In this document: positions 1 to 64,000 of the stretch, piece after piece | Layout of the letters: each line of letters begins with the position of its first letter | Numbering within the stretch: position 1 is the stretch's first letter | Assembly: GCA_016875875.1 (NCBI GenBank) | Contig: VGOP01000001.1 | Location: 142,501 to 206,500 of the forward strand | Direction of reading: 5' to 3' | DNA: 64,000 nt | Origin: Chloroflexota bacterium | Lineage (GTDB): Bacteria > Chloroflexota > Dehalococcoidia > GIF9 > UBA5629 | Made by a program: the position numbers and the translations under genes | Notes under the pieces: model-generated | The model's input: only the letters and a program-made list of their open reading frames with translations | Database searches by the model: none | Told to the model about the DNA's origin: nothing

Positions 1-1088
1 TAAAGGTTAGCAGTATTGTAGGGGCAAGTTATGAGCAGCCTAAGATTCTCCGTGTTGTTGGTGAAATAGCCGCAGGTTGTGTTTCTGACTCGAAGGTTGA
101 ACCGGGAACGGCCGTTAGAATTATGACCGGTGCTTTCGTGCCCCGTGGCGCAGACGCGGTAATTCCTTTTGAGGATACCGATGAGGTTGACCGTAAGCGA
201 ACCTTAGTCTCTGGGGCTGAAATCGGTATTCGTGTTTGCCTGCCTCGAGGTTCTAATATCCGTCAGCGAGGCGAGGATATAGCAAAAGGGGAATTGGTAA
301 TGAAGCAGGGGAAGTTGCTTCGTCCTGCTGAAATTGGAGTGCTAGCCTCGCTGGGAAAGGGAAGAGTTTCGGTGATTCGCCGTCCGGTGGTAGGTATATT
401 AGCCACGGGTAACGAAGTCCTAGAGATTGATCACCCTCTCCTGCCAGGGAAAATATATAATAGCAATAGTTACAGCTTAGCTGCCCAGGTTCTTAGGTAC
501 GGGGGTGTACCCAAGCTTTTGGGCATCGCTCCAGATGATGTGGAACAATTGGCTATAGCTGTTCGCCACAGCCTTAACTGTGATATGTTGGTAACTTCTG
601 GTGGAGTTTCTTTGGGTGACTATGATGTAGTTAAACAGGTTCTGGCAGATGAGGGACACGTATCCTTTTGGACAGTAAGTATGAAACCAGGCAAACCTTT
701 AGCTTTTGGTATGTTCAAAAGGGGTGATGGGAAAAAGGTACCTCATCTAGGTTTACCGGGCAATCCAGTAAGCTCAATGATTACATGTGAAGTTTTTGCC
801 CGTCCAGCCATTTTTAAGATGATGGGTAGGAACAATTTGGCTAAGCCAAATATTACAGCGGTAATGGAAGACTCAGTTAAAAATAGAGACGGACGCCGTA
901 TTTTTGCTCGCGTTATAGTTAGCAGAAGAGATGGTAAATATTTTGCTCGTCTTACAGGTCATCAGGGCTCAGGGATTTTGACCTCTATGACGAAAGCAAA
1001 CGGATTAGCTGTTATTCCAGAAGGCACCAAGGAAGTTAAGCCTGGAGCCGTTGTTGAGGTAATGGCGTTTGACTGGGATGAGGTTTAA
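1..1088 (+). CDS. moeA: Molybdopterin molybdenumtransferase MoeA (5' end cut off by window)
   Basis: Inserts molybdenum into adenylylated molybdopterin, the last step of molybdenum cofactor synthesis in the cytoplasm. The frame is open from base 3 to the stop, about 361 visible residues, so the gene enters from the left edge and lacks only its N-terminal part (family about 400 residues). Visible family motifs are RIMTGAFVPRGADAV, a TGNEV segment followed by a GKIYNSNS turn, VTSGGVSLGDYD and GLPGNPVSSM, followed by the C-terminal beta domain. An internal ATG at 123 is not the start, because MoeA-like sequence (AAGxxxxxxVEPGTAV) is encoded before it. The cofactor could serve the molybdopterin oxidoreductase-like protein at 47223. 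Family assignment is secure. Confidence 0.93.
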   Translation, partial: KVSSIVGASYEQPKILRVVGEIAAGCVSDSKVEPGTAVRIMTGAFVPRGADAVIPFEDTDEVDRKRTLVSGAEIGIRVCLPRGSNIRQRGEDIAKGELVMKQGKLLRPAEIGVLASLGKGRVSVIRRPVVGILATGNEVLEIDHPLLPGKIYNSNSYSLAAQVLRYGGVPKLLGIAPDDVEQLAIAVRHSLNCDMLVTSGGVSLGDYDVVKQVLADEGHVSFWTVSMKPGKPLAFGMFKRGDGKKVPHLGLPGNPVSSMITCEVFARPAIFKMMGRNNLAKPNITAVMEDSVKNRDGRRIFARVIVSRRDGKYFARLTGHQGSGILTSMTKANGLAVIPEGTKEVKPGAVVEVMAFDWDEV

Positions 1089-1235
1089 GATTGATTGAGA
1101 ACAAATGGTTGCTGTTTTGCCGGGTGGCGATTTTAGATTGGTGCAGTTTTAGTTCTCGATGTTTAAGAGAACATGCGAAGATGTATGGAGCCATTAGTAT
1201 TTTGACCGTATTGTTGATGTGAGGATTGAGAGACG

Positions 1236-1967
1236 GTGATTTTTGAAGCATCCGAGTTTGTTTTTAGGCCACCGCCTTTGGTTTCTAGAGCTCGGCGGGT
1301 TTTGATCAAGCCTAACGCTGGCTATCCAATGCCGTACCCGATTAGCACTAGTCGAGAGACTATGAACCTGATAATCGAGAGCATCAAACAAGTCAGCGAT
1401 GCTGATATTATTATACTTGAAGGAACCCACAATGGAGAGTCTATGTATCCAATATATCAAGCTTTGGGTTACGATTTCCCAAGGGTGTTGATGTTGGATG
1501 TTCGGGATTGTATTTGGGTGGAAGTGGAGAATCCTTTGCCTCATCCGTTTGTTGTGCCTACGTTTTGGGTACCAAACGTGGTTCTTTCCAGTGATTATTT
1601 AATTAGCGTGGCTCCGTTCAAGATTCTTGGTGGTAGCGGCTACTTCAGTGTGCCGAACCTTTTGAGTTTGTTGCCTATAAGTAAGTACAGGGGTGATGCT
1701 CCTGGTGGTTGGGGAACGCTGTATGAATTAGGAATGGATAAGGTGATCGCCGACCTCTATTTTACCTTGCCGTTTGATTTGAGTGTTGTTGATGCTCGAC
1801 AGAAATTTATCAGCGCCGGCAATTCTTTCCAAGGGAAGACAGAGGAATACGGAAAAATTTTTGCAGGTGAGCCTTATGAGGTCGATCGGGAGGCAACACA
1901 GGCAAGTGAAGTCGAAGCGAGCTATCTTGTGCTGATCGAAGCCGGCAAGGCTGAACTTGAAGCATAA
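1236..1967 (+). CDS. DUF362 domain-containing protein
   Basis: A 243-residue protein resembling DUF362 proteins: an RVLIKPNAGYP segment near the N-terminus, then an ILEGTHNGES stretch that fits the family's conserved acidic loop, and the SAPFKILGGSGYFS region in the middle. The function of the family is unknown; some members have an added ferredoxin domain, which this one lacks. The start is GTG with a GAGG about 11 bases upstream. The next small gene begins just after its stop, so the two are probably cotranscribed. Family assignment is from pattern memory, moderately sure. Confidence 0.65.
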   Translation: MIFEASEFVFRPPPLVSRARRVLIKPNAGYPMPYPISTSRETMNLIIESIKQVSDADIIILEGTHNGESMYPIYQALGYDFPRVLMLDVRDCIWVEVENPLPHPFVVPTFWVPNVVLSSDYLISVAPFKILGGSGYFSVPNLLSLLPISKYRGDAPGGWGTLYELGMDKVIADLYFTLPFDLSVVDARQKFISAGNSFQGKTEEYGKIFAGEPYEVDREATQASEVEASYLVLIEAGKAELEA

Positions 1968-1971
1968 AACA

Positions 1972-2385
1972 ATGGCAGAGTCAGATAAAAACAGCAAGTC
2001 AGAAGACCCTAGTTATTTCATTGATTTAGATTGGTTCCAAGAGAATGGCCGCTCTTTTGCTGCTATTACTCGACATTGTCTTTGTTCAGCTTGTCAAAAG
2101 CGATTGGCTTCTGAATCAAGTGATATGGAGGCAACTTCGCTGATAGCAAATATCAAGGATTGCTGTTCGAAAGTCCCTGGCTTTATCAACATAAGGCTGC
2201 CACTGCTTGAAAAGATATTCAGGCTTATTCTGTCTAGGGAGAACAAACCGTTAGCACTTACGGAATTGGTGACTGAGCTAACCTCCTGCTCGGATACCGC
2301 TGCGTTACTATCTTCTCAGACTCTTAAGAGTCTTTTAGACAATGATCGATACTACGGCTTTAGCCGGAGATCTCGGGCGAAGTAA
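1972..2385 (+). CDS. Hypothetical protein following DUF362 gene
   Basis: I do not recognise a family. The 137-residue product has an acidic, polar N-terminus (DKNSKSED), a WFQENGRSF segment, a CLCSACQKR motif that could bind metal with further Cys residues downstream, and a C-terminal helical part with repeated leucines. The ATG at 1972 is preferred because it follows the upstream stop by 4 bases; an in-frame TTG at 1957 would overlap the upstream gene by 11 bases. Translation is probably coupled to the DUF362 gene. Coding status is supported by length and position rather than by homology. Confidence 0.6.
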   Translation: MAESDKNSKSEDPSYFIDLDWFQENGRSFAAITRHCLCSACQKRLASESSDMEATSLIANIKDCCSKVPGFINIRLPLLEKIFRLILSRENKPLALTELVTELTSCSDTAALLSSQTLKSLLDNDRYYGFSRRSRAK

Positions 2386-2421
2386 AGCGAGTTCAACTCT
2401 GGTCTTTGCTTTTACCCTAGG

Positions 2422-2706
2422 TTAGTGCCTTATTTCAAAGTTGGAAAATTGCCCGGTGAATGCAGACCATTTTATATCTATGTGATCTACCAGGGATTCA
2501 GGTGGTCCTATTTCGAGCTGCCTGATTAGCTCCTCCAGTTTTTCTTTCTGGCCCTCGGCATGGATTTCAGCAGCGTTCATTTGGGGTAAGTTACGCACGT
2601 AGCCTCGCAAGCCCAGCGATTTAGCAAGTCGAGAAGTGAAGGCGCGGTAGTAGACGCCTTTAACATGACCGTAGACTGTAGCTGTGAGATAAGCTAATTC
2701 AGGCAT
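2422..2706 (-). CDS. acyP: Acylphosphatase
   Basis: Small enzyme (94 residues, typical length) that hydrolyses acyl phosphates. The signature GHVKGVYYRAF supplies the phosphate-binding loop and catalytic Arg, and GYVRNLP supplies the catalytic Asn. The reading frame extends to 2751, but I place the start at the ATG at 2706: MPELAYLTATVYG is the usual N-terminus and a GGAGG lies upstream within the extended frame. It sits just downstream of, and in the same direction as, the radical SAM gene. Sure of family. Confidence 0.88.
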   Translation of the reverse strand: MPELAYLTATVYGHVKGVYYRAFTSRLAKSLGLRGYVRNLPQMNAAEIHAEGQKEKLEELIRQLEIGPPESLVDHIDIKWSAFTGQFSNFEIRH

Positions 2707-2781
2707 CTTACATCCATTTAACCTCCATCTTTGATTTCCTGGAAGGGGCATTTGCTTCTTTGGTCTGCTTTATTTCCATGA

Positions 2782-3708
2782 TTAAATCGCTCTGGCAGTG
2801 ACTGGGTACAGCCTGTCAAGACGATTCAGTCCAGACCTTTTGGCTAATTCAATAGCCTCGAGGAATTCCTGTCTCAATAGTGGCTTGGTCAATTGTGGTA
2901 TGTGTAAAGCCTTGTAGCAGGGATGGTATTGAGCCATAACATTGACATAGCTGTTTTGAGAAATCTCTTCAGCTATGAATTTCATTATTTCTTTTGTGCC
3001 AGCAAGCTCGTGGGGTAAGACCAGATGACGTATTAAGAGACCACGGACAGCTATCCCATCTTCGTCCATTTGGAGGTCGCCTACCTGGCGATGCATTTCC
3101 TTGAGAGCAGCTCGGTTTATGGAAGGATAGTTCTTTATGCCTGATAGCTCCTCAGCAGTCTTCTCATTAGAATACTTCATGTCTGGCATATAAATGTCTA
3201 CAATACCATCTAAAATCTCTAGAGTTTTAACAGCATCATAACCACCAGAGTTGTAGACCAGCGGCAACCTTAGGCCTAGATTTATGGCTATCTCCAGCGC
3301 CTCTAGGATCTGAGGAATCACATGGGTTGGCGAGACTAGGTTTATGTTGTGGCAGCCTCTGGCTTGGAGAGCTAGCATCATTTTGGCTAGCTCTTCCTTG
3401 CTGGCTTCAGTTCCATCGCCAAGCTGGCTGATGGTGTAGTTCTGGCAGAAAAGACATTTTAAGTTGCAGTTGGTGAAAAAGATGGTTCCTGAGCCAAGGT
3501 TGCCGACTAGAGGTGCCTCTTCCCCAAAATGTGGCACGTAGCTAGAAACTATCGCAAGCTTACCCGTATGACATTGCCCTGCCTCGTCCGCTAGTCGGTT
3601 AATGCCACAGTGGCGAGGGCATACTTGGCAATTCTCCAATAGAACTCCGGCTGCTTTTACCCGTTCTGCTAACTTGCCACTGTAGTAAAGCTCTAAATAA
3701 GCTGCCAT
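2782..3708 (-). CDS. Radical SAM protein, PflA-like (COG1313 type)
   Basis: A 308-residue radical SAM protein. The S-adenosylmethionine-binding 4Fe-4S motif CxxxCxxC is C81-C85-C88 (CNLKCLFC). An N-terminal Cys cluster (C27, C30, C34, C46) precedes it, as in the family annotated as putative pyruvate formate-lyase activating enzymes. YNSGGYD and the IYMPDMKYS segment fit the TIM-barrel core. No glycyl-radical enzyme gene is nearby, so its substrate is unknown and the PflA name should not be taken as function. It may be cotranscribed with acyP (gap about 75 bases). Confidence 0.85.
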   Translation of the reverse strand: MAAYLELYYSGKLAERVKAAGVLLENCQVCPRHCGINRLADEAGQCHTGKLAIVSSYVPHFGEEAPLVGNLGSGTIFFTNCNLKCLFCQNYTISQLGDGTEASKEELAKMMLALQARGCHNINLVSPTHVIPQILEALEIAINLGLRLPLVYNSGGYDAVKTLEILDGIVDIYMPDMKYSNEKTAEELSGIKNYPSINRAALKEMHRQVGDLQMDEDGIAVRGLLIRHLVLPHELAGTKEIMKFIAEEISQNSYVNVMAQYHPCYKALHIPQLTKPLLRQEFLEAIELAKRSGLNRLDRLYPVTARAI

Positions 3709-3713
3709 CTAGT

Positions 3714-3854
3714 TTATTCTTCCGGAGGTGCCGCTTTCTTACCTTTTTTAATTACCTCCACTTCTATTTGTGGCGTGATAATAGTTGTAGCCGGCTTTTT
3801 GGTTCCCTTTTTTGGTTTTTTGCGCTCTCTCCATCTAATATCTCGTGTACCCAT
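3714..3854 (-). CDS. Small basic protein (46 aa), unknown
   Basis: A 46-codon frame starting at ATG 3854 with GAGG seven bases upstream and ending TAA just before the radical SAM gene. The product starts MGTRDIRWRERKKPKKG, is very rich in Lys and Arg in its first half, and ends in an IEVEVIKKGKK strand and a PPEE tail. I know no family. The good ribosome binding site, biased composition and position directly upstream of the radical SAM gene (gap 5 bases) support a real gene. It might bind nucleic acid or ribosomes; this is only inference from charge. Confidence 0.55.
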   Translation of the reverse strand: MGTRDIRWRERKKPKKGTKKPATTIITPQIEVEVIKKGKKAAPPEE

Positions 3855-3937
3855 GTTAGTTCCTCATGCTGAGTTTATATTTGGTAATAATAGAAGTTTA
3901 GCAGAGGCCAGTTACCTTGTAAAGGATTAACAAAAAT

Positions 3938-3966
3938 TTGCCATTGCCTTGCAGTTAGTGTATACT
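3938..3966 (+). promoter_or_regulatory. Sigma70-type promoter for the zinc-ribbon gene at 3992
   Basis: TTGCCA (3938-3943), a 17-base spacer, and TATACT (3961-3966). A start site near 3973 gives a short leader containing a strong GGAGGAGGTGG ribosome binding site ahead of GTG 3992. Seen directly; not tested. Confidence 0.6.
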
Positions 3967-3991
3967 TTAAACCCTTGGAGGAGGTGGAATC

Positions 3992-4207
3992 GTGGAAAAC
4001 AATTCCTTTCCTAAATGTCTAAAATGTAAGGTCGGTGATCTAGTGCCGCTGTCTGATTTTGGTAGCCAAGGGGCGGCGATTCATTACAAGGCTTGGGTGT
4101 GCACCAATCCCGATTGCGGCTACAACATCAAAATCAGGAATGGCGACGTATATCTAAATGAGCCTATTTTTAGTGGAACAGGCCCTAGTCCTCGTTCACG
4201 CTTATAG
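3992..4207 (+). CDS. Small zinc-ribbon protein, unknown role
   Basis: A 71-residue protein with two CxxC-like pairs: CLKCKVGDL near the N-terminus and CTNPDCGYNIK in the middle, consistent with a single zinc ribbon. The GTG start has a strong GGAGGAGG site 8 to 10 bases upstream and a good promoter before it. No transmembrane segment. It lies ahead of comF with a gap of about 40 bases and may be cotranscribed. I do not recognise a named family. Confidence 0.7.
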   Translation: MENNSFPKCLKCKVGDLVPLSDFGSQGAAIHYKAWVCTNPDCGYNIKIRNGDVYLNEPIFSGTGPSPRSRL

Positions 4208-4245
4208 CTCATAAGTAGTCACGTCACTTCCCTTATGCTTTTGGG

Positions 4246-4956
4246 GTGATGGCTTTGTCTCTATTGACGGGGCAGCTCCAGGAGAAGATAGTTGATTTCT
4301 TCTTTCCGCGCCGCTGTGTTGGGTGTGAGAAGATAGGGGATTTCCTGTGTGTCGGCTGTAGTCAAAAGCTGCCTCGACTTTTACGGCCATTCTGTCAAAA
4401 GTGCGGCAAACCTGAGTCAAGTGGTGGCTTATGCCCAGTTTGCTGGGGGCAACAGACTGAGATTGATGGCATTCGTTCTGTTTTTCGCTTTGACGGAGTG
4501 GCACGCCAGGCTATACATGAGCTAAAGTATCGTAATCTCAAGGCAATATCTGGTTGCTTGGCTATATTAATGGCTAATTATCTTCAAGATAACCCGGTGC
4601 ACGGCGAAGTCTTAGTGCCAATACCTCTTCATCCTCGACGATTGCGGGAGCGTGGTTACAATCAATCAACTCTTCTGGCCGAGGAGCTAAGCAAACTGAT
4701 AGCTCTGCCGGTGATTGATGATAGTCTGCGTCGCCTCAAAGACAGCTTGCCTCAAGCCAGAACAGCAACCGTTGAAGAGCGGAAGAGAAATGTCGAAAAT
4801 GCTTTCGCTTGTCGTGATGAAAAACTTAATGGGAAGAGCGTTATCTTGATTGATGATGTATGTACCTCAGGAGCCACTTTAGAAGCCTGCGCTGAGGTAC
4901 TTAAGGTTGCTGGAGCCGTTTCTGTATGGGGCTTGACCTTGGCCAGGGAAGTTTAA
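4246..4956 (+). CDS. comF: ComF family phosphoribosyltransferase-like protein
   Basis: Homologue of ComF/GntX, associated in other bacteria with DNA uptake, biochemical role not settled. A double zinc-ribbon N-terminus (C24, C27, C35, C38 and C50, C53, C63, C66) is followed by a type I phosphoribosyltransferase domain with PIPLHPRRLRERGYNQS and the PRPP loop VILIDDVCTSGAT at residues 199-211. Length 236 is typical. Start is GTG 4246 or the adjacent ATG 4249. It is followed 16 bases later by hpf, a common gene order. Competence function in this organism is unproven, although DNA uptake parts such as PilT occur elsewhere in the window. Confidence 0.9.
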   Translation: MMALSLLTGQLQEKIVDFFFPRRCVGCEKIGDFLCVGCSQKLPRLLRPFCQKCGKPESSGGLCPVCWGQQTEIDGIRSVFRFDGVARQAIHELKYRNLKAISGCLAILMANYLQDNPVHGEVLVPIPLHPRRLRERGYNQSTLLAEELSKLIALPVIDDSLRRLKDSLPQARTATVEERKRNVENAFACRDEKLNGKSVILIDDVCTSGATLEACAEVLKVAGAVSVWGLTLAREV

Positions 4957-4972
4957 TAAGGGAGGTAAAGAC

Positions 4973-5530
4973 ATGGAACTACAAATTTCTAGCAGGAACA
5001 TGGAGATCTCTCCAGCAGTTCGAGACTATGTTCAGAAGAAGATTGGCAAATTAGCTCGCTACTTGCCTGATATCACTGGAGCTAAAGTGGAAATACATGA
5101 GGAGAACACAAAGTCGCCTCAACACCGCTTTACTGCACAAGTTACTTTAAACAGTAAGGGTGTATTGTTGAGGGGAGAAGAGAGGGGTGAAGGAGTTCGT
5201 ATAGCTGTTGATGCTGTGGCTGAGGTATTGGAGCGTCAGATCGAACGTTATAAGGGGAAATTATATGAGAAAGGACGCGGTGTTTCTCTTGCTCGCCAAT
5301 CAACGGTATCGGAAGACGTGGCTTACCGGGAAGAAGCTGGGACTTGGCCCAGGGTAGTTAAAGTAAAGCGCTTTGCGGTCAAGCCGATGTCCGTAGCTGA
5401 GGCAGCCGAGCAGATGGAGCTTTTGGGTCATTCTTTCTTTCTTTTTATTAACGCCGAAAATGATGCGCTTAGCTTGTTGTACCGGCGTGATGATGGCAAT
5501 TACGGACTGATTGAGCCAGAATTGGCCTGA
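4973..5530 (+). CDS. hpf: Ribosome hibernation-promoting factor, long form
   Basis: Binds the 30S subunit and promotes 100S ribosome dimers in stationary phase. Residues 1-100 match the HPF/RaiA fold (MELQISSRNMEIS start, AVRDYVQKKIGKLARYLPDI, RGEERGEGVRIAVDAV). The C-terminal domain (KRFAVKPMSVAEAAEQMELLGHSFF region) is the dimerisation domain of the long form. Length 185 is typical. GGAGG lies 8 bases before the ATG. Second gene after comF, likely in one transcript. Confidence 0.93.
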   Translation: MELQISSRNMEISPAVRDYVQKKIGKLARYLPDITGAKVEIHEENTKSPQHRFTAQVTLNSKGVLLRGEERGEGVRIAVDAVAEVLERQIERYKGKLYEKGRGVSLARQSTVSEDVAYREEAGTWPRVVKVKRFAVKPMSVAEAAEQMELLGHSFFLFINAENDALSLLYRRDDGNYGLIEPELA

Positions 5531-5558
5531 ACTTGTCTGGGTTTGTTTGGAGACAGCC

Positions 5559-6119
5559 ATGAGTGGGGACAGTGAAGTAATTATTGGCACAACAAGACTC
5601 AGCTTGATTCAAGGCGATATTACCAGGCAAACAACAGATGCTATCGTTAATGCTGCCAATTCAAGTTTAATGGGTGGCGGTGGTGTTGATGGTGCGATTC
5701 ATCGGGCTGGTGGGCCAGCAATATTGGATGAATGCCGTCAAATTATCTCTCGAATAGGACGTCTGGATACAGGCAAAGCTGTGATAACCACCGGAGGGAA
5801 TCTTCAAGCGAAGTATGTGATTCATACCGTAGGGCCGGTGTGGCATGGTGGTAGCCGTGGTGAGGCTGAACTGCTGGCCAGTGCCTATCTGGAGAGTTTG
5901 AAGCTGGCTACTGCTCGTAAGTTGAGAAGTATCTCGTTTCCGTCGATAAGCACCGGCGTTTATGGTTATCCTGTGCTTGAAGCAGCCGAAGTAGCTTTGG
6001 AGACGGTGATTGCTTTTTTGCGTGATGGGTCAACGCCCTTACAGGAAGTATCCTTTGTCCTCTACGATTCTAAAACCTATCAGGCTTATAGCGCAAAGCT
6101 GGCTGAGATATCTGGCTAA
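5559..6119 (+). CDS. Macrodomain protein, ADP-ribose binding/hydrolase type
   Basis: A 186-residue macrodomain of the O-acetyl-ADP-ribose deacetylase type (YmdB/MacroD-like). Seen are LIQGDITRQTTDAIVNAANS, the GGGGVDGAIHRAGG loop and the ISTGVYGYP phosphate-binding loop. Such enzymes remove ADP-ribose from proteins or hydrolyse O-acetyl-ADP-ribose. I choose ATG 5559 with GGAG seven bases upstream; the frame opens earlier (TTG 5511), but that would overlap the hpf 3' end. Probably cotranscribed with hpf and ogt. Confidence 0.88.
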   Translation: MSGDSEVIIGTTRLSLIQGDITRQTTDAIVNAANSSLMGGGGVDGAIHRAGGPAILDECRQIISRIGRLDTGKAVITTGGNLQAKYVIHTVGPVWHGGSRGEAELLASAYLESLKLATARKLRSISFPSISTGVYGYPVLEAAEVALETVIAFLRDGSTPLQEVSFVLYDSKTYQAYSAKLAEISG

Positions 6120-6146
6120 TTTACCGGCTTATGTGACTGTTTCAAA

Positions 6147-6680
6147 ATGTCAAAAAAAGACGATATGCTGGCCTTCGCATTATTCGATACCTCCTTGGGG
6201 TGGATGGGGGTTGTTGGTTCAGCTCGCGGACTGAAAAGGGTCGTCTTACCTCAAAAGTCAAAGGAATTAGTAGATGACCAAATTATAAGCTGTGGTTGCG
6301 CCTCTGGGAACCACGACCCTGCCTGTTTTGGTGACTTACCTGATAGGCTAAGGCGTTACCTGGACGGTGAACCTGTAGCTTTTGCCGACAAGTTGGATAT
6401 GGCTGAGGCAACCAATTTTCAGCAGAGTGTGTGGCAAGTGGTGCGCAATATCCCTTATGGTGAAACAAGGAGTTATGGTTGGGTAGCCAAAAAGTTAGAT
6501 TCGCCCAAAGCACCTAGGGCTGTAGGGCAAGCCCTGGCTAGAAATCCAATGCCGATTGTGATACCGTGTCATCGGGTAATTGACAGCACTGGTAACTTAG
6601 GTGGTTTTGGTGGTGGTGTCGAGATAAAGGAGTTCTTGCTCTGCTTGGAACGTGTTTCATCCATCAATCCACTTGCATAA
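6147..6680 (+). CDS. ogt: Methylated-DNA--protein-cysteine methyltransferase
   Basis: Suicide repair protein that takes the alkyl group from O6-alkylguanine in DNA onto its own cysteine. The active-site motif PCHRV is at residues 140-144, with acceptor C141. FQQSVWQVVRNIPYGETRSYG gives the helix-turn-helix DNA-binding part and GGFGGG the C-terminal loop. Length 177 fits a single-chain Ogt. Starts 27 bases after the macrodomain gene, likely the same transcript. Confidence 0.93.
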   Translation: MSKKDDMLAFALFDTSLGWMGVVGSARGLKRVVLPQKSKELVDDQIISCGCASGNHDPACFGDLPDRLRRYLDGEPVAFADKLDMAEATNFQQSVWQVVRNIPYGETRSYGWVAKKLDSPKAPRAVGQALARNPMPIVIPCHRVIDSTGNLGGFGGGVEIKEFLLCLERVSSINPLA

Positions 6681-6830
6681 AAGCAACTTAAAACAGGCTG
6701 ATTAATTGTTTGAACTCTGCCTGATATGTGTGTTTGGCAGTTTGTAAATACCGCATTTTGTTTGTCGCCATGGCTCCTCGGCTCGGAATGAATAGCAGTG
6801 AGTGCGGAGATATCTGAATTAGTGTAGTTT

Positions 6831-6859
6831 TTGACAGGACGGGAACTGCAAAGTATATT
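6831..6859 (+). promoter_or_regulatory. Sigma70-type promoter for the crotonase gene
   Basis: Consensus TTGACA (6831-6836), exactly 17 bases, then TATATT (6854-6859). A start site near 6866 gives a leader of about 80 bases to ATG 6945. The intergenic stretch 6681-6830 before it holds nothing else I can assign. Confidence 0.65.
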
Positions 6860-6944
6860 TTAGTGGTTAAGTTGCTTGGTGAGGGACTTACAAAAGATAT
6901 CTTTTCCTTACTGTGTTCTACAAGTAAATATGAAAGGAGAACTC

Positions 6945-7808
6945 ATGGAATATAGCCAGATAAAATGTGAGGTATGTGACAGAATTATGACAATAACGCT
7001 CAACAGACCGGAGAGGTTAAATGCTTTCACTCCCACGATGTGCCAAGAGCTCGTCGACGCTTTTGGCAGGGCTGATGCTGATGACGATGTGCGGGTTGTA
7101 ATTGTGACCGGTGCCGGGCGTGCTTTCTGTGCCGGGGCCGATTTGGATCCTAAATCACGGGTTTTCGAAGGGCATTCAGCTGGAGGTCGTGGTGACTTTG
7201 AAGTATATAGAGACCTTGCCGGCTTGGTCACTTTACCACTGTATGACTTAAAAAAGCCGGTAATCGCTGCTATCAACGGGCCGGCTGTTGGGGTGGGAAT
7301 TACCATGACGCTGCCTATGGACATCCGTCTGGCGTCTGAGAATGCCAGGATCGGTTTTGTCTTCACTAGACGGGGCATAGTTGCTGAAGGGGCCAGCACG
7401 TGGTTCTTACCTCGTATTGTTGGTATGAGCAAGGCAGCGGAGTGGATTCTTAGCGGTAGAGTGTTCGGAGCTCAAGAAGCGCTGGCTCATAGGTTGGTGA
7501 CTGAGGTGCTACCGCCTGATACTTTAATTCCTCGGGCACGCGAAATCGCCTTGGAAATCGCCCAGAATACCTCGGCGGTGTCCGTGGCTTTTTGCCGTCA
7601 GCTTCTTTGGAAAATGTTGGGGGCTGACCATCCCATGGAAACGCACAAGATTGATTCAAAGGCTATATGGTGGTTCGTTCAACAACCAGATGCCAGCGAG
7701 GGAATCATGTCATTTCTGGAGAAGAGACCACCGAACTTCACCATGAAGCCCAGTACTGATATGCCCGACTTCTATCCGTGGTGGGCTGATAGGCCATTTA
7801 TGTGGTAG
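6945..7808 (+). CDS. Enoyl-CoA hydratase/isomerase (crotonase) family protein
   Basis: A 287-residue crotonase-fold protein acting on a CoA thioester. Motifs: ITLNRPERLNAF near the N-terminus, GAGRAFCAGADL for the oxyanion hole and INGPAVGVGITMTL for CoA binding. Start at ATG 6945 has AAGGAG five bases upstream; a longer frame from 6876 has no such site. No other beta-oxidation genes are adjacent, so it stands alone behind its own promoter and the substrate cannot be stated. Hydratase versus isomerase versus other crotonase reactions cannot be resolved by eye. Confidence 0.85.
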   Translation: MEYSQIKCEVCDRIMTITLNRPERLNAFTPTMCQELVDAFGRADADDDVRVVIVTGAGRAFCAGADLDPKSRVFEGHSAGGRGDFEVYRDLAGLVTLPLYDLKKPVIAAINGPAVGVGITMTLPMDIRLASENARIGFVFTRRGIVAEGASTWFLPRIVGMSKAAEWILSGRVFGAQEALAHRLVTEVLPPDTLIPRAREIALEIAQNTSAVSVAFCRQLLWKMLGADHPMETHKIDSKAIWWFVQQPDASEGIMSFLEKRPPNFTMKPSTDMPDFYPWWADRPFMW

Positions 7809-7832
7809 TAAAACCTTGTATTTCGAAATAGG

Positions 7833-10800
7833 TCACTGACTTTCTTGTAATTTTAGGCTGTTGTCCCCCAGTATGCTGCAAATTTCCTGTGCTAGTTCTG
7901 GACAATAGCTGATCATGTTTGGTAGTTTCATGTTGACCGTTTCTTCTGAAGTGACTATTGCAAGCAGGACAGTGTCTTGCCCTGGATAGTGGGCGAGAAT
8001 ACCCATAACCTGGTTAAGGCGTGTTACGTCTTCTTCGGTTTTATCGCTTTGGGTGATATTAATGGTTATTTTACGAGGCTGTGGGGGTGGGGTAGCCGGA
8101 TTAGCCTCCTGTTCCTCTTCACCATCAGTCTGGTACTGGCGCACCCGAGAGCAATTAATGCCTACTCGGTCGTCTCTTAATTTCACGGTACCTTCTACCA
8201 GGAGGATTTTGCCTTCTTGCCATATCTCTTTTGTCTGGCCGTAGACCTCGGACCAGGCAGTGACTTCGATGCTGCCGTCAAGGTCTTCCAGAGTCGCTAT
8301 GACGAAAGGTCGCCTGTCTTTGGTATAAAGTTGCCGCATAGAGGTTATCATTCCAGCGATAATCACCTTTTCTCCGACCATTTCAGTATCTATTCCGCCA
8401 CATAGTGCCGTAGCAGTATTGGCTAATTTGGGGGCAATTGAGGCGAGGGGGTGTTCAGAGAAATATACTCCTAGCAGTTCTCTTTCCCAATCAAGTTTGT
8501 CTTTGAGAGGAGCATCAAGATGGTCCAAATTCAAGTTTGGCAGTGGTGCCGGCACAGTATCACCCCAGAGGTCAAACATGCTGGTTTGTCCCGATTCTTT
8601 TAATCGTTGCTCCCACTGGGCCAGAGATATGATTCGGTCGATAGCCTGAAGAAGTGCCCCTCGTGGGGCCAGGGAATCAAAAGCTCCAGCTTTAATTAAA
8701 CTCTCTATAACCTTTTTGTTAATGCTACGCAGTTCAACACGACGGCAGAAATCCTCGATGGATTTGAAAAGGCCGCCTTTTTCCCTAGCCAGTATGATGG
8801 GCTCTATGGCTGCATAGCCGACATTCTTAATGGCGGTCAGGCTGAAGCTGATCGCTGTCTTACTATTTTCCTTCTCGATAGCGAAGCTGGCCTGGCTTTT
8901 GTTAACGTTTGGAGGTAATACAGAGATACCCAGGCGGCGGCATTCGGCAATTGCCGGGGGCAGTCTGTCTGAATGAGCAGCATAGGTGTTTAAGAAGGCA
9001 GTCATGTACTCAACGGGGTAGTTGGCTTTGAGATAGGCTGTTTCGTAAGCGATTAGGGCGTAGCTCACGCTATGGGCTTTATTGAAGGCATAGCCAGCGA
9101 AAGGCTCGATCAAGGCAAAAATCTCAGTAGCTAGTTCAGCAGACACCCCATTTTTCTTGGCACCGTTTATGAAGTTTTGCCGTTCCTTTTTCATCACTTC
9201 GGATATTTTCTTCCCCATGGCTTTGCGGAAAATATCAGCTTGGCCTAAACTGTAGCCGGCTAGAGCCTGAACTATATGGAGTACTTGGTCCTGGTAAACA
9301 ATGACGCCATAAGTTTCTTCTAGAATCTTCTTGACGGTGGGATGGGGATAACGGATGGACTCAATTCCATGTTTAGCTTTAATAAATGTAAGTATGTGCT
9401 CCATTGGCCCAGGGCGATAAAGGGCAACCATGGCTGCGATGTCATTGAAAGTAGTTGGCTTAAGTTCCTTTATGTAGCGGCGCATACCGGCGCTTTCTAA
9501 TTGAAAAATGCCGCCGGTTTCTCCAGAGGCGAGTAATTCAAAAGTTGCTGAATCAGCTAGTGGGATATGCTGCAAGTCTATGGAGATGCCGCGATTTTCA
9601 GCGATTATTTCTCTGGCCTTGGCTAAGAGGGTGAGATTGGCCAGTCCCAGGAAATCCAGTTTGAGCAGCCCGAGGCGAGCAACGCTTTCCATAGAGAACT
9701 GAGTCATGGTTGCAGCCTGTTCATTGTCTTTGGTAGCGCGCTGCAATGGCATATATTGAGTCAGGGGTTCTCTGGATATGACTACTCCAGCGGCATGAGT
9801 ACTAGCGTGACGGGCTATGCCTTCTAGCTTCTTAGCGGTGTCAACCAGATTCCGGATTGCACTATCTTCATGGTAAATATCGTACAGCTTTTTATTCTCG
9901 GCTAAAGCTTGGTCGAGGGTTATATTCGGCCTGGGTGTAACAAGTCGGGCTACTCTGTCAACCTGGCTGTAAGGCATACCTAAAGCTCTGCCTACATCTC
10001 TGAGGGCAGCCCTGGCACCTAAAGTGCCGAAGGTGATAATTTGGGCTACATGGTCAGGCCTGTATTTTTGGGTGACATAGGCTATCATCTCATCACGTCG
10101 ATCGTCTTGGAAATCTAAATCGATGTCTGGTGGCTCGCGGCGCTCTATATTTAAGAAGCGTTCGAAGACCAACTTGTTAGGCAGTGGGTCGATGTTGGTG
10201 ATGCCTAGACAGTAGAGAGCCAGACTTGCGGCAGCGCTGCCTCGGACACCGAAAAGGATGTTTTGTTTTTTGGCGAAGGAGACGAGATCCCAGACGACAA
10301 GAAAATAGTCGGCAAATTGCGTTTGTTTGATAACCTCCAGTTCGTAAGCCAACCGCTGTTCGATTTCTGGGGTGGGTGATGGATAGCGGTGTTTTAGCCC
10401 CTGCCAGCAGAGTTCAGCCAGGTAATCGTCCGCTGCCTTGCCTTCGGGTAAATCAATTCTTGGGAGATGAAGCCGACCAAACTCCATATCTAATTGGCAC
10501 ATATCGGCGATTTTCTGTGTGTTATCTAGAGCTTGGGGTAAGTCGGCGAACATCTCTGCCATTTCTTTAGGACTTTTCAGATAGAAGAAATCACCGGCCA
10601 TCTTGAGCCTTTTTTCGTCGTAAATGGAGGTATTAGTTTGGATGCAGAGCAGCAGTTCTTGAATGGGCGAGTCTTCTTTATTGATGTAATGTGTGTCATT
10701 GGTAGCCACAATGGGTATATTTAGTTTGGAAGATAGGGAAAGAAGTCCTTTGTTGATTGGTTCGAGCTCGGGGATGGGGTGCCTTTGAATTTCCAAGTAA

Positions 10801-11297
10801 TAATCGTTGAAGGTCTCCTTGTACCAGATGGCCTGTGTGGCTGCATCTTCAAGGCGTCCTTCCAATATGAGGCGGGGCAGTTCGCCGTGTGCACAGGCGG
10901 ATAGTGCGATAAGGCCTTCATGGTGCTGTGCCAGAAGCTCTTTGTCCACCCTTGGCTTATAATAGAAGCCTTCAAGGTGTGCCTTGGTAATCAGCTGAAT
11001 CAAGTTGGTATAGCCTTGCTGGTTTTTGGCAAGCAAGACCAAATGGTATGGAGTCTTATCGCTGGCATTTCGACTCTGACGGTTGGATTCAGCAACATAA
11101 GTTTCACAGCCGATAATAGGTTTTACGCCAGCATCTTTGGCCGCTGTGTAAAAATCGATGACGCCGTGCATGCTGCCATGGTCGGTGATGGCTAAGCTAG
11201 TCATGCCTAGTGCCTTGGCTTTGGCAATAAGCTGGGGAATGCGGCATAAACCGTCAAGCAGGCTATACTCACTGTGTACGTGAAGATGGGTAAACAT
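7833..11297 (-). CDS. dnaE: DNA polymerase III subunit alpha
   Basis: Replicative polymerase catalytic subunit, 1154 residues (typical). The N-terminus MFTHLHVHSEYSLLDG begins the PHP domain; polymerase catalytic aspartates lie in PDIDLDFQDD (390-399). The palm and fingers follow, then a helix-hairpin-helix region and an OB-fold near residues 970-1060 (VIIAGMITSMRQLYTKDRRP start). The PHP domain keeps the HxH and further His residues (ITDHGSMHG), so proofreading-type metal binding is possible. No frameshift seen. It is transcribed toward the crotonase gene and divergently from the DUF1461 gene. Confidence 0.96.
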   Translation of the reverse strand: MFTHLHVHSEYSLLDGLCRIPQLIAKAKALGMTSLAITDHGSMHGVIDFYTAAKDAGVKPIIGCETYVAESNRQSRNASDKTPYHLVLLAKNQQGYTNLIQLITKAHLEGFYYKPRVDKELLAQHHEGLIALSACAHGELPRLILEGRLEDAATQAIWYKETFNDYYLEIQRHPIPELEPINKGLLSLSSKLNIPIVATNDTHYINKEDSPIQELLLCIQTNTSIYDEKRLKMAGDFFYLKSPKEMAEMFADLPQALDNTQKIADMCQLDMEFGRLHLPRIDLPEGKAADDYLAELCWQGLKHRYPSPTPEIEQRLAYELEVIKQTQFADYFLVVWDLVSFAKKQNILFGVRGSAAASLALYCLGITNIDPLPNKLVFERFLNIERREPPDIDLDFQDDRRDEMIAYVTQKYRPDHVAQIITFGTLGARAALRDVGRALGMPYSQVDRVARLVTPRPNITLDQALAENKKLYDIYHEDSAIRNLVDTAKKLEGIARHASTHAAGVVISREPLTQYMPLQRATKDNEQAATMTQFSMESVARLGLLKLDFLGLANLTLLAKAREIIAENRGISIDLQHIPLADSATFELLASGETGGIFQLESAGMRRYIKELKPTTFNDIAAMVALYRPGPMEHILTFIKAKHGIESIRYPHPTVKKILEETYGVIVYQDQVLHIVQALAGYSLGQADIFRKAMGKKISEVMKKERQNFINGAKKNGVSAELATEIFALIEPFAGYAFNKAHSVSYALIAYETAYLKANYPVEYMTAFLNTYAAHSDRLPPAIAECRRLGISVLPPNVNKSQASFAIEKENSKTAISFSLTAIKNVGYAAIEPIILAREKGGLFKSIEDFCRRVELRSINKKVIESLIKAGAFDSLAPRGALLQAIDRIISLAQWEQRLKESGQTSMFDLWGDTVPAPLPNLNLDHLDAPLKDKLDWERELLGVYFSEHPLASIAPKLANTATALCGGIDTEMVGEKVIIAGMITSMRQLYTKDRRPFVIATLEDLDGSIEVTAWSEVYGQTKEIWQEGKILLVEGTVKLRDDRVGINCSRVRQYQTDGEEEQEANPATPPPQPRKITINITQSDKTEEDVTRLNQVMGILAHYPGQDTVLLAIVTSEETVNMKLPNMISYCPELAQEICSILGDNSLKLQESQ

Positions 11298-11387
11298 AAG
11301 ACTTTTCTTGGGGGTCTGCCTCTAATTATAGCACAGGGTTTTAGATGAGTGCCTTTGGTGGTTTTAAGGAAATTAAAAATTTTTCTA

Positions 11388-11417
11388 TTGACAACTCGGA
11401 TGTATACTGGCTATCAT
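11388..11417 (+). promoter_or_regulatory. Promoter for the DUF1461 gene
   Basis: TTGACA (11388-11393), 18-base spacer, TATCAT (11412-11417). It lies inside an upstream extension of the open frame, so translation should begin downstream at ATG 11442. Confidence 0.5.
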
Positions 11418-11441
11418 CAGCTTTGGTTTTGGGGTAGTGAA

Positions 11442-12140
11442 ATGAAGATCGCTCAAAGTGTAGTCTATTGGTTGTTTGTGTGTTGCTTGGCTGTACTGCT
11501 GCTAACAAGCACTATTTGCTGGGAGGTAAATGAGCTTAGGCTTTATGAATATGGCTTCGACAAATATGAAATAAGCCAGGCCACTGATATCGATAAGCCA
11601 CAGTTAAGGAATGTGGCCCAGCATTTGATTGATTACTTCAATCTAAGGATAGATACAGTACAGATTACGGTCGTCAAAGGACTTGAAAAGTTTGACCTGT
11701 TCAATGAGCGGGAGTTGACTCATCTCGAGGATGTAAGAAAATTAATTCAGTTGGACTATTGGGTGCAAAGAGGGGCTTTTCTCCTAATAGTCATCTGTGC
11801 CCTTGCACTGTTTTTGGGTTTCAGGGTTAGGTGGTGGGCATTGGTCAAAGGCTTATCTTGGGGAAGCTTGATTACTGTGGGGCTGATGGTTAGCCTGGCT
11901 CTTTGGGCGTTCTTTGGCTTCAAGCAGTTTTTTACTCTCTTCCACGTGGTTAGCTTCCCAAATGAATACTGGATGCTTGACCCGGCAAAGGATTACCTGA
12001 TTAGGTTATTTCCCGAAGGATTTTTCTATGATGCGGCTCTGTTCGGTTTTGGAGCTGTTATATTGGAAGCTTTGCTCATTGGCGGTATTGCCTTGGGTAT
12101 CTTGAAATTGAAGGTAGTAAACAGGAAACGGACTGACTAG
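11442..12140 (+). CDS. DUF1461 / TIGR01906 family integral membrane protein
   Basis: A 232-residue protein with a hydrophobic segment at residues 5-22, an extracytoplasmic part with the family-typical KFDLFNERELTHLEDV stretch, and three more hydrophobic segments (about 100-120, 130-150 and 195-220). This layout matches the TIGR01906 membrane family, whose function is not established. The start is ATG 11442, because a TTGACA promoter element sits in the longer frame upstream. Divergent from dnaE. Confidence 0.75.
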   Translation: MKIAQSVVYWLFVCCLAVLLLTSTICWEVNELRLYEYGFDKYEISQATDIDKPQLRNVAQHLIDYFNLRIDTVQITVVKGLEKFDLFNERELTHLEDVRKLIQLDYWVQRGAFLLIVICALALFLGFRVRWWALVKGLSWGSLITVGLMVSLALWAFFGFKQFFTLFHVVSFPNEYWMLDPAKDYLIRLFPEGFFYDAALFGFGAVILEALLIGGIALGILKLKVVNRKRTD

Positions 12141-12171
12141 TAAAACGGTATTTGGGAAGAACTGGGGCAGG

Positions 12172-12408
12172 CTATATGTTGCAGCTGCTGCAGCTGGAAG
12201 AGGTACAGCCAGAACATGAGCCGGCGGTTCCAGCTATAGGTGTAGATTCGCCACCGCTGCTTTTGGAAAATGAGGAGAACCGAGAGAGAACTCGTTTAGC
12301 AGCATGCTGGCATCGGGGGCATGAAGCATCTTCGTTTGCTTTGCTTAGGGAGCGTAACAATTCAAACCTGCAATTACACTCGGGGCAAATATATTCATAA
12401 ATTGGCAT
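12172..12408 (-). CDS. FmdB-type zinc ribbon protein
   Basis: A 78-residue protein beginning MPIYEYICPECNCRFE, the hallmark of the FmdB regulatory zinc-ribbon family, with the second pair in SCPRCQHAAKR. The tail is rich in Ser, Gly and Cys (CSGCTSSSCSSC), common in this family. Function is undefined; the original member was a putative formamidase/amidase regulator. GGAG lies about 8 bases before the start. Convergent with the DUF1461 gene. Confidence 0.88.
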   Translation of the reverse strand: MPIYEYICPECNCRFELLRSLSKANEDASCPRCQHAAKRVLSRFSSFSKSSGGESTPIAGTAGSCSGCTSSSCSSCNI

Positions 12409-12529
12409 CCTGCTCTCCGAATAATAGTTTACCTGGCAACTGCCGCTGAGTCAAACTTCAATTTGACAAAACCGATGCAGGTGCTTAAAGTGTCCGTAGC
12501 AGGCTATTATTTTTAGTTAAATTGTGCGG

Positions 12530-12535
12530 TATAAT
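12530..12535 (+). promoter_or_regulatory. -10 element (TATAAT) upstream of the Lon-like protease gene
   Basis: A perfect TATAAT with a poor -35 (TTATTT at 12507-12512, 17 bases upstream). Predicted leader about 40 bases to ATG 12583. Confidence 0.4.
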
Positions 12536-12582
12536 AAAATCATCTCAGTCCAAGCAAAATTAGGATATCGACGGAGAAAACC

Positions 12583-15012
12583 ATGAGCATTGAGAAATAT
12601 GAAGTTTCGGCAGATAAGTTACGCTGGCAATGTGATCCTACCCTTTTTGACTTTGAATGTACTAAAGACCTAGCGCCATTGCGGGAATTCGTCGGGCAGG
12701 ATAGGGCAATACGCGCCATCGAATTTGGCTTGTCTATGGATAAAGATGGGTACAATATATATGTGGCTGGACTGACTGGGACGGGGAAAACCTCAGCAGT
12801 CAAAAGCCAGATTGATAAACTGCTTGAGGGTAGGCAAGCGTCGCAACTGGTGCAACCTCCGGAAGATTGGTTCTATCTTCACAACTTCACAGCTCCTGAG
12901 AGGCCGCAGATTTTAAATCTCCCCCAAGGGAAAGGCAAAGTTTTTAAAGAGCAAATAAACAGCCTGTTGCAGAGAATTAAGGAAGAGCTGGCTAAGACGT
13001 TTTCCAGTGAAGAATACAAGATAGAAAGGAAAGGGATTGTAGAAACGAGCCAGTCTGAGCAAAAGAAGCTTTTCGAAGATGTGGATGAAGAGGCTCAGCG
13101 GGAAAACTTTCGATTTCAGATCACTCCGATGGGCCCAGCCTTGATTCCTCTGGTGGATGGGAAACCTCTGTCTCAGGATGAGTATGCGGCACTGGAGGAG
13201 TCGGTGCGTGAGCAGATAGAAAAAAGGCAGGCTGAATTGCTGGGAAAGCTCCAGTCTACTTACGAAAAAGCTAAGGAGCTAGAAAGGGAAACAGCGGAGA
13301 AGCTGCAGAATATTGACAAAGCAGTGGCCGATTTTACCATAGCCAGGCTATTTGATAGCCTGATGCAAGAATATAAGGACTCAGAAAAGATTGGCCGTTA
13401 TCTCACTAATTTGAAATCCTATACTATGGACAATCTGGATGTATTTAAAGAGAAAGAAGAGCCGACACAATTTGTCTTTGGTGTGCCTGCCAGTTACATT
13501 GCGCGTGGTCGTGACCCCTTTCTTCCTTTTCAGGTGAATGTATTTGTGGATAACAGTGTTACCAAGGGGCCGCCGGTAATCGTCGAGCCCAATCCCAACT
13601 ATGCTAATCTGTTTGGCAAGATGGAGAGGCGTTTTTTCTTCGGCGGATATCTTAGTGACCACACCATGTTGAAGCCCGGTGCTATTCATCTGGCTAACGG
13701 TGGCTATCTATTGCTCAGTGCTATGGACGTGGTGACTAATCCTGCTGTCTGGCCGGCTTTGAAGCGGGCTATTAAGACTAAAGAAGTAGGCATTGAAGAC
13801 CCTATGGAGCAATTTGGGCTTATCATTTCTCAGGGCTCGAGGCCGGAACCTATGCCGGTAAATGTTAAGGTAGTTCTCATTGGTGATAGTATGCTATATC
13901 AGTTACTCTCTATTTATGATGAGGACTTCTGGGAGACTTTTAGGGTAAAAGCAGATTTCGATTTTCAGATTGATAGGACTAAAGAAAATATGATGGCTTT
14001 TGCTGCTTTTATAGCTGGTTGTTGTGAGGATTGTGAGTTGCGCCATTTTGACCCCACTGGGGTGGCTAGGGTGGTGGAATATGCCGCTCGAATGGTGGCC
14101 GACCAAGAGAAATTATCATCTAGATTTGCCCAGATTATGGAATTGGTACAGGAAGCAGAATATTGGGCGCGTAAGGATAATGCTTCGCTTGTAGCTGGGC
14201 GGTATGTAGAGGTGGCAGTTGAAGAGAGGCGCTTCCGGCATAGCCTGCCTGATGAGCGGATCAGAGAGTTGATTGATAATGGAACTATTATGATAGATGT
14301 TGAAGGTGTAGTAGTAGGTCAGGTGAACGGTCTTAGCCTGTATAGCCTAGGTGATGTGACCTTCGGAAAACCATCGCGTATAACCTGCAAGACGTTTCTG
14401 GGACGCGGGGGCGTTATCAACATTGAAAGGGAATCCCAGCTCAGTGGCAGGATTCACGATAAGGGTGTTCTGATCCTCAGCGGCTATATGGGTTGGAGGT
14501 ATGCTCAGGACAATCCTCTTTCGCTGTCTGCCAGCGTGTGTTTTGAACAGTCTTATGAAGGTGTGGAAGGGGACAGTGCTGCTTCCGCAGAGCTCTATGC
14601 TCTGCTCTCCAGCTTATCGGATGTGCCCATAAGGCAAAATATTGCGGTCACTGGCTCAGTGAACCAAAAAGGTGAAATACAACCTATCGGCGGGGTGAAC
14701 CAGAAAATTGAAAGCTTTTTCCAGGTTTGCAAAGCTAAAGGTCTTAGTGGGGATCAAGGTGTAATCACACCACAGCAGAATTTGAGAAATCTTATGTTAC
14801 AGCAGGAAGTGGTAGATGCAGTAAAACAGGGCAAATTCCACGTATATGCGGTGAGCACCGTTGATGAAGGTATAGAGATTCTTACCGGTGTGGAGGTAGG
14901 GGCGAAAAGTGAGGTTGGCACATATCAAGATAGTAGCATTAATTACAAAGTAGACAAGAAATTGAAAGAAATGGCAGCGAAGCTAAGGCGGTTTTCCGTT
15001 CCACCAGCCTAG
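12583..15012 (+). CDS. Lon-like ATP-dependent protease (LonB/LonC type)
   Basis: An 809-residue AAA+ serine protease. The Walker A loop GLTGTGKT is at 63-70. The long middle part (about 120-240) is rich in charged residues and likely coiled coil, and the AAA core resumes with ANGGYLLLSAMDVV. The C-terminal Lon peptidase domain carries the Ser-Lys dyad: S665 in GDSAAS and K708 in GGVNQK. The architecture (AAA_32 plus Lon_C) is that of Lon-like proteases without the Lon N-terminal substrate domain. No transmembrane segment seen. Monocistronic with its own -10 element. Confidence 0.9.
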   Translation: MSIEKYEVSADKLRWQCDPTLFDFECTKDLAPLREFVGQDRAIRAIEFGLSMDKDGYNIYVAGLTGTGKTSAVKSQIDKLLEGRQASQLVQPPEDWFYLHNFTAPERPQILNLPQGKGKVFKEQINSLLQRIKEELAKTFSSEEYKIERKGIVETSQSEQKKLFEDVDEEAQRENFRFQITPMGPALIPLVDGKPLSQDEYAALEESVREQIEKRQAELLGKLQSTYEKAKELERETAEKLQNIDKAVADFTIARLFDSLMQEYKDSEKIGRYLTNLKSYTMDNLDVFKEKEEPTQFVFGVPASYIARGRDPFLPFQVNVFVDNSVTKGPPVIVEPNPNYANLFGKMERRFFFGGYLSDHTMLKPGAIHLANGGYLLLSAMDVVTNPAVWPALKRAIKTKEVGIEDPMEQFGLIISQGSRPEPMPVNVKVVLIGDSMLYQLLSIYDEDFWETFRVKADFDFQIDRTKENMMAFAAFIAGCCEDCELRHFDPTGVARVVEYAARMVADQEKLSSRFAQIMELVQEAEYWARKDNASLVAGRYVEVAVEERRFRHSLPDERIRELIDNGTIMIDVEGVVVGQVNGLSLYSLGDVTFGKPSRITCKTFLGRGGVINIERESQLSGRIHDKGVLILSGYMGWRYAQDNPLSLSASVCFEQSYEGVEGDSAASAELYALLSSLSDVPIRQNIAVTGSVNQKGEIQPIGGVNQKIESFFQVCKAKGLSGDQGVITPQQNLRNLMLQQEVVDAVKQGKFHVYAVSTVDEGIEILTGVEVGAKSEVGTYQDSSINYKVDKKLKEMAAKLRRFSVPPA

Positions 15013-15128
15013 GAAAAGGAGACTGCTAAGGCACAAACACTTTGCTACCCAATCCGGTTAAATATAGCCTGACTTACCATTATTTATGTTCTTCTCCCGA
15101 ACAGAGTTGTTTTTTTCTCTGTCATCCC

Positions 15129-15158
15129 TTGGTGAACTGTTTCGCGCAATGTTATACT
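15129..15158 (+). promoter_or_regulatory. Promoter abutting nadE
   Basis: TTGGTG (15129-15134), 18-base spacer, TATACT (15153-15158). Only ten bases separate the -10 box from GTG 15169, and no Shine-Dalgarno sequence is present, so the transcript would be leaderless or nearly so. Confidence 0.5.
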
Positions 15159-15168
15159 AGCAACTAGT

Positions 15169-15906
15169 GTGATAAAGTCATCAATTGACGAACTAGCTCA
15201 GAAGCTCATTTCATGGATCAGAGAGACAGTCTTGGCAGCTGGGGGTAAAGGGGTGGTCTTGGGAATGAGCGGTGGGATCGACTCCTCTGTAGCTGCAGTA
15301 TTATCTAAGCGTGCCTTTCCTGAGGCAATTCTAGGAGTCATTATGCCCTGTCATAGCAGTAACATCGATAGAGAGCATGCAGAGCTTGTTGCTGCCAGGT
15401 TTAATATACCTACTAAAGTTGTTGTTCTCGATGAGGTATTTGACATTTTGATTAAGGCTTTGCCGGGTGATGGCTATGATGCGGCGACAGGGAAACTGGC
15501 GGGAAATAATATCAAACCCAGGCTGCGGATGGTTGCCCTCTATTATTTTGCCAACCGTCTTAATTATCTAGTAGTGGGCGCCAGCAATAGAAGTGAATTG
15601 TCGGTTGGCTATTTTACCAAGCATGGAGATGGTGGCTCAGACCTTATGCCTTTGGGAAACTTGGTCAAAAGCCAGGTGCGGGATTTGGCCAGGTATTTGG
15701 ATATCCCTAGAGAGATTATTGATAAGCCACCTTCGGCAGGTTTGTGGGAGGGGCAGACAGATGAGGGAGAGTTGGGGCTAACCTATAACGAGCTTGACCG
15801 TTACTTGACTACAGGTGAAGCTGAGAAAAGAATTAAAGAGAAGATTGATTTCATGATAAGCAAGAGCGCACATAAAAGCTGCCCTCCGCCTATTTCGCCA
15901 CTATAA
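15169..15906 (+). CDS. nadE: NH3-dependent NAD+ synthetase
   Basis: Amidates deamido-NAD to NAD+, the final step of NAD synthesis. The ATP-pyrophosphatase loop SGGIDS is at residues 34-39. GASNRSELSVGYFTKHGDGG and DKPPSAGLWEGQTDEGELG are typical NadE segments. At 245 residues it lacks a glutaminase domain, so ammonia is the likely donor. The start is GTG with no ribosome binding site but with a -10 box ten bases upstream. It precedes recA by about 80 bases. Confidence 0.93.
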   Translation: MIKSSIDELAQKLISWIRETVLAAGGKGVVLGMSGGIDSSVAAVLSKRAFPEAILGVIMPCHSSNIDREHAELVAARFNIPTKVVVLDEVFDILIKALPGDGYDAATGKLAGNNIKPRLRMVALYYFANRLNYLVVGASNRSELSVGYFTKHGDGGSDLMPLGNLVKSQVRDLARYLDIPREIIDKPPSAGLWEGQTDEGELGLTYNELDRYLTTGEAEKRIKEKIDFMISKSAHKSCPPPISPL

Positions 15907-15984
15907 ATTATAATCCATTGACTATGGGTTGTGTTGGCATAATACGTATGTTATGATTCGCTTGGCTCTTAGAGGAGGGAAGAG

Positions 15985-17022
15985 ATGGCTTCAGAGAAAG
16001 AGAAAGCACTGGAACTGGCAGTAAGTCGTATTGAGAAGCAGTTTGGTGAGGGTTCTATTATGAAGTTGGGTGAACTCTCGGCGAGAATGGTAGCGGAGGC
16101 TATTCCGACCGGCTCGCTGAGTTTAGATTTAGCCTTGGGGATAGGTGGCATTCCTCGAGGACGTGTCACTGAGATTTTTGGTGCCGAGGCTTCAGGTAAG
16201 ACCACTCTCGCCCAGCACATAATTGCTGAAGCTCAGAAACTTGGTGGTATTGCTGTCTATGTCGATGCGGAGCATGCGCTTGACACTGCCTACGCGGCTA
16301 ATTGCGGGGTGAAGGTTGAAGATTTGCGCATATCCCAGCCTGATGATGGGGAGGAAGCTTTGGGGATAACAGAAGAACTGGTAAGAAGTGGAGCCGTGGA
16401 TATAATAGCCATTGATAGTGTGGCTGCCTTGGTGCCTCGGGCTGAGATAGAGGGGGAGATGGGTGATGCTCATATTGGTTTGCAAGCGCGATTGATGTCA
16501 CAGGCGTTAAGGAAATTAGTAGCGGCAATTAGCAAATCACATACCGCTGTAGTTTTTATTAACCAGCTGAGGGAAAAGGTGGGCATCATTTTTGGTAGCC
16601 CGGAGGTCACTCCCGGGGGTAGAGCCTTGAAATTTTATAGCTCAGTGCGGATTGATTTGAGGCGGGTTGATTCTATTAAACAGGGTTCTGAAGTGGTGGG
16701 TACTAGGGTTCGGGCCAGGGTAGTGAAGAATAAAATGGCCCCTCCTTTTCGCTCTGCCGAATTTGACATAATGTTTGGGCGTGGTAAATGTGGTATAAGT
16801 AAAGAAGGTGATATTATTGATTTAGGCGTTGCTCTGGGGATAGTAAAAAAGGCCGGTACTTTTTTTACTTACGGTGACCTTAAGTTGGGCCAGGGACGAG
16901 AGAATTCTAGAGATTACCTATGGCAGCATGCTGACCTGGCTTTGAAGATAGAGCGCGAGATAAGAGCTGCGGCAATGTCTTCGCCGGGCCCAGGTATCGA
17001 AACGAAGGAAGTTCTCGAGTAA
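15985..17022 (+). CDS. recA: Recombinase RecA
   Basis: DNA strand-exchange ATPase of 345 residues. Walker A is GAEASGKTT (66-74), where most RecA proteins have GPESSGKTT. The [23 protein letters not shown] and [16 protein letters not shown] (loop L2) segments are conserved. AGAGGAGGGAAG precedes the ATG. A TTGACT element (15918-15923) with TAATAC (15940-15945) may be its promoter. I see no clear GAAC-N4-GTTC LexA box. recX follows, the usual regulatory partner. Confidence 0.97.
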
Positions 17023-17093
17023 GCTGTACTCTTCTGCATATCTGTTATCCGCCCAGAGCAAAAATTAAAAGCTTGTATCTCGAGGAGGTTTAA

Positions 17094-17726
17094 GTGGGGG
17101 TGATTACAGCTCTGAGGGTAAACGGTAAGAAAAAGCAAGTCAGTGTCTTTGTTGACGGCTCCTTTTCGTTTTCCATCGGTGATGAGGTGGCAGTAACAGC
17201 TGGTATCAAAGTTGGCCAACACTTGTCGGCAGAGCAGATTAAAGAACTGAAGCAAGTTGACATTTTTCAGAACTGTTTTGAGGCCGCTTTGCACTATCTC
17301 GGCTATCGTCCTAGAAGTGAGGCTGAAGTAAGACAACGACTACATCGTCGAGGTTTCAATGATGAGGTGGTGGATAAAGTTATTATTAAGCTAAAGGAGC
17401 GCAGCCTGATTGATGATGAAGCTTTTGCCCAATATTGGAAGGACAGTCGCCAGTCATTCAGGCCTCGAAGCCGAAGGCTGATAAAACTTGAGTTGCGGCA
17501 AAAGGGTGTGGCTAGTGAAACAGCTAATGAGGTAGTGGCCGATTTGGATGATGAAGCTGCCGCTTATAGGGTAGGATTAAGGAAGGCGCGTGTTTTGTCT
17601 GGCTCGGATCATAGTGAATTCCGTCGCCGTTTGGTCGGTTATCTTCGGCGGCGCGGCTTTGATTATGGTACTATTAGTGCTGTTGTGGTGCGTTTGTGGC
17701 AAGAGCGGCAAACTGACTCTGCGTAA
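17094..17726 (+). CDS. recX: Regulatory protein RecX
   Basis: Modulates RecA filament growth. The 210-residue protein shows the helical repeat signature: ALHYLGYRPRSEAEVRQRL, then the DDEAFAQYW segment and a third repeat ending FDYGTISAVV. Start GTG 17094 with GAGGAGG seven bases upstream. Lies 70 bases downstream of recA, so probably cotranscribed. A weak hairpin follows the gene. Confidence 0.92.
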   Translation: MGVITALRVNGKKKQVSVFVDGSFSFSIGDEVAVTAGIKVGQHLSAEQIKELKQVDIFQNCFEAALHYLGYRPRSEAEVRQRLHRRGFNDEVVDKVIIKLKERSLIDDEAFAQYWKDSRQSFRPRSRRLIKLELRQKGVASETANEVVADLDDEAAAYRVGLRKARVLSGSDHSEFRRRLVGYLRRRGFDYGTISAVVVRLWQERQTDSA

Positions 17727-17748
17727 TGTCCCTGAATAGGACATTTGT
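17725..17748 (+). terminator. Possible Rho-independent terminator after recX
   Basis: AATGTCC (17725-17731), 7-base loop, GGACATT (17739-17745), followed by a short T-containing run (TGTTT). The stem is short, so this may be a pause rather than a terminator. Confidence 0.35.
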
Positions 17749-17839
17749 TTGACACCAGCTCGGCGAAGGTTTACTATTATTAGAGGGATGATTGAGGGGT
17801 TCTATATTATGTGGTGTTTTAGGAAAGTGAGGCAGTTAA

Positions 17840-19372
17840 ATGATTTCTGCAACAATATACTTTGTTTTTGTTGGGGTTGTTCTCCTTTTAGGTTTACTCC
17901 TCGGCTATTTTGCCAGGCAGATATTAGCTAACCAGCAGCTCCGCCGAACTCAAAATGAAGCTAAGCGATTACTAGAGGAGGCAGCGGCTGCGCATACAGA
18001 TATGCTTCAGAAAGCCAGAGAAGAAGCTATCAGGGTAAGAGCAGCTGCTGAAGCTGATAGTCGTGAGCGACGTTTTGAATTACAGAGACTGGAAAGGCGT
18101 TTTGCTCAGAAGGAAGAGAAGCTAGAACACAAGCTGGAGGCTCTGGAACGCCGCGAACGTGGTCTGACTAACCGGGAGAGGGAAATCGAGGGTGTTAAAA
18201 CTCAACTTGAGGAGATACGAGCTAAGCAGCTGCAGCGACTCGAGCTTATCTCAGGTATTTCAAGTGATGAAGCTAAACAGGAATTGCTTCGGGCTATAGA
18301 AGAAGAGATTCGTGAGGAAGCGTCACGGCGTGTTCGGGAATGGGAGTCCCGCGTAAAGAACGAGATTGATGACAAAGCCCGCGAAATTTTAGCTACCACT
18401 ATCCAGCGCTGTGCCACCGACGTAGTTTCAGAGACAACAGTATCTGTTGTGCCTTTGCCTAGTGATGAGATGAAAGGGCGGCTTATTGGCCGTGAGGGTC
18501 GAAATATCCGAGCTTTGGAGCAGGCTACTGGTGTGGATCTAATCATTGATGATACGCCGGAAGCGGTGACCATCACTAGTTTCGACCCGATGAGGCGGGA
18601 AATAGCTAGGGTGGCTTTGAACAGTCTTATTCTTGATGGGCGTATTCATCCAGCCCGGATAGAGGAAGTGGTGGAGAAGGCTAAAAGTGAAGTTGAGACT
18701 GCGATTCGCGATGAGGGCGAACGCGCAACTCGTGAAGTTGGAGTAATAGGGTTACATCCTGAGTTGATCAGGTTAATCGGCAAGCTAAAGTTTCGAAGCA
18801 GCTATGGGCAGAACGTGTTGACTCATAGCCTTGAGGTCGCTTACTTCGCCGGAATGCTGGCAGCTGAGATCGGTGCTGATGTGATACTGGCCAAGAGAGC
18901 CGGCCTGCTTCATGATATCGGTAAAGCTGTGGATCATCAAATAGAAGGCCCGCATGCCTCGATAGGTGCTGACCTAGTTAAGCAGTGGGACAAATCGACT
19001 GAGATAGCTCAAGCTGTCGCTGAACATCATGGTGAAGCTACTACAACCAGTGCCCTCGGTTTTATCGTTGCTACGGCTGATGCTATAAGTGGGTCGAGAC
19101 TTGGAGCCCGGCGTGAGTCGCTGGAACAATACTTAAAGCGTATCGAGGCTCTGGAAAATGTGGCTACTAGTTTTTCTGGAGTGGAGAAGGCTTTTGCTAT
19201 TCAAGCGGGGCGCGAAGTGCGTATTCTAGTTAAACCAGAGCAGATAGATGACCTGGGAGCTATGAGATTGGCTCGAGACATAGTTCAGAAGATAGAGGAT
19301 ACTCTGGAGTATCCGGGTCAAATTAAAGTGACTGTGATGCGGGAGACCAGGGCAGTGGATTACGCCAAGTAA
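17840..19372 (+). CDS. rny: Ribonuclease Y
   Basis: Membrane-anchored endoribonuclease that starts mRNA decay. One N-terminal transmembrane helix (residues 5-25), then a long charged coiled coil (to about 190), a KH domain with [19 protein letters not shown], and an HD domain with [10 protein letters not shown] and [10 protein letters not shown]. Length 510 is typical. No sequence change to the HD residues seen. Followed within 27 bases by the ymdB-like gene, the usual partner order. Confidence 0.96.
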
Positions 19373-19398
19373 TAAGTTAAGCAATATGAGGAACAGTA

Positions 19399-20166
19399 TT
19401 GCGTATATTAATGATAGGTGACGTAGTTGGCAGGCCTGGCAGAAGAGCAGTGCAGCAATTTCTACCAGGCCTGTGTCATGATTATGACCTTAGCCTTGTT
19501 ATAGCGAACGGTGAGAATTGCGCTGGTGGCATAGGTATTACGCCAGACACAGCCAGAGAGCTTATTGACTGTGGCGTTAATGTGATAACTACTGGGAATC
19601 ATGTATGGGCCAAGAAGGAGATTATTCCTTATTTGGATAGTGAGTTGCCTATTCTCCGCCCTTTGAATTTCCCGCCCGGTGCACCAGGCCATGGTGTTCT
19701 GGAAGTAAAAGGTGTCTCAATAGTCAATTTAATAGGACGCGTTTTTATTGGCGCATTCGATTGCCCTTTCCGTGCTATAGATTGTCTGCTATCGGAAATC
19801 AAAGCTGTTAGTAAGGTCATTATTGTTGATTTTCATGCTGAAGCTACTTCGGAGAAGGTGGCTATGGGAAGGTATCTTGACGGCAGAGTAAGTGCGGTGC
19901 TTGGTACGCATACTCATATAGGCACGATTGATGCTTACATTTTGCCTAAAGGAACTGCTTATGTTACTGATGTGGGGATGGTTGGTCCTGCGGATTCGGT
20001 TATCGGCGTTGATGCTGAATCAGTAATTCGCAGCTTTCTCGCCGGTATGCCTCATCGCTTTTTTATGGGTGAGGGGCCTGTCAGTTTTGATGCGGTGCTA
20101 GTCGAAGTAGAAGAGGCTACGGGAAAGGCTATAAGCATACAGCGGATACAGCTGAAAGAGGAATAG
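19399..20166 (+). CDS. YmdB family metallophosphoesterase (TIGR00282)
   Basis: A 255-residue calcineurin-like phosphoesterase of the family of Bacillus subtilis YmdB, a 2',3'-cyclic nucleotide phosphodiesterase that affects biofilm gene expression. Metal-binding motifs: GDVVGRPGRRAV at the start, NGENCAGG, TTGNHVW and GTHTHIGT. The start is TTG 19399 with AGGA six bases upstream. Its genetic link to rny is widely conserved. It abuts the next gene with no gap. Confidence 0.92.
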   Translation: MRILMIGDVVGRPGRRAVQQFLPGLCHDYDLSLVIANGENCAGGIGITPDTARELIDCGVNVITTGNHVWAKKEIIPYLDSELPILRPLNFPPGAPGHGVLEVKGVSIVNLIGRVFIGAFDCPFRAIDCLLSEIKAVSKVIIVDFHAEATSEKVAMGRYLDGRVSAVLGTHTHIGTIDAYILPKGTAYVTDVGMVGPADSVIGVDAESVIRSFLAGMPHRFFMGEGPVSFDAVLVEVEEATGKAISIQRIQLKEE

Positions 20167-21024
20167 GTGAAAGCTGATCTTCATGTGCATACTACTGCCT
20201 CCGATGGGCGTCTTGAACCTAGGGAGATTGTTTCCTTGGCGGTAAAAGTCGGGCTGGATGCTATAGCTATTACTGACCATGACACCGTAGGCGGTGTTGT
20301 ACCAGCTTTGGCTGCCGCTGAAGTTTTTCCTTCGTTTGTGGTTATCCCCGGCGTTGAGATTAATACTGATGTGCCTCATGGTGAGGTTCATATTTTGGGC
20401 TATTTCATTGATTACACTGACCGGAAATTGGCTATTGCCTTGCAGAGATTGCGCGATTCGCGGCGAGAGCGGGCACAGCAGATGATTGCCAAGCTGCGTA
20501 GCCTGGGCATGAAAATTGAGTGGCAGCGAGTGTCTGAGCTAGCACAGGGAGGTTCTGTATGCAGGCCTCACATAGCTCAAGCTTTGTTTGAGAAAAGCTA
20601 TGTTGGCTCTGAGAAGGAGGCTTTTGACAAATACATTGGTCATGATGGTCCTGCATATGTGGAGCGGTACAAATTGCTTCCAGCCGAAGCAGTTAAGCTG
20701 ATTCTAGATGCTCAAGGATTGCCTGTATTAGCTCACCCGATAGACATCCTTGATTTAAATGAGTTTGTCCCCAAGTTGAAATCAGTAGGTCTAATCGGCA
20801 TAGAAGTCTATTATCGTGATTACAGTTCAGGTATAATTGAAGAGCTACTGAAAGTCGCTAATCAGCATGCCCTTGTTCCCACGGGAGGTACTGATTATCA
20901 TGCTTTTGGTGATGGTTTAGAGGTTATGATTGGAGGGGCACTGACTCCCGCTCAGTCTGTGGAGCGGTTGTTTGCCCTGGCTGACAAGCATAGTTTAGAG
21001 TTACCAAAGCAGCATAAGCTTTAA
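20167..21024 (+). CDS. PHP domain phosphoesterase (YciV/RNase AM-like)
   Basis: A 285-residue polymerase-and-histidinol-phosphatase domain protein. DLHVHTTASDG and ITDHDTVGG hold metal-binding His and Asp residues. PGVEINTDVPHGEVHILGY and a late GGTDYHAFG segment complete the set. Relatives are 3',5'-nucleotide bisphosphate phosphatases or 5'-3' exoribonucleases. GTG 20167 directly follows the ymdB stop, so translation is likely coupled and the two may act together in RNA end processing. Confidence 0.9.
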   Translation: MKADLHVHTTASDGRLEPREIVSLAVKVGLDAIAITDHDTVGGVVPALAAAEVFPSFVVIPGVEINTDVPHGEVHILGYFIDYTDRKLAIALQRLRDSRRERAQQMIAKLRSLGMKIEWQRVSELAQGGSVCRPHIAQALFEKSYVGSEKEAFDKYIGHDGPAYVERYKLLPAEAVKLILDAQGLPVLAHPIDILDLNEFVPKLKSVGLIGIEVYYRDYSSGIIEELLKVANQHALVPTGGTDYHAFGDGLEVMIGGALTPAQSVERLFALADKHSLELPKQHKL

Positions 21025-21072
21025 CTTCGATTAAACTGTGCATAAATAGCTATAAGGAGGAACGAGTAAACC

Positions 21073-23124
21073 ATGGAAGCATTTCGTGAAATTTTCTGGG
21101 ATATAGCTTTTGGTTCTCTTATCTTGTATCCTCTGGGTGCAGCCGCTCTTGGGATTTTTATTTATGCTATATACCGTCGTTGTCGCCTGTGGGCAGTCGG
21201 TAAGCCTGATAAGAGGTGGGATAATCTAGGTAAGAGAATTTGGGATTTTATAGTTGTTGGGATAATTGATGGCATTTTTCATAGGCGATTCTTCCGCGAA
21301 CCATACCCCGGGATAATGCATTTTCTCCTGTTTGCTGGGGCTGTTGTTCTGCTAGTTGGAACAGCCCTCGACGTTATAGACCATTACGTTTTTCATTTTA
21401 TAAGTGGGAATATTTATCTTGGCCTTAGTTTTGCGCTGGATATGGGTGGGGTATTTATGTTGGTTGGCGCTATCATGGCCGTGGTTCGTCGGTATGTCCA
21501 GAAGCCGGAAAGGTTAAATACCGTGCTGGACAATACCGTTGTTTTAACCCTCATCTTTGTCGTTGTAATCACTGGCTTCTTTATCGAAGCCTTTCGTATG
21601 CTGACGGCTATTCCAGAAGGCTTATCTCAGCCTGAATTTTACAGCCATCCAGAGTGGTCGATTTGGGCTTTTGTGGGCTATGCTATAGCTGGCCTGTTTT
21701 CCGGTTTATCCGAAAGCACTAGGTTAGCCTGGTATATTGGCTTATGGTGGTTTCATGCCGCCCTGGCTTTAGGCGCTATTTTCTACGTCTGTCTCTCATT
21801 CGACAAGCTGACCCATATCATCGTGTCACCGGTTAATGTCTTTTTCAAGTCGTCTCGACCCAAGGGCGCATTGGCGCCGATTAATATTGAGGAAGCTGAG
21901 ACCTTTGGTGTCAGTAAGATAGAAGATTTTACCTGGAAACAACTCTTTGATTTGGATGCCTGTACTGACTGCGGTAGGTGTCAGGATAGATGCCCGGCTT
22001 ATCTTACAGGCAAGCCTTTATCTCCACGCAAGGTAATACAAGATCTGAAAGCCCATTTGCTCGATAGAAGCAGTGCTTTGCTGACCGCCAAAGCGGCTAC
22101 TCCCACAGATGGTGGTGGAGCCAAGTCTCTGATTGGGGAGGTGATACTTGAGGATGAGCTTTGGTCATGTACCACCTGCCGTGCTTGCCAGGAAATATGT
22201 CCTGTATTTGTTGAGCATATTGATAAGATTGTGGATATGCGTCGCAATTTGGTCTTGGAACAAGCTAAGGTACCTGAGACTGGTGAAGCCGCTTTGAGGT
22301 GCATTGAGGCCAGAGGCCACAGTTGTAGGGGAACTACGCTTACCAGGACTGACTGGACCAGTGGACTGGATATCAAGCTCCTATCTGAGGAGAGCAATGT
22401 TGATTTGATATATTACGTAGGCTGTGCTGCGGCTTTGGAAGATAGGAGTATGAAGATAGCTGTAGCTATGGGCAAGATATTGAAAGCTGCCGGTGTCAGG
22501 TTTGCTATCCTTGGCCCTGAGGAGACCTGCTGTGGTGAGCCGGCAAGAAGGCTAGGCAACGAATACCTATTTCAGATGCAGGCGACGAAGAATATCGAGC
22601 TGTTTAAGAACTACAACGCAAAGAAGATAGTCACCACCTGTCCGCATTGTTTTAACACTATTAAGAATGAGTACACTCAGTTTGGTGGTGATTTTGAGGT
22701 TGTCCATCATACACAGTTTATCGCTGAACTGCTGAAGCAGGGTAAGATTAAACCAGCTTTGATGAGAGATGGGAAATTAACCTATCACGATTCTTGTTAT
22801 CTCGGTAGACACAACGACATATATGAGGCTCCGAGACAGGTACTGGCCAGCGTCTCGCCATCCCGGCTGCTGGAGATGAGGCGTGTTCGGCGGAACGGAT
22901 TTTGTTGCGGTGCTGGAGGTGGACGCTACTGGATGGAGGAGCGCATTGGCAAGCGGATCAGCGAAGAGCGCATTGAGCATGCAATCGAGACCAAAGCTGA
23001 TATCGTAGCTGCAGCCTGCCCTTATTGTTTGCAGATGTTTGAAGATGCTATTAAAGCGAAAGCGGTGGAAGAATCATTCAAAGCTGCAGACATTGCTGAG
23101 TTGCTGGCAGCACAACTTGGTTAA
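21073..23124 (+). CDS. Membrane-bound HdrD/E-like iron-sulfur oxidoreductase (fusion)
   Basis: A 683-residue fusion. Residues 1-255 contain several hydrophobic helices with His residues (HFLLFAGAVV, WWFHAA), like NarI/HdrE cytochrome b subunits. Two 4Fe-4S motifs follow: C297-C300-C303-C307 and C366-C369-C372-C376. Then come two cysteine-rich CCG domains (YYVGCAAAL with TCCGEP; YHDSCYLGRHN with FCCGAGGG). This is the layout of HdrED-like proteins linking a quinone-type pool to a thiol or ferredoxin-type partner. The natural electron partner is unknown. AAGGAGG precedes the ATG. Likely in operon with the next gene. Confidence 0.88.
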   Translation: MEAFREIFWDIAFGSLILYPLGAAALGIFIYAIYRRCRLWAVGKPDKRWDNLGKRIWDFIVVGIIDGIFHRRFFREPYPGIMHFLLFAGAVVLLVGTALDVIDHYVFHFISGNIYLGLSFALDMGGVFMLVGAIMAVVRRYVQKPERLNTVLDNTVVLTLIFVVVITGFFIEAFRMLTAIPEGLSQPEFYSHPEWSIWAFVGYAIAGLFSGLSESTRLAWYIGLWWFHAALALGAIFYVCLSFDKLTHIIVSPVNVFFKSSRPKGALAPINIEEAETFGVSKIEDFTWKQLFDLDACTDCGRCQDRCPAYLTGKPLSPRKVIQDLKAHLLDRSSALLTAKAATPTDGGGAKSLIGEVILEDELWSCTTCRACQEICPVFVEHIDKIVDMRRNLVLEQAKVPETGEAALRCIEARGHSCRGTTLTRTDWTSGLDIKLLSEESNVDLIYYVGCAAALEDRSMKIAVAMGKILKAAGVRFAILGPEETCCGEPARRLGNEYLFQMQATKNIELFKNYNAKKIVTTCPHCFNTIKNEYTQFGGDFEVVHHTQFIAELLKQGKIKPALMRDGKLTYHDSCYLGRHNDIYEAPRQVLASVSPSRLLEMRRVRRNGFCCGAGGGRYWMEERIGKRISEERIEHAIETKADIVAAACPYCLQMFEDAIKAKAVEESFKAADIAELLAAQLG

Positions 23125-23184
23125 GAGGCTACTGAGTAGGCCAAGGCTCGCTGCAAAAACAGAGTGTATTGAGGGGGTGCTAAG

Positions 23185-24186
23185 ATGTGGGATGCTTCTA
23201 AGTGCAACTTTTGTGGCGATTGTTTGCTGAAGTGTCTTTATGTTGATTATGACAAGGACAGGGCCGTAGCTGAAATCAAGGCGCTTATAGAAGGCAAACG
23301 GGCTGAAATCTTGATCCAATGTGTCACTTGCTGTGCCTGCAGGGAGTATTGTCCTACAGGAGCTGACCCCTATGACCTTATCCTGAAGGCACAAGAGAAA
23401 TATGGGGCATTTCCCGTGCCCACGGAAGTAGCAGCTGCGTTCGACTTTGTTGCTCAGATTCCCAGTGAGCTGATACCTGGTGACCCCGATAAGCCTGTAC
23501 TCTCACTCTGTGTTATGGAGCGCCAGCTTCCTGAAGGAGCCCTTAATAGCCAGTTATTTGAAGGTATGACCATAGTCAAGGGAGGAGACTATTTTTGTTA
23601 CATCGGCTATGTGCATGTTGGCAAAGAAAGCCCCATTGAGAAGAGTGCCGGGAAATTCATTGATAAAATTGCCAGCTTGGGTAAGGAAATCATATTCATC
23701 CACGATGACTGCTATGCTATGGTACATGCCAAGGTCAAGGACTACGGTGTCACTGTGCCATTTAAGTACAGGCATATCTTCGAATACCTGCGCAATTATC
23801 TGAGAGACCACCGGAGCAGCGTTACCAAGCTAAATAAGAAGGTGGCTTACCAGCGTCCCTGTGCTTCGAGATATACTCCGGAGAAGGACGTCTTACTTGA
23901 TGAGATTTTCGAGCTCATTGGAGTGGAGCGAATGCCGCGGAGATATGACCGTGAGAGCGCTCTCTGTTGCACAGGCCCGCTGATCAATGTCAACCGGGAG
24001 CGGGCTGTTAGCATACAGGTAAAGAATATCGGAGATGCCATAGCTAGTGGTGCTGATGCTTTAGTTACCCTTTGCCCTGTGTGTGATCGTGTGCTGAGGC
24101 GTCCGACCTCAGAACGGGGCTTTAACAAGATTTTCATTACCGATCTCTGTCGTATGGCTCTAGGGGAGAAGTTGTTTCCGGCATAG
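23185..24186 (+). CDS. Hdr-like (Fe-S)-binding protein, soluble
   Basis: A 333-residue protein with a two-cluster ferredoxin N-terminus (CNFCGDCLLKC; CVTCCACREYC) and two cysteine-rich CCG-type segments: DYFCYIGY with HDDCYAM, then YQRPCASRY, ALCCTGP and TLCPVCDRV. It has no transmembrane helix. It resembles HdrC-HdrB joined in one chain. The position 60 bases after the HdrDE-like gene suggests a complex. Substrate unknown; heterodisulfide reductase activity itself is not implied. Confidence 0.85.
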   Translation: MWDASKCNFCGDCLLKCLYVDYDKDRAVAEIKALIEGKRAEILIQCVTCCACREYCPTGADPYDLILKAQEKYGAFPVPTEVAAAFDFVAQIPSELIPGDPDKPVLSLCVMERQLPEGALNSQLFEGMTIVKGGDYFCYIGYVHVGKESPIEKSAGKFIDKIASLGKEIIFIHDDCYAMVHAKVKDYGVTVPFKYRHIFEYLRNYLRDHRSSVTKLNKKVAYQRPCASRYTPEKDVLLDEIFELIGVERMPRRYDRESALCCTGPLINVNRERAVSIQVKNIGDAIASGADALVTLCPVCDRVLRRPTSERGFNKIFITDLCRMALGEKLFPA

Positions 24187-24259
24187 GTTGGCTAGTTTCA
24201 GGCCCACTTGAAATATTGCTTGGAGAATTATTTCAAAAATTGCCACGATGTTTTCTAGG

Positions 24260-25342
24260 CTAACGACTGACGGTGCTAGGTTGGTATTCGAGCAGTTTCT
24301 TCAGTCGGTCGGGGTTACTGCTCTTCATCTTGGCTTCTTCTAAAGCTACTATTTTCTTCCTCACTAAATCGGCTAGTGCTTGGTCAAGGGTTTGCATGCC
24401 TTCGCTGGAGCTGAGTTGCATTACACTGTGTAGCTCAAATGTCTTGCCTTCCCGAACAAGGTTCTTGACCGCAGAATTGCCAATCATGATTTCGAAAGCG
24501 GCTATTCTACCTTTACCCGTAGTCCGTGGCAATAGGGTCTGAGATAAGACTGCGACTATTACCTGTGAGAATTGTAGTCTGATTTGAGGTTGCTGGCTGG
24601 GTGGGAATATATCAATTATACGGTCAACAGTCTGAGGTGCATCAGTGGTGTGCAGTGTGCCCATCACGATGTGTCCGGTTTCAGCGGCCCTCATCGCCGT
24701 CTGTACGGTTTCAAAATCTCTGAGCTCACCAACCACTATAACATCCGGGTCATGCCGTAGGGCGTGGATGAGAGCAATATCGAATGACTTAGTATCATCG
24801 CCAAGGTCTCGCTGGGCGATTAGGCATTTGATGTTGTGGTGCAAATATTCAATCGGGTCCTCAATGGTGATTACGTTGCGGGCAATGTTCTCATTGAGGT
24901 AATTAAGCATAGCGGCCATAGTGGTGGATTTGCCGCTGCCCGTTGGACCAGTGATCAGGATGAGTCCTCTTGGTTTGAGAATAAGCTCCTTGCACATCTG
25001 CGGTAGCTGTAGCTCATCGATTGTAAATACTTTAAAGGGCACCAGGCGGAAAGCAAGACTTATTGACCCCCTTTGCTGCATGACACTCACCCGGAATCTG
25101 GCTAACCCAGGGACACTGTAGGCGAAGTCAAGCTCCTTTTCTAGGTGGAAGCGACTCCTTTGCTCTTGAGTAGAAATATGTTTAAACGCCGCTTCGATTT
25201 CCTCCGGTTTGAGTGGCGGTAGCTGCATTTGCGGTCTAAGCTCGCCGTCAACGCGCAGCACTGGTGGTGCGGGCACCCTTAAATGCAGGTCTGAGGCTTT
25301 TTGGTCTACCATTAGATTTAGAAGTTCAATTATATGTTCCAT
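24260..25342 (-). CDS. pilT: PilT-type twitching motility ATPase
   Basis: Hexameric secretion ATPase that drives type IV pilus retraction. Walker A GPTGSGKST, the Asp box HALRHDPDVIVVGELRD, the His box GHIVMGTLHTTDA and the N-terminal KASDLHLRVPAPPVLRVDG are all present. Length 360 is typical. GGAGG lies eight bases before ATG 25342. No other pilus genes are in the window, so it is an orphan here; partners may be elsewhere. Convergent with the Hdr-like gene. Confidence 0.93.
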   Translation of the reverse strand: MEHIIELLNLMVDQKASDLHLRVPAPPVLRVDGELRPQMQLPPLKPEEIEAAFKHISTQEQRSRFHLEKELDFAYSVPGLARFRVSVMQQRGSISLAFRLVPFKVFTIDELQLPQMCKELILKPRGLILITGPTGSGKSTTMAAMLNYLNENIARNVITIEDPIEYLHHNIKCLIAQRDLGDDTKSFDIALIHALRHDPDVIVVGELRDFETVQTAMRAAETGHIVMGTLHTTDAPQTVDRIIDIFPPSQQPQIRLQFSQVIVAVLSQTLLPRTTGKGRIAAFEIMIGNSAVKNLVREGKTFELHSVMQLSSSEGMQTLDQALADLVRKKIVALEEAKMKSSNPDRLKKLLEYQPSTVSR

Positions 25343-25361
25343 AACAGTACCTCCGTAGGAT

Positions 25362-27374
25362 TCACTTATTTATCAAGGCGACAACGGGGAGATGGTCAGA
25401 GGCAGTGCTTAATGGCACCTCAACAGTTTTTGTATAGAGGTCGGGTGATAGCCAGATGTAGTCTATGCGCTTGTATGGATTGTCTGAGGTAAAGGTGTAT
25501 GCTAGATAAGGGTCCATTTTTATTCCGACGTCTGTAAGGCTAGCTTGCCGCAACGTAATTATCTCTGGATAATCAGGTTGTGCGTTGAAGTCGCCTAATA
25601 GTACAGTGCGATTGTTGCCGATGTCATTTAAGAAGTCGAGTATGGTTAAGGTTTGAAGCTGGCGAATTTCCACATCCTCATCGAGATGGTGTAAATGGGT
25701 GGCGATGACCTTTAGGTGTTCACCGTTTCCAAGGTCTATTAATGCTGCGATGAAGCCGCGCTTTATGAACAGATCACGAGGTGGCAGATCCTCCCTTGAA
25801 TATGCCAGTATCGGGTAGCGACTCAGGATGGCATTGCCCCAAAAGGGGTCTGCAGTTGGTCCAAAAATATATGGCATGTGCAATCGCTGAGATAACCACG
25901 CCAGCATGTCTACTCGGCCACTGACTACCCAACCTCTTGATACTTCTTGTAAGGCGACGATATCAGGATTATTGCGTTCAATAACTTGGGCGATTTCTTC
26001 CATATTCAGTTTCCCCTTTGTGTTAAAGCCATTGTGCAGGTTGTAGGTCATAATGCGGATGGGGAAACCTTGTCCGGTAACTGCTGCTGGTGCCCGCCAT
26101 GTGATTGCTCCGGCCAAAGGCAATACTAGGAGAATCAGAGCGAATATTGGTACCAGCCATAACTTTGGGTCAACCTTTATCTCTTGTTGTCGGAAGATTA
26201 AGGTGCATATGGCGCAGACTGCAACGATGCCCCCGGCTATGGGTTCCAGGGCGGCGTTGCTGTAGGGAAGGCTGATATCGTAGACAGCGTAGTAGGCAAG
26301 CATGAGCGCTAGAAATAAGACCGTGCCAATGCCATTGGCAATCCAGACGCCGGAGCGCTGTGTTTTGCCTGTGCTGGTGGTGATGCCAATTAAAGCCATC
26401 ACTATAAGTGCCGATACCAGCACTTGTCCGACTAGAAACAGCAGGGCTATTAAGGCTGCTGGTTCTTGGTAGCCAAATGCCAGAGCTGCGGTCAGGATAA
26501 TGCCGGCGCCTAATGCCCAGGGCCATAACATGCGCCAGTTCTTGCTGAGAAGCCAGGCAGCGGCGGCCAGACCCGCTAGCTGGGCCAGTAGCGTCAGCCC
26601 GAAGGCTATCGGCAGTGGCCAACTGGTTAGCGTTGCTACACGTGGTATGTTCTGGAAAACTACCAACTCCAGGAACAAGAAAGGTCCGATGGCTAGCCAG
26701 GTAAATGGCCGTGCAGTATAGGTTTTGCCAGATTTGGTGCGGCCTGATGCTGTTGAACTGGCCTTGATTGTGTCTGTAACACCCACGAGGAGCACTAGTT
26801 GGATTATGACCAGTAGCACTGTTAGCAGCAATGGTAGCGGTTCCACCTGCCAGACGGTATCATATGTGCCAAAGGTGCCGTTAATGGCAACATCCAGTGC
26901 TAGCCCGCCTAGAAGTCCTAAGGCGTAGCGGGAGATAGCGGAGCCACCTTTGAGTCGTGCATATTCGAAGCAGGTTGGCAAAAAGATGACGAACAAAATT
27001 GTTCCTGCTATTGCTAGGATTAAATTAAAGAGCGGCTCACCCCACCAGGGTTGCATAAATAATCTCAGTATGCCTAGCCCAGCGGCGGTGATTACCAGTA
27101 GGCGACGGTTGCCTGCGAGCTGATTTAAGGGGCCGGCGAGGAAGCCGGTGAGGAAAATCAAGAGTCCTATTGTACCAAGCTCAATTGTACCCCAACCCAT
27201 CCGATCGCTGAGTATCCAGAACATGCCTGGCACCAACACCCTGAGCACTTGCATGCCGAATAAGACTGTGACTGCGGTTATTGTTAATTCAGTCAATAGA
27301 GGTCGAGCTGCTAGCCAGTCGGCAAATATGGATATCCTGTCTTTTCTGGCTGTAGACTTAGCTCTACCTGGCAT
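25362..27374 (-). CDS. Polytopic membrane protein fused to an endonuclease/exonuclease/phosphatase domain
   Basis: A 670-residue protein. About the first 430 residues are strongly hydrophobic (a dozen or more likely helices). The C-terminal 230 residues are an EEP-fold phosphodiesterase: MTYNLHNGF, DIVALQEVSRG, ATHLHH, LLGDFNAQPD and a final SDHLPVVAL, with the metal-binding Glu, Asp, Asn and His in order. The fusion recalls eukaryotic Cwh43/PGAP2-interacting proteins and suggests action on a membrane lipid or glycolipid, which is inference. AAAGGAG precedes the ATG. pilT follows after 19 bases, perhaps by chance. Confidence 0.8.
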   Translation of the reverse strand: MPGRAKSTARKDRISIFADWLAARPLLTELTITAVTVLFGMQVLRVLVPGMFWILSDRMGWGTIELGTIGLLIFLTGFLAGPLNQLAGNRRLLVITAAGLGILRLFMQPWWGEPLFNLILAIAGTILFVIFLPTCFEYARLKGGSAISRYALGLLGGLALDVAINGTFGTYDTVWQVEPLPLLLTVLLVIIQLVLLVGVTDTIKASSTASGRTKSGKTYTARPFTWLAIGPFLFLELVVFQNIPRVATLTSWPLPIAFGLTLLAQLAGLAAAAWLLSKNWRMLWPWALGAGIILTAALAFGYQEPAALIALLFLVGQVLVSALIVMALIGITTSTGKTQRSGVWIANGIGTVLFLALMLAYYAVYDISLPYSNAALEPIAGGIVAVCAICTLIFRQQEIKVDPKLWLVPIFALILLVLPLAGAITWRAPAAVTGQGFPIRIMTYNLHNGFNTKGKLNMEEIAQVIERNNPDIVALQEVSRGWVVSGRVDMLAWLSQRLHMPYIFGPTADPFWGNAILSRYPILAYSREDLPPRDLFIKRGFIAALIDLGNGEHLKVIATHLHHLDEDVEIRQLQTLTILDFLNDIGNNRTVLLGDFNAQPDYPEIITLRQASLTDVGIKMDPYLAYTFTSDNPYKRIDYIWLSPDLYTKTVEVPLSTASDHLPVVALINK

Positions 27375-27525
27375 TGCGTCTCCTTTTTGACACAGCTTCT
27401 TGCAATAATTAGATATCTCTGAATCAGGTGCTCTCTTGTTTCCTGCGCCTGTTGTTTCGGGAGCTTATGATACGGCTATGAAGTCTAGCTGTCAAGTTCT
27501 TTTGTGTGAAGTTGAGCGTGCAAGT

Positions 27526-27600
27526 TGGCTCCCGAGGTAGGACTCGAACCTACGACCAAGCGGTTAACAGCCGCCCGCTCTACCACTGAGCTACTCGGGA
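27526..27600 (-). tRNA. tRNA-Asn (GUU)
   Basis: A full cloverleaf on the minus strand: acceptor TCCCGAG pairs with CTCGGGA, anticodon loop CTGTTAA, T arm GTAGG-TTCGAGT-CCTAC, discriminator G, and CCA encoded (27526-27528). Confidence 0.96.
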
Positions 27601-27698
27601 ATGGCTTGCCAATCTGGACTCAGGTTGAGCTTTGCAGGTTTTAATTTAGCAGGCAGACCACATATTATAGCATCGTGCCTTTGGCGACGACAACAGCT

Positions 27699-28298
27699 CT
27701 AGCCTTTCAGTTTCACCTCGGCCAGGCGGCTATAGACAGCTCCGCCGGGTAAAAGCTGGCTTTTCATCAAGCTGAGGCTTTTTGCGTCTACCTTATAATT
27801 GACCTCAACGGGTGTCTTCATGACCAGTTCGCCGAAATCTCTTCTGTCTCCGGGTGAAACCCCCTCCCGCAAACGGGCCAGAGTTAAATGGGGTGTGAAC
27901 GGACGCGTTTCTTTGGCAAAGCCCAGCGGAGCCAGGCCATTATCGATACGCTGTTGCCAGGCTACTAATTTATTTATCTCGCCTCTAATGCCTAACCAGA
28001 GGACACGTGGCTGCCTCAAGTTAGGAAAAGCACCTACTTCAGTGATTTCTACCTGAAATGGGCTAACGCCATTACTGGCTTGTTCCATAACCTTGGCTAC
28101 CTCGGATACTTTCTGGGGAGATATGTTGCCCAAGAATTTGAGCGTAAGATGAATACTCTCAGGGCCCACCCATTTTACGAAGGTATGCTGAGGTAATTTC
28201 AACTCAGCTTGCAGCCGATGCAGGCCAGATTTGACCTCTTCAGGCAATTCAATAGCAATAAAAGAACGAATTTGCTCGTTGCTCAATGTCTTTACCAC
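27699..28298 (-). CDS. thpR: RNA 2',3'-cyclic phosphodiesterase ThpR (2H family)
   Basis: A 199-residue two-histidine phosphoesterase. The two HxTx motifs are HLTLKFLG and HLTLARLR, in a fold opening with FIAIELPEEVKSGL. Members open 2',3'-cyclic phosphate ends of RNA. The start is uncertain: GTG 28298 has only an overlapping AGGTGG, whereas a TTG four codons in would have it at good distance. Between it and the amidohydrolase gene are 21 bases, so the two are likely cotranscribed. Confidence 0.9.
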   Translation of the reverse strand: MVKTLSNEQIRSFIAIELPEEVKSGLHRLQAELKLPQHTFVKWVGPESIHLTLKFLGNISPQKVSEVAKVMEQASNGVSPFQVEITEVGAFPNLRQPRVLWLGIRGEINKLVAWQQRIDNGLAPLGFAKETRPFTPHLTLARLREGVSPGDRRDFGELVMKTPVEVNYKVDAKSLSLMKSQLLPGGAVYSRLAEVKLKG

Positions 28299-28319
28299 CT
28301 GGCAAAAGAATAACCTGGA

Positions 28320-29159
28320 TTACACGATAGCCAATAGCTTTTGTGCATTCCCTCCAAGAATTTTAGCTTTGTCTTCTTGCCCAAGCTCGGTTGACTCGAT
28401 CTGGTCTATTATCCGTCTTGGTGACAGAAGGGGGTAGTCGCTGCCGAAGAGGATTTTATTGCTGCCTGTGATGTCAGCTACCTGCTTGAAGATCTGTGGT
28501 TTATACAGAAACGGTGTAGCCGCGGTATCGAAGTAAACATTATTCAATGCCTTGCCTACTTCAGGCATCAAGGCATAAAAAGGCAAACCACCGCCCCAGT
28601 GAGCGCAGACTACTTTCAAATCAGGGAAGTTCAAGATGAAAGGATAGATGACTTCAGGGGTGATGCTTCCCTTGCCGAAGTACTGATGTCCCACCGGCTC
28701 GGAGACGTGCGTGAGGAAAATCAGGTTATGTTTTATGGCCGTCTCTACTACGGGTTTCATTATTTTGTTGTCCTTGAAGTCAAAGCCCTGGATATCAGGT
28801 CTCATCTCCCCGATTCCCTTGGCTCCGTTCCGGGCGCAGCGTTCCAACTCTTTGATAGCTTTGTCACCGGCAAGAGGTTGAATGACACAGAAGCCGATAA
28901 GCCGCTCAGGATAACGGGTGATAGCCTCCAGAATATAGTCGTTTGTCTCGACGCAAAGCTCATGGCTCGTCCATCCTAGATTGAGGATTACTGATTTATG
29001 AATGTTATGTTCATCCATGCTGGCAATTACTTCTTCGGCTGTTGCCAGTTTAGCTTTTGGTTCAGCATATAGTAGGGAAAAGCAGGCATCACCGAGGTAT
29101 TTATGGCGCCTTTCCTTTATTTCTGGCGGCACCACGTGGGTATGAAAGTCTGTAATCAT
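28320..29159 (-). CDS. Amidohydrolase (TIM-barrel, amidohydrolase 2 type)
   Basis: A 279-residue metal-dependent hydrolase of the group that includes decarboxylases such as ACMSD. MITDFHTHVVPPEI supplies the HxH metal motif, FLTHVSE and VCAHWGGG later His residues, and LFGSDYPLLSP the catalytic Asp. The start is ATG 29159. A longer frame to TTG 29195 is rejected because that region is a good promoter, whose -10 box ends seven bases before the ATG. Substrate unknown. Confidence 0.85.
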   Translation of the reverse strand: MITDFHTHVVPPEIKERRHKYLGDACFSLLYAEPKAKLATAEEVIASMDEHNIHKSVILNLGWTSHELCVETNDYILEAITRYPERLIGFCVIQPLAGDKAIKELERCARNGAKGIGEMRPDIQGFDFKDNKIMKPVVETAIKHNLIFLTHVSEPVGHQYFGKGSITPEVIYPFILNFPDLKVVCAHWGGGLPFYALMPEVGKALNNVYFDTAATPFLYKPQIFKQVADITGSNKILFGSDYPLLSPRRIIDQIESTELGQEDKAKILGGNAQKLLAIV

Positions 29160-29166
29160 CTCAAGC

Positions 29167-29195
29167 ATTATAATGTAGGAACTTGATATTCTCAA
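29167..29195 (-). promoter_or_regulatory. Promoter of the amidohydrolase gene, leaderless arrangement
   Basis: On the minus strand: TTGAGA (29195-29190), exactly 17 bases, TATAAT (29172-29167), then seven bases to the ATG at 29159. Transcription should start at or next to the start codon. Confidence 0.65.
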
Positions 29196-29299
29196 CTAAA
29201 TTTTGATATTTAATGGGGAAGCACGAAGAGGGTGAGGTTGATAATATATGTATAGACATAGGTTGCCTCACTGGCCTATAATTAGTAATCCATTGAGGC

Positions 29300-30151
29300 A
29301 TGGCACCTATGGCTGACTTACGAACCAAAGGTAAGTTCGATTTGTCCGTCCCCGAACTTGAGAAGATGGCAAAGCAGTTGCGCCGTCACGTTATCACCAT
29401 GATAGCCACGGCGGGCAGCGGACATCCCGGCGGTTCTCTTTCTGCTGCCGACATTGTCACTGCCCTTTACTTCAAGGTCATGCGTCATGACCCCAGAAAT
29501 CCGCAGTGGCCTGACCGAGACCGGTTCGTCCTGAGCAAGGGACATGCCGCCCCTATACTCTACGCTGCACTGGCTGAATGTGGTTACTTTCCCGTTGAGG
29601 AGCTGTCCACCTTGAGAAAACTGGGCAGCCGGCTTCAGGGGCACACTGACAGAACATTGACCCCGGGTGTAGAGATGTCGGCCGGCTCTCTGGGGCAGGG
29701 CTTGTCTTTCGGCATCGGCGTTGCCCTGGCAGGCAGGCTCGATAAGCGTGGCTATCACACATATGTGCTTCTCGGCGATGGGGAATGTGAGGAAGGGCAA
29801 ATCTGGGAAGCTGCCATGTCTGCCCCTCACTTCCAGCTAGATAATCTAACGGTTGTAGTCGACCACAATGGGATACAGCTTGACGGTCGATGCTGTGACA
29901 TCATGGGCCTTGAGTCGCTGGCTGACAAATGGCGGGCTTTTAACTGGCATGTCATCGAGATAGACGGACATGAAATGAAGCAGATTTTGCAGGCTTTGAA
30001 AGAGGCCAGGGAAATAAAAGGAAGGCCGACGGTAATCATCGCCAACACGGTCAAGGGCAAAGGCGTCAGCTTTATGGAGGGGAATGTTGATTTTCATGGC
30101 AAGGCTCCCAATGCGCAGGAGACTGAGATAGCTTTGAAGGAGCTGGCATGA
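29300..30151 (+). CDS. Transketolase, N-terminal subunit
   Basis: The thiamine diphosphate-binding half of a split transketolase, which transfers two-carbon units in the non-oxidative pentose phosphate pathway. Seen: GHPGGSLSAADIV, SKGHAAPILYA and the ThDP motif GDGECEEGQIWEA followed about 26 residues later by N in DHNG. Length 283 fits the split form. It overlaps the next gene by 4 bases (ATGA). Codons here end in C more often than in neighbours such as dnaE, which may mean a different origin. Confidence 0.93.
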   Translation: MAPMADLRTKGKFDLSVPELEKMAKQLRRHVITMIATAGSGHPGGSLSAADIVTALYFKVMRHDPRNPQWPDRDRFVLSKGHAAPILYAALAECGYFPVEELSTLRKLGSRLQGHTDRTLTPGVEMSAGSLGQGLSFGIGVALAGRLDKRGYHTYVLLGDGECEEGQIWEAAMSAPHFQLDNLTVVVDHNGIQLDGRCCDIMGLESLADKWRAFNWHVIEIDGHEMKQILQALKEAREIKGRPTVIIANTVKGKGVSFMEGNVDFHGKAPNAQETEIALKELA

Positions 30152-31098
30152 CCGCTTATGCGGAGTTATCCACCCGTGAAGCTTACGGCAAATTCCTGGT
30201 GGAACTGGGCCAGGAATATAAAGATATTGTAGTCCTTGATGCTGACCTGTCCCGGTCGACGATGACCAAATACTTCGCCGAGAAATTCCCGGAGCGGTTC
30301 TTCCAGTGCGGCTTGGAAGAGCAGAACATGATGAGCATTGCCGCCGGGCTGGCAGCAACGGGTAAGATACCGTTCGTCAGCACCTTTGCCGTTTTTGCTG
30401 CCTGCCGCTGTTTTGACCAGGTCAGGGTATGCATCGCCCAGCCCAAACTTAACGTGAAGATTGTAGCTACTCACGGCGGCATCACCGTGGGTGAAGACGG
30501 CGCTTCGCATCATGCCATCGAAGACCTGGCGCTCTATTGCTCCCTGCCCGGGTTTAATGTCGTCGTTCCGGCTGATGCCATCGAGACGGTTGAGGCGGTA
30601 AGAGTTGCCGCAGCTACCGAAGGCCCCTTTTATATCAGGCTCGGCCGTCCCAAATTCCCACCAGTTTATACCGAGGGCTACCGCTTCAATTTAGGCAAGG
30701 CGGTGACAATGAGAGACGGCAAAGATGCCACCATTATCGCCTGCGGCATTATGGTTTCCAAGGCCTTGGAGGCGGCTAACGTGCTGGCATCGCAGGGCAT
30801 AGACTGTCGGGTGCTCAACATGCCCACCTTAAAGCCGCTGGATGAGCCAGCTATTATTGCAGCCGCTACGCAGACGGGGGCTATTGTAGTTGCCGAAGAG
30901 CATCTGCTTCACGGCGGCCTGGGCAGCCTGGTAGCTCTGGTGGTAGCCAGAGAAAAGCCGGTGCCCATGGGCTTTATCGGCATCAAAGACGTCTATACCA
31001 AATCAGGTAAGCCCGACGAACTTCTCCAGAAAAATGGCCTTACCGCCGGAGCCATTGAGCAGGCGGTGAAAGTACTTGGCATTAGGAGACGTGGCTAA
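30148..31098 (+). CDS. Transketolase, C-terminal subunit
   Basis: The partner subunit (316 residues) with the pyrimidine-binding and C-terminal domains. Seen: LSTREAYGKFL, LDADLSRSTMTKYFAEKFP, and CGLEEQNMMSIAAGLAATG (the catalytic Glu region), plus THGGITVGEDGASHHAIED. It begins within the stop of the N-terminal subunit gene, so translation is coupled. Together the two form one transketolase or a related DXS-like transferase; the former is more likely from the motifs. Confidence 0.92.
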   Translation: MTAYAELSTREAYGKFLVELGQEYKDIVVLDADLSRSTMTKYFAEKFPERFFQCGLEEQNMMSIAAGLAATGKIPFVSTFAVFAACRCFDQVRVCIAQPKLNVKIVATHGGITVGEDGASHHAIEDLALYCSLPGFNVVVPADAIETVEAVRVAAATEGPFYIRLGRPKFPPVYTEGYRFNLGKAVTMRDGKDATIIACGIMVSKALEAANVLASQGIDCRVLNMPTLKPLDEPAIIAAATQTGAIVVAEEHLLHGGLGSLVALVVAREKPVPMGFIGIKDVYTKSGKPDELLQKNGLTAGAIEQAVKVLGIRRRG

Positions 31099-31178
31099 CT
31101 ATAGCTTGAATCCCGTGGGTCGTATTTCGGGCTACAAGGTACTCACTAAGCGTGTGTACTAAAATTAGACAATCAGGG

Positions 31179-31298
31179 CTATTCTGGCGTAGACCTGCGG
31201 TGGGTTTTGACTTGTCGAGTTTTGCGTACTCCACCTGGCTTCTTTCGTTTATGTCCCCGTACATGAACTATTTTCTTGCCCTTTGTAGTCTTACCCAT
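31179..31298 (-). CDS. Small basic protein (39 aa), unknown
   Basis: A 39-codon frame beginning ATG 31298, with AAAAGGTGG about 7 bases upstream, ending TAG. The product starts MGTK-like (MGKTTKGKKIVHVRGHKRKK) and is over one third Lys, Arg and His. It overlaps the stop of the short frame upstream as TGATG, typical of coupled translation. It resembles in style the small basic protein at 3714. No family known; nucleic acid binding is a guess from charge. Confidence 0.5.
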   Translation of the reverse strand: MGKTTKGKKIVHVRGHKRKKPGGVRKTRQVKTHRRSTPE

Positions 31299-31417
31299 CA
31301 GAGCCACCTTTTATCCTTTTGCTGTGTGATATACTCTACCACATCTGTGTATTGCTTTTGCATTGATTTGATCAGAGCCTTCTGAACTCTTTGAGTATTT
31401 TCCCCCAGCTGTTCCAT
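31298..31417 (-). CDS. Short helical protein or remnant (39 aa from the ATG)
   Basis: Reads MEQLGENTQRVQKALIKS then a QKQYTDVVEYITQQKDKRWL end, an amphipathic helix with a composition that looks coding. The frame stays open upstream to about 31475 without a good start; TTG at 31438 and 31432 are alternatives, and none has a Shine-Dalgarno site. It might be the 3' end of a gene whose front was lost when the neighbouring nuclease gene arrived. The style resembles phasin-like helical proteins, but I cannot assign it. Confidence 0.35.
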   Translation of the reverse strand: MEQLGENTQRVQKALIKSMQKQYTDVVEYITQQKDKRWL

Positions 31418-31475
31418 GTATTGCGTGTACAATGTCAAGCGAGATTGGCGTTCTCGTTTGAATGGGGTGTGTTCT

Positions 31476-32324
31476 TTACTTTTTAATTACCCAATTAGCA
31501 ATGCTGTGGTAAGAGGACTTAAGTTTGTCTGCTATCCACTGTCGAAACGTGGGGAATCTTATTAAACAAGCAACTAAGATTGCTATGGCTGTTGAAAAAA
31601 CAATCTTTGCCCAAATATGCACTGCGACGTATTGCCAAATCTTAGGCCACAGTACCAAAGCGAACAACGCAAGGCTCAGGACAATAATGGCAATACGCTC
31701 ATAATTAATTTGGTTCTTGTCTTCCATCTTGCCCGTATCAATAGGAGCAGTACTATTGCCATATGATTCAGAAGTGTCTTTCCCACCGAAGTAGGCTTGC
31801 TCGATTTGGTCCTTCAGTCTGTCCCAATCCCACAGTTCTACATTGGTTTTGGTAGCATACTTTTTGGCGTCTTTAGTAAATGACGACGTGGTAATACATA
31901 TGGCTTTGTTGCATCGATAGTATCCCCGTGCCCCGCATACCTCTTGAACTGCTTTAACGCCCGCTCGATTTCCTTTTGCGAACAGCTTGGTTTGTACGGC
32001 AATTTTTGTGTCATTCTTCGTCGCGATAATGTCTGCGCCCTTGTCTCCTTTAAATACGGTGGTTTCGGCCTCATAGTCCGAGTCTTTGAACAATTGGCAA
32101 ATGAACTCCTCGAAGTCACGGGGGGACATATCCGCAAACCTGATTGCTATTCTCCTCCTTATCTTGTCCAAATGGCCTGCATTAGGACTCACTCGAAAAA
32201 CCCTCGCCTTTTGTTGATATTGTATGTCTTCTCCTACAGATGCAGCTGTACCTGCTTTTGGTTTGGCAAATACGACTGAATGCCACAATTTGTGCATGTT
32301 GTACATACGGAGTTCCAAAAGCAA
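31476..32324 (-). CDS. Mrr-like restriction endonuclease domain protein with C-terminal membrane segments
   Basis: A 282-residue protein. Residues about 70-190 match the Mrr catalytic fold: MSPRDFEEFICQLFKD, then GDKGADIIA with the catalytic Asp and VQTKLF with the Q-x-K, and ITTSSFTKDAKKYA. After residue 210 two hydrophobic segments follow (IIVLSLALFALVLWP and FSTAIAILVACLIRF). Mrr-type nucleases of this kind often cleave modified or foreign DNA. The start is uncertain; the first 50 residues do not look like the family, and MSPRDFEEF near codon 64 could be close to a true start. AT-richer than its neighbours; probably acquired. Confidence 0.75.
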   Translation of the reverse strand: MLLELRMYNMHKLWHSVVFAKPKAGTAASVGEDIQYQQKARVFRVSPNAGHLDKIRRRIAIRFADMSPRDFEEFICQLFKDSDYEAETTVFKGDKGADIIATKNDTKIAVQTKLFAKGNRAGVKAVQEVCGARGYYRCNKAICITTSSFTKDAKKYATKTNVELWDWDRLKDQIEQAYFGGKDTSESYGNSTAPIDTGKMEDKNQINYERIAIIVLSLALFALVLWPKIWQYVAVHIWAKIVFSTAIAILVACLIRFPTFRQWIADKLKSSYHSIANWVIKK

Positions 32325-32612
32325 CTAGGACTCCCTTATCGGGACATTGAAGGATTCGCTGCACGTTCCCCCTCCTACCCGTTGTTTGAACACACCGTCA
32401 AATCGTTCTATCAGATATGATGTGCCATGACAATTATACATCAACTCAAAGCAGAATAGAATACGCTGTACTCATGCACACATTTTCATAGGATAAGACA
32501 AGCAGCTACGATTAATAATAAATGACTATTAATATATTACATAAAGCTAGTTGCTGGGCAAAGTAGCTTGGCTTGTCAAGCAGATTGGGTGGAGCCTTAA
32601 GCAAGGTTGATA
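32325..32612. other. Intergenic AT-rich stretch
   Basis: No convincing gene, RNA or promoter pair seen. It lies between the nuclease gene and the tRNA-Leu remnant and fits decayed island sequence. Confidence 0.5.
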
Positions 32613-32640
32613 TACCGAGGGAGGGACTCGGACTTACACC
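32613..32640 (-). repeat. tRNA-Leu 3'-end remnant (distal attachment-site scar)
   Basis: Bases 32615-32630 match the 3' end of tRNA-Leu(UAA) at 37124-37139 sixteen of sixteen, and 23 of 26 over 32615-32640. Same orientation as the intact gene. Too short to be a tRNA; it has the geometry of an att site left by integration into the tRNA 3' end. Confidence 0.7.
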
Positions 32641-32645
32641 CTTTA

Positions 32646-33377
32646 TCAGACCTGTATTAACAGAAACAAGCCACTGAAAAAGAGAAGTGTGTAAGTCAGC
32701 ACCTTGAACCAGAACTCCTTGACGTGAATCAAGCTGCCTACAATGATACCTATTGCCAGTCCGGGCAGCACCATGGCTGTCATCCCCAGTTTAGCCAAGT
32801 CCATCTGCCCTCCCACCAGGAAGCCGATGATTAATCCCACGTTAAGCATAAGCCAGAGCATGGACAGAGTGGCGCGGAAGATTTCCTGCGTACTGAACTG
32901 ACGGCTGGCATAGTACACAATCGGTGGACCTCCGGTGGCGAACAAGCCGTGGAAAATACCGCCGCCGATAAGAAGGGGAACGCGATAGCACCAGCGTAGC
33001 TGACCGCCGGGCGCCTTCTTGATGAAGAGTATAGCCAGCTCGGCAAGAGACACGATGATAATAAAGCCGCCAAGCACCGCCTTCAGCGTATCTTCATTGG
33101 CGATTTCTCTGCTGAATATGCCGATGACCATGCCTGCTGCGGCTAGCGGCAGTATAAACAGCAACAGGATGCGCCAATCGATGTAACGGTACCATCTGGC
33201 TACCAGCCAGATGCTCTGCAATAAGCCAAGGACGACCAGCATCGGCACCAGTGTCTCCAGAGGCAGTAGGTGAATGCCCAGAGCCAGGGCGATTAGGGTG
33301 GAGCCGAAGCCCAGTATGGTCTCGGCAGTGTGCGCCAGGACAAGTATGCAGCCCAGAAGGAAAAGCGTCAAAGCCAT
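32646..33377 (-). CDS. Sulfite exporter TauE/SafE family permease
   Basis: A 243-residue integral membrane protein with about seven to eight hydrophobic helices. The family-type LFATGGPPIVYYASRQ segment and FGSTLIALALGI at the start are characteristic. Members export sulfite, sulfoacetate or other small anions; which one here is unknown. It starts 8 bases after the PLP decarboxylase gene and ends a few bases from the tRNA-Leu remnant, so it is the last gene of the island operon. Confidence 0.85.
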   Translation of the reverse strand: MALTLFLLGCILVLAHTAETILGFGSTLIALALGIHLLPLETLVPMLVVLGLLQSIWLVARWYRYIDWRILLLFILPLAAAGMVIGIFSREIANEDTLKAVLGGFIIIVSLAELAILFIKKAPGGQLRWCYRVPLLIGGGIFHGLFATGGPPIVYYASRQFSTQEIFRATLSMLWLMLNVGLIIGFLVGGQMDLAKLGMTAMVLPGLAIGIIVGSLIHVKEFWFKVLTYTLLFFSGLFLLIQV

Positions 33378-33385
33378 GGCATCAG

Positions 33386-34717
33386 TTAGTGGACACGGTA
33401 AAGGTCGTTCAGGTATTGCACGGCAAAATCCTTGGCCATGCCGCGGTCAGGCATGGAGCCTATCATACCGTACATGGCAGCCTCGCCGGTGATATCCTCT
33501 GGTTTCAGCTTTGCCACTTCTTTGACTGCGGCGCGCAAATCAGCCAAGAAAGGTTCCACGATGGTGGCATGAATTGGAGAGATGGTCATATGCAGGCAGG
33601 GTGGTAAATGCTGGCTATCGATGTACCACCGGTATTCCTTCATCTTCTCGCCCAGGGCAAAGATATTGAGCACATCGCTACCGATGGCAAACACGGTAGC
33701 CAGCGGTTTCCCCAGCACATATAGCTCAGGGATGGATTCTATGCCTTCGAGTAGCCTTTTCGTCGCCTCCATGCTTTTCTTAGCCAGATTCGTGTAGCCT
33801 TCCATTCCAAGGTATTTCAGTGCTGCCCAGCTCGAGGCTATGGGGCCGCCCGGCCTGGAGCCGGAGACGTTAGGGGTAGCATAGACGCCGCCGGGCCAGT
33901 CGGCATAGGCGAAAATCTGGTATTGCCTGAGATCTGGATTCCGGTACAGTATCACCGATGCCCCCTTGGGCGTGAAGCCGTACTTGTGGATGTCAGCCGA
34001 TATGGAGCACACGCCCGGGATTTGAAAATCGAAGGTCGGTATGGGATAGCCCAGCTTGTTAACGAAAGGCAGCACCAGGCCGCCGACACAGGCATCCACG
34101 TGCATCCAGATGTCGTTCTTGGCTGCCACCTCGGCCAGGTCTTCTATAGGGTCGATGATACCATGAGGATATGACGGCGCAGAGCCTACCATCATGACCG
34201 TATTTGTGGTGATAGCCTGGCGCATGGCATCTACGTCGGCAGCCAGGGTTTTCTTGTCCGTGGGCACAATCACGGTCCTCAGCCCCAGATAGTGTGCAGC
34301 TTTGTTAAAGGCTGGGTGCGCAGAAAGCGGCATTAGCAGCTCGGGATGGGTAATGTGGGGTTTCCTGGCGCGGGCATATTCGCGCACTGCCTTGACTGCC
34401 ACCATGATGCTCTCCGAACCGCCGGAGGTCATGTTGCCCACCGTATCAGATTTGCCGTGGAATAAGTTTGCCATCATGGAGGCAACCTCGGTCTCCATCT
34501 TCAGCAGACTGGGAAAGGCAAAGGGGCTGAGGCCGTTTTCCACCACAAACATGGTATAGGCTTCCTCGGTTACTCTGGCTGCGTCTTCACCAGCATTGAA
34601 GATAAGGCTGAACATACGTCCATGCTTCCAGTCGCTATCGCCCGATTTCAGCGAGCGCAGAGTAGACAGAAGCTCCTCTCGGGGCGTTCCTTTCTGGGGA
34701 AATTCAATGCTAGCCAT
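33386..34717 (-). CDS. PLP-dependent decarboxylase, sphingosine-phosphate-lyase-like
   Basis: A 443-residue fold-type I PLP enzyme. The cofactor Lys is K245 in SADIHKYGFTPKG; H206 and D208 lie in MHVDACVGG, and NMTSGGSES binds phosphate. Overall it resembles bacterial sphingosine-1-phosphate lyase and group II amino acid decarboxylases. Substrate cannot be told. Its tight link to a TauE/SafE permease allows the guess of a sulfonated amino acid such as cysteate or cysteine sulfinate, but this is weak. GGAAGGAGC lies upstream of ATG 34717. Confidence 0.85.
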   Translation of the reverse strand: MASIEFPQKGTPREELLSTLRSLKSGDSDWKHGRMFSLIFNAGEDAARVTEEAYTMFVVENGLSPFAFPSLLKMETEVASMMANLFHGKSDTVGNMTSGGSESIMVAVKAVREYARARKPHITHPELLMPLSAHPAFNKAAHYLGLRTVIVPTDKKTLAADVDAMRQAITTNTVMMVGSAPSYPHGIIDPIEDLAEVAAKNDIWMHVDACVGGLVLPFVNKLGYPIPTFDFQIPGVCSISADIHKYGFTPKGASVILYRNPDLRQYQIFAYADWPGGVYATPNVSGSRPGGPIASSWAALKYLGMEGYTNLAKKSMEATKRLLEGIESIPELYVLGKPLATVFAIGSDVLNIFALGEKMKEYRWYIDSQHLPPCLHMTISPIHATIVEPFLADLRAAVKEVAKLKPEDITGEAAMYGMIGSMPDRGMAKDFAVQYLNDLYRVH

Positions 34718-34775
34718 GGCTTTGCTCCTTCCTTGCTTCAGATGAGCCTAACAGGAGATTATCCGGTATTTAAAA

Positions 34776-35918
34776 TCAGAACGTGTGCAGGATATAGGCT
34801 ACGGCAATACCCAGGTAAGTGCCTATAACCCAGCCGATGATGCCGGTGATGACGCCAGAAACGATGACCTCCTTGTTCTTTAAGGCAGCTGCCACCATGG
34901 GAACAAAAGGCGGTGAATAGAGACCAGCTACAGAGGTAATGATGACAGTATCGGCATCGATTTTGGCGAGGGCAGAAAGTGCCACGTGTACTGCAACGGA
35001 GACGAGATAGACGAAAGCCACCAGTCCTATCATGGCAGGTGCAGTATTCAGCAACTTCTGAACGTCAGCCATAGAGCTGACCACCAGACAGAATATCAGT
35101 ATCAAGTATTGACCGAGCTGGAAGGTCATGGGGATGCGCCTGATAGCTGGAATGAAAGAGAATGCTATCCCCAGCGTAGAAACCGTTAGTATGGCTACTA
35201 CCATGGCGAACTCCTGGGGAACCACTAAGGTCAGCGCAGCACCGACGGCAAAGATGCCGACGGCGATGCCAAAAGCGCCCAGCAGCGGCAGTATCACTTT
35301 GCGCTGGAATATGCCGGCATAAGAGTCGAAATTAGCCTGTTCCTGGTTCTGACTCTCGTCTCCCAGGTGTTGGAATGGCGGTAAGAACTTGAGCAGAATC
35401 CTTTGCAGGACAGTGATTACTATGAGCAGCCAGATGGCACCTATAATTACGTCGGAGGCGTGGGTTGCCACGTAGACCGTGGGGTCGATATTGAGCGCTG
35501 TGCCGATAGCTGCCAGGTTGGGTGTGCCGCCGGTATAGACACCGATAAGCATACCGGATACCTTCCATGTCTCCTCGCCTATCAGAGACCTGAATATAAA
35601 ATAACCGGCACAGACAACTATCACCACTGACAGAACCACGAAAGTGAATGACAGCAGCGATTTACCGGCTAGTCTCGACCATTTCTTGATATCTATGGAG
35701 AAAAAGATGAGGGGTATGGCCAGGGGGATGACTAGAGTCATCAACGTATCCTGTACGCCGAAGATGTTTTCGGGCAGGATACCGATGTTGCCGATAATGA
35801 TGCCAACGGCGTAACAGATGACTACGGCACCAAGCTTATTGAGAACGGGGAACCTCTGGCACAGATAGATGACCAGGGCTGGAAATAGGACGAAGAATAT
35901 GGCCCAGAAGATGTTCAC
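34776..35918 (-). CDS. DUF819 family membrane protein
   Basis: A 380-residue polytopic membrane protein matching the DUF819 (YjcL-like) family, with about ten hydrophobic helices and the GVYTGGTPNLAAIGTAL segment characteristic of it. Function is unknown; it resembles transporters. AAAGGAGGT precedes the start. It lies 58 bases ahead of the decarboxylase gene on the same strand, likely a three-gene operon whose products would move and decarboxylate one substrate. Confidence 0.8.
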   Translation of the reverse strand: MNIFWAIFFVLFPALVIYLCQRFPVLNKLGAVVICYAVGIIIGNIGILPENIFGVQDTLMTLVIPLAIPLIFFSIDIKKWSRLAGKSLLSFTFVVLSVVIVVCAGYFIFRSLIGEETWKVSGMLIGVYTGGTPNLAAIGTALNIDPTVYVATHASDVIIGAIWLLIVITVLQRILLKFLPPFQHLGDESQNQEQANFDSYAGIFQRKVILPLLGAFGIAVGIFAVGAALTLVVPQEFAMVVAILTVSTLGIAFSFIPAIRRIPMTFQLGQYLILIFCLVVSSMADVQKLLNTAPAMIGLVAFVYLVSVAVHVALSALAKIDADTVIITSVAGLYSPPFVPMVAAALKNKEVIVSGVITGIIGWVIGTYLGIAVAYILHTF

Positions 35919-36160
35919 AGCATACCTCCTTTGAAGTTTAAGCTGATGCTAACCATTGCACCTGTGCTATACAGAAAGGCATTATATCATGTCAATGAAC
36001 CGTGAAACCATACTAATTAGCAGGCACTGGATGCAACCAGTCTGCGTGGTCACGGCAGAATTCATTTGTTCCAGGTAGGACATGGCGAAAGGTCTGCAGA
36101 TTACAAGATACCATAGGTGCAGTCAGGGGCTGATTAACAGTTTGTATATGGGAGGTAATA
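35919..36160. other. Intergenic stretch between the DUF819 gene and the tRNA remnant
   Basis: Probably holds the promoter of the minus-strand operon; I see no confident box pair and no gene. Confidence 0.4.
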
Positions 36161-36203
36161 GTGCCGCGGGAGGGACTCGAATCCACATCTCCTCGGGGAG
36201 AGC
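36161..36203 (-). repeat. Second tRNA-Leu 3'-end remnant (attachment-site scar)
   Basis: 38 of 43 bases match 37121-37163, the 3' end, T arm and variable arm of tRNA-Leu(UAA); mismatches fall at offsets 7, 22, 28, 34 and 36. Similarity stops before the anticodon arm, so this is not a functional tRNA. Same orientation as the intact gene. Confidence 0.75.
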
Positions 36204-36239
36204 TCGATGTTTGCGGCAGACTGCCGCAGGCTAGATGGC

Positions 36240-36941
36240 TCAGCCGCCGCCGAAACCTACCTTGACCTCGTCTCCGCTGACTAGAATGGGCACTATGCCC
36301 TTGCCGCCAGATAGACGCATGACCTTTTCGATGGCCTTGGGATTGTTTTCAGTGCTGATTTCCTCATAGGACACGCCGCGCTCCTCGAGGTCCTGCTTGG
36401 CTGCAGCGCAGTAGGGACAACCTGGCGTGGTGTAGATAACTACCTTCTGTGGCACTGTGGCGACCTTCCGCTTCTCATCCAGCTCATAGAGCTTCTCGAT
36501 GACGAACTGCACATAGTTGTCGCATTTATCCTTCCAGATTCCAGACTCCTGGAACTGCTGGTATCCGCCGGGCTTGGAGAAGTCTATACCAACCAGGTCA
36601 AGGCAGATGATGGTACCGAACCTTTTGGTGAAACTCCTGACCAGTTCGTTAGCATCCTGGCGTGCATCGAGCCGCGCCTGCTTTGCCTTCTGCTTGTCTT
36701 CTGATGAGCAGCGATGGTGCAGTCCCAGATACACTGCCCCGGAAGATATGGCTCCACAGGGTGCTTGTTGCTGGCCACCTATGCCACCGGTGAAAGCGAT
36801 GCCTGGCCAGAGCAGGTCTTCATTGCCTAGTTCGTAGGCTTCCCACATAACTTGCAGGACTGCGGGGCCTCAGTGATAGCCGCGGTGCATGAGCTCGAGA
36901 GCGCGCTCCTTGGCCTCTTGTAACGACATCTTAAGCGTCAT
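36240..36941 (-). CDS. Candidate selenoprotein: C_GCAxxG_C_C redox domain fused to glutaredoxin
   Basis: Two frames split by a single in-frame TGA (36872-36870) join into one 233-residue product. Residues 1-120 form a C_GCAxxG_C_C domain: GYH-U24-GPAV where the family has its first Cys, then CGAISSG (C62), C113 in IICLDLVG and C140. Residues about 165-233 are a glutaredoxin-like domain with CPYC (C175, C178). The protein continues through the TGA with no loss of similarity, so U24 is probably selenocysteine. Start ATG 36941 has AAGGA seven bases upstream and a TTGACA-type promoter further up. A 9-bp hairpin directly follows the TGA. If the host has no Sec machinery, this would instead be a pseudogene. 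Confidence 0.72.
36837..36869 (-). promoter_or_regulatory. Candidate bacterial SECIS hairpin after the UGA
   Basis: On the minus strand, directly after TGA: GGC (36869-36867) pairs with GCC (36839-36837), and CCCGCA (36866-36861) pairs with TGTGGG (36847-36842) with an AA bulge. The 13-base loop starts with G, and a small inner CU/AG pairing is possible. The loop lies closer to the UGA than in the E. coli fdhF element. Confidence 0.45.
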
Positions 36942-36996
36942 AGCTTCATCCTTCTCCAGTGTTTTGACTAGGATTGCTGCAGTAGTAACTGTGGTT

Positions 36997-37025
36997 ATGT
37001 TAATCTCTCTGCCCGCCGGTGTCAA
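36997..37025 (-). promoter_or_regulatory. Promoter of the candidate selenoprotein gene
   Basis: Minus strand: TTGACA (37025-37020), 17 bases, TAACAT (37002-36997). Start site near 36990, leader about 50 bases to ATG 36941. It lies within the longer upstream frame (to 37052), which argues against a start there. Confidence 0.55.
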
Positions 37026-37121
37026 GGAATCCGAGAAGCCGGCAAAGGCCAATGTTGCAACGCAGTGTCAGGGGGAATATTCTGTTAACCGGTCACCAGG
37101 GTAGGGTTAACGGAACTAAAG

Positions 37122-37204
37122 TGCCGAGGGAGGGACTCGAACCCACACCTCCTTGCGGAGAGCGGATTTTAAGTCCGCCGCGTCTGCCATTCCGCCACCT
37201 CGGC
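37122..37204 (-). tRNA. tRNA-Leu (UAA)
   Basis: Class II tRNA with long variable arm. Acceptor GCCGAGG/CCTCGGC, anticodon loop CTTAAAA, discriminator A; CCA not encoded. Its 3' end is the apparent target of two past integrations (see 36161 and 32613). Confidence 0.95.
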
Positions 37205-37221
37205 AAGAGGTGAGCAAAAAG

Positions 37222-37297
37222 TGGAGGCGGCGAGCGGATTTGAACCGCTGAATAGGGGTTTTGCAGACCCCCGCCTTAACCACTTGGCTACGCCGCC
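37222..37297 (-). tRNA. tRNA-Cys (GCA)
   Basis: Acceptor GGCGGCG/CGCCGCC, anticodon loop CTGCAAA, T arm AGCGG-TTCAAAT-CCGCT, discriminator T, CCA encoded. Confidence 0.95.
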
Positions 37298-37308
37298 TTA
37301 AATTACTT

Positions 37309-37383
<75 letters not shown>

Positions 37384-37467
37384 ACGTTGTTACTATAGCA
37401 AGTGTATTATATGAAAGTGTTTGTCAACAATATGTTTCTTTAGTAAATATTCTAATTATATCAAAAA

Positions 37468-37554
37468 TGGTGCCGAGGAGGAGATTTGAACTCCTACGGG
37501 CTTACGCCCACCACCCCCTCAAGATGGCGTGTCTACCTATTCCACCACCTCGGC
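37468..37554 (-). tRNA. tRNA-Leu (GAG)
   Basis: Class II tRNA; acceptor GCCGAGG/CCTCGGC, anticodon stem CCATC/GGTGG around loop TTGAGGG, long variable arm GTGGGCGTAAGCCCG, discriminator A, CCA encoded. Confidence 0.94.
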
Positions 37555-37597
37555 ACTTAACTCCCACAGCATCCTCGATTTTGCAGGTATTCAACAC

Positions 37598-37673
37598 TGG
37601 CAGGGGCGGCAGGATTCGAACCCGCGACCTGCGGTTTTGGAGACCGCTGCTCTACCAATTGAGCTACACCCCT
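37598..37673 (-). tRNA. tRNA-Trp (CCA)
   Basis: Acceptor AGGGGTG/CGCCCCT, anticodon loop CTCCAAA between GCGGT and ACCGC, discriminator G, CCA encoded. Anticodon reads UGG only, so UGA is not decoded as Trp by this tRNA. Confidence 0.95.
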
Positions 37674-37690
37674 GTATTCTGAAATCCCAG

Positions 37691-37764
37691 TACCCCTGGG
37701 GCGATTCGAACGCCCGACACGCGGTTTAGGAAACCGCTGCTCTATCCATCTGAGCTACAGGGGC
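37691..37764 (-). tRNA. tRNA-Arg (CCU)
   Basis: Acceptor GCCCCTG/CAGGGGT with a G-U end pair, anticodon loop TTCCTAA between GCGGT and ACCGC, T arm GGGCG-TTCGAAT-CGCCC, discriminator A; CCA not encoded. Confidence 0.94.
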
Positions 37765-37776
37765 AGCAAGCTAAGT

Positions 37777-38223
37777 TTAGTACCGCGCCTTCTTGATTAC
37801 GTACCCCTCTGGGGTAATGACCCTTTCCAGCTGCATTCCCGGGCCAGGCACTGTTTCCTCCTCTGCTTCTTCTGCCTCTTCTTCCCGTTCAGGTTCCTCT
37901 CTAACTGCAGCCCTTTTAGGAGCCACGGCTCTGCCCTCAGTGCTAGTAGGTAAGGCTTTCTTTGGCCTCTGCCTGAGTTCCTTTAAAGCCGTATCCAAAT
38001 CCTGGAGAATCTCTACAATTCGGCTCTCAACCATAGCGTTGGAGTCGTCTGTCGCCATATTTTCGATCTGAGTAACATAGTCCTGGAGTCTAAAGCTCTG
38101 CTCCTCCAACTCTTTAATCTGCTCAGCCAGCTTATTTGCCATAGACTGTATCTCCGGAATCTCCGAATCGAGGAGATTTTTGACAATATTCCTGACTTTA
38201 TCCCTCCGAGGCTTTCTTGCCAT
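37777..38223 (-). CDS. Hypothetical coiled-coil protein
   Basis: A 148-residue protein I do not recognise. Residues 1-20 are basic (MARKPRRDKVRNIVKNLL), about 25-85 are predicted coiled coil rich in E, Q and L, and 90-130 are a low-complexity acidic linker (a run of E and A). The end GMQLERVITPEGYVIKKARY is well-formed and may be a binding motif. No transmembrane segment. It lies directly upstream of the minus-strand tRNA cluster and is probably its own unit. Confidence 0.65.
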   Translation of the reverse strand: MARKPRRDKVRNIVKNLLDSEIPEIQSMANKLAEQIKELEEQSFRLQDYVTQIENMATDDSNAMVESRIVEILQDLDTALKELRQRPKKALPTSTEGRAVAPKRAAVREEPEREEEAEEAEEETVPGPGMQLERVITPEGYVIKKARY

Positions 38224-38558
38224 CTTCGTAACCTTCCTTAATATTTTGGCGGAACCTAGTCTTTCTAGGGTTAACTTGTGTTGTATTTCATACCCCGCCT
38301 GTCAACTAATTATAACAACGGGACATTGTCAATGCAACAGACTCAAGTGGTTGAGATGGCTAGCAGGTATAATTCCTTGACTTTTGCCATAGCTTTTTCT
38401 ATACTAACAGCCCGTAGCTAGTATCCCATGAAAAATTCGCTTCGCTCTTTTTCATGGGAACCCCAGAGAAGCCATTGAGCAATTCTGGCTCTTGGAATAC
38501 GAAGTTCTTAAAGGGTCAATAGCTAACTGACATTGGGTGTCTGGTGGGTTATAATCTT
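38224..38558. other. Intergenic region with one perfect inverted repeat
   Basis: Holds TCCCATGAAAAA (38424-38435) and its exact complement (38448-38459) around a 12-base loop. No poly-T tract suits a terminator on either strand. Upstream regions for the divergent coiled-coil gene and tRNA-Thr must lie here, but I see no strong box pair. No gene found. Confidence 0.5.
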
Positions 38559-38631
38559 GCCCGAGTGGCGCAATGGTAGCGCAACCGACTTGTAATCGGT
38601 AGGTTAGTGGGTTCGACTCCCCTCTCGGGCT
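38559..38631 (+). tRNA. tRNA-Thr (UGU)
   Basis: Acceptor GCCCGAG/CTCGGGC, anticodon loop CTTGTAA between ACCGA and TCGGT, discriminator T, no encoded CCA. First of the conserved tRNA-Thr, tRNA-Tyr, tRNA-Thr, tuf series. Confidence 0.95.
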
Positions 38632-38651
38632 TTGGCTTTAGGGTTGGGTTG

Positions 38652-38737
38652 GGAGGGGTGCCGGAGTGGACAATCGGAGCAGACTGTAAATCTGCCGCCT
38701 TTAGGCTACGTAGGTTCGAATCCTACCCCCTCCACCA
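38652..38737 (+). tRNA. tRNA-Tyr (GUA)
   Basis: Class II tRNA with variable arm CCGCCTTTAGGCTACG. Acceptor GGAGGGG/CCCCTCC, anticodon loop CTGTAAA, T loop TTCGAAT, discriminator A, CCA encoded. Confidence 0.95.
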
Positions 38738-38770
38738 TCTTGGAGATTTGTTTAAGGCAGCTCCGTTTAA

Positions 38771-38824
38771 TGTAGTTGCGACCCTTTAGGGTCGCATTGG
38801 CGAGGCTAAAGCCTCGCTGCTACA
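38771..38824. repeat. REP-like element of two hairpins with terminal inverted repeats
   Basis: Ends are TGTAG (38771-38775) and CTACA (38820-38824). Inside are two perfect hairpins: GCGACCCTTTAGGGTCGC (38778-38795) and GCGAGGCTAAAGCCTCGC (38800-38817). This is the shape of dispersed palindromic intergenic repeats. It sits between tRNA-Tyr and the promoter of the tRNA-Thr/tuf unit. Confidence 0.6.
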
Positions 38825-38846
38825 AAGTACTATTGTGTTTGAGATT

Positions 38847-38874
38847 TTGCGGCTTTAATAAAATAGTGTATAAT
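38847..38874 (+). promoter_or_regulatory. Promoter for tRNA-Thr(GGU) and the tuf operon
   Basis: TTGCGG (38847-38852), 16 bases, TATAAT (38869-38874). A second TATAAT at 38889-38894 could give another start site. The first gene would be the tRNA at 38907. Confidence 0.55.
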
Positions 38875-38906
38875 TTAAAGCCATACTGTATAATATATGG
38901 AAATTT

Positions 38907-38979
38907 GCCCACATAGCTCAGCAGGTAGAGCACGTTCTTGGTAAGAACGGGGTCACCAGTTCGAATCTGGTTGTGGGCT
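38907..38979 (+). tRNA. tRNA-Thr (GGU)
   Basis: Acceptor GCCCACA/TGTGGGC, anticodon loop TTGGTAA between CGTTC and GAACG, T arm ACCAG-TTCGAAT-CTGGT, discriminator T. It ends 24 bases before the tuf start, so the tRNA and tuf are likely cut from one transcript, as in E. coli thrT-tufB. Confidence 0.95.
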
Positions 38980-39003
38980 GTGTAAAGAAGGAGGTTTTGT
39001 AAA

Positions 39004-40203
39004 ATGGCAAAGAAGGTCTTTCAGCGTACTAAACCCCATCTCAATGTGGGGACAATAGGCCACGTTGATCATGGTAAGACGACTTTGACTTCGGCGATTA
39101 CTTTATGTCTATCTAAGCAAGGAGATACTCAATTCCGTGCCTTCGATTCCATAGACAACGCACCTGAAGAGAAGGCGCGTGGCTTGACAATTGCTATTGC
39201 TCATATTGAATATGAGACTGCAAAACGGCACTACGCTCACGTGGATTGTCCGGGGCATGCCGACTATATCAAGAATATGATAACTGGTGCGGCTCAGATG
39301 GACGGGGCAGTACTGGTGGTTAGTGCACCTGATGGTCCAATGCCTCAGACACGTGAGCATATTCTTCTGGCTCGGCAGGTAGAGGTGCCCAGTATACTGG
39401 TGGCATTGAACAAGGTAGATATGATGGAAGACCCGGAGCTGCTGGACCTTGTTGAGCTTGAAGTAAGAGACCTGCTGTCCAAATACCAATTTCCGGGAGA
39501 TAAGACTCCTATTGTCCGGGTGAGTGCCCTTAAGGCACTGGAATGTGGTTGTGGTAAGCGAGATTGCGAGTGGTGCGGCAAAATCCTGCAGTTGGCTGAT
39601 GCTATTGATGAATGGGTGCCGCTTCCGGTCAGACCTAAGGATAAGCCCTTCTTGATGCCGGTAGAGGACGTATTCGGCATCAAGGGGCGTGGCACTGTAG
39701 CCACGGGCAGGGTGGAGCGAGGTGTGGTTAAGACGGGAGATGAGATCGAGATTGTAGGCATAAAAGATACACGTAAGACTGTGGTAACCGGGGTGGAGAT
39801 GTTCCATAAGACCCTGGAGATAGGAGAGCCTGGAGATGCTGTCGGCTGCTTACTCAGGGGCATAGAGCGTGAGGATATAGAAAGAGGCCAGGTTTTGGCA
39901 GCACCGGGATCGGTTACGCCACATACGCATTTCGAGGCTCAGGTCTATGTACTAACCAAGGAAGAGGGCGGTCGGCACACTCCGTTCTTTAACGGCTATA
40001 AGCCTCAGCTCTATATCAGGACGCTGGACATTACTGGAACTGCGGAGTTGCCTAAAGGTGTGGAGATGGTCATGCCTGGTGACGACATAAAAATGACCAT
40101 AAAGCTTATTTACCCCGTAGCTTTGGAGGCGGGACTGCGTTTTGCCATTCGAGAGGGAGGCAAGACCGTCGGAGCTGGGGTCATCGGTAAAATCCTTGAA
40201 TAA
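39004..40203 (+). CDS. tuf: Elongation factor Tu
   Basis: GTPase that delivers aminoacyl-tRNA to the ribosome. G1 is GHVDHGKT, G3 DCPGHADY, G4 NKVD and G5 near SALKALE. Length 399. The segment [13 protein letters not shown] (residues about 180-192), in the G-domain end, carries four Cys and is absent from most EF-Tu proteins; related extra loops occur in some lineages. GGAGG is 8 bases before ATG. Confidence 0.97.
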
Positions 40204-40205
40204 AC

Positions 40206-40373
40206 ATGGCAAAGAAAGGTGAGTTGCGTGGTATCATTCATCTGGCTTGCACTGAATGCCAGGAGAGAACATATACCACCGATAAGAATAAACAGAATGA
40301 CCCTCAGCGGTTGGAGCTGAGGAAATATTGCCCTCGTTGCCGTAGTCATACGCTCCATCGGGAGACTAAGTAA
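40206..40373 (+). CDS. rpmG: 50S ribosomal protein L33
   Basis: A 55-residue frame starting [20 protein letters not shown] and ending [16 protein letters not shown]. The four-Cys zinc form (CxxC twice) with a typical L33 C-terminus. It starts 2 bases after the tuf stop and precedes secE by 3 bases. Confidence 0.95.
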
Positions 40374-40376
40374 TCC

Positions 40377-40604
40377 TTGACCAAGAAGAGTCAGCCTCAA
40401 ATTATCGCCAAGAAAAGGTCTCGTTTTGCTTTTATTGGTGATATTATAGGTGAGTTGAGGAAGGTAACCTGGCCGTCAAGGCGGGATACCATACGGCTGA
40501 CAATCATGGTCCTCATTGTATGTGTTGCGGTAGGGCTCTTTTTGGGGGCGCTTGACTATGGCTTTGCTGAGTTGGTGGCTAAAGTGCTTTTAGGTGGGGG
40601 TTAG
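40377..40604 (+). CDS. secE: Preprotein translocase subunit SecE
   Basis: A 75-residue single-span membrane subunit of the SecYEG channel. GELRKVTWPSRRDTIRLT precedes the transmembrane helix (residues about 42-62), the hallmark of bacterial SecE. The start is TTG 40377, three bases after the rpmG stop. Position rpmG-secE-nusG is conserved. Confidence 0.93.
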   Translation: MTKKSQPQIIAKKRSRFAFIGDIIGELRKVTWPSRRDTIRLTIMVLIVCVAVGLFLGALDYGFAELVAKVLLGGG

Positions 40605-40607
40605 ACT

Positions 40608-41138
40608 GTGAAGAATGGCGACAAACGGTGGTATATCGTGCATACTTACTCCGGTTATGAAGACCGTGTTCAGAAGGCTTTAGAACAGCGGATTAAGTTT
40701 ATGGATGCTGAGGATAAGATATTCAAGATCAAGATACCAATTGAGGAGGAGATTGAGATCAGAAGTGGGCAGCGGCGCACGGTGACCAAGAAGGTCTTTC
40801 CTGGGTATGTTTTGGTGCAGATGCAGATGGATGATGACAGTTGGAATGTGGTGCGTAATACGCCTGGTATAACTGGCTTTGTTGGCAGCGGGAACAAACC
40901 AACACCTCTGACTGAAGAGGAGGTCAATGCTATCCTTCAGAAGGCTGGAGGCGCACCCCAGGTTAAAGTGGGCTTCAGGAAGGGAGAGAGTGTTCGTGTG
41001 GTTGATGGTCCTTTTACTGACTTCGTTGGGGTGGTTGATGAAATAAGTGTGGCGAAGGGGAAGGTAAAAGTGATGCTGACTCTTTTCGGGCGAGAGACAT
41101 CTGTGGAACTTGACTTTTTACAGGTGCAGAGGTTATAG
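40608..41138 (+). CDS. nusG: Transcription termination/antitermination protein NusG
   Basis: RNA polymerase-binding factor that couples transcription with translation and Rho. N-terminal domain RWYIVHTYSGYEDRVQKAL, GYVLVQMQMDD and VRNTPGITGFVG; C-terminal KOW motif GESVRVVDGPFTDFVGVV. Length 176 is typical. GTG start 4 bases after secE stop. Confidence 0.96.
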   Translation: MKNGDKRWYIVHTYSGYEDRVQKALEQRIKFMDAEDKIFKIKIPIEEEIEIRSGQRRTVTKKVFPGYVLVQMQMDDDSWNVVRNTPGITGFVGSGNKPTPLTEEEVNAILQKAGGAPQVKVGFRKGESVRVVDGPFTDFVGVVDEISVAKGKVKVMLTLFGRETSVELDFLQVQRL

Positions 41139-41561
41139 ATGGCAAAAAAGGTTAAGGCTATTATTAAACTTCAGATTGAAGCAGGTAAAGCTACCCCAGC
41201 GCCTCCAGTTGGTCCGGCGTTAGGGCAGCATGGAGTCAATATTATGGCTTTCTGCAAGGATTATAACGAGCAGACTAGCTCCCAGGCAGGGTCTATTGTT
41301 CCGGTGGAGATAACTGTATATGAAGACAGGTCATTCATTTTCATCACTAAAACACCGCCGGCATCTGACCTGCTAAAAAAAGCCTTAAGTATTGAGAAAG
41401 GTAGCAGCACTACGGGCCAGCAAAATGTGGGCACATTGTCTCGCGAAAAGGTCTATGAGATTGCCCGAATTAAGATGAAGGACTTAAATGCGGTAGACGT
41501 TGAAGGAGCAGCGCGGATTATTGAAGGCACCGCTCGCAGCATGGGAATTGACGTGGAGTAA
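41139..41561 (+). CDS. rplK: 50S ribosomal protein L11
   Basis: A 140-residue protein of the GTPase-associated centre. Seen: [27 protein letters not shown] (opening) and the C-terminal rRNA-binding domain ending [17 protein letters not shown]. Starts directly after the nusG stop. Confidence 0.97.
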
Positions 41562-41564
41562 ATT

Positions 41565-42266
41565 ATGGTATTTCGAGGGAAAAAATATAAAGAAGCAACT
41601 AAACTCCTTGATAGAGAGAACGCATATGCGCCTCGTGAGGCTGTTGAACTGGCTAAAAAAGCTGCCTTTGCTGGCTTTGATGAGACAGTCGAGCTGCACT
41701 TGAGGATGGGTGTCGACCCTAGAAGTGCTGACCAGCAGGTGCGAGGCATAGCCCTTCTACCTAATGGTTTAGGTAAGAAGGTTCGGATTCTCGTCTTTGC
41801 CCAGGGTGAAGCAGCTAGAGCTGCTGAAGAGGCTGGGGCTGATTACGTTGGCAGCGATGACATTGTTAAGAAGATTGAAGATGGCTGGCTTGACTTTGAT
41901 GTGGGTATAGCCACTCCGGATATGATGGGGAAAGTTGGAAAGCTGGGTAAAATACTGGGGCGTAGAGGATTAATGCCCAATCCTAAGTCAGGTACAGTTG
42001 TGGTTGGAGAAGATGTGCCTAGGGCTATTGCCGAAGCTCGCAAAGGTCGGGTGGAATTTCGGCTGGACAGGACAGCGATTATTCATGTGCCCATCGGAAA
42101 GGCGAGCTTTGAAGAAACTAAGCTTCTAGAAAACCTAACCGCGCTGGTGGAAGCTGTAATGAAGGCTAAACCTGGGGGGGCCAAGGGGCAATACATTAAA
42201 AGTGCTTTCCTGACAACTACCATGGGGCCCGGTATTAGACTTGACCTGAGGCCTCTGATATCGTGA
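41565..42266 (+). CDS. rplA: 50S ribosomal protein L1
   Basis: A 233-residue L1 stalk protein. Motifs: [14 protein letters not shown] in the middle and a C-terminus ending [13 protein letters not shown]1 represses its own operon translation in many bacteria by binding an mRNA mimic. Three-base gap after rplK. Confidence 0.97.
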
Positions 42267-42386
42267 TTTTGGGCCCTGAGCTCTTTATGAATTGAATAGC
42301 AGACTTCTTTTTCGTGCCCATGACAGCAGGTGCCGGAGGGCTTAAAGAATATGCCTGCCGAGGTACCTTTGTTTGGCGGGTTTTAG
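42267..42386 (+). promoter_or_regulatory. rplJL leader (L10 leader region)
   Basis: The 168-base gap between rplA and rplJ is where most bacteria have an L10/L12-binding leader. Several GC-rich segments (TGCCGGAGGGC, CCTGCCGAGGTACC) could form the kink-turn, but I cannot confirm the fold by eye. Confidence 0.45.
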
Positions 42387-42415
42387 GTCCTTGTGTCACG
42401 GCACAAGGACTTTTT
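42387..42415 (+). terminator. Rho-independent terminator or attenuator before rplJ
   Basis: GTCCTTGTG (42387-42395), loop TCACGG, CACAAGGAC (42402-42410), then TTTTT (42411-42415). A perfect 9-bp stem with a T run, ending 19 bases before the rplJ start codon: suited to regulate read-through from rplKA into rplJL. Confidence 0.75.
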
Positions 42416-42434
42416 AATTTTCAGGAGTGTGACT

Positions 42435-42959
42435 ATGTTGAAAGAAAAAAAAGAACAGATGATAGATGAGCTGGCTGGAAGCTTGTCTCGGTGCACCATT
42501 GCTGTGGCCACTGATTATCGTGGGCTTACGGCAAAGGAAATGGTGCAGTTGCGTCGGCGTTTAACCGAGCTGGGTATAGAGTATAGAGTGATAAAAAACA
42601 CCCTTACGCTGTTTGCCGCCGAGAGAGCTGGCAAAAAGCAGCTAGGAGCATTGCTAACTGGACCCGTGGCTATAGCTTTTGGCTACGATGATGTGATTAA
42701 GCCAGCTCAGGTTTTGAGAGAGCATATTCGCTCTACAGGCTCGGTGCTGAAAATCAAAGGTGGCATTCTTGGTGATAGGCTGCTTACCGCCGAGGATATC
42801 GCTAATCTGGCTACTATACCGCCCAAGGATGTTCTAGTTGCAAGGCTGGTGGGACAGTTACAAGCCCCGCTGCAAGCTTTACATAACGTTTTAAGTGCAC
42901 CTTTGCGTGGTCTTTTGAATGTGATGCAAGCAAGAGTTCAACAAGTTGAAGGAGGATGA
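42435..42959 (+). CDS. rplJ: 50S ribosomal protein L10
   Basis: Stalk base protein, 174 residues. Seen: [37 protein letters not shown] and the C-terminal helix [15 protein letters not shown] that carries L12 dimers. The start is ATG 42435 with AGGAG seven bases upstream; an earlier GTG at 42393 lies inside the terminator stem and is rejected. Confidence 0.95.
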
Positions 42960-42960
42960 A

Positions 42961-43443
42961 ATGTCACAGGAACAAATTGAGTCAGAACAACCTAAGGTCG
43001 AAGAAGAACCAAAGGCTAAGAAGCAATCTAAGGCTAAGGAGACTTCATCAACAGGAGCTAAAGCGATGACAAAGGAAGACATTATAGCTGTAGTGAAGAA
43101 TATGACCGTGTTGGAGTTAGCCGAATTGGTTAAGGCTCTGGAGGACGAATTTGGGGTGACTGCAGCGGCACCGATGGCTATGGCACCTGTAGCTGCGGGG
43201 GCACCAGCAGCGGCAGCAGCCGAGGAGGAAAAATCGGAGTTCACCGTAATCCTGAAGGAAATCGGCGAGAATAAAATCAATGTGATTAAGGCGGTGCGAG
43301 AGGTGACCACTCTGGGTCTAAAAGAGGCTAAAGATTTGGTGGAGAGTGCCCCTAAACCAGTCAAAGAAGGTGTCAATAAGGATGAAGCGGCTTCTATCAA
43401 GAAGAAGCTTGAGGAAGCTGGGGCCAAGGTGGAGGTTAAATAG
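42961..43443 (+). CDS. rplL: 50S ribosomal protein L7/L12 with N-terminal extension
   Basis: Stalk protein that recruits elongation factors. The standard part begins at [20 protein letters not shown] (residue 36) and ends [13 protein letters not shown] with the hinge rich in Ala, Pro and Gly. It is preceded by 35 charged residues (repeats of K, E, Q, S) not found in ordinary L12 of about 125 residues. ATG 42961 has GGAGG at normal distance, while the internal ATG 43066 has none, so the longer form is made. rpoB does not follow, unlike in many bacteria. Confidence 0.93.
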
Positions 43444-43507
43444 GGTAGTACGATTAGCCCTAGTTTTGGACGGCATCATTGTAGGGACAGACCTAGAGAT
43501 AGTTTAA

Positions 43508-43573
43508 TGTTATTGCGAGGGGCGTAAGCCCCGAAGCAATCCCAGAGATTGCCGCGCTTCGCTCGCAGTGACA
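43508..43573. repeat. Dispersed inverted-repeat element
   Basis: TGTTATTGCGAG...GAAGCAATC on the left and GATTGCCGCGCTTCGCTCGCAGTGACA on the right form imperfect inverted repeats around CCAGA, with a small hairpin GGGGCGTAAGCCCC in the left arm. This is the widespread TGTCATTGCGAGCGAAGC-type intergenic repeat. No gene inside. Confidence 0.6.
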
Positions 43574-43694
43574 GGACGGAATTGTTAAATGCTCTCAGAC
43601 TTGAGGGTCTGTCCTTTGATTTTCTGTCAATCGCTAGCCAGTTTTGGCCTAAATGGTCTAAGATTGAGTCCAGTTAAAGTTAAGGGGGGTTAAT

Positions 43695-43967
43695 ATGGCT
43701 GAAGTGGAATTCTACGAAGTGACTGCTGAGGTAATATCTCAAAAAGGCACCTGCACTTTGGGTCACAAGGCTGGTGACAAGTTTCTCATTGCGGATAAGA
43801 CTCCACCTGGCATGTGCGCCTGGGCGTTTTACACGCTTTTCCCTTTTATTTCAGCTCTGCAGTTTGGTGGCTCTTTCCCGTGGGAAGAGGACCGAGATAA
43901 GGCTACAGTCGCTTGCCCAGACCCGGCAAATCCCGTCGTTTTCGAGTTGAAGCGTTTGCGGAAATAG
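43695..43967 (+). CDS. TIGR04076 family protein
   Basis: A 90-residue protein with the TIGR04076 pattern: EVTAEVISQKGTCTLGHKAGDKF, then MCAWAFYTLFPFISALQFGG and ACPDPANPVVFELKR. Conserved Cys residues suggest metal or redox function, but none is established. AAGGGGGG precedes the ATG. Stands alone between rplL and the kinase gene. Confidence 0.8.
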   Translation: MAEVEFYEVTAEVISQKGTCTLGHKAGDKFLIADKTPPGMCAWAFYTLFPFISALQFGGSFPWEEDRDKATVACPDPANPVVFELKRLRK

Positions 43968-44165
43968 TTTGTTGCTCGTTCAACTCGAAGCAGCTCAGCC
44001 ATGGGGTAAGCTGTTATCCTGCAGCATCCGGCGTGAGAGATGGTTGTAATTTCCTAAATAATACCTAGAAGGCTTGACAAACCTCTGCTGTTATGTATAC
44101 GCTTTAGACTTAAGTTAAACAATTCCTTCATCTGTTGAGCGTCTGGCTATCGTAGTCGGGCATCG

Positions 44166-45377
44166 GTGGTAATTGGGCAGATGGAAGCAGAACAATGCTA
44201 TAAAGTACTCTATGATATAGCACAGAAACTTAACTCCAAATTGGCACCCGAAGAGGTGCTGCGAACTATTGTGGAGAGCATCCGTGATGCCGCAGACGTT
44301 AAAGGATGCTCGTTAATGTTGCTAACCCCAGACCGTCAAGAATTAATACATAGCGTAGCTTGTGGGCTGAGTAATTGGTATGTACGAAAAGGGCCGGTAA
44401 GAGTAGATGCGGCTATAGCACAGGCTCTTGATGGTAAACCGGTGGCAGTCCTTGATGCTACCACTGATACGCGGGTTCAGTACAAGGAACAGGCAAAAAA
44501 GGAGGGTGTGGTGTCTATGCTTTCCCTGCCTCTTACGCGGCGTGGGCAGGTCATTGGTATTGTACGTATTTATACTTCGGAGCTGCGCCGGTTTTCTGAC
44601 CAAGAGATAGATTTCTTTAGTGTCCTGGCTAATCTAGGGGCTGTTGCCTTGGAGAGAGCAGAGTTGCTAGAAGAAGAAAAAAGGCAGTTTCTTCGCTTTG
44701 TCAGCATTGCCGCCCATGACTTGAAAGCTCCTCTTGCTGCCATACAGACTTTCTTGGGAGTGATACTGGATGGTCTTGCTGGGGATTTGAACGAGAAGCA
44801 AAGACACATGATGCAAAGAGCCAGCCAGAGAATTAATGAACTTCTCAATCTTATAAGCAATCTGCTGGATATTCCTCGCATTGAGCTGGGCCAGTTAGTT
44901 CAGGAGATGACGGAGGTATCGCTGGCTCAAGTGATAGATAGCTTTATTGAAGAAGGCTCCAGCCTAGCGGAGCAGAAGGGGCTAAGATTCTCGGCGCATA
45001 TACAGCCAAATCTGTCTTGTGTATATGGTGCGCCTATCAGGCTGAAGCAAGTGATAACCAATCTGGTGAATAATGCCATTAACTATACTGACGAAGGTGA
45101 AGTGGTTATGAGGGTGATGGAGACAGACAGCGAGATTTTGGTGGAGGTGGCCGATACGGGCTGTGGCATTCCTCCTGATGACATACCAAGGCTATTTAAA
45201 GACTTCTTCCGTGGCAGCAACGCTGGGCCTAAAGGGACAGGCTTAGGCTTATCTATCTCGAGGAGAATTGTAGAAGCTCATGGTGGCAAGATATGGGCTG
45301 AAAGTCCCTGTGCTGAAACCGGCAAAGGCAGCAAGTTCTGCTTTACGCTCCCCAGAAAAGCGAAAGTAGCTGCATAA
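44166..45377 (+). CDS. GAF domain sensor histidine kinase
   Basis: A 403-residue soluble kinase. A GAF domain (about residues 25-160) is followed by the HisKA dimerisation helix with the phosphorylated His in SIAAHDLKAPLAAIQ and the ATPase domain (NLVNNAINYT, DTGCGIPPDD, GTGLGLSI). No transmembrane segment, so the signal is probably cytoplasmic. The start is GTG 44166 or ATG 44181. Two response regulator genes follow in the same direction and may be its partners. Confidence 0.9.
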   Translation: MVIGQMEAEQCYKVLYDIAQKLNSKLAPEEVLRTIVESIRDAADVKGCSLMLLTPDRQELIHSVACGLSNWYVRKGPVRVDAAIAQALDGKPVAVLDATTDTRVQYKEQAKKEGVVSMLSLPLTRRGQVIGIVRIYTSELRRFSDQEIDFFSVLANLGAVALERAELLEEEKRQFLRFVSIAAHDLKAPLAAIQTFLGVILDGLAGDLNEKQRHMMQRASQRINELLNLISNLLDIPRIELGQLVQEMTEVSLAQVIDSFIEEGSSLAEQKGLRFSAHIQPNLSCVYGAPIRLKQVITNLVNNAINYTDEGEVVMRVMETDSEILVEVADTGCGIPPDDIPRLFKDFFRGSNAGPKGTGLGLSISRRIVEAHGGKIWAESPCAETGKGSKFCFTLPRKAKVAA

Positions 45378-45459
45378 TCATCGCCTGTATGTGCGGATGT
45401 AGAGTTTTGCTTTATAATATGGATTGTCGTGGAGCTATTTGATATAATTCGCAGCGCAG

Positions 45460-45870
45460 ATGACGATGGTAGGTAAGAAGGTTCTGGTAGTTGATGATGA
45501 CCCTGATATTCTAGATGCGATAAGCATGATTTTAGAGGCTCAGGGCTGCAATGTGGTCTTCGCCCGTGACGGTTCGGAGTGTCTGGAAAAGCTTGCCTCG
45601 GAGAAACCTGACTTAATGATACTTGATCTTTTAATGCCTAAGGTGGATGGTTTTGCCGTTTACAAAGAGCTCCATTCTCCCAAGTGGTCTGAGTATCGCG
45701 ATATGCCAGTCCTTATTTTAAGCTCGGTGCGGGAGGAGTCCAGCCGCCGTCGTTATGAGCTGGAAACCGGCCAAGTGCTTAAACCAGATGAGTACTTAGA
45801 GAAACCGATATTGCCACGGGTTTTACTAGATTGTGTCGAAAAGCTACTTAAACGAAAGCAACGAGTCTAG
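45460..45870 (+). CDS. Response regulator, receiver domain only
   Basis: A 136-residue CheY-like receiver. VLVVDDDPD gives the acidic pair, LMILDLLMPKVDG the phosphorylated Asp, and EKPILPR the Lys. No output domain, so it likely works through protein contacts or a phosphorelay. A TATAAT (45443-45448) sits 11 bases before the ATG, so it may have its own nearly leaderless transcript. Confidence 0.9.
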   Translation: MTMVGKKVLVVDDDPDILDAISMILEAQGCNVVFARDGSECLEKLASEKPDLMILDLLMPKVDGFAVYKELHSPKWSEYRDMPVLILSSVREESSRRRYELETGQVLKPDEYLEKPILPRVLLDCVEKLLKRKQRV

Positions 45871-45905
45871 ACTTCAGTGAAATGCTTTGAGGAGGTGACA
45901 GGATA

Positions 45906-46295
45906 ATGAAAAGCAAAACCAAGATTCTTCTTGTTGATGATGACAAAGACTTTGTGGAAGCGACTAAGCTTGTCTTAGAGAGTAAGCCTTATGAAGTGGT
46001 AGTTGCTTGCAATGGTGATGAGGGGTTGGCGAAGGCGAGGCAAGAAAAGCCCGATTTGATCATCTTGGACATAATAATGCCAGTCAAGGACGGGTTTAGT
46101 GCTGCAGAACAGCTTAAGAAAGACTCTGAGCTTAAAAAGATACCTGTTATAATGTTGACAAGCTTCTCAGAAAAAGGCGGGGAGACTTCTCTTAGTGTCA
46201 GTCAAGGATTCACTTTGGATACCGAGGACTATGTGGACAAGCCGGTATCTCCTCAGGAGTTGTTGCAAAGGGTGGAGCGGTTACTTAAAAAGTAA
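45906..46295 (+). CDS. Response regulator, receiver domain only
   Basis: A 129-residue CheY-like receiver with ILLVDDDKDF, DLIILDIIMPVKDG (phospho-acceptor Asp) and DKPVSPQELL (Lys). About half its residues match the preceding regulator in the motifs, suggesting duplication. GAGGTGACAGG precedes the ATG. Starts 35 bases after the first receiver gene. Confidence 0.9.
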   Translation: MKSKTKILLVDDDKDFVEATKLVLESKPYEVVVACNGDEGLAKARQEKPDLIILDIIMPVKDGFSAAEQLKKDSELKKIPVIMLTSFSEKGGETSLSVSQGFTLDTEDYVDKPVSPQELLQRVERLLKK

Positions 46296-46300
46296 CGTGA

Positions 46301-46804
46301 TTACTCTGGGTGTATTTCTTTTCGTGGTGGCAGTTTTTCTTTGCCGACCAGTTTACCTTGTAGGTCTCTTAGCCTTCTAGCGATAACTCTTACCAGACTT
46401 TTCATTATCTCGTAGCCAAGTGAATGGTTGCAATCCATCAGTTGGTTAAGCTCAGTGCCTGATACCGCTACCACAGTAGAGCGCTTGATACAAATTGCTG
46501 ACATATTTCGAGAATGAGGAGCTACCAATGATGACCAGCCGAAAACATCCCCTTTAGTTACGGTATCAACAGAAACTCTTACTGGTTCCCTTGTCCCTCG
46601 TCCTTTGCGCGATGCCACTACTAGTCTTATCTCCCCTTCCTCTAGAATGTGGAAATCTTTGGCTACATCGTTCTCGCGGAATACGGACTCGCCTGCGCTA
46701 TAGGTGTTCCTTCGCCATGAGGGCAGACTAGCTATTTTTTGTAGATCGCTGTCATCGAGACCGATGAACACCTCACACCGCTTGAGTAATTGCATGATAT
46801 CCAT
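46301..46804 (-). CDS. Cyclic nucleotide-binding domain protein (no HTH)
   Basis: A 167-residue protein with a Crp-type beta-roll: LKRCEVFIGLDDSDLQKIAS, YSAGESVFRENDVAKDFHILEEGEIRLV and GDVFGWSSLV. The C-terminal part ends in helices (MKSLVRVIARRLRDLQG) with no helix-turn-helix, so it may sense a ligand without binding DNA. Convergent with the response regulator gene. Confidence 0.85.
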   Translation of the reverse strand: MDIMQLLKRCEVFIGLDDSDLQKIASLPSWRRNTYSAGESVFRENDVAKDFHILEEGEIRLVVASRKGRGTREPVRVSVDTVTKGDVFGWSSLVAPHSRNMSAICIKRSTVVAVSGTELNQLMDCNHSLGYEIMKSLVRVIARRLRDLQGKLVGKEKLPPRKEIHPE

Positions 46805-47222
46805 TTAGGCATCCCCTTGTATTAATGAGATCATGGTATTCTAGCATCATTATAGCTAGCACAGATGACTAGGTAAAGCCGAGCAAGGCATTATATTATC
46901 GTGCAAAATACTATGACAGAGATTATATTGGAGACATGTATGATTAACCAAATCGGTTTTATTTTAGAAGTATACTGGTGGCATATTGGGTTTAATAGTG
47001 CGGCTCCCTTTGACACATACTGCTAGATGTAGTAAACTCGCTCGATATACTCCGAAAATGGGGAAGCATCTGCTTTAAAGCAGAATGTACTGTTTTTGTT
47101 GTGTAATATTTGAAGACATTTTGTATTTTTTCTGTGAATTAAGCGTGACTGAAACCTGAGAGGGGTTGAGGTTGCGATTTTTTAGTGACTGGCATTGTGT
47201 GGCAGATTAGCGCAGAGAAGAG
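46805..47222. other. Long intergenic region with promoter and leader of the Nuo/FDH-MetVF operon
   Basis: The first 200 bases are AT-rich with nothing assigned. The promoter at 47010-47038 should give a leader of about 180 bases containing TCTGCTTTAAAGCAGA (47069-47085 area), a perfect palindrome followed by a TTTTTG run. No gene seen. Confidence 0.5.
47010..47038 (+). promoter_or_regulatory. Promoter of the Nuo/FDH-like operon
   Basis: TTGACA (47010-47015), 17 bases, TAAACT (47033-47038). The only good promoter pair upstream of 47223. Confidence 0.6.
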
Positions 47223-49880
47223 GTGAATTTGGAGGCGATCACTATCACGCTCAATGGACGAGAGGTAAGTGGTCAGCCCGGGATGACCATCTTGGATTTG
47301 GCCCGAGAGTCCGGTGTGGCCGTTCCCACTCTTTGTCATGATTCTCACCTAGACCCGATTGGTGCTTGCCGCATTTGTATAGTGGAAGATGAGAGATCGG
47401 GAGCACTGATGGCATCTTGCGTCACTCCGATAGCACCGGGGATGGTCATTCACACTGAGTCCCCACGAGTACAAGAACGCCGAAAAACTATAATCAAGCT
47501 CATGCTGGCTAGCCATCCTGATTCCTGCCTGGTATGCGATAAAGGCAACCGTTGTCAATTGCGCAAGGTAGCATCAGACATGGGTGTGGGTCTGGTAGAG
47601 TTCCAGAGGATTCCTCAACTGGCTGTCATCGAGGAAGTGAACCCCTTCGTTGAGAGAGATTTGAGCAAATGCATCCTTTGCGCCAAGTGCATCAGGGCGT
47701 GTCAGGAATTGGTTGGCGAAGGTGCTATTGACTATCTCGGTCGAGGATTTGTCTCCAAACCAGCAACGCTTGGTGATCTGCCATTAGAGAACTCCGAATG
47801 CACTTTCTGCGGAACGTGTGTGGCATTATGTCCCACCGGTGCCATAATGGAAAAGGACAGAAAGTATACAGGGACAACTACGACAACTATTGGTACAGTC
47901 TGTCCATTTTGTGGCTGTGGCTGTGGGGTTTGTTTGGAAATAAAGGACAATCGTTTGGTACGAGCCAGACCCGATGAAAATAATCCGTTGAACCGTGACA
48001 CCCTTTGCGTCAAGGGAAGCTATGGCTGTGATTTTGTGCATAGTCCAGACAGATTGACCAGCCCCATGGTCAAAGTAAATGGTAATTTTGAGGTGGTGTC
48101 ATGGGAAGAGGCTTTGGGTGTAGTGGCTGGTGCATTTAAGCGAATAAAGGAGGCTCATGGTCCCAACAGCTTGGCTATTTTAGGCTCTTCTAAGTGTACT
48201 AATGAGGAGAACTACTTGTTGCAGCGGTTTACCAGGTGTGTTTTGGGTACAAATAATATTGACAACGGTAGTCGACTCTACAATTCTGCCAGTTACGAAG
48301 GTTTGTGGGAGACTATTGGCTGTCGTGGTACCACGAATTCTCTTGATGACCTTGAGCAGGCACAAGTGATACTGATCATCGGTGCTGATCCAACTTCCTC
48401 GGCTCCATTAGTAGGATATGCCATTAAGCGTGCTGTTAAGCGTAAGGGTGCCAAGCTGCTGTTGATAAATCTCCAGTGGACAAAGCTCGCCTCTTGGGCA
48501 CATCTCTGGTTAAGACCAAAAGTTGGTACGGAGTTAGCTCTTATAAATGGCATGGCGAAGGTAATCATAGATGAAAACCTGCTGGATAGAGAGTATGTGG
48601 ATGGCAAGACAAGCGGTTTTGAGACATTGGCTGATGGTTTAAGGGAATATACGCCAGAGTATGTAGAAGAGGTTACTGGTATCACAGGCGAGGAAATACA
48701 CCAGGCTGCTAGACTCTTTGCCAAGGCGAGCAAGGCCTGCATTGTTTATGGTGATGGTATTACTCAGTATGTCAATGGAGCAAGCAGTGTAGCCGCCTTG
48801 GCGAATTTAGCGATGTTGACCGGAAACATTGGGGATGGAGAGGGTGGCATCTATGCGCTGCAAAGAGAAAATAATGCGCGGGGTGCCAATGACATGGGAA
48901 CCTTACCCGACTTTTTACCTGGCTATCAGAGTTTTGAGGATGTTCAAGTCAGGAGGAATTTTGAAGCTCGTTGGGGGTGCCAACTGCCTACTGATTCAGG
49001 GATATCGGCTCTTGAGATAATAAACGGAGCAGAAGCAGGCAAAATAAGAGGCATGTATATTGTGGGTGAAAACCCGGCAGTGAGTTTCCCGAATTCAAAT
49101 CTTGTTAGACAGGCATTGGAATCACTCGATTTATTGGTGGTGCAGGATATATTTGTCACTGAGACGGCGAAACTGGCAAAAGTAATCTTGCCAGCTGCGA
49201 GTTTTGCTGAAAAGGAAGGCACGTTTACCAATTTTGATGGTACGGTGCAGAGGGTGAGAAAGGCTTTGGAGCCGGCTGGGGGCAGTCTGCCTGATTGGGA
49301 GATAATACTTCGATTAGCCAGCGGGATGAGTTCCTCGATGCCGTATTCTTCACCCCGAGAGGTTATGAGTGAGATTGCAGAATTGGTTCCTTTATATCGA
49401 GGTGTGGACTATGCCAAGCTGGACATTAAAAGCTATCGCCTTGGCAAAGGTCAAACTACAAGCGGGCACGGAAAGTTTTCTTCTGTTAAGTATATCCCAC
49501 AGCCAAGTCCAGGAGATGAGTATCCTTTTACTCTTTTAGCTGGAACCACGCTTTATCAGTTCGGTACCAACTCTAGAAGCTCAAGGTCTTCACGGTTGAG
49601 GAAATTCTTGCCGGGGGCTTTTGTGGAGATTAGCAGAGCTGATGCTAAAAGACTCAAAGTCGAAGACGGTGATAAGGTCAAGATAGTATCACCTGTTGGC
49701 GAGTTGGCGGCTGAGGTAAAAGTTACTGACACACTCAATAAAGGGACGGTCTTTATGCCCGGGTCGTTTCCAGAGAGCCCGGTCAATGGGCTATTTGACA
49801 TTGTTTTAGACCCTCAGACGAAGGCCCCGGCTCTCAAAACGTGTCACGTAAGACTGGAAAGGATTGAAAGCCATGGCTAA
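47223..49880 (+). CDS. NuoG/formate dehydrogenase-like molybdopterin oxidoreductase, Tyr at metal-ligand site
   Basis: An 885-residue protein. N-terminal 2Fe-2S domain (TLCHDSHLDPIGACRIC), the Cys3His cluster (HPDSCLVCDKGNRC), two 4Fe-4S clusters (CILCAKCIRAC; CTFCGTCVALC) and a molybdopterin domain opening with CPFCGCGCGV. In formate dehydrogenases the Mo/W ligand is Sec or Cys in a RLxHS-type stretch; here the aligned RLYNSASYEG has Tyr (residue 353). Formate oxidation is therefore doubtful; electron transfer as in NuoG is more likely. The start is GTG 47223 or TTG 47229, the latter with AGAGGTG at good distance. The next gene overlaps by 8 bases. Confidence 0.88.
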   Translation: MNLEAITITLNGREVSGQPGMTILDLARESGVAVPTLCHDSHLDPIGACRICIVEDERSGALMASCVTPIAPGMVIHTESPRVQERRKTIIKLMLASHPDSCLVCDKGNRCQLRKVASDMGVGLVEFQRIPQLAVIEEVNPFVERDLSKCILCAKCIRACQELVGEGAIDYLGRGFVSKPATLGDLPLENSECTFCGTCVALCPTGAIMEKDRKYTGTTTTTIGTVCPFCGCGCGVCLEIKDNRLVRARPDENNPLNRDTLCVKGSYGCDFVHSPDRLTSPMVKVNGNFEVVSWEEALGVVAGAFKRIKEAHGPNSLAILGSSKCTNEENYLLQRFTRCVLGTNNIDNGSRLYNSASYEGLWETIGCRGTTNSLDDLEQAQVILIIGADPTSSAPLVGYAIKRAVKRKGAKLLLINLQWTKLASWAHLWLRPKVGTELALINGMAKVIIDENLLDREYVDGKTSGFETLADGLREYTPEYVEEVTGITGEEIHQAARLFAKASKACIVYGDGITQYVNGASSVAALANLAMLTGNIGDGEGGIYALQRENNARGANDMGTLPDFLPGYQSFEDVQVRRNFEARWGCQLPTDSGISALEIINGAEAGKIRGMYIVGENPAVSFPNSNLVRQALESLDLLVVQDIFVTETAKLAKVILPAASFAEKEGTFTNFDGTVQRVRKALEPAGGSLPDWEIILRLASGMSSSMPYSSPREVMSEIAELVPLYRGVDYAKLDIKSYRLGKGQTTSGHGKFSSVKYIPQPSPGDEYPFTLLAGTTLYQFGTNSRSSRSSRLRKFLPGAFVEISRADAKRLKVEDGDKVKIVSPVGELAAEVKVTDTLNKGTVFMPGSFPESPVNGLFDIVLDPQTKAPALKTCHVRLERIESHG

Positions 49881-50361
49881 TCTGGAAACAAAACCTGAGA
49901 TTAACTTGGCACGAATAGATGAGCTTATAGCTGAGTATATCGGTCAAAGGTGGGCATTGATCCCGCTCCTTCAGAAAATACAGGAAGAGTTTGGATATAT
50001 CCCTCCTGAGGCGACACAACCAGTAGCTAGAGCCTTAGGCCTATTTCCTGTGCAAGTGCAAGGGGTAATCTCCTTTTATGCACAGTTGTATACAAAACCG
50101 CAGGGGAGAAAGGTTGTCAGGGTGTGTCGGGGAACTGCCTGCCATGTTCGGGGTGGGAAGACGATATTGAAATTGGTGAAACAACAGCTGGGGCTTGAGG
50201 AAGGGGAGACCACGCCTGATTACGAATATACATTAGAGACGGTTGCTTGCATAGGGGTCTGTGCCCTGGCACCCAACATAGTTATTGGCACGACAACCTG
50301 TGGGCATATGAATCCCAAAAAAGTAGCGCAGTTATTTGGTGAGAGAAAGGGCACGGAATAA
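49873..50361 (+). CDS. NuoE-like 2Fe-2S subunit
   Basis: A 162-residue NADH dehydrogenase subunit E-type protein. LLQKIQEEFGYIPPEA and the thioredoxin-fold 2Fe-2S site CRGTACHVRG with CIGVCALAP (four Cys) are seen. ATG 49873 overlaps the end of the preceding gene. Such subunits pair with a NuoF-like flavoprotein, encoded next. No deviating residues seen. Confidence 0.92.
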   Translation: MANLETKPEINLARIDELIAEYIGQRWALIPLLQKIQEEFGYIPPEATQPVARALGLFPVQVQGVISFYAQLYTKPQGRKVVRVCRGTACHVRGGKTILKLVKQQLGLEEGETTPDYEYTLETVACIGVCALAPNIVIGTTTCGHMNPKKVAQLFGERKGTE

Positions 50362-50362
50362 C

Positions 50363-53300
50363 ATGGCAGACCAGAAGACGGTTTTTGTTTGCCAGGGTAC
50401 AGGATGTGTTTCAGGAGGCTCTGATGCTGTTTATGACGTGCTTAAGGTGGAAGTAGCACGACATAAACTAGCTGGTGTTGAAGTAGATTTCACCGGTTGT
50501 CATGGCTTCTGTGAGCAAGGCCCTAATGTGGTCATTGAACCGGAGGGCATTTTCTACACTCGTGTGGAGCCAAGTGATGCACCAGAGATTGTTAGCTCCC
50601 ATCTAAAAAATGGCAAGCCAGTAGAGCGCCTCTTCTATCGTGACCCGGTTACTGGCCAAAGCATCCCATACTATTCGGAGATAAACTTTTATAAGAAACA
50701 GCAGCGTGTCATTCTGCGCAATTGTGGGCACATCAATCCTGAGAATATCCACCACTACATAGCCAGTGGAGGCTATAGAGCGCTCAGAAAGGTTCTCCTG
50801 ATAGCGCCTGAAGATGTCATTGAGGAAATCAAGAAGTCCGGGCTGCGTGGTCGGGGTGGGGCTGGTTTTCCTACGGGCCGCAAGTGGGAGTTTTGTCGCA
50901 ACTCACCCGGCGACACGAAGTATGTCATCTGTAATGCTGATGAAGGTGACCCCGGTGCCTTTATGGACCGCTCTATCCTGGAAGCTGACCCCCATTCTGT
51001 TATAGAGGGCTTAACGATTGCGGGATATGCTATAGGTGCCAGAGAGGGCTACATATACGCCCGTGCTGAATACCCACTGGCGGTGAAGCGATTTCGTATT
51101 GCGTTAGAGCAAGCCAAGAAGAGAGGTTTTCTGGGTGATAATATCCTTGGTTCGCACTTTTCTTTCATGATTCATGTCAAGGAAGGCGCTGGTGCCTTTG
51201 TCTGTGGTGAGGAGACAGCGCTGCTTGCTTCTATTGAAAGCAGGCGGGGCATGCCTCGTCCTCGTCCGCCATTCCCGGCGCAATCAGGCTTGGATGGCAA
51301 GCCCAGCAATATCAATAATGTGAAAACCTTGGCCGCAGTCCCCGTCATCATTGACAAGGGGGCAGAGTGGTTTGCCAGCTTAGGCACCGAGAAGAGCAAA
51401 GGGACTGCTGTCTTCGCTCTCACCGGTAAGATTGCCAATAGCGGTCTGGTGGAAGTGCCGATGGGTACTCCGCTGGCCACTGTTATCTTCGATATTGGCG
51501 GAGGTATCCCTCGTGGCAAGCGGTTTAAAGCAGTGCAGACGGGTGGTCCGTCAGGTGGGTGTATTCCCACCCGGTTTATAGATACCCCAGTGGACTATGA
51601 CTCTCTGGCTCAACTGGGCTCCATTATGGGTTCTGGTGGTATGGTGGTTATGGATGAAGCTACCTGCATGGTTGAGGTGGCTAGATATTTCTTGAGTTTT
51701 ACCCAGGATGAGTCCTGTGGGAAATGCGTCCCTTGCCGCTTGGGAACAAGACAGATGCTGGAAATCTTGACCCGAATAACTCAAGGGAAAGGCCGCGATG
51801 CAGACATGGACACTCTGCTTAATATAGCCAGGACAGTCAAAGAGTGTTCATTGTGTGGCTTGGGTCAGACATGTCCCAATCCTGTGCTGACGACAATTAA
51901 TTACTTCCAAGATGAGTATGAGACTCATATAAAGGAGAAGAAGTGCCCTGCTGCTGTCTGTGACTCCTTGATGATATCGCCGTGCCAGCATACCTGTCCG
52001 GTGGGGATTAACGTTCCTAAATATGTGGCGCATATCACTGTCGGGGAATATCTGGAGTCCGTTGAGACAATCAGAGACCGAAACCCGTTTCCAGCTATAT
52101 GCGGGCGCATCTGTCATCATCCCTGTGAAGGCAGATGCCGGCGTGGGGAATTGGATGAATCTGTAGCTATCAGGTCGCTCAAACGTTTTGCTGCTGATTG
52201 GTATTTTGACCATATATCTGAGTTGCCTCCGCCAGAGCCCTTCCCCAGAACTAAACGTCAGAAGGTGGCAGTGGTGGGTGCAGGCCCCACTGGACTCAGT
52301 TGTGCCTACTACTTAGCTCAGATGGGTTACGGAGTTACCGCCTTTGAGGCTCTACCTGTAGGCGGGGGTATGCTGTCGGTGGCTATACCTGAGTTTCGAT
52401 TGCCTCGCAGGGTTATTCAACAGGAGATTGATTATATTGCCAAGCGTGGAGTAGACATAAGGTATGACATGCCTATCGGTGTGACCTACACAGTGGATGA
52501 CCTTCTAAAGAAAGATGGTTACTCAGCCGTGTTTATCGCTGCTGGTGCTCAGAGAAGCCAGCGAATAGGCATACCTGGTGAACTGGAGGACGTTGAGGGT
52601 TTCCACTACGGGCTGAGGTTCTTGAGAGATGTTAAAGTGGGCAAGCAGGTTCGAGTCGGGCAGAAAGTGGCGGTCATTGGAGGTGGGAATGTAGCTCTTG
52701 ATGCTGCGCGTACAGCCCTTCGCCTTGGCGCTGATGAGGTCAACATTTTCTATCGGCGGTCGCGAGAGGAAATGCCAGTGACCGAGGTGGAATATGATGA
52801 GGCAGTGGCTGAGGGCGTAGGCATCAATTTCCTCATCAGTCCTACTCGTATAGCCAGTGATAATTGGAAGGTAACCGGCTTGCAGTGCAGCCGTATGCAG
52901 TTGGGCGAGATGGATGCCAGTGGGCGCCGCCGCCCGGTGCCGATTCCGGGCTCAGAATTCTTCGCCGAAGCTGATACTGTAATTGCTGCAGTTGGACAAG
53001 CTCCTGACCTCTCGTTCTTGCCACCTGACAGCGCTCTCGAGCGGACACGTTGGGAGACACTGGCGGTTGATAGTAATACCTTATCTACTAATGTTCCTGG
53101 CGTTTTCGCCGGCGGTGACTTTGTCACTGGCCCGGGCATGGTCATAGATGCTATTGCCGCTGGTAGGAGAGGGGCTTTAGCCATAGATAAATATCTTAAG
53201 GCGGATATCACAAGGGTAGAGATGTATGATCTGAAGACCGAGGTCATTGTGGAAGCTGCCACTAAGGTTGAGGAAGAGACGTGGGAGGCGCAACCCCGGC

Positions 53301-53425
53301 TAGAAGTGCCGACGCTCCCCACCGAAGAAAGGAAGCACAGTTTCGAGGAAATAGAGCTCAGCTTTTCAGAAGAGAAGGCTAAGCAGGAAGCTAAGCGGTG
53401 CTTGAGGTGCGACTTGGAGCGATGA
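50363..53425 (+). CDS. NuoF-like flavoprotein fused to a GltD/NfnB-like domain
   Basis: A 1020-residue fusion. First a 2Fe-2S thioredoxin-like domain (VFVCQGTGCVSGG; GCHGFCEQGP), then the NuoF core with FMN/NADH motifs (GLRGRGGAGFPTGRKW, CNADEGDPGAFMDRS) and the 4Fe-4S site CGKCVPCRLGTRQ. After about residue 540 comes a glutamate-synthase-small-subunit-like part: cluster Cys residues (CQHTCPVGINVP), FAD site VAVVGAGPTGLSCAY, NAD(P) site VAVIGGGNVALDAARTA and the final FAGGDFVTGPGMV. It likely oxidises NAD(P)H and may bifurcate electrons. ATG 50363 follows the NuoE stop by one base. Confidence 0.92.
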   Translation: MADQKTVFVCQGTGCVSGGSDAVYDVLKVEVARHKLAGVEVDFTGCHGFCEQGPNVVIEPEGIFYTRVEPSDAPEIVSSHLKNGKPVERLFYRDPVTGQSIPYYSEINFYKKQQRVILRNCGHINPENIHHYIASGGYRALRKVLLIAPEDVIEEIKKSGLRGRGGAGFPTGRKWEFCRNSPGDTKYVICNADEGDPGAFMDRSILEADPHSVIEGLTIAGYAIGAREGYIYARAEYPLAVKRFRIALEQAKKRGFLGDNILGSHFSFMIHVKEGAGAFVCGEETALLASIESRRGMPRPRPPFPAQSGLDGKPSNINNVKTLAAVPVIIDKGAEWFASLGTEKSKGTAVFALTGKIANSGLVEVPMGTPLATVIFDIGGGIPRGKRFKAVQTGGPSGGCIPTRFIDTPVDYDSLAQLGSIMGSGGMVVMDEATCMVEVARYFLSFTQDESCGKCVPCRLGTRQMLEILTRITQGKGRDADMDTLLNIARTVKECSLCGLGQTCPNPVLTTINYFQDEYETHIKEKKCPAAVCDSLMISPCQHTCPVGINVPKYVAHITVGEYLESVETIRDRNPFPAICGRICHHPCEGRCRRGELDESVAIRSLKRFAADWYFDHISELPPPEPFPRTKRQKVAVVGAGPTGLSCAYYLAQMGYGVTAFEALPVGGGMLSVAIPEFRLPRRVIQQEIDYIAKRGVDIRYDMPIGVTYTVDDLLKKDGYSAVFIAAGAQRSQRIGIPGELEDVEGFHYGLRFLRDVKVGKQVRVGQKVAVIGGGNVALDAARTALRLGADEVNIFYRRSREEMPVTEVEYDEAVAEGVGINFLISPTRIASDNWKVTGLQCSRMQLGEMDASGRRRPVPIPGSEFFAEADTVIAAVGQAPDLSFLPPDSALERTRWETLAVDSNTLSTNVPGVFAGGDFVTGPGMVIDAIAAGRRGALAIDKYLKADITRVEMYDLKTEVIVEAATKVEEETWEAQPRLEVPTLPTEERKHSFEEIELSFSEEKAKQEAKRCLRCDLER

Positions 53426-53478
53426 TGACTGGGATTGCTCGGAGGAATGCTCTATTGGTTAGTTAGGAGGGCACGACG

Positions 53479-54123
53479 ATGAAATCTATCACCAAGCAGA
53501 AGTCTTTCGATGAAATCAAAGAACAACTGGAAGGATTAGACAAGGTTTACGTTATTGGCTGTGGTACTTGTGCAACCATGACAAAAACTGGTGGTATAGA
53601 GGAAGTCCAATGTATGAAGGACCGTCTTCAGGAACTGGGTAAAATTGTTACCGGCTCGACGGTTATTCCTACTGCTTGTGATGAGATGACAGAAGTCGCC
53701 CTCAAAGAGAACAATGGAGCTATCAACAGTTCAAGCTGTATTCTGGTTATGTCTTGTGCCTTAGGGGTGCACAAGGTCAGTTGCTATATTGATAAGCCTG
53801 TTATTCCAGCGCTGGATACCCTGTTTATCGGTCTGGAGGATGAGCCGGGCAACTTTCACGAAGTCTGTGCTCAGTGTGGTCACTGTGTTCTGGGACAGAC
53901 AGCCGGTATCTGCCCGTTAACAGCTTGCCATAAAGGATTGCTAAACGGACCATGCGGTGGCACCAATAAGGGCAAGTGTGAGGTTGACATAACGAAAGAT
54001 TGTGCCTGGACACTCATATACCAGCGACTGGAAGCGCAGGGCAGGCTTGATATGATGCGAAAGTATCAGCCACCCAAGAACTTCCAGGCGACACCTAGGC
54101 CGCGGACGATTAAAATCGCGTGA
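53479..54123 (+). CDS. metV: Methylenetetrahydrofolate reductase-associated protein MetV
   Basis: A 214-residue iron-sulfur protein of the MTHFR C-terminal-domain family. VIGCGTCATMTKTGG near the start and CAQCGHCVLGQTAGICPL, then LNGPCGGTNKGKC hold the conserved Cys. In acetogens MetV forms a complex with MetF and passes electrons to it. GGAGGGCACGACG precedes ATG. It follows the flavoprotein gene by 53 bases and metF by 16 bases, so all belong to one operon. Confidence 0.9.
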   Translation: MKSITKQKSFDEIKEQLEGLDKVYVIGCGTCATMTKTGGIEEVQCMKDRLQELGKIVTGSTVIPTACDEMTEVALKENNGAINSSSCILVMSCALGVHKVSCYIDKPVIPALDTLFIGLEDEPGNFHEVCAQCGHCVLGQTAGICPLTACHKGLLNGPCGGTNKGKCEVDITKDCAWTLIYQRLEAQGRLDMMRKYQPPKNFQATPRPRTIKIA

Positions 54124-54139
54124 GGGGGAGGAAACGATT

Positions 54140-55024
54140 ATGGCGACACGCTTTAAAGAAGCTCTTAACTCCGGCAAGTTTGTGATAACCAGTGAGATTG
54201 GGCCACCTAAAGGGACGAACATTGAGAAGATGCACCATCACATAGACCTTCTCAAAGATAGAGTCGTTGCCATGAATGTCACTGACCATCAAAGCTCAGT
54301 GATGCGTTTTCCGTCGATTGGTGGCTGTCTGGCTATTAAAGAGCGCGGTGGTGAGCCGATTCTTCAGATGACCTGCCGCGATCGCAACCGGCTTGCCCTT
54401 CAAGCTGAGCTGCTTTTTGCTTATACCAGGGGCGTAAGGAATGTCCTCTGCCTTACTGGTGACGCTGTCCCTGTTGGCGACCATAAAGAGGCTAAAGGCG
54501 TCTTTGACCTGGATTCACTTCAACTGTTGAGAACCATCCGCCTACTGGAATCAGGTAAAGACCTTGGCGGGAATGACCTTGATGGAGCTGTAGAATTCTG
54601 TGCTGGAGCCATAGTTACACCTGAAGCCAATCCGATAGAACCTCAGTTGCTCAAGTTTGAAAAGAAAATCGAGGTTGGTGCTGAATTCTTTCAGACTCAG
54701 GCCATCTACGACCTGGATAATTTCGCCAAATTCATGAAGTTTGCCCGCCAGTTTTCCGTCAAGATTCTAGCCGGGATAGTATTGCTTACGTCGGCCAGGA
54801 TGGCGAAGTACATGACTGAGAATGTGCCCGGTATCTTTGTGCCCCAGAATCTGATTGATGAGCTAGCTGCTGCTCCCAAGGGGGAAGCGCTCAATAAAGG
54901 CATTGAAATTGCCGGCAGGATGATTGCTGCGCTGAAGAAGGATTCCGTTTGCGATGGAGTTCACGTTATGGCCATCGGCAGGGAAGAATTGGTTCCAGAC
55001 ATACTGGCGGCTGCCGGATTTTAA
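54140..55024 (+). CDS. metF: Methylenetetrahydrofolate reductase MetF
   Basis: FAD-dependent TIM-barrel enzyme reducing methylene-THF to methyl-THF, in the methyl branch of the Wood-Ljungdahl pathway or in methionine synthesis. Seen: ITSEIGPPKGTNIEKM with the catalytic Glu, VLCLTGDAVPVGDH, GAIVTPEANP and FFQTQAIYD. 294 residues, short form. GGGGGAGG precedes ATG. Partner of MetV, with the NuoEFG-like subunits probably supplying electrons. Confidence 0.95.
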   Translation: MATRFKEALNSGKFVITSEIGPPKGTNIEKMHHHIDLLKDRVVAMNVTDHQSSVMRFPSIGGCLAIKERGGEPILQMTCRDRNRLALQAELLFAYTRGVRNVLCLTGDAVPVGDHKEAKGVFDLDSLQLLRTIRLLESGKDLGGNDLDGAVEFCAGAIVTPEANPIEPQLLKFEKKIEVGAEFFQTQAIYDLDNFAKFMKFARQFSVKILAGIVLLTSARMAKYMTENVPGIFVPQNLIDELAAAPKGEALNKGIEIAGRMIAALKKDSVCDGVHVMAIGREELVPDILAAAGF

Positions 55025-55150
55025 TACGATGCCATCCATTGTACAATTCTTTAGACCGGCCTGTGAGTGGTGGCGGCACAAGCGTACAAGCCTGAAGGTC
55101 TGTCTTTACATTCCTGCAAAAATTTACCAGTTTCGGACAAGGTAAGACAT

Positions 55151-55537
55151 ATGAGAGCTGTAGGTGTGCTTTTACTTGTTCTGGGAATAGTAGGACTGCT
55201 ATTAAACTTGATATTGTGGCTTCCTGTCGGATTTAACGTTATTATTGTGGCACTTGTCTCCGCGGTCTGTTTTACGGCTATTTGGGGTGGTGGCAGGCTG
55301 TCACAGGCAAGGACAGAGTTTGTGACAGAGCCGGCAAAGAAATATGAGCCAACGGCTCAGCAACCCCAGTGGGTACAGCAGAGCGTCGCTTGTCCTAAAT
55401 GCGGTTGTCACGTTGTCCCAGGCCAGCGATTCTGTGGAGGCTGCGGTTCAAGCTTGGAATCTTATTGTGCTAGATGCGGAGGTGCTATTACTGCCCCATC
55501 AAGATTCTGTGGCAATTGCGGTGCCAAATTGAGCTGA
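55151..55537 (+). CDS. Small membrane protein with double zinc ribbon
   Basis: A 128-residue protein: two hydrophobic segments (residues about 3-22 and 28-46), then two zinc ribbons (CPKCGCHVVPGQRFCGGCG; CARCGGAITAPSRFCGNCG). Such proteins are common and unnamed. ATG 55151 has AAGGTAA seven bases upstream; the longer open frame from 55067 lacks a site. It follows metF by 126 bases; role in the pathway is not implied. Confidence 0.8.
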   Translation: MRAVGVLLLVLGIVGLLLNLILWLPVGFNVIIVALVSAVCFTAIWGGGRLSQARTEFVTEPAKKYEPTAQQPQWVQQSVACPKCGCHVVPGQRFCGGCGSSLESYCARCGGAITAPSRFCGNCGAKLS

Positions 55538-55587
55538 AAGGTTAAGCCGAGTTCGTATTACGGACAGTGGGGGTAAGAAAGAAAAAT

Positions 55588-55656
55588 ATGGCTATCGGGC
55601 TTCTATATCAGGAAGGACTGAAGGAATACGATTTCGGCCCAGAGAGTTGTGCTTGA
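55588..55656 (+). pseudogene. Possible N-terminal remnant of a histone-deacetylase/AcuC-like gene
   Basis: A 22-codon frame, MAIGLLYQEGLKEYDFGPES then CA and stop. GLLYxEGxxEYDFGP is like the N-terminus of acetoin-utilisation AcuC proteins (about 370 residues). The rest is missing. Only 22 residues, so chance cannot be ruled out. Confidence 0.25.
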
Positions 55657-55708
55657 ATGTAATTGCCTCGGACTGCGAGACAATAAGTGAGGAAGGAGGT
55701 TTTGATAC

Positions 55709-56500
55709 ATGATAGACAGCAAGCTGGTGGATAACATAAAAGCTTACGGTGCCTGTAGCGGTTCGGGTGAAGAAAGGCGAAAAATTCTTGTCGATGATAT
55801 AGGGTTCAGGATAGGTGAGAAGGCAGAGTATGTAATCATCACGGGCTGTTTTCAACCTGAGGGAATGCCCCATGTGATGCGAGCGCTGAAAGAGCTGCTC
55901 GACCGCTTTAGAGTAGACTATACGCTGTTGCAAAAGGAGTACTGCTGTAGCTGGATGCCTATCGGGCAGCCTGCGGTAATGGCTAAAAACGAAGAGGACA
56001 TCGCTAAATCCAAAGAGCTGTCCAGAGAGTTTATCTTGGAAAACTTCAAGCAGGCTGAAGCGTTGGGGGCGAAGGCGATTGTGTTGTTCTGCGGTGCCTG
56101 CGAACCCAACTATACTAATTGCCGGAGAGATACTAAGCTAGAGGTCATTCCCTATAGCGAGCTTCTTGACCGCTACTTCACCGGCGGCAAGTTGGATGCG
56201 GAGTTGGATTATTATGCCGGCTGTTACAGATTTCGGCGACGGATAACTTCTGAGCCAGTGGATGTTTCGCCAGCGGTGCGAGTGCTCAACAAAATCAATG
56301 GACTTAGGGTGAATCATCTGGACGCCAATTTGTGCTGCTATATTCCGCCGCATATGGAACAGCTCATTGGTAGCCTGACAACTAAGATTTTGGTCAACAT
56401 CTGTTCCGGTTGCTATCATAGTCTCAGGGGCAAGTTGCAGGAAAGGCCTGATATTCGGGTAAGAATGCTCCCTGAGGTGGTTCTGGAAGCAATCCAGTAG
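55709..56500 (+). CDS. HdrB-like cysteine-rich (CCG) protein
   Basis: A 263-residue protein with two CCG-type modules: EYCCSW with FCGACEPNY, and NLCCYIPPH with NICSGCYHSL, as in heterodisulfide reductase subunit B and related redox proteins. These usually hold noncubane 4Fe-4S clusters and act on disulfides. GAGGAAGGAGG precedes ATG. No HdrA or HdrC is adjacent, though it lies near the MetVF operon; direct partnership is unproven. Confidence 0.82.
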   Translation: MIDSKLVDNIKAYGACSGSGEERRKILVDDIGFRIGEKAEYVIITGCFQPEGMPHVMRALKELLDRFRVDYTLLQKEYCCSWMPIGQPAVMAKNEEDIAKSKELSREFILENFKQAEALGAKAIVLFCGACEPNYTNCRRDTKLEVIPYSELLDRYFTGGKLDAELDYYAGCYRFRRRITSEPVDVSPAVRVLNKINGLRVNHLDANLCCYIPPHMEQLIGSLTTKILVNICSGCYHSLRGKLQERPDIRVRMLPEVVLEAIQ

Positions 56501-56563
56501 GTAGCCGGGGCCCAAAGTACTCCTTTTCTTTTTGTTAAGCCCCCAACGAAAGGAGATAAAGGC

Positions 56564-56911
56564 GTGCAGCATAGTAAGAAAAAGGCGGATGCTAAAGTAT
56601 CCGCAGCTCAGGTGGCAAGGTTAATTGACCTGGTAAATTATCAGGAAGGCTCTATAGTCAGCAGGGAGATAGTAAGTAAGCCAACAGGAACTATTACCTT
56701 ATTCGCTTTCGATGAAGGCCAAGGCTTGAGCGAGCATACAGCCCCATTTGACGCTTTAGTTTGTCTACTTGATGGTGAAGCAGAAATCGTTATTTCAGGC
56801 AAGCCCTTTTGCTTGAAGGAGGGCGAAATGGTCATAATGCCCGCCAACGAAACACACGCCCTGAGGGCGAGAACTAGACTCAAGATGCTTTTGATAATGA
56901 TAAGGTCGTGA
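56564..56911 (+). CDS. Cupin domain protein
   Basis: A 115-residue single-cupin protein. LSEHTAPFDALVCLLDGEAEI is the first cupin motif (with His and Glu), and LKEGEMVIMPANETHALRA the second. Likely binds a metal and a small ligand; function unknown. AAAGGAG precedes GTG 56564. Follows the HdrB-like gene by 63 bases. Confidence 0.88.
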   Translation: MQHSKKKADAKVSAAQVARLIDLVNYQEGSIVSREIVSKPTGTITLFAFDEGQGLSEHTAPFDALVCLLDGEAEIVISGKPFCLKEGEMVIMPANETHALRARTRLKMLLIMIRS

Positions 56912-57138
56912 AGTGTGAATATAAGGTAATGCCGGAATAGTTGGTGTGGATGTAGCAGAATCACATGTTGGTCAAAGATAGAGATAACTAAATGGGTAAG
57001 TCGGATATAGTTTTTACTACTTGCAATTGTGATTGGGGTTAATAGTATGTGTTCAAAGTTTTCATACTGAAGCCAAGACCTTAATCTTACCCATGTGGTT
57101 GTGAGTCGTCATAGTTACATCGAAAGCAAGCGCCAAAA
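56912..57138. other. Intergenic region, nothing assigned
   Basis: AT-rich; only very short frames such as a 16-codon frame at 56992. No RNA fold, repeat or promoter pair recognised before the direct repeats at 57139. Confidence 0.4.
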
Positions 57139-57177
57139 TTCACAGAAACCTTACACTATCTTCACAATAAATTCACG
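57139..57177 (+). promoter_or_regulatory. Four TTCACA-like direct repeats, possible OmpR-family operator
   Basis: TTCACA (57139), TTACAC (57151), TTCACA (57161) and TTCACG (57172), spaced 12, 10 and 11 bases. They end near a -10-like TATACC (57194-57199), overlapping where the -35 box would be. Periodicity of about 11 bases fits winged-helix OmpR/PhoB regulators, and such a regulator is encoded just downstream. Confidence 0.45.
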
Positions 57178-57218
57178 TTCGCCTGCTATTATTTATACCA
57201 GAAAGGAGGCGAGTGTAC

Positions 57219-57536
57219 ATGAACAAGCTGTTGAAAATCGGGGTCCCAATCCTGATTGCAGTGCTGGCACTGGTTATTGGTACTGGGCTAGTTCTGGCTA
57301 AGGAAAATGACACTCCGGTTTTGACTTGTCCCGCAATATCGTATGATTGCGATTACTCGGGATGCTCACAGTGTCCTGGCCTGCAGTATTCTAACTGCCC
57401 AAATGCCGGCAATGCCGGTAGATGGGGAGGTTGTGGGGGCGGTGGTTATTGTCGGGGGGCGGGAGGCAGCTATGGGCAAAGGGGATGGTCTGGTGATAGT
57501 GATGCCAATTACCAGCCTCCATGCCACAGATTCTAA
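57219..57536 (+). CDS. Small secreted Cys- and Gly-rich protein
   Basis: A 105-residue protein with a signal peptide or N-terminal anchor (residues 5-27, KIGVPILIAVLALVIGTGL), then eight Cys (37, 44, 49, 52, 60, 72, 78, 102) and a Gly-rich stretch GGCGGGGYCRGAGG. May bind metal or form disulfides outside the membrane. ATG 57219 has AGGAGG nine bases upstream. No family known. It precedes the two-component system with a Cys-rich sensor. Confidence 0.75.
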   Translation: MNKLLKIGVPILIAVLALVIGTGLVLAKENDTPVLTCPAISYDCDYSGCSQCPGLQYSNCPNAGNAGRWGGCGGGGYCRGAGGSYGQRGWSGDSDANYQPPCHRF

Positions 57537-57598
57537 AAACAACCTTTTTAGATAACTGTCTAGTCGGAATACCGACGTATCAAATTAACCTCCTAAGC

Positions 57599-57637
57599 GA
57601 TAGGGGCGAAGGTCGACCACTTCGCCCCTATCAATTT
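57599..57637 (+). terminator. Strong Rho-independent terminator
   Basis: A 13-bp perfect stem GATAGGGGCGAAG (57599-57611) with CTTCGCCCCTATC (57620-57632), loop GTCGACCA, followed by AATTTT. Ends transcription of the secreted-protein gene. Confidence 0.8.
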
Positions 57638-57676
57638 TATATGCTACAATTCAGACTGTAGCACGGTGGGCAAGCA

Positions 57677-58363
57677 ATGGCAGGTAGTAAGATTTTGCTG
57701 GTTGACGATGAGCCTAAGGTTTGCGAGCTCGTTAAGGCATACCTCGTAAAGGATGGTTATGATGTTATCATCGCTGCCGATGGCAAAACTGCCGTTGAGC
57801 AGGCTCAGCGTCATAAGCCAGACCTTATCCTGTTGGATTTGAATTTGCCTGAACTGGATGGTCTGGAGGTTTGCCGAACCATCAGAAAGCAATCAAACGT
57901 GCCGATTATCATGCTTACAGCTCGTGATGAAGAGGTGGATAAAATTGTCGGTCTGGAGATTGGAGCTGATGATTATGTTACCAAGCCGTTCAGTCCCCGT
58001 GAGCTTGCTGCCAGGGTCAGTGCTGTATTGCGGAGGTATAGGGAAGGTCCGAAGCAGGGTGAACAGATTATTGCTGGAGAGCTTCGCCTAGACCCGGAAA
58101 AACATGAGGCTATTTATACAGGACAACAGCTTAGCCTGACCGCTGCTGAATTTAAATTGCTCGCCGTCCTGGCCCGTAATCCGGGTAGAGTTTATACCAG
58201 ACTCCAGTTGATGGATTCAGCCTTTGGTGAGTCCTATGAGGGTTATGAGCGCACTATAGATGCTCACATTAAAAATATCAGACAGAAGATGTCAAAATTG
58301 GCGCCGGAATCTGCTAACCCGTTGGTTACAATCCGCGGTGTTGGCTACAAATTGGAGAAATAA
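57677..58363 (+). CDS. OmpR-family response regulator
   Basis: A 228-residue regulator. Receiver domain with ILLVDDEPK, DLILLDLNLPELDG (phospho-Asp) and TKPFSPREL (Lys); then a winged-helix DNA-binding domain ending RTIDAHIKNIRQKM and VRGVGYKLEK-like end. Likely activates or represses the gene at 57219. Its stop TAA overlaps the kinase ATG by 1 base. Confidence 0.95.
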   Translation: MAGSKILLVDDEPKVCELVKAYLVKDGYDVIIAADGKTAVEQAQRHKPDLILLDLNLPELDGLEVCRTIRKQSNVPIIMLTARDEEVDKIVGLEIGADDYVTKPFSPRELAARVSAVLRRYREGPKQGEQIIAGELRLDPEKHEAIYTGQQLSLTAAEFKLLAVLARNPGRVYTRLQLMDSAFGESYEGYERTIDAHIKNIRQKMSKLAPESANPLVTIRGVGYKLEK

Positions 58364-59502
58364 TGATACATAGTTTATCGGTGAAGCTCTCTCTTCTCTT
58401 TGTGGGAATTGCCTTGGTGAGTGTGGGTGTTATAGCTCTGTGGGTGAATAATTCGGTCCAGAGTGAATTCTGTAGCTACTGTCAAACAAATTCGCAGATG
58501 CAAGCTCCTCCAGGCTCTGTTTGTACTGGTCCAGAGTGTGGTGGTCGGTGTGGGGCGCCGTTTTACATGGGTGAGGCTGAACAAGCTTTTCTTAATGCCG
58601 TTCGTAATTCTTTGTGGCTGGCAGCGTTAGTAGCGGTCTTGGTTGGCGTTGCTTTGGGTTTCTTGTTCAGCTGGCTCATTACTGGGCCCATGAGACAACT
58701 GACTTTGGCAGCACGTAAAGTTGCCGCCGGCGATTTTTCACATCGGGTTCCCCAGAAATCTGATGATGAGATCGGTGAAGTATCTGATGCTTTTAATACT
58801 ATGGCTGAGCAGCTGGAGAAGAAGGAGAAGAGCAGGCGCCAGTTACTGGCTGACATCGCCCATGAATTGCGCAATCCACTCAGCATTATCCAGGGGAATT
58901 TGGAAGCCTGGCTCGATGGAGTTATTACGCCTGCGCCGGACCAGGTTGCCTCGGTATATGATGAAACCGTGCTTCTTTCCCGATTGGTAACCGACCTTAG
59001 GGATCTATCACTGGCGGAAGCCGGCCAACTTAAGTTATATCAGAATGCCACTGAGCTGAGCGAATTCATTTTCGCACAGATAGCCAGTGTCCAAAATCGT
59101 TGTCTAGAGAAGCTAATTTCCATTAATGCGGAGCTACCAACCGGATTGCCGTCGGTGTTCATTGACAGGGACCGCATACGTCAAGTGCTGCACAATCTGA
59201 TTGATAATGCTCTTAGGTATACACGAGCCGGCGGGACTATTAAAATTGGCGCAAGTTACAAAACACCGGGTTGGGTTACGGTATCTGTATCAGATTCGGG
59301 AAGCGGCATAGCTACCGAGGACTTACCTCATGTTTTCGACCATTTCTACAAGGCAGACCGGTCGCGGCAGAGGGGGCACGGAGGAGCCGGCATAGGGCTG
59401 GCTATGGTGAAGAGGCTCGTAGAATTGCATGGAGGAACGGTGTGGGTGGAAAGCCGTAAGGGCAAGGGAAGCACCTTTTTCTTCACATTGCCTGTGGCCT
59501 GA
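58363..59502 (+). CDS. Membrane sensor histidine kinase with Cys-rich ectodomain
   Basis: A 379-residue kinase. Transmembrane helices at about 9-29 and 84-106 bracket a 55-residue ectodomain with five Cys (37, 40, 54, 59, 63) in CSYC and CTGPECGGRC, suggesting a metal or thiol sensor. HAMP (about 107-160), HisKA with IAHELRNPLS, and HATPase (DNALRYT, DSGSGIATEDLP, GAGIGLAM) follow. Translationally coupled to the response regulator. Confidence 0.93.
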   Translation: MIHSLSVKLSLLFVGIALVSVGVIALWVNNSVQSEFCSYCQTNSQMQAPPGSVCTGPECGGRCGAPFYMGEAEQAFLNAVRNSLWLAALVAVLVGVALGFLFSWLITGPMRQLTLAARKVAAGDFSHRVPQKSDDEIGEVSDAFNTMAEQLEKKEKSRRQLLADIAHELRNPLSIIQGNLEAWLDGVITPAPDQVASVYDETVLLSRLVTDLRDLSLAEAGQLKLYQNATELSEFIFAQIASVQNRCLEKLISINAELPTGLPSVFIDRDRIRQVLHNLIDNALRYTRAGGTIKIGASYKTPGWVTVSVSDSGSGIATEDLPHVFDHFYKADRSRQRGHGGAGIGLAMVKRLVELHGGTVWVESRKGKGSTFFFTLPVA

Positions 59503-59526
59503 TGCCATATACTGAAGGGATAGAGA

Positions 59527-60255
59527 ATGATTCAAGTTGTTATCTACGGCTTTGTTGGCGCTCTTGGTCTTATTACTGGTAGTATTTGCGGTTGCTTTTT
59601 CAAAATCAAAGAAAAGGCAATTGGAATTCTCATGGCTTTTGGCGCCGGCGCCTTAATTGCTGCCTTATCCTTTGGTCTCCTAGAGGAATCTTACAGGTTA
59701 TCCGGGCTTTACCATACAATATGGGCCTTTGCTTTTGGGGGGTTATTATTTGTTTTAGGCGACCTATTGATTATTAAACTGGGAGGGCGAGGCCATAAAC
59801 GACATTATAATGCTCAAGAAACAACCGGTTGGGCGATTGTTTTAGGAGCGGTTTTAGATGGAATCCCAGAATCTTTAGCCTTGGGTGTTGCTTTGCTGCT
59901 TGGTAAAAGCTTGGGTTTTGTGATAATGATTGCCATTTTCTTATCCAATTTCCCAGAAGGTATTTCTTCAGCTTATGACCTTACAAGAACTGGCCAGAAA
60001 CGTACTAGAGTTCTTCTAACCTGGGTTTTAGTGGCTTTTGTGGGATTTATTTTTGTGATCTTGGGGTATATGGTCTTTGGGCACATTTCTCAAACCGTTT
60101 TGGGCGTTACTGAAGCCATAGCCGCTGGAGCGCTTCTGGCTATGGTTTCCTCGACGATGATTCCTGAGTCCTTTAGAGAGAGTGGATTTTCTGCTTCACT
60201 GGTTACCATGTTTGGTTTCTTGGTCATCTTTTTCTTATCAAAAATTGCCTTGTGA
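59527..60255 (+). CDS. ZIP family metal transporter
   Basis: A 242-residue protein with about eight hydrophobic helices. The metal-binding helices read GAVLDGIPESLALGVAL and LSNFPEGISSAYDL, the ZIP signature (His in the second site replaced by Asp/Pro here). Moves zinc or another divalent metal. AGGGATAGAG precedes the ATG. It follows the kinase by 24 bases, so it may share a transcript with the two-component system. Confidence 0.88.
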   Translation: MIQVVIYGFVGALGLITGSICGCFFKIKEKAIGILMAFGAGALIAALSFGLLEESYRLSGLYHTIWAFAFGGLLFVLGDLLIIKLGGRGHKRHYNAQETTGWAIVLGAVLDGIPESLALGVALLLGKSLGFVIMIAIFLSNFPEGISSAYDLTRTGQKRTRVLLTWVLVAFVGFIFVILGYMVFGHISQTVLGVTEAIAAGALLAMVSSTMIPESFRESGFSASLVTMFGFLVIFFLSKIAL

Positions 60256-60509
60256 CTTCCCAGATACGGCCGAGTGTATTAGGAAGGCGCTTTGTTCACG
60301 GAAGTACAAAAAACGGGTTGGGCTATAGCGTGGTGTCCAGTCCATGATGCATGATTGCACCTCTCAGCGTTTTATGGGAAGGTTCCAATCGTTAGTTGGC
60401 CATAGCAACCAGACACCTTCTTGAGAGTTCTTTCAGGGTGCCTCAGATGTTCGTCAATAATTAGCCTGATTTTTTGGGCTGATGCTGACATTTTTGATAC
60501 TATGGTTGC

Positions 60510-61127
60510 GTGAGCACAAGTAGTTCTGAGGCTTCGAGACTTCACCGCAGGGCGCTCCTGTTGTCTTACTTCACAGTTGGCTACAATGTACTTGAGGGCG
60601 TAGTATCTATTTTTGCCGGGTCGCTGGCCGGTAGTATAGCCTTGGTCGGTTTTGGTCTCGATAGCTTTGGCGAATCCCTTTCGGGCGGTGTCATGATTTG
60701 GAGGTTTAGAAAGCACAAAGGCATGTCAGAGGCAGAGAAACAACAAGTTGAGAGGAAAGCAACCAGGCTGGTTGCCTATACTTTCTTCATACTTGGTGCC
60801 TATATCTTGTATGAATCGGCTAAGAAGCTGTACCTTAAGGAAATCCCGTTGCCCAGCTTGCTTGGGATTATCATTGCCATTATCTCGGTAATATTGATGC
60901 CAATCTTGTTTTACTGGAAATATCAAACCGGCAAGTTACTGAACAGCAGGAGCCTGATAGCAGATTCCAAAGAAACGCTTGCCTGCTTTTTTCTGTCACT
61001 GGCTTTGCTTCTAGGGCTGAGTCTAAATTATATGTTCGGCTTGTGGCAGGCAGACCCAATCATAGGCTTAATAGTTGTAGCCTTTCTCATAAGAGAAGGT
61101 TATGAGACGCTTAAGGGTGAAGAGTAG
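60510..61127 (+). CDS. CDF-like cation transporter
   Basis: A 205-residue integral membrane protein with about five to six helices, related to cation diffusion facilitators: LSYFTVGYNVLEGVVSIFAG, then GFGLDSFGESLSGG (D-F-G-E in place of HxxxD) and DSKETLACFF. It lacks the cytoplasmic C-terminal domain. Metal not known. The start is GTG 60510 with no Shine-Dalgarno sequence; a TACTAT box sits six bases upstream, suggesting a leaderless message. Confidence 0.8.
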   Translation: MSTSSSEASRLHRRALLLSYFTVGYNVLEGVVSIFAGSLAGSIALVGFGLDSFGESLSGGVMIWRFRKHKGMSEAEKQQVERKATRLVAYTFFILGAYILYESAKKLYLKEIPLPSLLGIIIAIISVILMPILFYWKYQTGKLLNSRSLIADSKETLACFFLSLALLLGLSLNYMFGLWQADPIIGLIVVAFLIREGYETLKGEE

Positions 61128-61148
61128 CTCTGGCTAGTGATAAGCCAA

Positions 61149-61787
61149 TTATTCTTTCACGAACCCATAGACTATTAAGAATAGTGCTAGGTAATAGGTG
61201 ACCATGACAAAGTAGTCGACCGCCGGCACCGGCATCATGAATTTATTGATGGCCAGAATCGAATCGGAAACGATAAAAGATATGGCTCCATAAAGTGTGA
61301 AGTCGTTCTTTGAAGCCCGTAATGATGCAAAGATGCCCATCAAAGTTATAGCTGTCATATATATGTAGACGGGTATTGCCATCTCTTTGAGGTAGGGTGT
61401 CAGGACAAAAGCCATCATCTTAGCATAGACGATGAGGAGAACGACGAAAGGGATCTGAGATTTTTGAGCCTTTAAATCTCTGGAAAAAGTTACTATGAAC
61501 AGTATGTGGGCGATGAGGAATAATCCCAGGCCAATAACGAAGTACTTTCCTGCTGCTAGTTCTAGGGCTATATCGGCAGCAGCGCAGAACAGGAGAGACG
61601 CAAACAGCAGCTTGCCTCTCGAGCCGGAAACTGCTATGAATGCCAGCACAGCCAGGCTTATTGCCGGTATGGCTTTGATGACGAAATTACCGGCGTAAGG
61701 TTCTAGCGGTAGGAGACCGATGAAAAGGATAGCGAATGCGAGGAAGATATAGAGCAAGGTCTTTTGCGCAGCGGTCATTTTATTCAC
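61149..61787 (-). CDS. YhhN/lysoplasmalogenase family membrane protein
   Basis: A 212-residue protein with seven to eight hydrophobic helices, matching the YhhN/TMEM86 family (lysoplasmalogenases): LFCAAADIALELA and the C-terminal FIVSDSILAINKF segment hold the conserved acidic residues. GGGGGTG precedes ATG 61787. Convergent with the CDF-like gene. Confidence 0.82.
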   Translation of the reverse strand: MNKMTAAQKTLLYIFLAFAILFIGLLPLEPYAGNFVIKAIPAISLAVLAFIAVSGSRGKLLFASLLFCAAADIALELAAGKYFVIGLGLFLIAHILFIVTFSRDLKAQKSQIPFVVLLIVYAKMMAFVLTPYLKEMAIPVYIYMTAITLMGIFASLRASKNDFTLYGAISFIVSDSILAINKFMMPVPAVDYFVMVTYYLALFLIVYGFVKE

Positions 61788-61875
61788 CCCCAGATATTAA
61801 GGTTGTCTGCATATGTCCTATTATAATCCATTTGTCAATGGCTGGTTTCTATGTTGACAAAGGTTATAATCGGGT

Positions 61876-61900
61876 ATTAGCATATTATTTTAATGCTAAT
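61876..61900. promoter_or_regulatory. Inverted repeat, possible operator
   Basis: ATTAGCAT (61876-61883), nine bases, ATGCTAAT (61893-61900), a perfect 8-base inverted repeat 21 bases before ATG 61921. A TTGACA (61854-61859) lies upstream, so the repeat would overlap the -10 region and block transcription if bound. Confidence 0.4.
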
Positions 61901-61920
61901 GAATAGCCTGGAGGCAAGCT

Positions 61921-62256
61921 ATGGATATTAAGTTACTGTCGTTATATTTTGTGCTTGGTGGAACGATTGTGAGTTTGGTGACTTATTTTGGGGCTCAGGG
62001 GAAGGGGCTGCTTTCTGCTTTCATAGCCTTTTTCCCCAGCATAACCATCGTAACCCTGTTCAGTATATATTTCGCCAGCGGTGTCGGTGCCACGGTTTCC
62101 TATTTCAAGGGCATGCTGTTTTTGATACCAGCCTGGGTTCTTTATGCTGTCGCCATGATATTTATCCTGCCTCGGTGGGGGATTATACCTTCTGTTATCA
62201 TCGGTGTATTCCTTTATGTGGCCGTTGCCTTGGTAACCATGCGGTTTGCCCATTAG
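61921..62256 (+). CDS. GlpM/DUF3147-like small membrane protein
   Basis: A 111-residue protein with four hydrophobic segments and no polar domain, similar in size and layout to the GlpM/DUF3147 family. ATG 61921 has TGGAGG at good distance. Function unknown. The DUF169 gene follows 34 bases later and is likely cotranscribed. Confidence 0.6.
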   Translation: MDIKLLSLYFVLGGTIVSLVTYFGAQGKGLLSAFIAFFPSITIVTLFSIYFASGVGATVSYFKGMLFLIPAWVLYAVAMIFILPRWGIIPSVIIGVFLYVAVALVTMRFAH

Positions 62257-62290
62257 TTGCTGTGGCAAAGTAGAACAGGAGAATCTAATT

Positions 62291-63049
62291 ATGGATACGG
62301 GGCTTAAAGAAAAATTCAGTATGCTGTGGCAAAAGTACTTTAATGGTGCCGAATTTCCTATTACCTTCTATTATGCTGCTGAAGAAGGGCGTGCCGAGCT
62401 GGTTAAGCCTACTTCGGGGCATAGGTGTGTAATCGGCGACCTGTCAAAGGTGAGGAAAGGAAGCTCTTTTTGCTACAATGCGGATTCAGTCGGTTGCTTT
62501 GGTGGAAAAAGGTATATCGGATTTAGTCAAAAAATTATGCCTGACTTTGAATATTTCCTTTCCTGTGGAATTCAGGGCAAACTTGAAGGGGAACGCTATA
62601 AGAAATCGCCGGAGCTTGTTAAGGAGGGGTTCAAATATGCACCTGCGTTTAAAGCCCCGGCTCGTTTCATAGTCTTCAAGAGGTGGGACAAGCTTGAAAG
62701 TTCGGATAATCCGGAAGTTGTCACCTTCTTCGCCCAGCCAGACGTTGTGGCAGGTCTGTTTACGCTGGCGAATTTTGACGAAGCCGAGCCGAATGGGGTA
62801 TTTGCCCCGTTCTGCGCCGGCTGTGGCTCGATTGTCCAGTATCCTTATCTCGAAGGGAAATCCAGGCGCCCCAGAGGCGTTATCGGCATGTTCGATGTCT
62901 CGGCGCGGCCGTTTGCACCCAAAGAGGCGCTCACCTTTTCGGTGCCGATAAATAAGTTTACCCGGATGGTTGCTAATATGGAGGAGAGTTTTCTTATCAC
63001 CGGCTCGTGGAAGAAGGTGCAGAAGAGGATAGGTTCTGTTGCTCGGTGA
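62291..63049 (+). CDS. DUF169 family protein
   Basis: A 252-residue protein matching DUF169: PITFYYA near the start, GSSFCYNADSVGCFGGKRYIGF, then FFAQPDVVAGLFTLANFD and FCAGCGSIVQYP. Conserved Cys residues suggest metal or iron-sulfur binding, unproven. ATG 62291 has AGGAGA eight bases upstream; the longer frame from 62246 overlaps the preceding gene. Confidence 0.82.
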   Translation: MDTGLKEKFSMLWQKYFNGAEFPITFYYAAEEGRAELVKPTSGHRCVIGDLSKVRKGSSFCYNADSVGCFGGKRYIGFSQKIMPDFEYFLSCGIQGKLEGERYKKSPELVKEGFKYAPAFKAPARFIVFKRWDKLESSDNPEVVTFFAQPDVVAGLFTLANFDEAEPNGVFAPFCAGCGSIVQYPYLEGKSRRPRGVIGMFDVSARPFAPKEALTFSVPINKFTRMVANMEESFLITGSWKKVQKRIGSVAR

Positions 63050-63080
63050 GCAAAGGATTATTTCGTAATAGTATAGGCAT

Positions 63081-63764
63081 ATGTTAGAGGTTCGAAATCT
63101 AACCAAAATATACGGTCTTGGCGAGGTGGAGGTTAGGGCGTTGGATAGTGTGTCTTTCACTGTGGCGACTGGAGACATGGTCTGCATTATGGGCAAGAGC
63201 GGTTCAGGGAAATCCACATTGCTCAGGCAGTTAGGGCTGCTTGACAGGCCTACTTCAGGGCAAATAATTCTTGATAATGAAGCTGTAACCGAGCTGTCAG
63301 ATGACGCTAGAGCCACGCTGCGCCTCCAGCATTTGGGCTACGTTTTCCAGGAATATGCGCTGCTTGCGGAGCTGACCGCTCATGAAAATGTCTATTTACC
63401 TGGCATGATGCTCGGAGAAAAGGGAGTTGGCTTCAAGGAAAGGGCTAGAGAGCTGCTTGAGCTGGTTGGCTTGGGGCGCAGGATACGTCATTATCCTAAG
63501 GAATTGTCTGGTGGTGAACAGCAGAGGGTGGCCATTGCTCGTGCATTGATAAACAATCCCAGGATTATCTTTGCCGATGAGCCCTGTGCTAATCTGGACA
63601 CTATATCCAGTAAGAAGGTGATGGAAACATTGGTCAGTCTTAATCAGGAGATGAAGGTTACTGTTATTTTTGTTTCTCATGACCCCGACGATAAAAGATA
63701 TGCCCGAGGTTTAATCGTGCTCAGCGATGGCAAAATGGTGAAAAAAGGTAGTCCAATACAATGA
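63081..63764 (+). CDS. ABC transporter ATP-binding protein (LolD/MacB-like)
   Basis: A 227-residue ATPase. Walker [11 protein letters not shown]-loop in [10 protein letters not shown], signature [15 protein letters not shown], Walker [13 protein letters not shown] and switch His in FVSHDPD. This subfamily pairs with FtsX/MacB-type permeases for export of lipoproteins, peptides or lipids. Its stop overlaps the permease ATG (ATGA). Confidence 0.93.
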
Positions 63765-64000
63765 CCAGGTCATTGAGAGTGGCGATATTCCTGGCCTTAA
63801 AGTCGATTGTTAAGGGGAATGTCGGCGTCATTATATTAACAATTTTCATGTTAATCCTGGTGACCATGAATCTTCTCTTTGTCCCGGGGCTGATCAGTGG
63901 GGCAACCGTGAGCATGAATGCTATACTGATAAAGACCTATTCGGGAGATATTATTATCGAGCCTGAGGGTGATGATAATGTCATAAGCCACGCTGATGAC
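63761..64000 (+). CDS. ABC transporter permease, FtsX/MacB-like (3' end cut off by window)
   Basis: The first 80 codons of a permease. [20 protein letters not shown] precedes a transmembrane helix (GVIILTIFMLILVTMNLLF), then the start of the extracytoplasmic domain (SGDIIIEPEGDDNVISH). Overlaps the ATP-binding gene by 4 bases, as partners do. Confidence 0.85.
   Translation, partial: MTRSLRVAIFLALKSIVKGNVGVIILTIFMLILVTMNLLFVPGLISGATVSMNAILIKTYSGDIIIEPEGDDNVISHADD

Follow-up and report, generated by a model that had tools for sequence, protein, structure and literature searches.

The question raised by this locus is whether a TGA codon inside an otherwise continuous redox-protein gene is read as selenocysteine (Sec), and whether it is the only codon in the gene to be read in that way. 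The window, meaning the whole 64,000-nucleotide stretch of Chloroflexota DNA that was analysed, carries on its minus strand a frame opening at 36941 whose single internal TGA falls at codon 24 (36872–36870) in the context GYH-TGA-GPAV, and in whose translation C62, C113, C140 and the CPYC cysteines (C175/C178) are intact. An earlier note on this DNA had placed the lone TGA at the first cysteine of the C_GCAxxG_C_C family, with the other motif cysteines and CPYC kept, and had proposed a candidate selenoprotein; translation and Pfam bear out the first statement, and the conserved TGA, the exchange of Cys and Sec among homologues and the presence of sel machinery support the second. The same note took the protein to be 233 residues long and the TGA at 36240–36242 to be terminal. 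That codon is followed by GCC ATC TAG, and read through it gives a C-terminus of GFGGG-U-A-I-stop; given that the orthologous fusions all read GFGGG-U-x-x-stop, the gene had been cut short and its probable second Sec missed. The gene is real, and its product, as predicted from sequence, very probably contains two selenocysteines.

The domain searches place the protein in a family that has already been curated. It scores 442.5 bits (cut-off 325) against the NCBIfam model NF045501.1, 'HUGP/GUXX-star fusion selenoprotein', and a search of the genome with this model aligned positions 1–236 of 236 across two TGA codons. Both hallmarks of the model are present, namely the H-U-G-P motif (GYH-TGA-GPAV) and the Gly-U-x-x-stop end (GGG-TGA-GCC-ATC-TAG), and the sequences and model positions suggest that 'HUGP' denotes the first motif and 'GUXX-star' a terminal Gly-Sec-x-x-stop. 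The C_GCAxxG_C_C domain spans residues 22–153 (36483–36878, minus strand; PF09719, 59.6 bits, cut-off 27) and shares the Cys pattern of PF09719 and TIGR01909, with Sec at the first position; it differs from that family in being fused to a glutaredoxin and in scoring slightly under the TIGR01909 cut-off (43.3 against 47.4 bits). The glutaredoxin or Uxx-star domain follows at residues 167–233 (36243–36443, minus strand), recognized by the Pfam model PF00462 over residues 167–225 (50.3 bits, cut-off 22.9) and by the NCBIfam Uxx-star model NF041212 (105.4 bits, cut-off 66), and includes the CPYC dithiol motif at residues 175–178 (36408–36419, minus strand). With the Uxx-star family it has in common the glutaredoxin fold and the Gly-Sec-x-x-stop tail, whereas here the domain is fused behind a C_GCAxxG_C_C selenodomain and its CPYC motif is Cys-Cys. 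From NF045501.1 itself the protein shows no difference in domain order, in its two Sec positions or in its 236-position length. In a recent review (PMC13188914, 2026), a table citing Haft and Tolstoy 2025 lists the fusion family with two Sec. The finding is therefore sound and mostly not new, the gene being a member of a curated family.

The first TGA (36870–36872, minus strand; codon 24, U24) was compared across 35 homologues, comprising the window and 34 metagenome-assembled genomes whose records assign them to Chloroflexota or Deltaproteobacteria. The column, which corresponds to the opening cysteine of the C_GCAxxG_C_C motif, holds TGA in 31 and Cys in the other four. Shortly after this codon the TGA forms are nearly frozen in their synonymous choices: codon 28 is GTC and codon 29 CTG in 31/31, codon 31 is only ever GTT or GTC, and codon 34 is GAA in 30/31. 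Mean normalised codon entropy is 0.24 over the core of the hairpin described below and 0.82 in the remaining domain (p = 3e-4, a value to be taken descriptively because the sequences are related). At codons 28 and 29 three of the four Cys forms depart from this pattern; the remaining one follows it there but has lost the loop sequence.

These codons form the first SECIS-like hairpin (TCCTGCA-AGTTA-TGTGGGA; 36841–36859, minus strand), a 7-bp stem with the loop AGTTA, which has G at loop position 2 and lies 17 nt after UGA-1. All seven pairs form in 30 of the 31 TGA homologues; the most distant homologue has a single mismatch. Within the window, the 9-bp hairpin that the earlier note proposed at this site is indeed the fold of minimum energy; relatives do not conserve its outer arm, however, and the conserved SECIS is the inner 7-bp stem. 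Published rules for bacterial SECIS elements call for a loop of 3–9 nt, a stem of 4–16 bp, G in loop positions 1–2 and a spacing of 16–37 nt (PMC13188914); this hairpin and a second one beyond the stop codon both conform in loop size, loop G and spacing. A search of the locus against Rfam returned no SECIS family.

The second TGA (36240–36242, minus strand; codon 234, probable U234) must be argued differently. No Cys form was seen at codon 234 among the homologues (against 4/35 at codon 24), so that Sec at this position rests on conservation of the U-x-x-stop and on the second hairpin. TGA-x-x-stop ends all eight full-length fusions, with the final stop varying between TAG, TAA and TGA; the orthologous tails read GFGGG followed by UAI, UTI, UAV or UTV, and a stand-alone glutaredoxin homologue from another family of the same class (L094) ends GFGGGUHI. 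The presence of TGA-x-x-stop in every full-length fusion, together with a family model that continues two positions beyond codon 234, sets the gene at 36231–36941 (minus strand; 236 codons plus TAG), with the TAG at 36231–36233 (minus strand) as the probable true stop. Beyond that TAG, 18 nt after UGA-2, lies the second SECIS-like hairpin (TGCGGCA-GTC-TGCCGCA; 36212–36228, minus strand), a 7-bp stem closing a 3-nt loop, GTC. Among the eight fusions (seven distinct), four of its seven pairs have changed on both sides, 96 per cent of cells pair, and the covariation score is equalled by none of 500 shuffles and far exceeds the slid controls, all this for 17-nt segments that were hand-cut prior to alignment, which biases them towards structure. 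It might be supposed that codon 24 alone encodes Sec and that the codon-234 TGA is an ordinary stop closing a 233-residue protein, as the earlier note had it, and the missing Cys form at 234 and the fact that TGA ends 12 of 41 long frames in the window would fit such a reading. It is nevertheless very unlikely, given two further codons and a stop at identical spacing in 8/8 fusions and in the stand-alone homologue, a covarying hairpin past the stop, and a curated model that covers positions 234–236.

The more drastic alternatives, that the gene is a nonsense-mutated pseudogene or that TGA has come to encode a standard amino acid throughout the genome, fare worse still and may be set aside as barely credible. 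Both TGA codons are kept at identical positions across Chloroflexota and proteobacteria, and other stops or frameshifts, which the earlier note had regarded as evidence against its proposal, occur in none of the full-length fusions. Pairwise dN/dS against the window downstream of the first TGA is 0.12 (L048), 0.13 (L051) and 0.09 (L050), synonymous sites being near saturation against more distant relatives; by this sequence measure, purifying selection is acting downstream of the first TGA. Genome-wide recoding was rejected because the window uses TGA for normal termination, at the ends of the 12 of 41 long frames already mentioned. What can be said for a pseudogene comes from genome G036 (loci L008 and L054), where a TAG breaks into a glutaredoxin half of degenerate appearance, showing that decay does occur in the family. 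At L054 (404–1036) the Sec codon 24 is kept, a TAG lies between the domains and the glutaredoxin half is degenerate; to judge from its sequence, this fusion is apparently being reduced to its first domain.

Reading the two UGA codons as Sec would also demand the decoding machinery, and the earlier note had proposed looking in the genome for selA, selB, selD and a selC tRNA with UCA anticodon. All four are present and clustered on a single contig of the window's genome (C12), and selD has its own in-frame TGA near the N-terminus (GAGUASKL), making it of the Sec type. The relatives carrying the Sec form show the machinery to varying extents: selA, selB and selC in G001, G009 and G036, selB and selC with a partial selA in G015, selC only in G003 (77 per cent complete), and selA only in G012 (87 per cent) and G020 (81 per cent). 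The Cys-form genome G054 (86 per cent complete) yielded no selA and no selB above cut-off, and its best match to tRNA-Sec was a tRNA-Ser, whereas all of selA, selB and selC are present in its Sec-form congener G036. It is highly probable that this is a functional double-selenoprotein gene whose UGA codons 24 and 234 are read as Sec. In the cell, SelB and tRNA-Sec(UCA) would insert Sec at both, each UGA being served by its own SECIS-type hairpin 17–18 nt downstream, the second past the TAG.

The product would be a 236-residue redox protein with a helical C_GCAxxG_C_C domain, in which the selenol of U24 replaces the first Cys and C62, C113 and C140 are kept, followed by a glutaredoxin domain bearing the CPYC dithiol and a GGG-U-x-x tail with the second selenol. 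An AlphaFold2 model built on 32 sequences (mean pLDDT 84.6, pTM 0.66, the placement of the domains being uncertain) has a helical N-terminal half, weakest at residues 41–60, and a thioredoxin-like C-terminal half that matches glutaredoxins. A PDB fold search matched essentially the glutaredoxin half only, with no hit at E < 0.001 and no N-terminal match supporting a mechanism. In thioredoxin reductases, a tail Sec exchanges with the enzyme's dithiol. By analogy, the tail selenol U234 may exchange with the CPYC dithiol and electrons may then pass to U24, which would reduce a disulfide, Se-S or similar substrate; such a relay, running from the C-terminal selenol by way of CPYC to U24, is put forward tentatively, at somewhat short of an even chance, and the biochemical function and the substrate are likewise conjectural.

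It is also possible, if rather doubtful, that the protein is no electron relay and instead binds or detoxifies metal(loid)s, the selenols and cysteines acting as ligands. The Sec residues of UXX-star proteins may be metal ligands or contact unknown substrates (PMC13188914), and some homologues have upstream neighbours whose sequences, on inspection by eye, resemble ABC-2 type permeases. Set against this are the intact CPYC motif and glutaredoxin fold, and the heterodisulfide-reductase-like CCG/ferredoxin proteins found beside three proteobacterial homologues (L058, L076 and L077), in one of which (L076) the neighbour ends 31 bp upstream of the fusion; these neighbours favour thiol or selenol redox chemistry. 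The window has a heterodisulfide-reductase-like CCG/ferredoxin protein of its own at 23185–24186 (plus strand), 12 kb from the gene and 50 per cent identical to that of L076 (4944–5969), and on sequence grounds it is a possible redox partner. No partner gene recurs across the fusions, whose neighbouring genes differ.

Two further candidate selenoproteins came to light among the loci compared. In five Dehalococcoidales loci (L063, L064, L066, L067 and L069) the gene downstream of a HUGP-only gene encodes a protein whose N-terminus is AGUPG-like, in which an in-frame TGA comes after a signal-peptide-like stretch (e.g. EPTLAGUGDPTVRLTVDV in L064), and which is perhaps another selenoprotein. The window's genome also encodes a separate glutaredoxin (L100; G000:C2:34602–34793) with an in-frame TGA at the active site (STTTUSWCIKVKQ), likewise a candidate selenoprotein.

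How the gene came to lie where it does is suggested by its surroundings. It begins ∼180 bp after a tRNA-Leu(UAA) gene (37121–37204, minus strand), and just after hairpin 2 there is an att-like repeat of the 3' end of that tRNA (36160–36203, minus strand; 44 nt, 89 per cent). A third copy (32613–32634, minus strand; 22 nt with 3 mismatches, chance expectation 0.00) follows the TauE gene, the interval between the two copies being filled by the next three genes (DUF819, PLP-decarboxylase and TauE). The ∼0.96 kb segment bounded in this way holds the selenoprotein gene only, which suggests an accreted single-gene island cassette; there is no integrase gene in it. Two close relatives (L048 and L051) are arranged alike, down to the spacing between gene start and 3' copy. 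In L049 the gene is found instead 40 bp after a tRNA-Leu(UAG). In L050 it is the sole gene between a tRNA-Leu pair and transketolase; a transketolase pair closes the tRNA-Leu interval in several genomes, and the content between tRNA-Leu and transketolase varies from genome to genome.

Other members of the order carry 3' copies of tRNA-Leu(UAA) 1–5 kb downstream that enclose other genes (G013 twice, G051, G057, G058 and, more weakly, G052), and the copies are absent at 11 of the 20 loci examined. The tRNA-Leu site thus appears to be an integration hotspot common to other genomes of the order with different cargo. A tRNA linkage of HUGP genes as a class was considered and rejected, for although a same-strand tRNA lies within 500 bp upstream at 8/35 loci, a downstream 3' copy of the upstream tRNA is confined to the window, L048 and L051, being absent in L049, L050, L054, L055 and L057. 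There is a parallel in the ssrA islands of Dehalococcoides: these lie in tandem, an RNA gene and directly repeated copies of its 3' end mark their limits, and 15 of them are without an integration module (PMC3146451). The window's locus shares with them the flanking RNA gene and the direct 3'-end repeats, whereas its target is tRNA-Leu(UAA), its cargo is a single gene of ∼0.96 kb and its mobility is putative. We offer, as a speculation with less than even support, that a minimal mobile cassette including both SECIS elements accreted at a Dehalococcoidia tRNA-Leu hotspot with integrase supplied in trans, lasting acquisition being limited to genomes with Sec machinery.

These observations give independent comparative support to a curated family founded on sequence analysis. 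To it they add a first hairpin visible as frozen synonymous codons that differ in Cys forms, a second that covaries past the stop codon, and the absence of Sec machinery from the one Cys-form genome examined. They also caution that a gene caller or a reader can miss two Sec codons within one gene. In the portions of the literature on the NF045501 family that could be consulted, no prior account of the tRNA-Leu setting or of a SECIS comparison was found. The tRNA-Leu cassette is the part of the finding most worth following, its repeats marking a testable route by which a selenoprotein gene may spread among Chloroflexota.
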